From: Bacteroidota bacterium | Lineage (GTDB): Bacteria; Bacteroidota; Bacteroidia; UKL13-3 | DNA length: 34,396 nucleotides | Direction of reading: 5' to 3' | Assembly (NCBI GenBank): GCA_947492885.1 | Contig: CANLPK010000020.1 | Location: forward strand, 1-34,396 | In this document: in pieces, positions 1 to 34,396 of the stretch | How positions within the stretch are numbered: the stretch's first letter is position 1 | Layout of the letters: each line of letters opens with the position of its first letter | Program-made: the position numbers and the translations under genes | Notes under the pieces: generated by a model | Told to the model about the DNA's origin: nothing | What the model saw: only the letters and a program-made list of their open reading frames with translations | Databases searched by the model: none

Positions 1-413
1 TGAGGGAGTACTTCTGTTTTGAAATATTCTTTTAATTCGGTGGCATCGGTTTTATTGAGCTGACTATCGTTAATCATCTCAATATTTTCCTTTTTCAGTT
101 CGGCTATTAAACTTTTATATGTTGTTTCAAATTCATCTTGTAACTGAAAAACCTTTTCCTGAATTTGTTTAAGTATTATTTCTGGATTGTATTTTAAGGC
201 GAAGGTTTTCTTAAGCAAACTCATTCGTTGGTGAGATGCCACACGAACTCTAAAAAACTCATCCAAGTTATTACTAAAGATACCCAAGAATTTAATCCTC
301 TCAATTAATGGCACATTGGGGTTTTGTGCTTCTTGTAAAACGCGCTGATTAAAATAAAGCCAGCTTAAATCACGATCAATAAATAATCCCTGCTTATTTT
401 TAGTTACCTCCAT
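1..413 (-). CDS. ppk1: Polyphosphate kinase Ppk1, N-terminal part (cut by window edge)
   Basis: I translated the minus strand from the ATG at 413 and it stays open for 137 codons to the window edge. The start reads [19 protein letters not shown], then [20 protein letters not shown] and [16 protein letters not shown]. These are the hallmark N-domain blocks of polyphosphate kinase 1 (RDLSWLxFNxRVLxEA and FLxIFSxNLDEFFxVRV). Ppk1 reversibly polymerises the gamma phosphate of ATP into inorganic polyphosphate, usually at the inner membrane. Only the N domain and the beginning of the head domain are present; the catalytic histidines and ATP-binding regions lie outside, so integrity of the whole enzyme cannot be judged. 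It is divergent from rlmH with about 110 bases between them. Confidence 0.93.
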
Positions 414-417
414 CCTG

Positions 418-425
418 CGAAAATA
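418..425 (-). promoter_or_regulatory. Candidate -7 box (TATTTTCG) for ppk1
   Basis: On the minus strand TATTTTCG matches the Bacteroidota -7 consensus TAnnTTTG with one mismatch. It lies only four bases before the ppk1 ATG, so a transcript from it would be nearly or fully leaderless. No good -33 TTTG was seen at the expected spacing, so support is weak. Confidence 0.3.
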
Positions 426-522
426 AATTATTCTTCTCTTCTTACCATGTTATTTATTTATTAATGTGGCTTCTTTTTAGCATAAATGGCAAGTTTGAAA
501 TTTTATGTAAGTTGCGTTCCGT

Positions 523-993
523 ATGAAAATTACCGTATTGAGTATAGGCAAGACAAAAGAACCGTTTTTAAAGGAAGGACTCGGAATATATTTAGAAAAA
601 ATTAAACGATATTGCCCTTTAGAATGGATAGAGATGGAGGATGTAAAAAATGCAGCCTCATTGCCCAAGGAAGAACTAAAACGCAAGGAATCTAAATTAT
701 TTCTTGACAAAATAAAACCAACCGATTATATTATAATGCTCGATGAGCATGGGAAAGAGTTTAGCTCAACCAAACTGGCAAACGAATTTCAGGGAGTCAT
801 GAATCGAGGAGTATCCAATATGGTGTTCTTAATTGGTGGTGCTTTTGGTTTTGATGAAAGCATTGAAAAAATCACCCAGAAGAAAATTGCCCTCTCACAA
901 CTTACGTTTACGCATCAAATGATACGGCTTTTATTATCAGAACAAATTTACCGTGTATTTACCATTCTTAATAATGAAAAGTACCATCACTAG
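523..993 (+). CDS. rlmH: 23S rRNA (pseudouridine1915-N3)-methyltransferase RlmH
   Basis: This 156-residue protein has the usual RlmH length and pattern. It starts MKITVLSIGKTK, has the central LDEHGKEFSS block, the SAM-binding knot block FLIGGAFGF, the helix LSQLTFTHQMIRLLLSEQIYR, and ends with the family's terminal tyrosine-histidine-histidine signature (KYHH). RlmH is a SPOUT-class trefoil-knot enzyme that uses SAM to methylate N3 of pseudouridine 1915 in helix 69 of 23S rRNA on assembled 70S ribosomes. It stands alone, divergent from ppk1 and 38 bases upstream of trxB, which has its own promoter-like box. Nothing is missing. Confidence 0.95.
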   Translation: MKITVLSIGKTKEPFLKEGLGIYLEKIKRYCPLEWIEMEDVKNAASLPKEELKRKESKLFLDKIKPTDYIIMLDEHGKEFSSTKLANEFQGVMNRGVSNMVFLIGGAFGFDESIEKITQKKIALSQLTFTHQMIRLLLSEQIYRVFTILNNEKYHH

Positions 994-1010
994 TTAATTC
1001 GTATTTATAT

Positions 1011-1018
1011 TATCTTTG
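1011..1018 (+). promoter_or_regulatory. Candidate -7 box (TATCTTTG) for trxB
   Basis: TATCTTTG is a perfect match to the Bacteroidota -7 element TAnnTTTG and lies 13 bases before the trxB ATG, in the gap after rlmH. The -33 element at the expected distance is weak, so trxB may also be co-transcribed with rlmH. Confidence 0.5.
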
Positions 1019-1031
1019 CCATCTTATTAAA

Positions 1032-1967
1032 ATGGAACATATTCAATGCTTAATTATCGGTTCGGGCCCTGCTGGGTATACCGCAGCCGTTTATGCCGCC
1101 CGTGCCGATCTGAAACCAGTAATGTATGAAGGAATGGAGCCCGGTGGTCAGTTAATGATTACTACAGAAGTGGAAAATTACCCTGGCTTTCCTACAGGAG
1201 TGCAAGGCCCGGAGTTGATGGCGCATTTCAGAGAACAAGCCCTTCGTTTCAAAACAGATGTGCGAATTGGAATGGCGACAAAAGTTGATTTCAATTCAAC
1301 ACCCAAACGCGTATGGATTGATAATGAAAAAGAAATCACTGCTGATACCGTAATTATTGCGACAGGTGCAAGTGCCAAATGGTTAGGATTAGAAAGTGAA
1401 ATTCGTTTAAGAAATTTAGGAGGTGGTGTTAGTGCCTGTGCAGTATGCGATGGGTTTTTCTATCGTGGTAAGGAGGTTGCTATTGTAGGTGCTGGTGATA
1501 CCGCGTGTGAAGAAGCACATTATCTATCAAAACTTTGTACAAAAGTATATATGATTGTTCGTCGCGATCAGTTCAGGGCTTCCAAAGCAATGCAACATCG
1601 CGTACAAACTACACCAAATATTGAAATTCTATATAGCAGTGAAACGCAAGAAGTACAGGGTGAACATGTGGTAGAAAGTGCTTTAATAAAGAATACAGTT
1701 ACAGGAGATGTTCGTCAGATTAAAATTGATGGATTCTTTGTGGCAATTGGACATCAGCCCAATACTGGAATCTTCAAAGGTTTCATTGATATGGATGAAC
1801 AAGATTATATTATAACCCAACCCGATAGCACGAAAACAAATATTGAAGGTGTTTTTGCATGTGGTGATGCTCAGGATAAAATTTATCGTCAGGCTATTAC
1901 TGCTGCTGGAACAGGATGTATGGCGGCCCTCGATGCAGAAAGATATTTAGCAGCGAAAGGACACTAA
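1032..1967 (+). CDS. trxB: Thioredoxin-disulfide reductase TrxB
   Basis: A 311-residue flavoprotein that moves electrons from NADPH through FAD and a redox disulfide to thioredoxin. The N-terminal FAD Rossmann motif is GSGPAGYTAAVYAAR (about residues 10-24), followed by EGMEPGGQLMITTEVENYPG. The redox-active pair is in CAVCDG (Cys136 and Cys139). The NADPH-binding motif GAGDTACEEA follows, and the C-terminal FAD block is GVFACGDAQDKIYRQAITAAGTG. Length and all motifs are normal for the bacterial low-molecular-weight enzyme. A terminator hairpin follows directly, and the next gene, a peroxiredoxin that may use the same thioredoxin electrons, converges from the other side. Confidence 0.95.
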   Translation: MEHIQCLIIGSGPAGYTAAVYAARADLKPVMYEGMEPGGQLMITTEVENYPGFPTGVQGPELMAHFREQALRFKTDVRIGMATKVDFNSTPKRVWIDNEKEITADTVIIATGASAKWLGLESEIRLRNLGGGVSACAVCDGFFYRGKEVAIVGAGDTACEEAHYLSKLCTKVYMIVRRDQFRASKAMQHRVQTTPNIEILYSSETQEVQGEHVVESALIKNTVTGDVRQIKIDGFFVAIGHQPNTGIFKGFIDMDEQDYIITQPDSTKTNIEGVFACGDAQDKIYRQAITAAGTGCMAALDAERYLAAKGH

Positions 1968-1980
1968 AATTTATTCAACA

Positions 1981-2020
1981 TAAAAAAAGCCATTCAGAAA
2001 TTCTGAATGGCTTTTTTATT
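1981..2020. terminator. Bidirectional intrinsic terminator between trxB and peroxiredoxin
   Basis: A near-perfect inverted repeat has stem GCCATTCAG / CTGAATGGC around a five-base loop, flanked by a run of A on the left and T on the right. It can therefore terminate both the plus-strand trxB transcript and the convergent minus-strand peroxiredoxin transcript. Confidence 0.88.
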
Positions 2021-2034
2021 TTAGAATGAATGGA

Positions 2035-2502
2035 TTACATTTTCTCCAATACTGCTCTCATTGCAGCAAAGTTTACTTGCTCTCCTGCATTTGCCATTTG
2101 CTCAGAATATTGAATGATACCATTACCATCAATAATAAAAGCTGAACGTTTCGCTGGTCCGTGCATATTTAAAATCCAAACAGGTTCAAATACATCGTAT
2201 GCTTTGTTTACTTCGTGATTATAATCACTTAATAAATCGAATTCTAAATTTTGCTCTGCTTTGAATTTACCTAATGTGAAAGGGCTATCAGAACTACATC
2301 CTAGAACAACACAATTTAAATTGTTATAAAATGAATAGTCATCACGAAGACCACACATTTGTGCAGTACAAACTCCTGTGAATGCACCTGGGAAGAAATT
2401 TAAAACAACTGTTTTACCAGCAAAATCAGATAAAGAAACTTCTTTCTTTTCGGTATTGAATAATTTAAATTCGGGGGCTTTGGTGCCTACTTGAAGTGCC
2501 AT
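2035..2502 (-). CDS. Peroxiredoxin (AhpC/TSA-redoxin family)
   Basis: A 155-residue thiol peroxidase reducing hydrogen peroxide or organic hydroperoxides. The catalytic motif PGAFTGVCTAQMC contains the conserved Pro, Thr42 and the peroxidatic Cys45. A second cysteine at position 50 is placed like the resolving cysteine of BCP/PrxQ-type enzymes, although the overall sequence also resembles the AhpE/Prx5 group. Further family blocks are LGCSSDSPFTLGKF and FIIDGNGIIQYSE. There is no signal peptide, so it is cytosolic. It is the last gene of a minus-strand set, 20 bases after the NlpC/P60 gene, and stops at the bidirectional terminator. The physiological reductant is probably thioredoxin, which fits the trxB neighbour. 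Confidence 0.88.
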   Translation of the reverse strand: MALQVGTKAPEFKLFNTEKKEVSLSDFAGKTVVLNFFPGAFTGVCTAQMCGLRDDYSFYNNLNCVVLGCSSDSPFTLGKFKAEQNLEFDLLSDYNHEVNKAYDVFEPVWILNMHGPAKRSAFIIDGNGIIQYSEQMANAGEQVNFAAMRAVLEKM

Positions 2503-2522
2503 ATATATAATAATTTAGTTAA

Positions 2523-3302
2523 TTAAGAATTGAAATTTTTGATGCGTTTAATGAATCGCAATTTATGTGTGTATTGTTTTAGATCGGTATTGTAAATTCC
2601 ATTTTGATCTATTTTATCTATTTTAACTTTACCACTTGCATGAATTATTTGTTCGTTATCCAACATAATTCCTACATGAGTAATTTTATCATCAGTTCCA
2701 AAAAAGGCCAAATCGCCAATCACGGCCTCATGAATAAATGTAATGAATTCGCCTTGTGTAGCTTGTTGCCATGCATCGCGTTTCAATCTTACATTCATGA
2801 TTTTAAAAACCAGCTGAGTGAATCCACTGCAATCGATTCCAAAAGGTGTTCTACCTCCCCATCGGTAGGGTGCGTGCAAAAACTGCATTACCGTTTTTTG
2901 GAGAAAGGCGATATCGTATTTTTTCTTTGGGCTAGTAACTCTACCGTTTACATTGAATTTCTCTTTCCCAAGTTTTACAATGAGTCCATCGTAGTTAGGT
3001 AGCGAGCTTCCTATTAAAATTGGTATTTGTCGCTTGTTACTAATGGCAGGCTGCAATATATCATAACTGCAGGCATGCATTTTTTTTCTATCGCTTTTAT
3101 AATCAACTGCGCTGCAGATTGCATATACTGTATTTGAAATCCATCCTTCATAGTCGTCGTAACTGCATTTTATTTTAATCCAGTCTTTGTGCTCATCAAG
3201 AACTTCAAAGCTATCACCAAATAGCAATTCCGACACTTGTTCACTACGATGAGAAGGTTCTTTCCGTATAGGTACACAAGAAATATCGCAGATACCGTAC
3301 AT
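2523..3302 (-). CDS. NlpC/P60 family cysteine hydrolase with SH3b domain
   Basis: A cell-wall peptidase-like protein that probably cleaves within the peptide stems of peptidoglycan. The N-terminal part (about residues 1-65) looks like an SH3b domain (VPIRKEPSHRSEQVSELLFG, then DWIKI and EGWIS). The C-terminal NlpC/P60 domain has YRWGG, the catalytic cysteine in DCSGF, the histidine in THVGI, and IIHASG. An upstream in-frame ATG at 3341 would add 13 residues (MIIFLCLTSFIES), but I chose the ATG at 3302 because this family in Bacteroidota usually begins with MYGIC-like sequence. With that start the protein is 259 residues and has no signal peptide. It lies 89 bases after the ferredoxin gene and 20 bases before the peroxiredoxin gene. 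Confidence 0.85.
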   Translation of the reverse strand: MYGICDISCVPIRKEPSHRSEQVSELLFGDSFEVLDEHKDWIKIKCSYDDYEGWISNTVYAICSAVDYKSDRKKMHACSYDILQPAISNKRQIPILIGSSLPNYDGLIVKLGKEKFNVNGRVTSPKKKYDIAFLQKTVMQFLHAPYRWGGRTPFGIDCSGFTQLVFKIMNVRLKRDAWQQATQGEFITFIHEAVIGDLAFFGTDDKITHVGIMLDNEQIIHASGKVKIDKIDQNGIYNTDLKQYTHKLRFIKRIKNFNS

Positions 3303-3391
3303 GCTTTCTATAAAAGAAGTAAGGCATAAGAAAATGATCACTCCATAAATTTGAAGATGAATTTACTTATGCCTTCTGTCCTTTAAAATTC

Positions 3392-3778
<387 letters not shown>

Positions 3779-3812
3779 TCAAAATCAACAGATAAATTTT
3801 CGAATTTAGAAT

Positions 3813-3837
3813 GTGTATAAACTTAGAAATTATACAC
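3813..3837 (-). repeat. Inverted repeat at the end of the thiolase gene
   Basis: GTGTATAA and TTATACAC form 8-base arms around a nine-base loop, overlapping the last codons and stop of the thiolase gene. On the minus strand it could form a hairpin in the mRNA tail, but no T-run follows, so it is only weakly terminator-like. Confidence 0.4.
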
Positions 3838-5008
3838 GTTCTATAACGAGGGCACTCGCTCCTCCCCCACCATTGCAAATACCGGTAACTCCATATTTCT
3901 TTTGGTTTGCAATTAACTGACTAACTAAAGTACATACGATACGGCTTCCGCTACTTCCCAATGGATGACCTAAGGCCACGGCACCTCCCCAAATATTTAC
4001 TTTGGCAGGATCTAAATTAAGCTTAGCAATATTAGCCAAACCAACTACCGCAAATGCTTCATTCAGTTCAAACAAATCCACTTGATCAATATTAATTCCT
4101 GCCTTATCCAATGCTTTAGGTATTGCCAAAGAAGGTGCGGTAGTGAACCATTCTGGAGCCTGAGCTGCATCGGCATAACCAATGATTTTTGCCAAGGGTT
4201 TCAATCCGAGTTCTTTTACTTTTTCTCCGCTCATTAATACCAGTGCACTGGCACCATCATTCATGGTTGATGCATTGGCGGCGGTAACTGTTCCGTCTTT
4301 TATAAACACTGGACGCAATCCAGGAATCTTATCGAAATTAACTTTGTTATAATCTTCATCAGCGCTGATAGTAACGGTTTCTTTACCCTTATTTACTTCT
4401 ACGCCAACCATTTCATAATTATAATGACCAGCAGCATAAGCAGCAGCGGCTCTTTGATAAGATTCAATGGCGAAAGCATCTTGTTGCTCGCGGGTGAAGT
4501 TCATTTCTTTAGCACAGAGTTCGGCGCAATTACCCATGGCGTAATCGTTATAAACATCCCACAATCCATCTTTTTGCAATCCATCAACCAATACGCCATT
4601 ACCATATTTATAACCACTACGACCTTTGTCGATATAGTATGGTACGCTGCTCATATTCTCCATACCACCAGCAACAACGATATCGGCATCGCCTAATAAA
4701 ATGCTTTGGGTTGCAAGCATCAATGCTTTACTTCCTGATGCACATACTTTATTAATGGTTGTACAAGGAATATTATTTCCCAAACCAGCATAAATAGCTA
4801 CTTGAGTTGCAGGAGCTTGTCCGAGTGAGGCTTGCAATACATTTCCCATATACAATTCCTGAACATGAGAAGGTTCAATACCAGCTCTCTTTACAGCTTC
4901 TTTAACCGCAATGGCTCCTAGGCGAGTTGCAGGAACTCCACTTAGCGACCCCATAAAACTGCCCATTGGTGTGCGGGCTATCGATACGATAAATACTTCT
5001 TTTGACAT
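3830..5008 (-). CDS. Acetyl-CoA C-acetyltransferase (thiolase)
   Basis: A 392-residue thiolase that condenses two acetyl-CoA to acetoacetyl-CoA or runs in reverse in fatty-acid or ketone degradation. The nucleophilic cysteine is in NKVCASGSKA (Cys89). Other family blocks are AGGMENMSSVPYY, NASTMNDGASALVLMS, the NEAFA motif, the catalytic histidine in GGAVALGHPLGSSGSR and the C-terminal CNGGGGASA with the second catalytic cysteine. Length is typical of the AtoB/PhaA class. No beta-oxidation partner is adjacent. A well-formed promoter sits upstream, back to back with the promoter of the divergent membrane-protein gene. Substrate chain length cannot be settled from sequence alone. Confidence 0.92.
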   Translation of the reverse strand: MSKEVFIVSIARTPMGSFMGSLSGVPATRLGAIAVKEAVKRAGIEPSHVQELYMGNVLQASLGQAPATQVAIYAGLGNNIPCTTINKVCASGSKALMLATQSILLGDADIVVAGGMENMSSVPYYIDKGRSGYKYGNGVLVDGLQKDGLWDVYNDYAMGNCAELCAKEMNFTREQQDAFAIESYQRAAAAYAAGHYNYEMVGVEVNKGKETVTISADEDYNKVNFDKIPGLRPVFIKDGTVTAANASTMNDGASALVLMSGEKVKELGLKPLAKIIGYADAAQAPEWFTTAPSLAIPKALDKAGINIDQVDLFELNEAFAVVGLANIAKLNLDPAKVNIWGGAVALGHPLGSSGSRIVCTLVSQLIANQKKYGVTGICNGGGGASALVIERV

Positions 5009-5033
5009 AATAATCGGGTTGATTTTAGAAGCG

Positions 5034-5064
5034 CAAAAGTATGGAAAACATGTTAATTGCCAAC
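5034..5064 (-). promoter_or_regulatory. Bacteroidota-type promoter for thiolase gene
   Basis: On the minus strand GTTG, a 19-base spacer and TACTTTTG match the TTTG-N19-TAnnTTTG consensus with one mismatch in the -33 box. It lies 25 bases before the thiolase ATG. Confidence 0.6.
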
Positions 5065-5069
5065 TGATT

Positions 5070-5101
5070 ATTGTTATTTGAAGAGGGATAAGTTAACTTC
5101 G
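5070..5101 (+). promoter_or_regulatory. Candidate promoter for the GT-C-like membrane protein gene
   Basis: ATTG, a 20-base spacer and TAACTTCG resemble the Bacteroidota consensus with one mismatch in each box. The -7 box ends five bases before the ATG at 5107, implying an almost leaderless mRNA. Its -33 box is only five bases from the -33 box of the divergent thiolase promoter, so the two may compete or be co-regulated. Confidence 0.42.
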
Positions 5102-5106
5102 CCACA

Positions 5107-6555
5107 ATGCATAACGTTCACCAATTCTTTCACAAGTATTTTTATGGAATCATGGGGAGCTATTTTCTCGTGCTGATCTATGTTTTTGGGCAGGATCCCT
5201 TTTTTGGTGATTCAATAACTTCCACCTCCCGCCTGGCTACAAATATTTATGAAAATGGAACCATCTTCTATGCGTTTGGAAGTGATCCTGGTCATCCCCC
5301 ACTCTATTCGCTAATTATGGCATTGAGTTGGAAACTGTTTGGAAAATCACTTTTGGTGAGTCATATCTATGGTATGCTATGGTGTGTATTTTTATTGATG
5401 GGTTTCCGAAAACTATGCAGCCTTTATCTAAATTCAACAAATACCAATTATGCCACGCTTTTGGTGATGGTGCACCCCACCTTTATAACACAAAATGCGA
5501 TGATGTTGAATACTGCGATGCTCATGGGATTATTTTTGTTTGGGGTATATTATTTATTGAGTAATAAAACTTTGTTATTTGTATTGATTACAAGCATTAT
5601 GATGCTTACCCATCTGCAAGGGGCCTATTTTTTGGCTGCATTCGCTGCTGGCGACATTTATATGCATTGGAAGAAATTGGAATGGAAGCAATTCTTTATC
5701 AAGCGTTTTTTTGTGTATGCTATTCCATTTGCGGTATTTATGCTCTGGATGATTGTTCATTATAAACATGCTGGATGGTGGATTAAATCGCCCGACTTTA
5801 CCGACACTGCTGAAACAAATTCAATAGGGCAAATAGTGAAAGGCATGGCTTATTGTATCTGGCGCTTTGTTGATTATGGAATGATTATTCCAATTGTGTT
5901 TTATGCCTATTTTCAATGGAAAAGAAAGTCGGCAACCTTGAACACGCAAGTGTTTTGGGTATTAGTAACAGTAACTTCCATTATTTTAAGTATCACTTTA
6001 AAGAACACCATTGCACATCGTTATTTTTTAGGGCTGGAGTGTTGGTTTTTAATTTTATTCATGAATGTATTACAAGCATCTTCTTTACCACGAAGAATAA
6101 TTTATATCACCACATTTTTATTCCTCTGTATTGGAAGTTTTATTTATTATCCTGGCAAAACCATTGCAGATGCGAATATCCAGTATCGTGGCTATTTTGA
6201 GATAGATCAATTTACAATGAAATCTTACGACGATACAAGCAAGGTTTATAGTAAAGCCCCTATTGCCAATCCATCAAAATTCATCGACTTAGGTTCTGAC
6301 AATTCCACCATTTTACGAATAGGCGAAAGTTTGGATAGCCTTCCTATTGTAATAAGTAGTAATATTTGTGCAGAATTCACTCATGACGAACAAGAAACAC
6401 TGAGTCATTGGTATGGTCGAAGTTTTGAGCATGGTGCAGTTTACATGAATTATTATCTGAACCCGAAATTTTATGACAAGCCAGAAGGATGGCAATTACG
6501 ATCACCTGGAGTCTTAGAACTGTTGATTTTGAAATTAAAAAAACAATATAAATAA
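5107..6555 (+). CDS. Polytopic membrane protein, probable GT-C-fold glycosyltransferase
   Basis: A 482-residue membrane protein with about eight to ten hydrophobic segments in its first 350 residues (for example near 15-30, 95-110, 115-170, 195-215, 250-300 and 330-350) and a soluble C-terminal part of about 120 residues. An early extracytoplasmic loop holds QDPFFGDSI with an acidic residue and then DPGHPPLYSLIMALSWKLFG, which resembles the N-terminal acidic/proline region of ArnT/PMT-type polyprenyl-phosphate-dependent glycosyltransferases (GT39/GT83-like). Function as a sugar transferase to lipid or protein is inference; no acceptor is identified. It overlaps nothing and is 10 bases before the DUF421 gene, so the two are probably co-transcribed. 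Confidence 0.65.
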   Translation: MHNVHQFFHKYFYGIMGSYFLVLIYVFGQDPFFGDSITSTSRLATNIYENGTIFYAFGSDPGHPPLYSLIMALSWKLFGKSLLVSHIYGMLWCVFLLMGFRKLCSLYLNSTNTNYATLLVMVHPTFITQNAMMLNTAMLMGLFLFGVYYLLSNKTLLFVLITSIMMLTHLQGAYFLAAFAAGDIYMHWKKLEWKQFFIKRFFVYAIPFAVFMLWMIVHYKHAGWWIKSPDFTDTAETNSIGQIVKGMAYCIWRFVDYGMIIPIVFYAYFQWKRKSATLNTQVFWVLVTVTSIILSITLKNTIAHRYFLGLECWFLILFMNVLQASSLPRRIIYITTFLFLCIGSFIYYPGKTIADANIQYRGYFEIDQFTMKSYDDTSKVYSKAPIANPSKFIDLGSDNSTILRIGESLDSLPIVISSNICAEFTHDEQETLSHWYGRSFEHGAVYMNYYLNPKFYDKPEGWQLRSPGVLELLILKLKKQYK

Positions 6556-6565
6556 ATCAGGAATC

Positions 6566-7075
6566 ATGGATTACGAAGTCGTTTATAGAAGTGCCGCCGT
6601 TTATATCTTTATGGTGGTTGCAATTAGAGTTGCAGGCAAAAAAGAGTTATCGCAATTATCTACTACCGATTTGGTATTTATTATACTCATAAGTAATGCA
6701 GTTCAAAATGCCATGGTAGGAAATAACACCTCCTTACTGGGTGGTATTATTGCGGCATCCACATTATTTGTTTTGAATTATATCCTCAAATTAGGAATTT
6801 TCAATAGTAAATTATTTAAGAAAGCGCTAGAGGGGGAACCAATATTATTGGTACTTGACGGCGTTTTATTCGAGGAGAATTTAGCTGATGTAAAAATAAC
6901 CAACTCGGAATTAGAGGAATCGATACGTGAGCATGGTGCCGAAAATCATACCCATGTAAAACTCGCTATGTTAGAGGTTGATGGTAATATAAGTGTGATT
7001 ACCATGGATAATAATATGATTAAACAAACACATCATAAACGCAAGAAAATGCATAAAGCATTTGCTGGCAATTAA
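6566..7075 (+). CDS. DUF421 family membrane protein (YetF-like)
   Basis: A 169-residue protein with three N-terminal hydrophobic segments (about residues 8-23, 35-52 and 57-77) and a cytosolic C-terminal domain. Family blocks are RVAGKKELSQLSTTDLVFII, then LISNAVQNAMVG, then GEPILLVLDGVL and the ELEESIREHG helix. DUF421 proteins such as Bacillus YetF are widespread; no reaction is firmly established for the family. It follows the GT-C-like gene by 10 bases and converges on the amidohydrolase gene with only three bases between the stop codons and no visible terminator. Confidence 0.85.
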   Translation: MDYEVVYRSAAVYIFMVVAIRVAGKKELSQLSTTDLVFIILISNAVQNAMVGNNTSLLGGIIAASTLFVLNYILKLGIFNSKLFKKALEGEPILLVLDGVLFEENLADVKITNSELEESIREHGAENHTHVKLAMLEVDGNISVITMDNNMIKQTHHKRKKMHKAFAGN

Positions 7076-7078
7076 TAA

Positions 7079-8710
7079 TTATTGATGCGCAACTTCTTGT
7101 CCGTTGACAAATGTTTTAAACGGTAATGAATTGCGAATTTGAATCAAATCATCCGTTAAGAAATTCTGATCATAAATTACAAAGTCGGCATACTTCCCTG
7201 CTTCCAAACTACCTTTCTCAGCTTCTTCAAAATTGGCCGTTGCCGCCCAAATGGTAATTCCTTTCAGTGCATCTTCTCTACTTATTCCTTCAGTCATATT
7301 GAATCCATCTTTAGGTTTATTCATTCCATCTTTACGACTCACGGCAGCAAAGAAAGTGTATTGAGGATTTAAATATTCAACAGGAAAATCAGTTCCTAAT
7401 GGAATCCAGTTATTTTGTTTCATCAGGCTGCGGTAAGCATAGGCACCCGGCATGCGACTTTCGCCTAAGCGTGCTTGAGCCCAGCTCATATCGCTGGTGG
7501 CATGGGTTGGTTGAACGGAAGGAACAATACTATAGTCGCCGAAATAATGAAAATCGGCTGGATCTACAATCTGTGCATGTTCAATACGCCATCTCAAATC
7601 GTTTTTGCCTTTTAAGTAATTGGCATAAACACTTAAGATAAATGCATTGGCGCTATCGCCAATAGCATGGGTGTTTAATTGAAACTCGTGCTGAATAGCC
7701 CATGCAGCATACTCTTCGAGTTCGGTAGGTGCAATTAACATGGTTCCAAAATTTCCTGATTGGTCGCTATATTCCTTTTTCAATCGGGCACCACGACTAC
7801 CTAAGGCACCATCGGCATAAACTTTTAATGAGCGTACATCGAGGTAAGGCGTTTTGATTTTTCCTTTCGAATTGAAGAACTCTAAATTTTCTTTTGATGC
7901 GGATACCATAGCATAGATGCGCATTTTCAATTGTCCTGCTTTTTGAAGTGAATCAATAAATAGGATTTGTTTTGGACTTAATCCAGCATCAGCTAAGGAG
8001 GTGATTCCAAGTTTGAAACATTCCTCTTGTGCTTTCATCACCTCTGCTACCATTTGAGATGCTGGCAATTCGGGAATCAATTTTTCGGCTGCTTCCAAGG
8101 CTTTATCGAGAATCAATCCTGTTGGTACTCCATTTTTAGTAATGATATAAGGTGTATTCTCAAAGGGTTTCAATACTTCGGCAGCCATGTCTAAAAACTT
8201 TTGATTCACCAAAGCAGCATGTCCGTCTATACGCTTTAGGAATACTGGCTTATCTCCAAAGAAAGTATTCAATCGTTCGTTGGTTGGGAATTCTTTTTTA
8301 GGCCATTCATTTTGATCCCATCCCCTACCATAAATAAATGAAGGATTCACACGCTGGTTATAGATGGCTACACGCTCTAATACTTTTTCGAAAGCAACCG
8401 TACCTCTTAGTTGGCATTTATATAGGTCACCGGCATATCCCATAAAATGGCAATGGGCATCGATAAATCCAGGGTAAACATACTTCTGAAGCAAGTCGAT
8501 TTTTTCTTTGGAAGTATATTTCTCCATTAAGTCTTTGGTTGTTCCTGTCTCCAATATTTTCCCATCCTTCACGGCAAATGCTTCTGTAATTTGCATTTGC
8601 GCATTCATGGTGACCACTTTCCCATTATAAAAAATGGTGTCGGCTTTCGGTTTGAAATTACATGCTGATAAAAAAATAACAGCGGTGAGTATCGCGAGGT
8701 AAGATTTCAT
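7079..8710 (-). CDS. Amidohydrolase family lipoprotein (YtcJ-like)
   Basis: A 543-residue metal-dependent hydrolase. The N-terminus is a lipoprotein signal ending in LSAC with the lipidated Cys17, so the enzyme is expected to be anchored on the periplasmic side of a membrane. The mature part begins with the composite beta domain (DTIFYNGKVVTMN and VKDGKILETG). The metal-binding HxH is in PGFIDAHCHF (His86, His88), with further ligands expected in LNTHAIGD, RIEHAQ and the aspartate of GTDFPVE. This architecture is the YtcJ/amidohydrolase-3 group, whose members act on amide or imide bonds of varied substrates; the substrate here is unknown. It is the last gene of a three-gene minus-strand operon, four bases after the alkyltransferase-like gene. 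Confidence 0.88.
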   Translation of the reverse strand: MKSYLAILTAVIFLSACNFKPKADTIFYNGKVVTMNAQMQITEAFAVKDGKILETGTTKDLMEKYTSKEKIDLLQKYVYPGFIDAHCHFMGYAGDLYKCQLRGTVAFEKVLERVAIYNQRVNPSFIYGRGWDQNEWPKKEFPTNERLNTFFGDKPVFLKRIDGHAALVNQKFLDMAAEVLKPFENTPYIITKNGVPTGLILDKALEAAEKLIPELPASQMVAEVMKAQEECFKLGITSLADAGLSPKQILFIDSLQKAGQLKMRIYAMVSASKENLEFFNSKGKIKTPYLDVRSLKVYADGALGSRGARLKKEYSDQSGNFGTMLIAPTELEEYAAWAIQHEFQLNTHAIGDSANAFILSVYANYLKGKNDLRWRIEHAQIVDPADFHYFGDYSIVPSVQPTHATSDMSWAQARLGESRMPGAYAYRSLMKQNNWIPLGTDFPVEYLNPQYTFFAAVSRKDGMNKPKDGFNMTEGISREDALKGITIWAATANFEEAEKGSLEAGKYADFVIYDQNFLTDDLIQIRNSLPFKTFVNGQEVAHQ

Positions 8711-8714
8711 GTAT

Positions 8715-9056
8715 TTAATTTAATTCAATATTTGGATCCCAGAACAAGGTGCTAAATTGTTGCACCTGATCATCAATCACTTTAATTTTTTCTTTTTCTA
8801 ATAACTCCTTCATCCTATCGGGAGCACCAAAATGATGTTTGCCAGTGAGTAATCCTTGCCTGTTTACCACCCGATGTGCAGGAACTTTAGGCTTCACGGC
8901 ATGGGCTGCATTCATTGCCCAACCAACCATTCGGCTGCTTCCTTTACTTCCTAAATATGCCGCAATGGCACCATAGGAAGTAACGCGACCTTTCGGTATT
9001 AAACGTACCACCTCATATACATTATCAAAAAACGAATAGGTTTGAGCTGAATACAT
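8715..9056 (-). CDS. Alkyltransferase-like protein (ATL), MGMT family without the acceptor cysteine
   Basis: A 113-residue protein matching only the DNA-binding domain of O6-alkylguanine-DNA alkyltransferases. Visible blocks are IPKGRVTSYGAIAAYLG (winged helix) and SSRMVGWAMN with the arginine finger (Arg42). In the active-site motif the usual PCHRVV is PAHRVV, with alanine at position 60. Without that cysteine it cannot accept alkyl groups. Known ATL proteins bind O6-alkylguanine, flip it out and channel it to nucleotide excision repair. The operon position, between the CCG Fe-S protein (8-base gap) and the amidohydrolase (4-base gap), does not obviously relate to repair. The length fits ATL proteins rather than a truncated methyltransferase. 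Confidence 0.88.
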   Translation of the reverse strand: MYSAQTYSFFDNVYEVVRLIPKGRVTSYGAIAAYLGSKGSSRMVGWAMNAAHAVKPKVPAHRVVNRQGLLTGKHHFGAPDRMKELLEKEKIKVIDDQVQQFSTLFWDPNIELN

Positions 9057-9064
9057 GGATAGAT

Positions 9065-9850
9065 TTAGAGTCCCAGATTTTCAGAAATTAATTCACTCAA
9101 ATCCATGATTTGAATAGTATCTTCCTTATTAAAATGTTTCACACCATCCTTCACCATCGTCATACAGAATGGGCAATTCACGGCAACTATTTCTGCATTA
9201 CTTGCAAGTATCTCTTCGGCGCGTTCCACATTCACTTCTTTATTTCCTTTTTCGGCTTCTTTAAACATTTGAGCACCTCCGGCACCACAACATAATCCAT
9301 TGCTTTTGCAACGTTTCAGTTCTACCAGGTCGGCATCCAGCTTAGCCAGTACGTCACGAGGTGCCTCATAGATATTGTTGGCACGACCTAAATAGCAGCT
9401 GTCGTGATACGTTATTTTTTTTCCTTTAAATGACCCACCTTCTACTCTCAAACGTCCATCGTTAATGAGTTTCTGAAGGTATTCCGAATGGTGCATTACT
9501 TCATAATTTCCACCTAATGACGGATACTCATTTTTTAAGGTATTAAAACAATGCGGACAGGTAGTAACAATATTTTTCACCTCGTACATGTTCAGTACCG
9601 AGATATTGTTCATGGCCTGAATTTGAAATAGAAACTCATTGCCAGCGCGTTTTGCAGGATCACCAGAACAACTCTCTTCCGTACCAAGCACTGCGAACTT
9701 CACTCCTGTATGTTGAAGAATCTTAGCAAAGGAGCGGGTCACTTTTTTGGCCCTATCGTCGAAGCTTCCTGCACATCCCACCCAAAATAGAACTTCTGGG
9801 ACTTCGCCACTGGCTTGCATTTCAGCCATTGTTTTAACATGTAGTGTCAT
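9065..9850 (-). CDS. Cysteine-rich CCG-domain (Fe-S)-binding oxidoreductase subunit
   Basis: A 261-residue protein with two CCG-type cysteine-rich domains, as found in HdrB, GlpC/GlcF and LutA-like redox subunits. The first domain has FWVGCAGSFDDRA, EESCSGDPAKRAGNE and CPHCFNTLKNEYP. The second has DSCYLGRAN, LCCGAGGAQMF and NCPFCMTMVKDG. These cysteines probably bind an unusual Fe-S centre in an electron-transfer complex. The protein lacks its own ferredoxin domains, and in relatives it is often next to a ferredoxin-domain partner; none is adjacent here. A flavoprotein of the glycolate/lactate oxidase class is elsewhere in the window (23361), but 13 kb away. First gene of the operon with the ATL and amidohydrolase genes. 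Confidence 0.82.
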   Translation of the reverse strand: MTLHVKTMAEMQASGEVPEVLFWVGCAGSFDDRAKKVTRSFAKILQHTGVKFAVLGTEESCSGDPAKRAGNEFLFQIQAMNNISVLNMYEVKNIVTTCPHCFNTLKNEYPSLGGNYEVMHHSEYLQKLINDGRLRVEGGSFKGKKITYHDSCYLGRANNIYEAPRDVLAKLDADLVELKRCKSNGLCCGAGGAQMFKEAEKGNKEVNVERAEEILASNAEIVAVNCPFCMTMVKDGVKHFNKEDTIQIMDLSELISENLGL

Positions 9851-10003
9851 AACTGGATTTTCAGCAAAGTAATATAAAAATAAGTGAACCAGAAAAGAAT
9901 AGAATCCACCGAATTCAATCGCAAAGGCCTGAATTGAAATGGAGAGTGTACAGAAATCTGTTCTATAGAATTGTGACTATGGATAAACCATGGTTCAAAC
10001 TTC

Positions 10004-10035
10004 ATTGTAAATCTCAAACCTATGTTATATATTTG
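10004..10035 (+). promoter_or_regulatory. Promoter of the methionine operon
   Basis: ATTG, a 20-base spacer and TATATTTG (perfect -7 box) match the Bacteroidota promoter. The box ends five bases before the first base of riboswitch helix P1, so the predicted transcription start falls at or next to the aptamer. Upstream of it, 9851-10003 shows no gene that I can support. Confidence 0.68.
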
Positions 10036-10040
10036 CATCA

Positions 10041-10147
10041 CTTATCCAGAAAGACGGAGGGAATAGGCCCTATGATGTCTTGGCAACCCAACTTGGTGGG
10101 TGCTAATTCCTATCTCAGGTTCGCACTGAACCATGGGAGAAGATAAG
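10041..10147 (+). ncRNA. SAM-I (S-box) riboswitch aptamer
   Basis: The element has the S-box hallmarks in order. Helix P1 is CTTATC paired with GATAAG at the end. P2 is AGAC/GTCT with the internal GGAGGGA and GGCCCTATGAT kink-turn and pseudoknot region, followed by the conserved TTGGCAACC. P3 is ACCCA/TGGGT, followed by the invariant GTGCTAATTCC-like junction. P4 is CTC-GGTTC paired with GAACC-GGGAG. It precedes split metH and metF, the expected targets for repression by S-adenosylmethionine. This is seen by direct comparison with the known consensus; a covariance-model search was not possible here. Confidence 0.95.
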
Positions 10148-10166
10148 GTGAATTATCATGATTCTC
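10137..10166 (+). promoter_or_regulatory. Alternative hairpin competing with riboswitch P1/P4
   Basis: GAGAAGATAA (10137-10146) can pair with TTATC (10153-10157) and, across a four-base bulge, TTCTC (10162-10166). The left arm is the 3' strand of P1 and part of P4, so this hairpin and the SAM-bound aptamer are mutually exclusive. It could be the switch to the expression platform, but this is inference from pairing alone. Confidence 0.4.
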
Positions 10167-10205
10167 TTGTAACTTTTTGGGTGAGTAATAAATAAATCTG
10201 TGAGC

Positions 10206-10229
10206 AATTGTTCATGGCTTGAAACAATT
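10206..10229 (+). promoter_or_regulatory. Hairpin in the metH leader just before the start codon
   Basis: AATTGTT (10206-10212) and AACAATT (10223-10229) form a seven-base stem with a ten-base loop, ending 17 bases before the first metH ATG. There is no T-run after it, so it is not a standard terminator; a role in translation or RNA stability is possible. Confidence 0.4.
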
Positions 10230-10246
10230 AATTTATACTCAACAAA

Positions 10247-11272
10247 ATGACTACCGTTACAGCCTCCCCAAAATCAGCACTGGAAGCCGCATTAGAGAAA
10301 AGAATTCTCATACTTGACGGCGCGATGGGCACCATGATTCAGCAATATAAATTGGAAGAAGAAGATTATCGTGGAGAGCGTTTTAAGAACTGGCATAAAG
10401 ATATCAAAGGCAATAACGATTTGCTTTGTTTGACTCAGCCACATATCATTGAAGCCATTCATAAAGAATATTTAGAAGCCGGTGCCGATATCATTGAGAC
10501 CAATACTTTCAATTGCCAGGTAGTATCGCTGGAAGATTACGATATGCAAAGTTTGGCAGCCGAATTAAATTTGGCAGCAGCACAAATTGCACGCAAAGCC
10601 GCCGATGAGTACACCCTAAAAAACCCCGCCAAACCTCGCTTTGTAGCAGGTGCTATTGGCCCAATGAATCGTACCCTAAGTTTGTCGCCCGATGTAAACC
10701 GACCAGAGTTTCGTACCGTGAATTTTGATCAGGTGAAGAATGCCTATAAGGAACAAGTTACTGCCTTGATTCAAGGTAATGTTGATTTGCTTTTAATTGA
10801 AACTATTTTCGATACCTTGAATGCCAAGGCTGCCATTTATGCATGCCTTGAAGTATTTGATGAATTGGGTAAAAAACTTCCCATCTCAATTTCAGGAACC
10901 ATCACCGATGCCAGTGGACGCACCCTTTCGGGCCAAACCATTGAAGCCTTTTATACCTCAGTAAAACATGCCAACCCCATTAGTGTTGGAATTAATTGTG
11001 CGTTAGGGGCGCATGCCATGCGACCTTATTTGGAATCGCTAGCCACCAATGCCGATTGTTATGTGAGCTGTTACCCCAATGCAGGATTGCCCAACGAGTT
11101 TGGGGAGTACGATGAAACACCGCATATCATGTGTGAGCAAATTGAAGACTTCTTACAAGCAGGCTTCATCAATATTGTTGGGGGATGTTGTGGCACCACC
11201 CCAGCGCATATCAAAGAGATTGCCGAACATGCATCGAAATATTCACCACGTACATTTAGTAAAGTCGCATAA
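10247..11272 (+). CDS. metH: Methionine synthase, homocysteine-binding half of split MetH
   Basis: A 341-residue homocysteine S-methyltransferase (betaine-homocysteine methyltransferase fold) corresponding to the first module of cobalamin-dependent methionine synthase. Motifs are [11 protein letters not shown] at the start, [26 protein letters not shown], and the zinc-binding cysteines in GINCALGA and [11 protein letters not shown]. It ends just after that last motif, at the natural domain boundary. It works with the next gene product, which holds the folate, B12 and reactivation domains. The two proteins together total 1228 residues, essentially the length of single-chain E. coli MetH. Transcription is from the promoter at 10004-10035 under the SAM-I riboswitch. 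Confidence 0.93.
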
Positions 11273-11282
11273 ATAATATTTT

Positions 11283-11308
11283 TTATTAGAAGCCATTGTT
11301 TCTAATAA
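11283..11308 (+). promoter_or_regulatory. Intercistronic hairpin between the metH halves
   Basis: TTATTAGAA and TTCTAATAA form a perfect nine-base stem around an eight-base loop, ending 12 bases before the second metH ATG. The T-rich run is before rather than after the stem, so termination on this strand is unlikely; it may tune expression of the second half. Confidence 0.45.
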
Positions 11309-11320
11309 CAAGAAAACAAG

Positions 11321-13984
11321 ATGACACAAACCCGATACCTACAACTAAGTGGCCTAGAGCCTTTAGTGATAACGCCAGAAACCAATTTTGTAAATATTGG
11401 AGAACGTACCAATATTACAGGAAGTAAGGCATTTGCCCGAATGATTTTGAGTGGCGACTTTGACAGTGCCTTGAGTGTTGCCCGCCAGCAAGTAGAGAAT
11501 GGTGCCCAGGTGATTGATATCAATATGGATGAAGGGATGCTGGATGGGGTGGCTGCCATGACGAAATTTTTAAATTTGATTGCCTCCGAACCTGATATTT
11601 CGAGAGTTCCCGTGATGGTTGACTCATCTAAATGGGAAATAATTGAAGCGGGTTTGAAGTGCATGCAAGGTAAGGGCATAGTAAACTCCATCTCTTTAAA
11701 AGATGGTGAAGCAAAATTCATTGAGCGTGCTCGAACTATTAAGCGCTTTGGTGCAGCCACTGTGGTGATGGCCTTTGATGAAGACGGACAAGCTGATAAT
11801 TACGAAAAGAAAATTGCCATTTGTAAACGAGCCTATGATATTTTAGTTGATCAGGTAGGCTTTGCTCCTGAGGATATTATTTTCGACCCCAATATTTTAA
11901 CGGTAGCCACTGGAATCGAAGAGCATAATAATTATGCTGTTGATTTTGTGAATGCCACCAAATGGATTAAAGAAAATTTGCCATATGCGAAAGTATCAGG
12001 TGGTGTAAGTAATATCTCTTTTTCATTTAGAGGTAACGATACCGTGCGTGAAGCCATGCATGCCGCCTTCTTATATAAAGCCATTCAAAACGGCATGGAT
12101 ATGGGTATTGTAAATGCGGGCATGATTGAAGTGTACGATGAGATACCCAAAGAGTTATTGAACTTGGTTGAAGATGTGCTTTGGAATCTCAGACCCGATG
12201 CTACCGAACGATTGGTAACCTTTGCCGAAACCATCAAAGCCAAAGGAAAGGTAGCGGTGGTTGATGAAGCATGGCGAAGCACCAGTGTGGAAGAACGATT
12301 GAAACATGCACTGGTAAAAGGAATTACCGATTTTATAGATATTGATACTGAAGAAGCACGATTACAAAGTGATCGCCCATTGGATGTAATTGAAGGGCCT
12401 TTGATGGCTGGTATGAGTGTGGTGGGTGATTTATTTGGAGCAGGAAAAATGTTCTTGCCACAAGTAGTGAAGAGTGCTCGGGTGATGAAAAAAGCAGTGG
12501 CTGTATTGACTCCATATATTGAAGCACAAAAACAAGAAGGCGCCAGTAGTTTTGCAGGAAGAATATTGATGGCCACCGTAAAAGGCGATGTTCATGATAT
12601 TGGAAAAAATATTGTGGGCGTTGTTTTGGGTTGTAATAATTATGAAATTATTGATATGGGGGTGATGGTTTCTGCTGATAAAATTTTAGCGAAGGCCAAG
12701 GAAGTCAATGCCGATATCATTGGCTTGAGTGGGTTAATTACACCGAGTTTGGATGAGATGGTACATGTAGCCAAAGAGATGCAACGACTCGGATTTAAAA
12801 TTCCATTACTCATTGGAGGTGCCACCACTTCTCGAATTCATGCCGCAGTGAAAGTGGATCCGCATTATGAAGGAAGCGTGGTTCATGTACTTGATGCTTC
12901 GAGAAGTGTGCCTGTGGCAAGTAGTTTACTGGGCAAGGAATCGGGCCCTGAATTTCATGCTGCTATCAAAGCCGAATATGCCAAGATGCGTGAAGATCAT
13001 AAGAACAGAAGAGATACCAAAACCTTTGTTCCTTATGAAAAAGCGAAGGAACAACGCATCAATATTGATTGGAGCTCCTCTCCTATTCATGTGCCCAATA
13101 AACCAGGGATTACCGTATTCGAAGATTTTGATTTGAATAAACTGGTGGAGGTTATTGACTGGACACCTTTCTTCAATACCTGGGAGATGTATGGAAAATA
13201 CCCAGCCATACTAACCGATGAAAAGGTTGGAGTAGAAGCAAGCAAATTATACCATGATGCCAAGGCCCTTTTGAAACGAGCTATTGATGAAAAAATATTA
13301 CATGCAAAAGCAGTAATAGGGTTGTTCGAAGCCAATGCCGATGGGGATGATATTCGATTGAATAAAAATGGAAGTGAAATTGTGACCCATCATTTACGTC
13401 AGCAAAATGAGAAGTCGAACGGACAATCATATTATTCATTAAGCGATTTCGTTGCACCAATATCAAGTGGAAGAAAAGATTATATAGGAGCCTTTGCAGT
13501 GAGTATTTTAGGAGCGGATGAAGAAGCCAAAAAATTCGAGGCCGATCACGATGACTATAATAGTATCATGATAAAAGCGGTGGCCGACCGATTGGCAGAA
13601 GCTCTTGCAGAAAAAATGCATCAATTGGTGAGAACAGATTATTGGGGTTATACCCAAGATGAAGTATTGAGTAATGAAGATTTGATTCATGAAAAATATC
13701 AGGGAATTCGTCCGGCACCTGGATATCCTGCCTGTCCCGACCATACGGAGAAAGAAACCTTATGGAAACTTTTGGATGTGAAAGAAAATATTGGCACCAT
13801 CATCACCGAGAGCTATGCGATGTGGCCTGCAAGCAGTGTAAGTGGCTGGTATTTCTCTCATCAGGAAAGTAAATATTTTGGTTTGGGTAAAATTAGCAAA
13901 GACCAAGTAACTCATTATGCCAAACGCAAAGGGCGCAGTATTGAAGAGATGGAGCGCTGGTTGAGTCCGAATTTAAATTATTAA
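11321..13984 (+). CDS. metH: Methionine synthase, folate/cobalamin/SAM-reactivation half of split MetH
   Basis: An 887-residue protein carrying the remaining MetH modules. Residues about 1-330 are the pterin-binding barrel ([36 protein letters not shown]). Residues about 340-545 are the B12-binding cap and Rossmann domains, with the cobalt ligand His425 in [12 protein letters not shown] and the [13 protein letters not shown] and [13 protein letters not shown] blocks. From about 560 to the end is the SAM-dependent reactivation domain, with [12 protein letters not shown] near 797 and [14 protein letters not shown] after it. It transfers the methyl of methyltetrahydrofolate to cob(I)alamin and on to homocysteine bound by the upstream subunit. 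All key motifs are intact. It is 48 bases after the first half and 48 bases before metF. Confidence 0.95.
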
Positions 13985-13985
13985 A

Positions 13986-14012
13986 AATTACATTCATTTC
14001 ATCATTGTAATT
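13986..14012 (+). promoter_or_regulatory. Hairpin between metH and metF
   Basis: AATTACA and TGTAATT form a seven-base stem around a 13-base loop, ending 20 bases before the metF ATG. It is weak and lacks a T-run, so metF is probably still in the operon. Confidence 0.3.
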
Positions 14013-14032
14013 CATCGAACAAAAATCTTAAA

Positions 14033-14986
14033 ATGCATATTACCGAACATATAAAAAGAGCCCAGGGAAAGACCTTGTTTTCAATAGAAATTTTACCCCC
14101 ATTAAAAGGAAGAGGTATCGAAAGTGTATTTAATGGTATTGATCCATTGATGGATTTCAAGCCTGCTTTTATTGATGTAACTTATCATCGGGAAGAGTTC
14201 ATTATTAAGAAAATGCCGGATGGTACAGAGGATAAAATTTCCACCAAGAAGCGACCAGGCACCGTTGCTATTTGTGCTGCCATTATGAACAAGTATAAGG
14301 TGGATACGGTGCCCCATTTAATTTGCGGAGGTTTTAGCAAGGAGGAAACTGAGAATGCCTTGATTGATTTAAATTTCTTGGGGATTGATAATGTATTGGT
14401 ATTACGTGGCGACAATGCAAAGAATGAATCGCAATTCATACCTGATAAAAATGGCAATAAGAATGCCTTAGAGCTCTTAGAGCAAATTCGAAATTTGAAC
14501 AAGGGCAAGTATCTTGATGAGGAAATAATTGAAGCAACAGCCTCTAATTTTTGTTGTGGTGTTGCGGGTTATCCAGAGAAACATTATGAGGCAGTTAGTT
14601 TAAATACTGATATGGAATTTTTGAAGCGAAAAGTTGCTGCAGGTGCCGATTTTATTGTAACACAAATGTTTTTCGACAATTCAAAGTATTTTGATTTTGT
14701 AAAACGATGTGCCGATGAAGGAATCAATATTCCAATTATACCAGGAATTAAACCATTGACCACGCGTAAGCAACTTACTGGGTTAGCTAAGATATTCAGC
14801 ATATCGATGCCTAATGATTTAGTAACACAAGTTGAAAAATCGGAAGATCATGCAGTGAAACAAATAGGACTGGACTGGTGTGTGCAGCAATGCAAAGAGC
14901 TTAAAGCTGCAGGCGTTCCTGTTCTGCATTTTTATACGATGGGTGTGAGTGAGGCTACGAAGTATATTGCGCATCGGGTGTTTTGA
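14033..14986 (+). CDS. metF: 5,10-methylenetetrahydrofolate reductase MetF
   Basis: A 317-residue FAD-dependent reductase that makes methyltetrahydrofolate, the methyl donor used by the MetH proteins just upstream. Visible MTHFR blocks are FSIEILPPLKGRG at the N-terminus (with the catalytic glutamate), DVTYHRE, VPHLICGGFSKEE, NVLVLRGDNAKNE, CCGVAGYPEKHYEA, VAAGADFIVTQMFFDN and IIPGIKPLTTRKQL. Length is normal for the bacterial enzyme. It is the last gene of the SAM-riboswitch operon and is followed within 30 bases by a terminator hairpin. Confidence 0.95.
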   Translation: MHITEHIKRAQGKTLFSIEILPPLKGRGIESVFNGIDPLMDFKPAFIDVTYHREEFIIKKMPDGTEDKISTKKRPGTVAICAAIMNKYKVDTVPHLICGGFSKEETENALIDLNFLGIDNVLVLRGDNAKNESQFIPDKNGNKNALELLEQIRNLNKGKYLDEEIIEATASNFCCGVAGYPEKHYEAVSLNTDMEFLKRKVAAGADFIVTQMFFDNSKYFDFVKRCADEGINIPIIPGIKPLTTRKQLTGLAKIFSISMPNDLVTQVEKSEDHAVKQIGLDWCVQQCKELKAAGVPVLHFYTMGVSEATKYIAHRVF

Positions 14987-15013
14987 TGTGGAGACGAAAG
15001 ACATAAGACGCAA

Positions 15014-15047
15014 AAACGACCCGCCCTTCATTAAAGGCAAGTCGTTT
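15014..15047. terminator. Terminator after metF
   Basis: The outer stem is AAACGAC/GTCGTTT and the inner stem is GCC-TT/AAGGC around a short loop. It is followed by a T-containing stretch on the plus strand and preceded by an A-run, so it may act in both directions between metF and the convergent secreted-protein gene. Confidence 0.75.
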
Positions 15048-15067
15048 CTTCTCAATCAAAAAAATTT

Positions 15068-16240
15068 TTATTTTACATATTCTTGATGACTTCCGAAGGT
15101 ATTGATTTCATAATGAAAATCGAGTGAAAGAAGACCTAAATTCCCTGCATATGTATCGGAAGCATTGCCAGAATTTCTCCAAATCCTACAAATTAAGATG
15201 CTCGAAATCTTTTTGCCTGATGCATCAATTCCCGCATTGCCATTTGTTAATGATGAAATCATATGTGTTCCAATTGTAAATGGCCCATTTTTCACAACAG
15301 TACTTGTAGTAATTGCAGGAAAAGCTTGGGGAGTTGCAGCATCATAGTTAGCCCACGTATATTCAAAATTCCATTCAACATTTCCTGTTGCTGTTGACGA
15401 TGGCAGCCAATGTATATGTGGATAAATGGTTGACCCTTCTTTCCATGTGTGTGGCATTTGTACGGTGAATGACATTGCCTCATCCCCTGAATTATTCCTA
15501 AAATACCAAATCTCTGGTCCTGAACTAGCGCCAGGTAAATATGTTATTGATGTTGCATTCTGTCCTCTGTCCATCGCAACTCTTAAGTCGTCCCATACAG
15601 TTGCAGTACCATTAAAAATTAAAGTACCATCGGCTTCCACTTTCATATTATTGGTTGCATTTCCAAAATAGGTAGCACCATCTCTGGAAATACTTAATCG
15701 TGTGGTATCATTGGTTTTAATATTAAAACCCATAGCATTGGTAGTACCAATGAAATTCGTTGATGAGTCAGTTCCTGAATTTCCAGTTGTTTTCCATGCA
15801 AATGGAGAATTATAATTATTCATGGTTTTCCATTCGGTACCATTGCTAAACAATGTTACTGCCTCAGAAGTTTCAGTAAGTGTGATATTACTTGTACCGT
15901 CGATGGTACCACTCACTACCACGATGGCCGTAGTAGTTGCACTTTTTTTAATCGTGTAAATTCTTCCTGAGCATAACGAAACAGTAGGTAGGGTAACTGT
16001 AATTGGATTCGATCCATTATTGCAAATAACGATACTCTGGGATTCATCGAGGGTGATATTGGTTGTAATGGTTGTGATGGTTTGCCCTACTGATCCATTA
16101 ACTTCAAAATTGGATTTTGGACTATTGGTATTTACTCCGACGCCATTTTGAGCTTTAGCAATAACGGTTAACAATAACATCAATGCAATAAACAATGATA
16201 TATTAATAATTTTTTTGGTTTTAAATAATAGTGTATCCAT
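15068..16240 (-). CDS. Secreted protein with phage tail-fibre/virion-like C-terminal domain
   Basis: A 390-residue exported protein. A long positively charged N-terminus and hydrophobic core end in VIAKAQ, a likely signal-peptidase I site near residue 30. The mature start GVGVNTNSPKSNFEVNGSVG is the type often seen at the head of Bacteroidota tail-fibre-like surface proteins. Residues about 50-145 are Thr/Ser-rich beta repeats. The C-terminal half (about 215-390) has WDDLRVAMDRGQN, MPHTWKEGSTIYPHIHW, NVEWNFEYTWAN and the ending YEINTFGSHQEYVK. From memory this pattern resembles proteins encoded in tailed-phage and metaviral genomes; I could not search. No T9SS tail is visible. It lies 20 bases after the T9SS-substrate gene and is probably co-expressed with it. 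Confidence 0.62.
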   Translation of the reverse strand: MDTLLFKTKKIINISLFIALMLLLTVIAKAQNGVGVNTNSPKSNFEVNGSVGQTITTITTNITLDESQSIVICNNGSNPITVTLPTVSLCSGRIYTIKKSATTTAIVVVSGTIDGTSNITLTETSEAVTLFSNGTEWKTMNNYNSPFAWKTTGNSGTDSSTNFIGTTNAMGFNIKTNDTTRLSISRDGATYFGNATNNMKVEADGTLIFNGTATVWDDLRVAMDRGQNATSITYLPGASSGPEIWYFRNNSGDEAMSFTVQMPHTWKEGSTIYPHIHWLPSSTATGNVEWNFEYTWANYDAATPQAFPAITTSTVVKNGPFTIGTHMISSLTNGNAGIDASGKKISSILICRIWRNSGNASDTYAGNLGLLSLDFHYEINTFGSHQEYVK

Positions 16241-16260
16241 GGCTTTTCGTAATTAATTTT

Positions 16261-17733
16261 TTAATTGGCTTTGGTGATTTTTATGATTTTTGTATTGGCA
16301 TGATTCAATGCTTGAACCTTGATTAGATAATCACCTGGAACAAGATATTTTAAATCCATTCGGAATTGATTTTCTCCTTCAACCATCGGTTCAATGCTAT
16401 GCATCACGAGTTGACCATTCAAATCATAAATGCAAATGATATAATCATCATCTAAGTCGGCTTTAAATATCAAAACCGTATTGGTAAGTGCTGGATTAGG
16501 GTAAACCACACCTGAAGAACTTTCTTGATTGCTGATAATATGTTCGATATTTGAATAAAAGAAAATACCATTATTATCAACTTCCTTTAAGCGATAGTAA
16601 TTAATACCACCAAGCGGTATGGGGTCGTTGGCAAAATAACTTTTGGTAGTGAAGCTATTTCCCGCAGCATTGGTTTGTAAAAGTGGGAACCAATATTTCC
16701 CATCATCCGAACGTTCAACAATAAAATAATCGCTATTCTTTTCAATGGCAGTTTCCCAAAACAAATCAACTGTTTTGGTGAAATTATTGAAGATGGCTTT
16801 AAATTCGATGAGCTCCACCGGTAGCGGATTGAGTGTTGTTGAACTGGCTAAAGTAAACGCACCTAAGGAGGTTGTAATTGAATCAGCAATTAAATTTCCA
16901 TCTGTTAATCCTCCGGTAGCAATTCCACCTAAGTTCTTCCAGCGGTTTATGGTAGTATCAAGAAAGGCCACCCTGAGATCTGCACTATCTGAAATACCGC
17001 CAGAATATAAATTTTGATAACTTAAAGTAATTGTTGGAATAAAGCTACCTGCAGTTTTTGTAAACACCCAATACTCGGTAGTTGAGATATGATTGAGCCC
17101 TCCACCATCAACCAACAAACTGCATAATGGAATTGGACTAAAATAATTGTACTGACATGTATATGCATCGGTGCTTGTTGATGGGGCGTTAATTGCAGCT
17201 GTACGCAAATGATTTCCAGCACCTACTGGAAAGGTAAAAGCGGTATTCCCAATTTTCTCAACCAATCCATAAACATAAGACGTATCGCTGGCCCCCGAAG
17301 AACCGGCACCACTTTTAAAGATAACCATATTTGAATTCGTTTTGAGAATTCCATCAGTTAATGATAGCGTTCCCGCTACCGATAAATTTAAATCGATTAC
17401 CACCGCACTATCATGTGTTGTTGTGTTATTGATGGTAAGGTTGTTAGCATTAAAAGGTTGTGTACCTCCTATTCGTTGGGAGCTACTACCAGTTAGTTTT
17501 GTAGTGCCCGTTCCGGCTGGTATGGCAACAATGGCATTGGTAATATTTCCTTTTATTTCAACTACGCCATTATTCGAATAGGTTGCCGTGCTAGTTGTAG
17601 TAAAGTTTCCGGAAGAATATAGTGTTGCTGTTCCCGTGACTGCCAAGTCTTTACCAACATAAACAGATTGCGATTTTGCTTCTAAGCAAAATAAAATTAA
17701 CGCAAAGATGATTTGATTTATGAAACTTCTCAT
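16261..17733 (-). CDS. Secreted protein with T9SS type A sorting domain
   Basis: An exported protein of 490 residues. I chose the ATG at 17733 because it opens directly into a signal peptide (MRSFINQIIFALILF, cleavage near EAKSQS); an in-frame ATG at 17763 would add ten residues. Residues about 20-300 are Ser/Thr/Asn-rich beta-structured sequence with LTITGNVT-like repeats. Around 310-400 is a fibronectin-like stretch (VELIEFKAIF, then VDLFWETAIEKNSDYFIVER) commonly placed before the sorting domain. The C-terminal 75 residues are a T9SS sorting domain (VVYPNPALTNT, YDLNGQLV, PGDYLIKVQ). It is thus likely secreted or surface-attached through the type IX system. No enzymatic motif was recognised. 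Confidence 0.82.
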   Translation of the reverse strand: MRSFINQIIFALILFCLEAKSQSVYVGKDLAVTGTATLYSSGNFTTTSTATYSNNGVVEIKGNITNAIVAIPAGTGTTKLTGSSSQRIGGTQPFNANNLTINNTTTHDSAVVIDLNLSVAGTLSLTDGILKTNSNMVIFKSGAGSSGASDTSYVYGLVEKIGNTAFTFPVGAGNHLRTAAINAPSTSTDAYTCQYNYFSPIPLCSLLVDGGGLNHISTTEYWVFTKTAGSFIPTITLSYQNLYSGGISDSADLRVAFLDTTINRWKNLGGIATGGLTDGNLIADSITTSLGAFTLASSTTLNPLPVELIEFKAIFNNFTKTVDLFWETAIEKNSDYFIVERSDDGKYWFPLLQTNAAGNSFTTKSYFANDPIPLGGINYYRLKEVDNNGIFFYSNIEHIISNQESSSGVVYPNPALTNTVLIFKADLDDDYIICIYDLNGQLVMHSIEPMVEGENQFRMDLKYLVPGDYLIKVQALNHANTKIIKITKAN

Positions 17734-18045
17734 ATAGGTTTTGCTTAATGGTTGTTGAAACAAAAGGCACCTTTAATTAAATCTGTTAGCGTATCGTAAT
17801 TAAAATATTCCTTAATATTCTATTTATTGCAAAACATTCAACTAAAAATACTTTTATTTCACCTTCAAAGATTGGCAAGATTCAGCAAAATAAACATGAC
17901 TTAAATCATAGTCTCATATGACTAATATCAACCTTCCCAAAATTAAATTTTAGGAAATTTGAGGCAAGAAAAATTCCAACTAATTGTATCCAATAGTCAT
18001 ATTATCACGATAATATTTAAAAATTGATTGAAAAAAATTGATTGA
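17734..18045. other. Divergent intergenic region, AT-rich, no gene seen
   Basis: About 310 bases between the T9SS-substrate gene and the histidine kinase gene. I see no supportable ORF and no clear Bacteroidota promoter for either gene. It contains several short inverted repeats, the best being the palindrome at 17999-18016. Confidence 0.6.
17999..18016. promoter_or_regulatory. Palindrome upstream of the histidine kinase gene
   Basis: ATATTATC and GATAATAT are perfect 8-base arms around two central bases, 29 bases before the kinase ATG. The symmetry is what a dimeric regulator would bind; no regulator is known for it. Confidence 0.4.
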
Positions 18046-21000
18046 ATGAAGAAACTATTTATTAAAATCAAACACCCGCTGACTTTAGCATTGCTAATAT
18101 TTATGGTCTCCTTTGGGTTGAGTCTGTTTTTGGTCTACTCAAGATATCAAATAGATAAAGACCGAGATAATGACTTGATGATTACTGAAATAAATCATTC
18201 AAAAGATCGACTTAATCAAACATTTTCACTTAGCCTTTCAGCTGCCAGGTCGCTAGCTTTTTTAATTGAAGAATTGGATGATATCAATACTTTCGACAGT
18301 CTAGCATCTCAAATATGCAATTCGAATAAAAGTTTGGATGGATTGGTTCTAACCAAGGGAAATGATATCACCCATATTTATCCGCATACACTGAACGAAA
18401 AAGAAATCGGTAGAAATATAAAAAGAATAACTTCAAAGTTAGAGTATAAGAATAATGCTGTTATATTTCACGATTCATTTATTTTAGGGCAAGACAATAC
18501 CAGCGAAGCGGAAAAGTTTCTATTGGGAGGACATACCGTTTTTAGTAATAATGAGAGGGATGGTTATGCAATTGTTATTGTAAAAATAAGTACCATTATT
18601 AAATCAATTGGAATAGACACTTCAGAGTTTCAATTTCAATTGAATAAAATGACTGATGATCCTAAAATTGAAGTTAATGTATATCCCGAAAACCCTACCT
18701 TCGAAACTAACAAAGCTGCCTTTATTACCTTGGGAGAAAGAGGTTGGAAATTGTATTTTAAAGCGAATCCTGCTAAAATTCCTATTAATATAATTATCTT
18801 ATTATTCTTCAGCGTATTGCTATCATATTTGTTTGGATTACAAACTTATGTAGTAATGAGCAGACGCCAAAAACTAAAACAAATGGTGGATGCGAAAAGC
18901 CTGGAATTATCCCTTTCACAACATAAATACAAAAGTACTATAGATCGAATCACCGATGGATTTGCTTCATTGGATACGAACTGGCATTTTACTTATTTAA
19001 ATAAGGCTGCCGCCGATTTACTTCATCGTTTACCAGAAGATTTAATTGGTAAGGACTTTCAATTAGAATTTCCAAACAGTGTTGGAAAGGAGTTTTATCA
19101 AGCCTGCGAAAGAGCAATGAAGGAACAGAAATACATGTTCCACCTAGAGCATCTTAAAACCGCCGATTTTTATATTGAAAATCATATTTACCCATCACCC
19201 GAAGGATTGTCAATTTTCTTAAAAGATATTACAGCCCAAAAGAGGCATGATATTCAAGAAGAACTCAATGTTAATCGTTTTAAAAGATTGGTTCAAAATA
19301 ATGATGGGATTATTTCGGTGGCCGATAAGAACCTTAAATTAATATTTAAGAGTGAATCTTCAGCGCTAATTACTGGTTGGACGGGAGATGACTGTAATGA
19401 CATTACCTTGCTTGATCATTTCCTTGAAGAAGACAAACCGGAGGTATTAAAAATCTTTCAACAAGTTCTAGAAAACCCTGGCAAACCGATACCTGTTACC
19501 ATGCGTTTCAAACACAAGGAAGGGCATCTTATTTGGCTATCAGGAAGTTGCACCAATTTATTTGACGACCCGTATGTAAAGGGAATCGTTCTAAACTTTA
19601 AAGATATTTCAAATAAAAAAATAACCGAAGCGAAACTTAAAAGAGCCAATCAGCTTTATAATTTTACCAGTTTAATTAACCAAAGTATTGTAAAAGCTAA
19701 AAGCGAGGATGATCTCTTTAATGAGGTTTGTAGAATTTCAGTTGAAACGGGGGAATTCATGTTCGGATGGATTGGTGTTATAGGTAAAACTTCAAAAGTC
19801 ATATTCCCCAAAAATTCCGAATGTGAAAAATGTGGTTATTTAGATGATTTACTTATCAGCGTCGACGAAACCATTCCTGAAGGTATGGGGCCAATAGGAA
19901 ATGCAATTCGCAATGGTGAATATTTTGTTTGTAATGATATAGCAAATGCTGATCATTTGAAACCATGTGCAACAAAGGGCAATAAATGTGGGTTTGCTGC
20001 CTCTATTTTACTCCCTATTACTAAAAACAATGCAATTTATGGTGTATTCGCTTTGTATTCAGAAAAGGTAGACTATTTTGTTGATGAAGAAATTAAATTA
20101 CTACTAAATGCAACTCAAGATATTAATTTCGGAATTGATGTCATGATGAATGAGGCACATCGACAAGAAGTTATTGAAAAAATTAAAAGCAATGAACGAC
20201 GATTTGAAGCCCTTATCGAAAATAGTTCCGATGGGTTATCCGTATTAAAAGAAGATGGAAGCATAATCTATAGAAGCCATTCGGGTCAAAGAATGCTTGG
20301 ATATGTAAGTGAGATTATGGGTGAAAAACTTCGTCCCGACCTCGTTCATCCCGACGATAGAGATGCCTTTATTTTGTCTTTTATGAAATGCATTAGCGAC
20401 CCTTTAAGAGTTAGTACAATTGAATACCGACATAAGATGCCCGATGACACCTATAAATGGATGGAATGTCGTTACTACAATCTTTTAAAAGAGCCTGCGG
20501 TGAATGCCATTGTAATGAACTATCATGATATTACTGAACGTAAAGTAAAAGAACAGGAACACATTCGAATAATGAATGACTTGATGCAGAGAACTCAAAA
20601 TTTAGAGCAATTTGCATATATCGTTTCACATAATTTAAGAGCTCCTGTTGCCAATATTCTTGGCATTTCTAAAGTACTTAAAGATGGAATATCTACTTCA
20701 GAAAAAGCAGAGATAGAACAATTCATTTTTAGTGCTGTAGAAAACCTGGATGATATTGTTAAGGACTTGAATAAAATCCTTCATGTGCGATTTGAAATTA
20801 CTGATAATAAAGAATTGGTTCACTTTAGCGAATTAGTTCAAGGTATTCAACTTGGATTGCAACATGATTTGGATAAAGACAATATTCAAATTATTACTAA
20901 CTTTACTGCTATTGACAAGACCTTTACTCTCAAAAGTTATATCTATAGTGTATTCTATAATTTGCTTACCAATAGTGTGAAATTTAGAAAATCGGGGAAA

Positions 21001-21261
21001 CATCAAGTCATCCGCATTAGAAGTGAAGTGCAAAATGATAAAATAAAAATATCATTCAAGGATAGTGGGTTGGGCATTGATTTGAAATTGTACGGTGGTA
21101 AAATATTCTCACTCTATCAAAGGTTCCATCCCGAAATTGAAGGCAAGGGATTGGGACTATTTATGGTAAAAACTCAGCTCGAAGTCATTGGTGGAAAAAT
21201 TAGTGTAAAGAGTGAAGTGGGTATAGGAACTGAATTTATTGTTGAGCTTCCAAAGGATTAG
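18046..21261 (+). CDS. CHASE/PAS/GAF sensor histidine kinase
   Basis: A 1071-residue membrane sensor kinase. Transmembrane segments at about 11-32 and 245-266 enclose a periplasmic domain with LVLTKGNDITHIYPHTLNEK, resembling CHASE domains. The cytosolic part has PAS 1 (about 295-400), PAS 2 (about 408-520), a GAF domain (about 537-695, with a CEKCGYLDD insert and KPCATKGNKCGFA), and PAS 3 (about 715-835). The phospho-acceptor is His862 in VSHNLRAPVANILG. The ATPase domain shows the N box NLLTNSVKF (near 972), G1 DSGLGID (near 1006) and G2 GKGLGLFMVK (near 1033). It should autophosphorylate in response to an external ligand and internal small-molecule or redox cues. No response regulator is encoded nearby and none is fused. 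Confidence 0.9.
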   Translation: MKKLFIKIKHPLTLALLIFMVSFGLSLFLVYSRYQIDKDRDNDLMITEINHSKDRLNQTFSLSLSAARSLAFLIEELDDINTFDSLASQICNSNKSLDGLVLTKGNDITHIYPHTLNEKEIGRNIKRITSKLEYKNNAVIFHDSFILGQDNTSEAEKFLLGGHTVFSNNERDGYAIVIVKISTIIKSIGIDTSEFQFQLNKMTDDPKIEVNVYPENPTFETNKAAFITLGERGWKLYFKANPAKIPINIIILLFFSVLLSYLFGLQTYVVMSRRQKLKQMVDAKSLELSLSQHKYKSTIDRITDGFASLDTNWHFTYLNKAAADLLHRLPEDLIGKDFQLEFPNSVGKEFYQACERAMKEQKYMFHLEHLKTADFYIENHIYPSPEGLSIFLKDITAQKRHDIQEELNVNRFKRLVQNNDGIISVADKNLKLIFKSESSALITGWTGDDCNDITLLDHFLEEDKPEVLKIFQQVLENPGKPIPVTMRFKHKEGHLIWLSGSCTNLFDDPYVKGIVLNFKDISNKKITEAKLKRANQLYNFTSLINQSIVKAKSEDDLFNEVCRISVETGEFMFGWIGVIGKTSKVIFPKNSECEKCGYLDDLLISVDETIPEGMGPIGNAIRNGEYFVCNDIANADHLKPCATKGNKCGFAASILLPITKNNAIYGVFALYSEKVDYFVDEEIKLLLNATQDINFGIDVMMNEAHRQEVIEKIKSNERRFEALIENSSDGLSVLKEDGSIIYRSHSGQRMLGYVSEIMGEKLRPDLVHPDDRDAFILSFMKCISDPLRVSTIEYRHKMPDDTYKWMECRYYNLLKEPAVNAIVMNYHDITERKVKEQEHIRIMNDLMQRTQNLEQFAYIVSHNLRAPVANILGISKVLKDGISTSEKAEIEQFIFSAVENLDDIVKDLNKILHVRFEITDNKELVHFSELVQGIQLGLQHDLDKDNIQIITNFTAIDKTFTLKSYIYSVFYNLLTNSVKFRKSGKHQVIRIRSEVQNDKIKISFKDSGLGIDLKLYGGKIFSLYQRFHPEIEGKGLGLFMVKTQLEVIGGKISVKSEVGIGTEFIVELPKD

Positions 21262-21351
21262 AAAGGACCATTTCATCCTCAGTAATCCCTCCTTATTGGT
21301 TGAGGTAATTCTCGTTTTTTTTCATGTTCTTTGTATCGACTCAGGTACCCC

Positions 21352-23340
21352 ATGAAATTTAAAATACTACTACTCCTTCTATTCCCTCTTTTTGCCAATG
21401 CCAATAATGGCGATACTACCTATATCCGTTTTCAGAACAAAATGGATATGACCTATTATGGCAACTTCGATTTTAAAGGAAAATTCCCTGATGGATCGAA
21501 AACCTACCATCAAATCATCATGAAATACACCCTCGGTTGCGCCAGCACTGGCTGCAGCGGATGGGATTATACTAACCATATTCAATATTTGAAACCTTTG
21601 GGAATCTACGATTCGAGTATTGCTAAAATTGATACTACAGGTGGTAAACACGATACCACTTGGAAGAAAACTGAACGCATTGACAAATATGAATTAGGAC
21701 GTGTTATTACGCCTTATGGTACCTATATGCAAGGGGGTGGCAGTAATGGCTATTTGCCTACATGGCAACACAGATACTGGTTTGATGTCACCGATCTGGC
21801 ATCGATTCTTAAAGACTCTGGCACCGTAAGATGCCTTTACTCTGGATATAGTAGCGGATTCAGTGCCACCGTCGAATTCTATTTTATTGAAGGCACCCCT
21901 CCTCGTAACGTTCTTAAATTTGAAAATGTATGGGGAAGCGGTGGAGCAAATTGTATGGGCTATGCTAACTCCTCACAATTTGAAACCAATCAGGTGCCCG
22001 CGAAAGCCATACAAATTTTAGCCAATACAAAAAGCGCCTCCTTCCAGTTTACCTCCTCTGGTCACGGTGGCGATAATAATATAAATGCTGCCGAGTTTAA
22101 TGAGGAAAGTGCTGATGTAATTTGGAATAAAACAAAAATTGGACGCATGCATCTTTGGCGCGACGACTGTGGCAAGAACCCAATATACCCTCAAGGAGGA
22201 ACATGGATTTATAATCGTGCCAACTGGTGCCCAGGAACCAAAGTGAATACCTTCTACTTTGAAATCGATTCAACACAATTACATCCCGGAAACACGGATT
22301 CGGTGGATGTAAATTACGATCCATTTACCTGGACTGGTAACCAAACACCATGCTATGCTATTGGCTCATTGTTTGTGCAATACGGAGATTATAATTTTAA
22401 AAATGATTTATCTCTTACAGATATCATTGCACCGAGCACGAATGAAAATTATCGCCGATTGAACCCTATATGTTACAATCCTGTGATTGAAGTGAAGAAT
22501 AAAGGAAAGAATTCTACAACTTCATGCATAATTACTTATGGCCTACGTAATGGTATTAAATCAACGTATAACTGGACAGGGAATCTCGCTTTCAATCAAA
22601 CCCAACAAATTACATTGCCGAGTATCAACTGGACAGGTGCCGTTGCTAGCAGTGTTTTCGACGTGGAGATTACCAGCGTGAATAACAAAACCGACGAATG
22701 GATTTATGATAATAAGTTGAGTAGTAATATCACCATCACGCCGAAGCATGAAACTACATTGGTGGTATGGTTTAAGACCAATAACTTTCCACTTGAAAAC
22801 AAATACAAGATGCTTGATTGGAGAGGAAAAATCATCTTCGAAAAAAATAATATGATCACTGCAAATACGGTGTATAAAGATACCATTTCTATGGCAGTAG
22901 GCTGCTATACTTTTCTGGTAGAAGATGAAGGTGGTGATGGCATGAACTGGTGGGCAAATAAGGATAAGGCAGGAATTGGCACTGTTTATTTTAAGAATTT
23001 GAATGGCAATCTGGTGAAAAATTTCCAAATGGATTTTGGTAGCGAAATACGATATCAATTTACCACTTCCTATTTACTTGGAGTTAAAAATGAAATCGAC
23101 GAAACCGAAAGTATCATCATTTATCCAAACCCGTCAACAGGCACTATTAATATAGCACTCGCTAATGCAAGCAAGCCATCTATTATTTCTATCTATGATA
23201 TGAATGGCAAACTAATTTTCGAGAAGAATACAGAAATATTACAGACTGAAATTACCGCGAATATCAGCACCAAAGGAATTTATTTGGTGAAAGTAAATAG
23301 TGGTGATAAAATTTTAACCCAACGAGTAATTATACAATAA
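21352..23340 (+). CDS. Secreted PNGase F-like protein with T9SS sorting domain
   Basis: An exported protein of 662 residues. The ATG at 21352 was preferred over one seven codons upstream because it starts the signal peptide (MKFKILLLLLFPLFANA). Residues about 20-360 align by eye with both domains of peptide-N-glycosidase F: GCSGWDY matches the CDEWDRY block with catalytic Asp60 (here Asp72), ELGRVITPYG matches EIGRFITPYW, FDVTDLASILKDS matches the DVTDFKSLL block, and YNRANWCPGTKV matches the APDRAGWCPGM block. Glu248 in NAAEFNE lies where Glu206 is expected, but the Glu118 position appears to be Gly165. Residues about 590-662 are a type A sorting domain (IYPNPSTGTINI, GIYLVKVNSG). Removal of N-glycans is therefore possible but not assured. 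The glcD-like gene follows by 20 bases. Confidence 0.78.
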   Translation: MKFKILLLLLFPLFANANNGDTTYIRFQNKMDMTYYGNFDFKGKFPDGSKTYHQIIMKYTLGCASTGCSGWDYTNHIQYLKPLGIYDSSIAKIDTTGGKHDTTWKKTERIDKYELGRVITPYGTYMQGGGSNGYLPTWQHRYWFDVTDLASILKDSGTVRCLYSGYSSGFSATVEFYFIEGTPPRNVLKFENVWGSGGANCMGYANSSQFETNQVPAKAIQILANTKSASFQFTSSGHGGDNNINAAEFNEESADVIWNKTKIGRMHLWRDDCGKNPIYPQGGTWIYNRANWCPGTKVNTFYFEIDSTQLHPGNTDSVDVNYDPFTWTGNQTPCYAIGSLFVQYGDYNFKNDLSLTDIIAPSTNENYRRLNPICYNPVIEVKNKGKNSTTSCIITYGLRNGIKSTYNWTGNLAFNQTQQITLPSINWTGAVASSVFDVEITSVNNKTDEWIYDNKLSSNITITPKHETTLVVWFKTNNFPLENKYKMLDWRGKIIFEKNNMITANTVYKDTISMAVGCYTFLVEDEGGDGMNWWANKDKAGIGTVYFKNLNGNLVKNFQMDFGSEIRYQFTTSYLLGVKNEIDETESIIIYPNPSTGTINIALANASKPSIISIYDMNGKLIFEKNTEILQTEITANISTKGIYLVKVNSGDKILTQRVIIQ

Positions 23341-23360
23341 AATAAATCGTAGCATTTATC

Positions 23361-24755
23361 GTGTTCTCAAAAATTACCCCCGCTTTTATTCAGGAATTGA
23401 AACTTGAAATTCCTGAAAAGCTTTTATTCATTGATCAGGAATCACTCCTTAATTATTCGCACGACTATACCGAGGATTTAAATTTCCTTCCCGAAATTGT
23501 TATCAAACCTATTACCGTTGAGCAAGTGCAATGGATTGTAAAATGCTGTGCAAAATTTAAAATACCCATTACCCCTCGCGGTGCTGGTACTGGCTTGAGT
23601 GGAGGTGCCTTGCCAATCATGGGTGGTGTATTATTAAGCATGGAACGCATGAATAAAATTATTCAAATTGATGAAGATAATTTGCAAGCCATTGTTGAAC
23701 CAGGAGTTATTAATGAAGCACTTCAAATTGCAGTACAAGAGAAAAATTTATTCTACCCACCCGACCCGGCAAGTAAAGGAAGTTGTAGCCTAGGTGGAAA
23801 TATTGCAGAAAACGCTGGTGGCCCAAAGGCAGTAAAATATGGGGTTACAAGCCATTATGTTTTAAACTTAGAAATGGTATTGCCCAATGGTGAAATCATT
23901 TGGACAGGTGCCAATACACTTAAAAATGCTACTGGATACAATATCACACAATTGGTTGTAGGTAGTGAAGGTACCTTGGGTGTCGTCACCAAAATAGTTT
24001 TGAAATTGATTCCCTTGCCTCAAAAAAATATGTTGCTTTGGGTTCCATTTCCCAATGCCGTGGATGCTTGTAAGGCGGTGACAGCAATATTCAAAGCAGG
24101 CATCACCCCTTCGTGTATCGAATTTATGGAACGCGATGCCTTATTATGTGCCTTCGATTTCTTGGCCAAACCCAATACGTTAGATGAAACGACCAATGCA
24201 GTTTTATTGATAGAGGTAGATGGCAATTACGAGGAGCAGCTTCTCAGAGATTGTGAAGTGATTGGAGAAATAACCTTGGCTCATCATGCCCAGGATGCCC
24301 TATTGGCAGATGCTTATGAGCAAAAAGAGCAATGGTGGAGAATACGCCGCTGTATTGGTGAAGCGGTGAAACATAGCAGTATTTACAAGGAAGAAGATAC
24401 CGTAGTGAGCAGGGCCTATTTGCCACAGCTACTCGAAGGGGTGAAAAAAATTGGCACAGAATATCGTTTTCGTTCGGTATGTTACGGCCATGCAGGTGAT
24501 GGCAATTTGCATGTAAATATATTGAGAGATGAACTTACTGAGGAAGCTTGGAAGCGTGTAGAAACAGAAGCCATACCAGAAATTTTTACTTTGTGTAAAG
24601 CGCTCGGTGGCACCATCAGTGGCGAACACGGCATTGGTTATGTGCAGAAGAAATATATGAATATCCTTTTCAGTGAAATGGATTTGAACTTAATGCGTCA
24701 AATAAAAAATGTGTTCGATCCTTTAGGCATCATGAATCCTTCAAAAATATTTTAG
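23361..24755 (+). CDS. FAD-linked oxidase, glycolate/D-lactate dehydrogenase (GlcD-like)
   Basis: A 464-residue flavoprotein of the PCMH/VAO fold that oxidises a 2-hydroxy acid such as glycolate or D-lactate. The FAD-binding region has TPRGAGTGLSGGALP and SLGGNIAENAGGPKAVKYG, followed by NATGYNITQLVVGSEGTLG. The C-terminal substrate domain has CYGHAGDGNLHVN and GTISGEHGIGYVQKKYM with metal and catalytic histidines. Length fits GlcD. The start is a GTG at 23361: the reading frame has a stop 15 bases upstream and no ATG before the conserved region. Substrate is not decided by sequence. An Fe-S subunit like GlcF is not adjacent; the CCG protein at 9065 belongs to a different operon. Confidence 0.88.
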   Translation: MFSKITPAFIQELKLEIPEKLLFIDQESLLNYSHDYTEDLNFLPEIVIKPITVEQVQWIVKCCAKFKIPITPRGAGTGLSGGALPIMGGVLLSMERMNKIIQIDEDNLQAIVEPGVINEALQIAVQEKNLFYPPDPASKGSCSLGGNIAENAGGPKAVKYGVTSHYVLNLEMVLPNGEIIWTGANTLKNATGYNITQLVVGSEGTLGVVTKIVLKLIPLPQKNMLLWVPFPNAVDACKAVTAIFKAGITPSCIEFMERDALLCAFDFLAKPNTLDETTNAVLLIEVDGNYEEQLLRDCEVIGEITLAHHAQDALLADAYEQKEQWWRIRRCIGEAVKHSSIYKEEDTVVSRAYLPQLLEGVKKIGTEYRFRSVCYGHAGDGNLHVNILRDELTEEAWKRVETEAIPEIFTLCKALGGTISGEHGIGYVQKKYMNILFSEMDLNLMRQIKNVFDPLGIMNPSKIF

Positions 24756-24813
24756 TGGTCTACTTTCCTATCACGAGCTAAACTATTTGGATTTGTGTTT
24801 CCAAAGAGTTGGA

Positions 24814-25191
24814 TTACTCCAAAACCCCAAACAGCTTCAGTTTCACTTCTTTATTATCCGCATTAGAATTTACGGTAACACCGAAAGCAAAATCGCCTTT
24901 GGCATGTTTGTTTGTATCAAATTCAATTTTAATCTCCGCATCGGCATTCACATCAATGATGCTATCTTTTATTGGTACAATTTTCACTCCACTGCTCAAA
25001 GCGGTTACAGAGCTAATTCTCACCTTCTTGTCGCCTGTATTACTATAAGAAAAGCTAAATGTTTCGATGCCTCCCTGCTTTATACTTCCCAAGTCCTTAA
25101 ACGATTCGTCGAATTTTAAATGCCCTCTACCAGGTACCATCGACATAAAAAGGAAGGCTAGAACCCCTGCAAATATTGAATTAAATCGCAT
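24814..25191 (-). CDS. DUF1573 domain protein, exported
   Basis: A 125-residue protein with a hydrophobic N-terminal signal (about residues 1-20, FAGVLAFLFMSMVPG) and one DUF1573 domain: FKDLGSIKQGGIETFSFSYS, NTGDKKVRISSV, then IKIEFDTNKHAKGDFAFGVT and VKLKLFGVLE. DUF1573 is an Ig-like beta-sandwich common in exported Bacteroidota proteins, with no defined reaction. It is a single gene, divergent from queA and convergent with the GlcD-like gene. The longer plus-strand ORFs opposite it show no protein-family features and are taken as shadows. Confidence 0.8.
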   Translation of the reverse strand: MRFNSIFAGVLAFLFMSMVPGRGHLKFDESFKDLGSIKQGGIETFSFSYSNTGDKKVRISSVTALSSGVKIVPIKDSIIDVNADAEIKIEFDTNKHAKGDFAFGVTVNSNADNKEVKLKLFGVLE

Positions 25192-25200
25192 TTGAAATTT

Positions 25201-25234
25201 TTTGGTAAATATACAGAATGAAATGTTATTTTTG
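25201..25234 (+). promoter_or_regulatory. Promoter of queA
   Basis: TTTG at 25201 and a perfect -7 box TATTTTTG (25227-25234) are separated by 22 bases, slightly longer than the usual 19-20. The queA ATG is 36 bases downstream. Confidence 0.5.
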
Positions 25235-25270
25235 CAAGCCCAAAATTAGGCATAGAACGCGCCAAAGAAT

Positions 25271-26320
25271 ATGAAATTATCCCAATTTAAGATTACCATC
25301 CCCGAACCTTTAGTAGCTAAGTACCCATCAAAGAATCGTGACGAATGTCGTTTAATGGTACTTGATAGAAAAAATCAAACCATCAAACATCGTATGTTTA
25401 AAGATGTTTTGGAGTATTTCGACGATCAAGACGTGATGATTGTAAACAATACCAAGGTATTTCCTGCGCGCTTATGGGGAAATAAAGAAAAAACCGGAGC
25501 GAAAATTGAGGTTTTCTTATTGCGTGAACTTAATAACGAACTTCGTTTATGGGACGTATTGGTTGATCCAGCTCGTAAGATACGTGTAGGTAACAAATTA
25601 TATTTCGGAGATGATGATATGTTGGTAGCTGAAGTGGTTGATAATACTACTTCACGCGGACGTACCATCCGTTTCCTATTTGATGGTGACGATGCCGATT
25701 TCCGCAAAGCCATTGGATACTTGGGAGAAACCCCAATCCCTAAATACTTGAAACGTGAAGCAGAGCCAAGTGATGCTGAGCGCTACCAAACTTTATTTGC
25801 TAAGAATGAAGGTGCAGTAGCTGCTCCAACCGCTGGATTGCACTTTAGCCGCGAGCTCATCAAACGTATGGAAATTAAAGGTGTGAACTTCGCTGAGGTT
25901 ACCTTACATACTGGCTTAGGTTCATTTCGTGCAGTAGAGGTAGAAGATCTTACCAAACATAAAATGGATAGCGAACAAGTAATTATCACTCAAGAAAATT
26001 GCGACCTCGTTAACAGAGCCAAAGAAAATAATCAAAGAATCTGTGCTATTGGAACTACCTCAATGAGAGCCATCGAATCGTCGGTATCGGCCAATAAGCG
26101 CTTAAATCCTTATAATGGCTGGACTGATAAATTCGTTTTCCCTCCATACGAATTCAGTATTGCCAATAGCATGGTTACCAACTTCCACATGACTGAAAGC
26201 ACCTTGTTGATGATGTCGGCAGCCTTTGCTGGATACGATTTCTTAATGGAAGCATATAATGTAGCGATCAAAGAAAAATATCATTTCTTCAGCTATGGCG
26301 ATGCCATGTTGATCATATAA
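25271..26320 (+). CDS. queA: S-adenosylmethionine:tRNA ribosyltransferase-isomerase QueA
   Basis: A 349-residue enzyme of queuosine biosynthesis that transfers and isomerises the ribosyl group of SAM onto 7-aminomethyl-7-deazaguanine in tRNA, forming epoxyqueuosine. Diagnostic blocks are the start [36 protein letters not shown], the TPIPKYLKR and APTAGLHF motifs, [19 protein letters not shown], and [10 protein letters not shown], ending in [20 protein letters not shown] and [10 protein letters not shown]. Length matches the family. It stands as a single gene with its own promoter and a strong terminator just before ispD. Confidence 0.95.
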
Positions 26321-26342
26321 AACACTTTCAAATTCTAAGAAT

Positions 26343-26384
26343 GCCGTAATTTGGTTATAAAAACTAATTACGGCTTTTTTATTT
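26343..26384 (+). terminator. Intrinsic terminator of queA
   Basis: GCCGTAATT pairs with AATTACGGC, with further inner pairing (TGGTT with AACTA), followed by a T-run. The T-run overlaps the candidate -7 box for ispD. Confidence 0.88.
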
Positions 26385-26387
26385 TTG
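26380..26387 (+). promoter_or_regulatory. Candidate -7 box (TATTTTTG) for ispD
   Basis: A perfect TAnnTTTG match, built from the end of the queA terminator T-run and ending six bases before the ispD ATG. This would give a leaderless or near-leaderless mRNA. No good -33 element was found, so part of the match may be chance in a T-rich run. Confidence 0.38.
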
Positions 26388-26393
26388 CCCATC

Positions 26394-27071
26394 ATGAGAA
26401 AAATCGCACTGATTGTAGCCGGAGGAAAAGGAGAACGTATGGGTCATGAGGTTCCCAAACAATTTCTAGAGTTGGCCAATAAACCTTTATTGATGCTTAC
26501 CATTGAAAAGTTTCGTCATACCTGTAACGAAATTTTGGTGGTACTCCCTGCTGCTCAAATAAATTACTGGAAGAAATTATGCGAAATACACCATTTCAGT
26601 ATTCCACATGTGGTGATTGAAGGAGGTGAAAACCGCACCAAATCGGTGTTTAACGGATTGAGCACTTTAACTTCTCCGTGTATGGTAGCAATCCATGACG
26701 GGGTAAGGCCTCTAATTGAAGAATCAATTATTGAGCGTGCCTTTGCTGCTGCTGAAGAAAAAGGAAATGCGGTAGTGAGTGTAAAATTAAAAGACTCCAT
26801 ACGGGAAGTTACCGAAGGCGTTAGCAAAGCCCAGCTAAGAGAAAATTTTGTGCTGATTCAAACGCCCCAAACTTTTCGTTCAGAAATCATTATAGATGCC
26901 TATAAGCAATTAATGAACTCGGATAGGGATATCACAGCATTCACTGATGATGCCTCGGTAGCCGAGCATTTTGGGGCATTTATTAATTTGATTGAAGGGA
27001 GTTATCGGAATATAAAAATTACCACTCCTGAAGATTTGCGTATCGCTGAAGTATTGATGCGTACCTCATAA
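26394..27071 (+). CDS. ispD: 2-C-methyl-D-erythritol 4-phosphate cytidylyltransferase IspD
   Basis: A 225-residue cytidylyltransferase of the non-mevalonate isoprenoid pathway, converting MEP and CTP to CDP-ME. The nucleotide-binding N-terminus is ALIVAGGKGERMGHEVPKQF, followed by VIEGGENRTKSVFNGL, AIHDGVRPLI, VSVKLKDSIREV, IQTPQTFRS, FTDDASVAEHFG, and the terminal NIKITTPEDLRIAE. All expected blocks are present. I chose the ATG at 26394; a TTG three codons upstream is in frame but would sit inside the putative promoter box. Its stop overlaps by six bases the stop of the convergent glycosyltransferase gene. Confidence 0.94.
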   Translation: MRKIALIVAGGKGERMGHEVPKQFLELANKPLLMLTIEKFRHTCNEILVVLPAAQINYWKKLCEIHHFSIPHVVIEGGENRTKSVFNGLSTLTSPCMVAIHDGVRPLIEESIIERAFAAAEEKGNAVVSVKLKDSIREVTEGVSKAQLRENFVLIQTPQTFRSEIIIDAYKQLMNSDRDITAFTDDASVAEHFGAFINLIEGSYRNIKITTPEDLRIAEVLMRTS

Positions 27072-28244
27072 TTCGTTGATGATTTTCACCAATTTCTGTA
27101 ATTGAATTTCGTGAGAGAACTTCAATTCGCAAGTACTCCTACCCTGCTTCCCAATACTATCAAAGGTTTCCACCTCTTTAAATCGTTGCAGCATTGCATT
27201 CGCCAGTTCCGCATCATGCTCTGCAGGAATGATAAACGTATCGAATTTATGTGTGAGATAATCTTTCACATCGCCTACATTGGTTACAATGGTAGGCACT
27301 CCAGAGGCCAAATACTCGGCAAGCTTGGTAGGCGAACCATGGTGGGCGTACTTCGTATCAATTCGGTTCATGAGCAAGAGCTGACACTCTTCTAATAATT
27401 TTGGAATCCGGTCATAGCTTACCAATCCCGTCATCTCCACTTTCTCGGTTAATTTTTTCGATTCGATCAAAGCACGGATGCGATCAAAATTTTGACAGTA
27501 GCCAATGAGTCGCAAACGAAGCAGCGGGTTTTCCTTTTGTGCTATTTCAAAAGCTTGGATGATGCCTTCTACCCCATCTTTATATCCAAATGAACCAATA
27601 TACCCAATGAGTCCTTCGCGTTTATTAGCATGATTGGTAAAGCGCCGCAAATCAACAATGATGGGGATTAGGGTGAGTCGCGATTTGGGAATATAATCTT
27701 TATAATGCGTGTATAAATTTTTCGAAATCACAATCAAGTGATGACATAAATTCTGCGCATTGCGTTCATCGAAGAGATGCACCCTTCTCCAAAAATTCTG
27801 ACTCAAAGTATTCCCATCGCGGTATGCCGATTTCAATTCAGTTTGTTCGAAGACGATTTTCTTTCTGCTCAGCTTCGACATCAGGATGATATGCCAATAG
27901 GCAATGATATCAGGCGAATAAATATAGGTGATATCGAATTCGTGCTGGTGACGAATAAAGAATCCTATCATCCTAAAAAATGAATAGATGCTTTGAAGTA
28001 TCTTACCTGAAACTGATTTGGGGCGCTTGCTTGAGCGGGTAATAAACTCAAAAGGAATGTCTTGCCAAACGCCTTTCGATTCGGTATTGACACCTTCATT
28101 ATTGAATACCGAAGCCCATAAAAACACCAGCTGCACCTTGATACCAGCTTCTTGAAGTGCGTGGGCATAGGCTTTCATACGGGAGTTCGCACCATTCCCT
28201 TCAGGGAAATCACCACTCGAAAATATTACTACCCGTTTCGTCAA
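27066..28244 (-). CDS. Glycosyltransferase family 4-like (GT-B fold)
   Basis: A 392-residue glycosyltransferase with two Rossmann-like domains. The N-terminal acceptor domain begins VVIFSSGDFPEGNGANSRMK. The C-terminal nucleotide-sugar domain starts near IGYIGSFGYKDGVEGIIQAF and contains the conserved loop HGSPTKLAEYLASGVPTIVT with the nucleotide-binding glutamate. There is no signal peptide. It probably adds a sugar to a surface polysaccharide or lipid, but donor and acceptor are not predictable. The start is a TTG at 28244: an in-frame stop lies 12 bases upstream of it and the first ATG comes only after 22 conserved residues. A TATTTTCG box lies 25 bases upstream. Not clustered with other polysaccharide genes. 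Confidence 0.85.
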   Translation of the reverse strand: MTKRVVIFSSGDFPEGNGANSRMKAYAHALQEAGIKVQLVFLWASVFNNEGVNTESKGVWQDIPFEFITRSSKRPKSVSGKILQSIYSFFRMIGFFIRHQHEFDITYIYSPDIIAYWHIILMSKLSRKKIVFEQTELKSAYRDGNTLSQNFWRRVHLFDERNAQNLCHHLIVISKNLYTHYKDYIPKSRLTLIPIIVDLRRFTNHANKREGLIGYIGSFGYKDGVEGIIQAFEIAQKENPLLRLRLIGYCQNFDRIRALIESKKLTEKVEMTGLVSYDRIPKLLEECQLLLMNRIDTKYAHHGSPTKLAEYLASGVPTIVTNVGDVKDYLTHKFDTFIIPAEHDAELANAMLQRFKEVETFDSIGKQGRSTCELKFSHEIQLQKLVKIINEL

Positions 28245-28269
28245 TAGATTGCTGTATTAATTGCGCCTC

Positions 28270-28277
28270 CGAAAATA
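28270..28277 (-). promoter_or_regulatory. Candidate -7 box (TATTTTCG) for the glycosyltransferase gene
   Basis: One mismatch to TAnnTTTG on the minus strand, identical to the box before ppk1. No clear -33 element. Confidence 0.28.
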
Positions 28278-28303
28278 AATAAATTTGCTGGGAGTGCTTC
28301 CTT

Positions 28304-28334
28304 TTTAAATCAATATTACAATTCATTACCTTCG
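28304..28334 (+). promoter_or_regulatory. Candidate promoter for mazG
   Basis: TTTA, 19 bases and TACCTTCG match TTTG-N19-TAnnTTTG with one mismatch in each box. The -7 box ends eight bases before the mazG ATG. Confidence 0.38.
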
Positions 28335-28342
28335 CCCCTTCT

Positions 28343-29110
28343 ATGAGCAATACCATACAAAAGAAAAAGGATGCCTTCGAGCGTTTACTGAATGTGATGG
28401 ACGATTTGAGAGCTAAATGTCCGTGGGATATGAAGCAAACCATTCAAACGTTACGACATTTAACCATTGAAGAAACCTACGAACTGGCTGAAGCCATCGA
28501 CGATGAAAATTTCCCAGAAATAAAAAAGGAATTGGGCGATTTATTATTGCATATCGTTTTCTATGCCAAGATTGGAGATGAGAAAAATGCCTTCGATATT
28601 GCCGATGTATGTGATGCCTTATGTGAAAAGCTCATTGTTCGCCACCCGCATATTTATGGTGATGTAAAGGTTTCGGGAGATGAAGAGGTGAAACAAAACT
28701 GGGAGAAGATCAAACTCAAGGAAGGAAACAAATCGGTATTAGGTGGCGTTCCTAATGCCTTGCCAGCTATTATAAAAGCCATGCGTATGCAGGATAAGGC
28801 TGCGCAAGTAGGATTCGACTGGAGCAATAAGGAAGACGTATGGGAGAAGGTTCAGGAAGAACTTCAAGAGTTTAAAAATGCAAGTACCCCGGAAACGCGT
28901 GAGCAAGAGTTTGGCGATTTACTTTTCTCTTTAATTAATTATGCTCGCTTTGAAGATATCAACCCCGATGCCGCATTAGAGAATACCAATCGCAAATTCA
29001 AATTCCGTTTTCAGAAAATAGAAGAACATGCGCGTTCACTTGGAAAATCTATCACCGACCTCAGCATTGATGAGATGAATGAAGTATGGGAAAAGGCGAA
29101 GCAAGGGTAA
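28343..29110 (+). CDS. mazG: Nucleoside triphosphate pyrophosphohydrolase MazG
   Basis: A 255-residue two-domain MazG that hydrolyses nucleoside triphosphates to monophosphates and pyrophosphate, a house-cleaning enzyme. The first domain shows LRAKCPWDMKQTIQTLRHLT, the metal-binding IEETYELAEAID, and KKELGDLLLHIVFYAKIG. The second repeats the pattern with VWEKVQEELQEFKNA and EQEFGDLLFSLINYARF, ending with DLSIDEMNEVWEKAKQ. Full length and both acidic EExxE...ELGD-type sites are visible. It is divergent from the glycosyltransferase and converges on the giant T9SS gene with a single base between the stop codons. Confidence 0.94.
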   Translation: MSNTIQKKKDAFERLLNVMDDLRAKCPWDMKQTIQTLRHLTIEETYELAEAIDDENFPEIKKELGDLLLHIVFYAKIGDEKNAFDIADVCDALCEKLIVRHPHIYGDVKVSGDEEVKQNWEKIKLKEGNKSVLGGVPNALPAIIKAMRMQDKAAQVGFDWSNKEDVWEKVQEELQEFKNASTPETREQEFGDLLFSLINYARFEDINPDAALENTNRKFKFRFQKIEEHARSLGKSITDLSIDEMNEVWEKAKQG

Positions 29111-29111
29111 T

Positions 29112-32100
29112 TTATCTTACCAGTTGTAAGGTTCCATCATACTCGTATTGCTTTGCATCCATTCCTATAATATTTATTTTATAGATATAGACATCCATCG
29201 GTAAGGGTATATTCTGATAATTCCCATCCCATCCATGGCTTGCATAATTATTTGAAAAATATACTCGATCACCCCAGCGATTATAAATTGAAACTTCGAA
29301 GCTTTTTATATTCGAAGCCACAACCATAAACTTTTCATTATTCGCTACCCCATCGGGTGAGAAGGCATTTGGAATAAATACCTTAATATCTGGATAAACT
29401 CTTACCATACGTTTTACTTCACTGGCACATTCATCCTTTGTAATCTGTTGCAAAGTAATTATGTGAAACCCACTATCTGCTGGATACGTATGTGTAACTT
29501 GGGTACCAGAAGCATCTGGAATATTATAATTTACGGGCTCATCATACCACCAATTAATTTCTTTGATGCTCTCATTTGCATTTTTATTGAATGAAGTAAA
29601 TGTAAATTTAGGAGCGATATTGGTGGTATATCCAGGCGAATCGGGAGTAAATTCAAACCAAGGCTGACTCATCTCAAAGACCTTGATTGAATCGAGATAT
29701 TGAATGGTTGAACTACAATCGCCCAAAGGGTTGGTGATAGTACAACTCACTTTATATATTCCAGGTTTCTCATAAAAATGAATGGGTGCATTTGAATTCG
29801 ATTTATTATTTGAGCCACTTGTTGCATCACCAAATTCCCAGTGGTAAATTAAATTGGAAGGAAGCTTTTGTGAGTTTTCAATAGTGCATGCAAACTTGGT
29901 AGCGAATGGCGCACAACCTGCTTTATTGGTTGTGGTAATTTTAAAAACAGGTTTGGCATTAATAAGCGCGGTGGCTTTTGCAGTGGCTTTCGGGCAATCG
30001 TTATTAGCGATATCGTTGCTTTCCCATAAGAGTTGAATTTCTCCCTTGCCCAATTCTATGGGGCTAGGCATATAGTAAGCGATGGGATTATTATCAAGAG
30101 TGCCTCGTATAAATGTTCCTGTGTAATTTATCCAATGCCCAGTATAGGGTGCATTGATAGTATATTCAAGTTTGAAACCACTATCAGGATTCATGGCTAC
30201 CCACTCGCAAAGGCTACGAATTGGCTTAATGGTAACCTTGGGTTTGGCTTCGATATAAAAGCTATCGATGACAATGCCATTACATCCATACTGCATTTGA
30301 TACTTTAGCATGATATAATGCATGCCCATTTTAAAATTACTCGGCACAAAATAATTATTGCTATGGAGCTTTTGGTCAATAAAATAAGCTGTTTCGGTAA
30401 TCAAATTATTATTAGCGCTATTGTAAATTTTGAAATATTGCTTGGATGTATCGCATTCGCAATAGCGTCTTATTGGATTACTCAAAATCACGGTTGGATT
30501 GGGATACACTTTAAAGCTGGTTGAATCGGAACTCGTCATTCCAAGAGAATTAAATTTATATACCGCTTTAATTTGTAAAGGAGAACTTGAACCGGTAGCA
30601 AAAACTAATTTACTTGGATCGAAAATATTACCACTAATGGGTGCTCCATTGATAAACCATTGCCCGCGAGTGCTTGAAATATATTTTGGATTTAGGCTGG
30701 TTCGAATATCCAAATTAATTGGATTGGAGATGGCACATAAATCGGCAATCGTATCTAAAACAATATTGGGCACCAGGAAAATTTGTATTGGATAATGCGC
30801 TGAAAGAGGCCGCGCATCCTTGATAGAAACAAAGGCAGTATTGGTTTCCACGGGTGTATTAAAATCGAAATAGATAAACGCTTTACTATTAATTTTACTA
30901 CCGCTTACAATATTTTTAAGAGGTTCTATGCTATAGGTAATAAAGCCGTGGCTATTTTTCTCATCCTTAGTACTATCCACCAGGTAAATCTTCTCAAATT
31001 CAAATCGAAGTATGATGGGATTAATTCCTACAATATTTGTTTTAAAGGCATGTGATGCCATATCAATTTTGAGGGTTTTTAAATCGAGCAATTCGGAGAG
31101 GGTATCCATTACCACAATATTGTATGCGGTATCAGATCCTGTATTTTGAAAATCGATTCGATAGTGTAATGTTTCATTGCGTTGAACAATCTTTTCTGGT
31201 CCAACGCCTGCAGGTATTACCGATATTCCGTTGGGATCGTAACTATTTACTATTTCATAGCATATCTCTTTCATGGTGAGCCCCTCAGAATATGGTGGCA
31301 AATCATTTAAATTGGTGGTATCGTGCTTTGTAGCATCCCAACTGGTTCGGGCCATGGTGCATGGATTACTATGTCCTGGATAATAAATACTTTGATTGGC
31401 TTCTAAACGATAGGTACTATTATTTGAATTGATGATGAACTCAAACTGATCCTTTTCCTTCAATTTAAATTTGCCGCTCTTGCAAAGCAAGGAGTTTTCA
31501 TAAAGACGATAATCGTTGGAATCGCTCATTAACTTACCAGTATTGGAAATCGTGAATTTTAAATAATTACTATCCTGGGCAGTGATTGTAGTTTTTATAA
31601 AACTCGAATCGTAGGCGGTATCCAATCCGAGCTCCTTGAATTTTTTATTATCGGGGGCAATCCAAAATTTGAAACATCTAAACTGACCCACAATTTCACT
31701 AATGCAATCGACAATCGTAGATATTCGAATCTTTCCATGGGTGCCAGCGCTTATTTTCCCTAGAGAAAAAATAAGTGTATCACCTTTTAAAGTATAGTTT
31801 CTATCTGCTCCTAAGAATTGTGTATTCGGTGGAAGTATCATAACAATCTCTACATTCTCGGCATCTTCTGTTCCGTTATTGGCATAATCAAAATAGCCAT
31901 AATGTGATACACAAGGGCGCATTCCCACTTCAATAAAATCAACAACTAAAATAGGCACTCGATAAAGGTTGACTGCAAAGTTTATTCCGATGGTATCTGG
32001 CTTGATGGTATCTGTTTTAATAGTGTGCGTTCCTCCAATTGGGAAAGTGTAATTTTTAAATACCGCTAAGATGGTTTCTGATAAAGCCGGTTTTATTATA

Positions 32101-33776
32101 TAGGTACCTGAATCGAGATACATAGTATATCTTCCTTGATCGTCGGTATAAGTGCCACAGAAGAAAGGAACGGTGGTGATTAGGGTATTAGAAATTGCGA
32201 TATCATTTTTTGTTTTGATTCCAGTAGAATCCATCGATTCGAAGAGGCTACCGCTCACTGCAATTCCTTTTATAATTTTTCTTGTATCGATGGTATCGTA
32301 ATATAAAGTGATACAGGCACTCGCTTTAATACTAATTTTAAAAATATAAATTCCTGTATCGGGCAAGTAAAAAGTATAATTAATTAAATCCTGATTACCT
32401 ATAGTTTTTAAAACAGCATTAGATGAAGGCCTTCCCAATTTCACAGGCTGGTATATATACACGATTCCAAAATGGCTCTTACTGGCACTGTCTTTATTGA
32501 TGATGGCAACATATTTCCCTTCTTTAATTTTTAGAAATTTCCTTGTAGCTATTGGGTTATCAGCCACCAAAATACTATAGCTTATGGTAGTTCCACCAAC
32601 CAAAGGGCAATGGTTATCGCTCGCGCTGGCAGTAAAATAATGCGGAAGCGAGCTGGCATCGTTGGTTGTAGGTGTCCAACATAAAGTGCCAGTAGCACGT
32701 TTCACAGTTCCATTATTAGCATTCCAGTTGGCGCCGGGTATTCCTTCATTCCATATTATTTTAGTAGAATCGGTGAGGTCCTGGTCATTGGTATTGATGG
32801 TGATACATATTTCCTGCCCGGCACAAGCCTCGTAGGCAAAGGGGCCCGACAGACTTGGTAATTTATTATTGCAATTTTGAACAATTGAGAATTGCATGTC
32901 TCTTGCCGTTTTTCCAATCACCTTATATTTACCTTGAGCATTCTTACGCCATTCGGTAACCATCACTTTCATCACTGTATTTTGAACCTGCATCGGTCGG
33001 AAACACATTTCACAAGTGCGTGGATCAAGGTTAAAGCCAGTTGGTGGATTGGCATTCGGATTGGGATTATTACCACCTAAACATGTTAGCGGATAGTTAT
33101 AACTCCATGGCGAACTATATCCACCTCCAAGCGGAGGAGCCATAGCGAATGAAAGCGAATCACCATCGGCATCATACACCCCTTGGTTATAACAAACATC
33201 TTGTCCAGCGCATTTTATTGCGATGGGTGGATTTCTAAATTCAGGTCCGTTATCATAGGGCGCAATACAGTGGTTCAACCATGATTCGGTATAAAAATTT
33301 GCATCGGCATAACCAGTAGTTATATTACTGTTCCTGCAACACATATCGGTTCTTATTTTATACCAGCAACAATTGGCGAAGGTATCTCCGAGATAAATTT
33401 TATAGATCCATATATGTCGCTCAATACCCATTGGAATCTGTGCGGTAGATTGTCCGGAACCGCCCGCTGAAGGACAAATTTTTTGAGCTGTAGGGCATAT
33501 AGGGGTGATATCTTCTACGGTATGGGATATGGCGCTACCATAATGCACCACATTAGAAGAAGCACAAGAATCGCTTGTGATGCTGAAGTTGGGGTATGAA
33601 ATATTATCGGCACCATCGGTACATCGGCGATAGGCAGTGATGGTAATCAGGAAGGTGTCGTTGCCAGCCGACTTCCATTGAATATCCATTCCAAGTAAAT
33701 GATTGGCATGAGTTTTTTGTGTAAAACCCAATAAAATCAATACGAATAAGCTGAGGTTAGGTATTATTTTTCTCAT
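29112..33776 (-). CDS. Giant mosaic surface protein with PKD domain and T9SS type B sorting domain
   Basis: A 1554-residue exported protein. Signal peptide 1-24 (cleavage after THA). Residues 25-310 form a cysteine-rich domain typical of Bacteroidota surface proteins (MDIQWKSAGNDTFLITITAY, several CC pairs). Around 320-405 is an Ig-like domain, around 500-570 a carboxypeptidase-regulatory-like domain (DDQGRYTMYLDSGTYIIKP), and around 610-700 a DUF11-like domain. Around 845-985 is a domain opening SYDPNG and containing YRIDFQNTGSDTAYNIVV. A PKD domain near 1285-1365 has WEFGDATSG. The last about 90 residues (PNAFSPDG, SIYNRWGDRVY, GWDG, DVYIYKINI) are the gliding-motility-associated type B sorting domain. 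A role in adhesion is inferred only. The gene has its own promoter-like sequence upstream. Confidence 0.88.
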   Translation of the reverse strand: MRKIIPNLSLFVLILLGFTQKTHANHLLGMDIQWKSAGNDTFLITITAYRRCTDGADNISYPNFSITSDSCASSNVVHYGSAISHTVEDITPICPTAQKICPSAGGSGQSTAQIPMGIERHIWIYKIYLGDTFANCCWYKIRTDMCCRNSNITTGYADANFYTESWLNHCIAPYDNGPEFRNPPIAIKCAGQDVCYNQGVYDADGDSLSFAMAPPLGGGYSSPWSYNYPLTCLGGNNPNPNANPPTGFNLDPRTCEMCFRPMQVQNTVMKVMVTEWRKNAQGKYKVIGKTARDMQFSIVQNCNNKLPSLSGPFAYEACAGQEICITINTNDQDLTDSTKIIWNEGIPGANWNANNGTVKRATGTLCWTPTTNDASSLPHYFTASASDNHCPLVGGTTISYSILVADNPIATRKFLKIKEGKYVAIINKDSASKSHFGIVYIYQPVKLGRPSSNAVLKTIGNQDLINYTFYLPDTGIYIFKISIKASACITLYYDTIDTRKIIKGIAVSGSLFESMDSTGIKTKNDIAISNTLITTVPFFCGTYTDDQGRYTMYLDSGTYIIKPALSETILAVFKNYTFPIGGTHTIKTDTIKPDTIGINFAVNLYRVPILVVDFIEVGMRPCVSHYGYFDYANNGTEDAENVEIVMILPPNTQFLGADRNYTLKGDTLIFSLGKISAGTHGKIRISTIVDCISEIVGQFRCFKFWIAPDNKKFKELGLDTAYDSSFIKTTITAQDSNYLKFTISNTGKLMSDSNDYRLYENSLLCKSGKFKLKEKDQFEFIINSNNSTYRLEANQSIYYPGHSNPCTMARTSWDATKHDTTNLNDLPPYSEGLTMKEICYEIVNSYDPNGISVIPAGVGPEKIVQRNETLHYRIDFQNTGSDTAYNIVVMDTLSELLDLKTLKIDMASHAFKTNIVGINPIILRFEFEKIYLVDSTKDEKNSHGFITYSIEPLKNIVSGSKINSKAFIYFDFNTPVETNTAFVSIKDARPLSAHYPIQIFLVPNIVLDTIADLCAISNPINLDIRTSLNPKYISSTRGQWFINGAPISGNIFDPSKLVFATGSSSPLQIKAVYKFNSLGMTSSDSTSFKVYPNPTVILSNPIRRYCECDTSKQYFKIYNSANNNLITETAYFIDQKLHSNNYFVPSNFKMGMHYIMLKYQMQYGCNGIVIDSFYIEAKPKVTIKPIRSLCEWVAMNPDSGFKLEYTINAPYTGHWINYTGTFIRGTLDNNPIAYYMPSPIELGKGEIQLLWESNDIANNDCPKATAKATALINAKPVFKITTTNKAGCAPFATKFACTIENSQKLPSNLIYHWEFGDATSGSNNKSNSNAPIHFYEKPGIYKVSCTITNPLGDCSSTIQYLDSIKVFEMSQPWFEFTPDSPGYTTNIAPKFTFTSFNKNANESIKEINWWYDEPVNYNIPDASGTQVTHTYPADSGFHIITLQQITKDECASEVKRMVRVYPDIKVFIPNAFSPDGVANNEKFMVVASNIKSFEVSIYNRWGDRVYFSNNYASHGWDGNYQNIPLPMDVYIYKINIIGMDAKQYEYDGTLQLVR

Positions 33777-33827
33777 GATAAAATGGGATTACAATTACCA
33801 TGAGTACCAAACAATGGAATAAGGTTG

Positions 33828-33856
33828 CAAAAATAGTTATGTGTACGAGCTCCAAA
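33828..33856 (-). promoter_or_regulatory. Promoter of the giant T9SS protein gene
   Basis: On the minus strand TTTG, 17 bases and a perfect TATTTTTG; spacing is two bases shorter than ideal. It lies about 50 bases before the ATG. Confidence 0.48.
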
Positions 33857-33872
33857 TTACAGTGAAATAGAT

Positions 33873-33903
33873 TTTGAATAGCGCGATTTATTCAATACCT
33901 TTG
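33873..33903 (+). promoter_or_regulatory. Promoter of the tRNA-Met gene
   Basis: TTTG, exactly 19 bases, and TACCTTTG is a full match to the Bacteroidota consensus. It ends 12 bases before the first tRNA base. Confidence 0.78.
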
Positions 33904-33915
33904 CCGCAAATTTAA

Positions 33916-33989
33916 GGCGGGGTAGCTCAGTTGGTTAGAGCACGGGATTCATAACCCCGAGGTCGGCAGTTCGAGACTGCTCCCCGCTA
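33916..33989 (+). tRNA. tRNA-Met (CAT anticodon)
   Basis: A complete cloverleaf can be drawn by hand: acceptor GGCGGGG with CCCCGCT (G1-U72 wobble), D arm GCTC/GAGC with loop AGTTGGTTA, anticodon loop TTCATAA with CAT, variable loop AGGTC, T arm GGCAG/CTGCT with loop TTCGAGA, discriminator A. CCA is not encoded. The anticodon stem lacks three GC pairs next to the loop and the 1-72 position pairs as a wobble, so it looks like an elongator rather than initiator tRNA; a tRNA-Ile2 (lysidine) cannot be fully excluded. Position 31-39 is an A-C mismatch. An integrase gene begins 76 bases after it. Confidence 0.93.
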
Positions 33990-34000
33990 CAATACAGTCC

Positions 34001-34025
34001 AAAACCCTTATTTAATAAGGGTTTT
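34001..34025 (+). terminator. Hairpin after tRNA-Met, probable terminator
   Basis: AAAACCCTTATT and AATAAGGGTTTT are 12-base arms with a single central T, 11 bases after the tRNA. The right arm ends in TTTT, compatible with intrinsic termination. It may also be part of an attachment region. Confidence 0.65.
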
Positions 34026-34035
34026 GTCGGTTAAA

Positions 34036-34055
34036 GGGGACAAAAGGGGACAAAA
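34036..34055 (+). repeat. Tandem direct repeat GGGGACAAAA x2 before the integrase gene
   Basis: Two exact copies of the 10-base unit lie between the tRNA and the integrase ATG, ending 10 bases before the ATG. Position between a tRNA and an integrase suggests a recombinase arm-type or attachment-site repeat, but this is inference. Confidence 0.6.
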
Positions 34056-34065
34056 TACAAGGCTG

Positions 34066-34396
34066 ATGCTACCCAACTTTAAAGACATAGAAATTTATTT
34101 TGGGTGCCGCAGAGTGGCAGGAAAATCCGATTTCCATCAGCCCAAAGACATCCGAAAAAAATGGTTCATCAGGTACAATTTCTTGGTTGAAGGCGAATAC
34201 CAACGCTTTAAGGTAAAGGGCGGAATTAACAAATTTCATTCCATTGAAACACGTTTTCAAGAGGCAAAACTTTTGAAGGATAGCATGGAGTTTTTGCTCA
34301 CCAATGGCTATACTCCTATTGGAAATGTAATACAGAGTCAGGAAATGGCCTCTAGCGATCCTGCTGAGCTTGTACGTCAGATGCCAATCATTGATG
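34066..34396 (+). CDS. Tyrosine recombinase/integrase, N-terminal part (cut by window edge)
   Basis: The frame from the ATG at 34066 is open for 110 codons to the window edge. The start MLPNFKDIEIYFGCRRVAGK is followed by a basic segment with KKWFIRYNFLVEGEYQRFKV, then KGGINKFHSIETRFQEAKLL and a FLLTNGYTPIGN block. This is the layout of the N-terminal arm-type DNA-binding domain of Bacteroidota phage- and island-type tyrosine integrases (WFIxYxF, then GINK, then LLxNGYxP). The catalytic domain with its R-H-R-Y residues is outside the window. Its location 76 bases after a tRNA-Met gene, in the same direction, is the usual arrangement for an integrase inserted next to its attachment site. The family call is good; activity is unknown. 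Confidence 0.75.
   Translation, partial: MLPNFKDIEIYFGCRRVAGKSDFHQPKDIRKKWFIRYNFLVEGEYQRFKVKGGINKFHSIETRFQEAKLLKDSMEFLLTNGYTPIGNVIQSQEMASSDPAELVRQMPIID

Follow-up and report, generated by a model that had tools for sequence, protein, structure and literature searches.

Left end of a probable integrative element at a tRNA-Met gene of a Bacteroidota bacterium

The tRNA-Met end of the contig

The window, the whole stretch of 34,396 nucleotides that was analysed, is the entire contig C20 of a genome assembly (G000) comprising 183 contigs and 3.08 Mb, with a completeness of 89%. At its right end a complete tRNA-Met gene, a hairpin, a short tandem repeat and the N-terminal part of a tyrosine integrase follow one another on one strand (Table 1), a layout described in the sequence-only reading and confirmed here with ARAGORN, Rfam, the repeats and the open frame. 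The last ~400 bases of the contig form the left edge of what is very probably an integrated element. The hairpin arms (34000-34012 and 34014-34026) fold at -14.1 kcal/mol, and the two copies of GGGGACAAAA (34036-34045 and 34046-34055) stand in direct tandem; a perfect tandem of this size appeared in one of 300 shuffles of the 140-base stretch. The integrase frame may begin at TTG 34024 or, more likely, at ATG 34066, which lies 75 bases past the tRNA on the same strand, and it runs to the contig end with no stop across 124 codons. No promoter was detected before the integrase in a scan whose models do not cover those of Bacteroidota.

Table 1. Features at the right end of the window
Feature	Position	Strand	Evidence
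tRNA-Met (CAT), complete; proposed insertion target, kept whole	33916..33990	+	ARAGORN; Rfam tRNA, 61.7 bits
Probable attL core (GA)GACTGCTCCCCGCTAC, 16-18 bp, equal to the tRNA 3' end	33973..33990	+	Same bases found alone at the G002:C64 and G001:C135 junctions
Left-end hairpin, 13-bp perfect inverted repeat, which would replace the tRNA's own terminator	34000..34026	+	Only at seven element left ends among 35 genomes
GGGGACAAAA, two copies, proposed arm-type integrase sites	34036..34055	+	Repeat pairs at left and right ends
Tyrosine integrase, N-terminal part, cut at the contig end	34066..34396	+	Open frame; homology of relatives

By itself, the integrase fragment matches no family in Pfam, PHROGs or NCBIfam. 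It can be assigned to the integrases because it is 95% identical, over its own length, to a full-length homologue of 428 aa in a sister species (contig G001:C135), which matches Phage_integrase (PF00589) at 2.1e-9, above the cut-off, and a PHROG integrase family at 6.1e-30. Another copy, 85% identical, lies directly behind the same tRNA-Met in G004, where a frameshift splits the gene. At E <= 1e-30, a search across 64 genomes of the order found matches in the same genus only, and a scan of genome collections returned relatives on G001 and G004 contigs only, two same-genus contigs being public as metagenome-assembled Bacteroidetes. The catalytic R-H-R-Y residues anticipated in the sequence-only reading were sought in relatives, as the window ends short of the catalytic part. 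Four relatives retain the box I arginine (LRPKE), the histidine of the GH motif and the tyrosine (RYSK), whereas the position expected to read HxxR is occupied by YG[VL]K, that is, by YxxK. No solved structure matches the integrase in sequence. The structure model of a relative (pLDDT 39) did not reach the quality needed for a fold search; residues 1-80, modelled at a pLDDT of only about 55-60, may adopt the beta-beta-beta-alpha order of arm-binding domains.

Junctions and element ends in related genomes

Alignment of neighbourhoods from the window's genome and from same-genus genomes on the last 16 bases of the tRNA revealed four types of junction. The attL type, in which the tRNA is followed by the hairpin and then the integrase, is found in the window and in G004. 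On C164, a contig of the window's own assembly, the tRNA leads into a terminator (AAGAATTGAAAGCCGAGC...TTTTTT) and a phosphoesterase gene; C164 begins inside the tRNA and is identical to the window over exactly 69 bases, up to window position 33992, beyond which the two diverge. On G002:C64, foreign DNA is followed by an 18-bp core and a phosphoesterase flank of the C164 type, the arrangement of an attR; the two contigs are 91% identical over 300 bp past the core and unrelated upstream of it (17 of 40 bases). Lastly, foreign DNA on G001:C135 leads into a 16-bp core that is followed by a window-type left end and integrase. At this junction the right end is of the GCGAAAA type and the left end of the GGGGACAAAA type, which favours two elements lying side by side rather than a circle. 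Two further contigs, G003:C99 and G002:C12, end at the tRNA end. The search for a second tRNA 3' end, suggested from the window alone, was thus answered in part: copies of the core stand on G002:C64 and G001:C135, and the assembly lacks the right end of the window's own element.

Because no more than 16-18 bases of the tRNA would be present at an attR, C164 must be either an empty site or the flank of a second tRNA copy. It appears to be the empty site (attB) of the same tRNA, a reading favoured because G003, G004 and most genomes of the family have a single good copy of this tRNA. The comparison with an unoccupied tRNA-Met site that had been called for would thereby be provided within one assembly, where the same tRNA is joined to a different flank. 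That C164 instead represents the 3' flank of a second tRNA-Met copy, in which case the integrase locus would still be attL with no direct view of its unoccupied state here, is rather unlikely. Such a copy would agree with the two flanks past the core in G002, on C64 and C12, which have distinct terminators, and with the two tRNA copies of G016, a genome of the family; however, C164 starts inside the tRNA with an exact overlap, as a branch of the assembly graph would give, and a flank of its type serves as attR in G002.

The element ends are themselves conserved. A search for the hairpin as CAAAACCCTTA-N5-TAAGGGTTTT covered 35 genomes from 27 genera and located it in this genus alone, at seven left ends and nowhere else; each time it comes right after a tRNA-Met end or its core. 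In all seven, a repeat pair with a period of 10-11 begins 41-45 bases past the core, and at four right ends a pair with a period of 11 lies 80-114 bases from the core. Pairs of GGGACAAA accompany the window-type integrase (in the window, G001:C135, G004:C16 and G001:C69), and one is also present at the G002:C64 right end. GCGAAAA pairs accompany the elements at the other tRNA-Met (G000:C32, G003:C52 and G004:C9). Since these paired repeats of ~10 bp occur at both ends and differ with integrase type, they are proposed to be arm-type integrase sites. Across the comparative set of seven left and four right ends, the arm repeat seems to vary with the type of integrase. The earlier proposal that an integrated element occupies the DNA to the right of about 33990 is supported by the apparent empty-site contig, by the attR-type and element-element junctions and by the end structure common to seven elements.

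At the other tRNA-Met of the window's genome, contig C32 (L007, 9668-10863) holds a remnant of ~1.1 kb with the hairpin, repeat pairs and a core copy, and with no integrase. A mini-ORF at the right end that would supply the integrase start after circularisation was rejected as a general feature, as in G001 the frame is closed by a stop at the junction that carries the window-type integrase. The right end of the G003 element, which sits at tRNA-Met#2, has a mini-ORF (MELNRINSSE...) whose translation, were the two ends joined, would continue across the core and into the integrase in the same frame (L025, 14650-14764 to 9334).

A decayed remnant, with the integrase as a relic of an old insertion and no mobile DNA to its right, is likewise a minority prospect. 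Decay has precedents in the frameshifted integrase of G004 and in C32, where both element ends persist ~1 kb apart and the integrase is gone. The window fragment, in contrast, stays open over its 124 codons and shares 95% identity with a gene that is intact in another species, and the apparent empty site coexists with the insertion in the assembly. We infer that the element is still mobile in this strain.

Cargo of related elements and the nature of the insertion

No cargo of the element was found in the assembly of the window's genome, in which no other contig overlaps the last bases of the window and no contig carries the rest of the integrase or a right end of the G002 type. In the sister species, contig G001:C47 overlaps C135 by 134 identical bases, and the two contigs combine into an element of ~30 kb. 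It begins within the C-terminus of an integrase with 66% identity to the window type and extends as far as the core adjoining the window-type integrase. This island encodes a WYL regulator, an N6-methylase joined to a HATPase-like domain, HsdM, HsdS and HsdR, as well as proteins of the 8-oxoguanine and uracil DNA glycosylase families, DUF3987, a PD-(D/E)XK nuclease, DUF2779 and, as we read the sequences, probable SbcCD-like proteins. The N-terminus of a type III methyltransferase lies behind the window-type integrase of G001, and AbiEi/AbiEii stand beside a truncated integrase in the G003 and G004 elements at the other tRNA-Met (L025, 9261-14763; L026, 9285-11213). The sister-species island, ending as it does at the same core, suggests that the tRNA-Met of the window is a landing site for defence genes. 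The expectation that this edge would be the best place in the window to look for an undescribed system is not substantiated: the cargo is absent from the assembly, and that of the sister species consists mostly of known defence genes (type I R-M, AbiE).

An unusual pairing was observed on G001:C47 (L098, 14234-17957), where the WYL regulator and HsdM/HsdS are separated by an N6-methylase of 844 aa, which has a HATPase-like domain at its C-terminus, and by a protein of 400 aa that matches no family.

The element is very unlikely to be a temperate prophage. Prophages do use tRNA 3' ends, and the full-length relative matches PHROG integrase families, but the integrase has no relatives among 50,697 phage records or in IMG/VR, and no recognised structural phage genes occur among the G001 cargo genes examined. 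That the tRNA and the integrase were brought together by a chimeric assembly and are not neighbours in the cell is scarcely credible, even though the contig stops 400 bases on and others break at this tRNA (C164, G003:C99 and G002:C12), as the same order of tRNA, hairpin, repeats and integrase in a 58-kb contig of a separate genome (G004:C16) contradicts it.

Given the four junction types, the genus-only hairpin, the repeat pairs, the full-length integrase homologues and the variable cargo in G001, it is highly probable that a tyrosine integrase inserted an integrative element into the 3' end of tRNA-Met and that the attL of this element forms the right end of the window. The edge itself is genuine and has good support, yet it is of an ordinary insertion type with a standard mechanism, and the window shows no undescribed system. 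A mobile region is thereby delimited to within a few bases, which shows what DNA to seek in deeper assemblies of the lineage. It is also quite possible, if still tentative, that these elements form a genus-specific family that targets both tRNA-Met genes, shares the hairpin and arm repeats that track the integrase, uses a YxxK integrase and stacks in tandem to give rise to defence islands.

Mechanism, known systems and neighbouring loci

A tyrosine integrase that targets a tRNA recombines the tRNA 3' end with an identical core on a circle, by which the target is split, the tRNA is rebuilt and a copy of the core comes to lie at the far side. Here the strands would be exchanged inside the final 16-18 bases of the tRNA, which would thus stay whole, and a copy of its end would mark the far end of the element. 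The element would bring its hairpin in place of the host terminator of the tRNA and, past the hairpin, a pair of 10-bp arm sites and then the integrase gene. With 10 bases between the proposed arm sites and ATG 34066, bound integrase would cover its own promoter region and, by analogy with KplE1 IntS, may repress its own gene.

In E. coli, integrases that follow a tRNA on the same strand, for which KplE1 IntS at argW is the model, are negatively autoregulated (PMC2951348). The window shares the 'STI' shape of that system, a tRNA followed by a same-strand integrase with the attachment region between them, overlapping the expected integrase promoter (PMC2951348), and the closeness of the repeats to the start codon would fit its autoregulatory layout. 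Unlike the predicted autoregulated tRNA-integrase pairs, whose mean spacing is about 210-230 bases (PMC2951348), the window has a shorter spacing of 75 bases, and no phage genes are seen. The integrase resembles those of the IntCTnDOT type from ICEs and mobilizable elements of Bacteroidetes in its phylum, in being a tyrosine recombinase and in a likely N-terminal arm-binding region (PMC8138268); it differs in that its relatives have the box I arginine and YxxK for HxxR, and in its tRNA target. The Arm-DNA-bind Pfam domain was not found in full-length relatives, for which Pfam gives only PF00589, while an unrelated integrase of G004, on C27, does show PF17293 and PF13102. Tycheposons of freshwater Methylophilaceae also form islands that begin at tRNA-Met(CAT) with a tyrosine recombinase (PMC10872708), although the window's host belongs to a different phylum.

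Several observations concern neighbouring loci. G000 and G002 were the only genomes found to have a gene for a 1554-aa T9SS-sorted protein (window 29112-33841). In the window this gene faces the tRNA from its 5' side; in G002:C12 (L084, 1-400) it faces the 3' side of a tRNA core and a second terminator. Because the two genomes agree only to about window position 33841, an inversion, a deletion or a second, inverted tRNA copy likely separates them. At the end of G004:C16 (L023, 3-323), part of a DNA polymerase B of organellar/viral type (PF03175, 1.2e-11) is abruptly joined beside the integrase, possibly as an assembly chimera. Farther to the left in the window (10039-14986), a SAM riboswitch (RF00162) precedes an apparent methionine synthase, spread over two reading frames, and a gene for methylenetetrahydrofolate reductase. 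On C164 (L006, 486-3989), an IS21-type istA/istB pair abuts the phosphoesterase gene, which is without its N-terminal half, in contrast to the 798-aa genes of G003 and G004.
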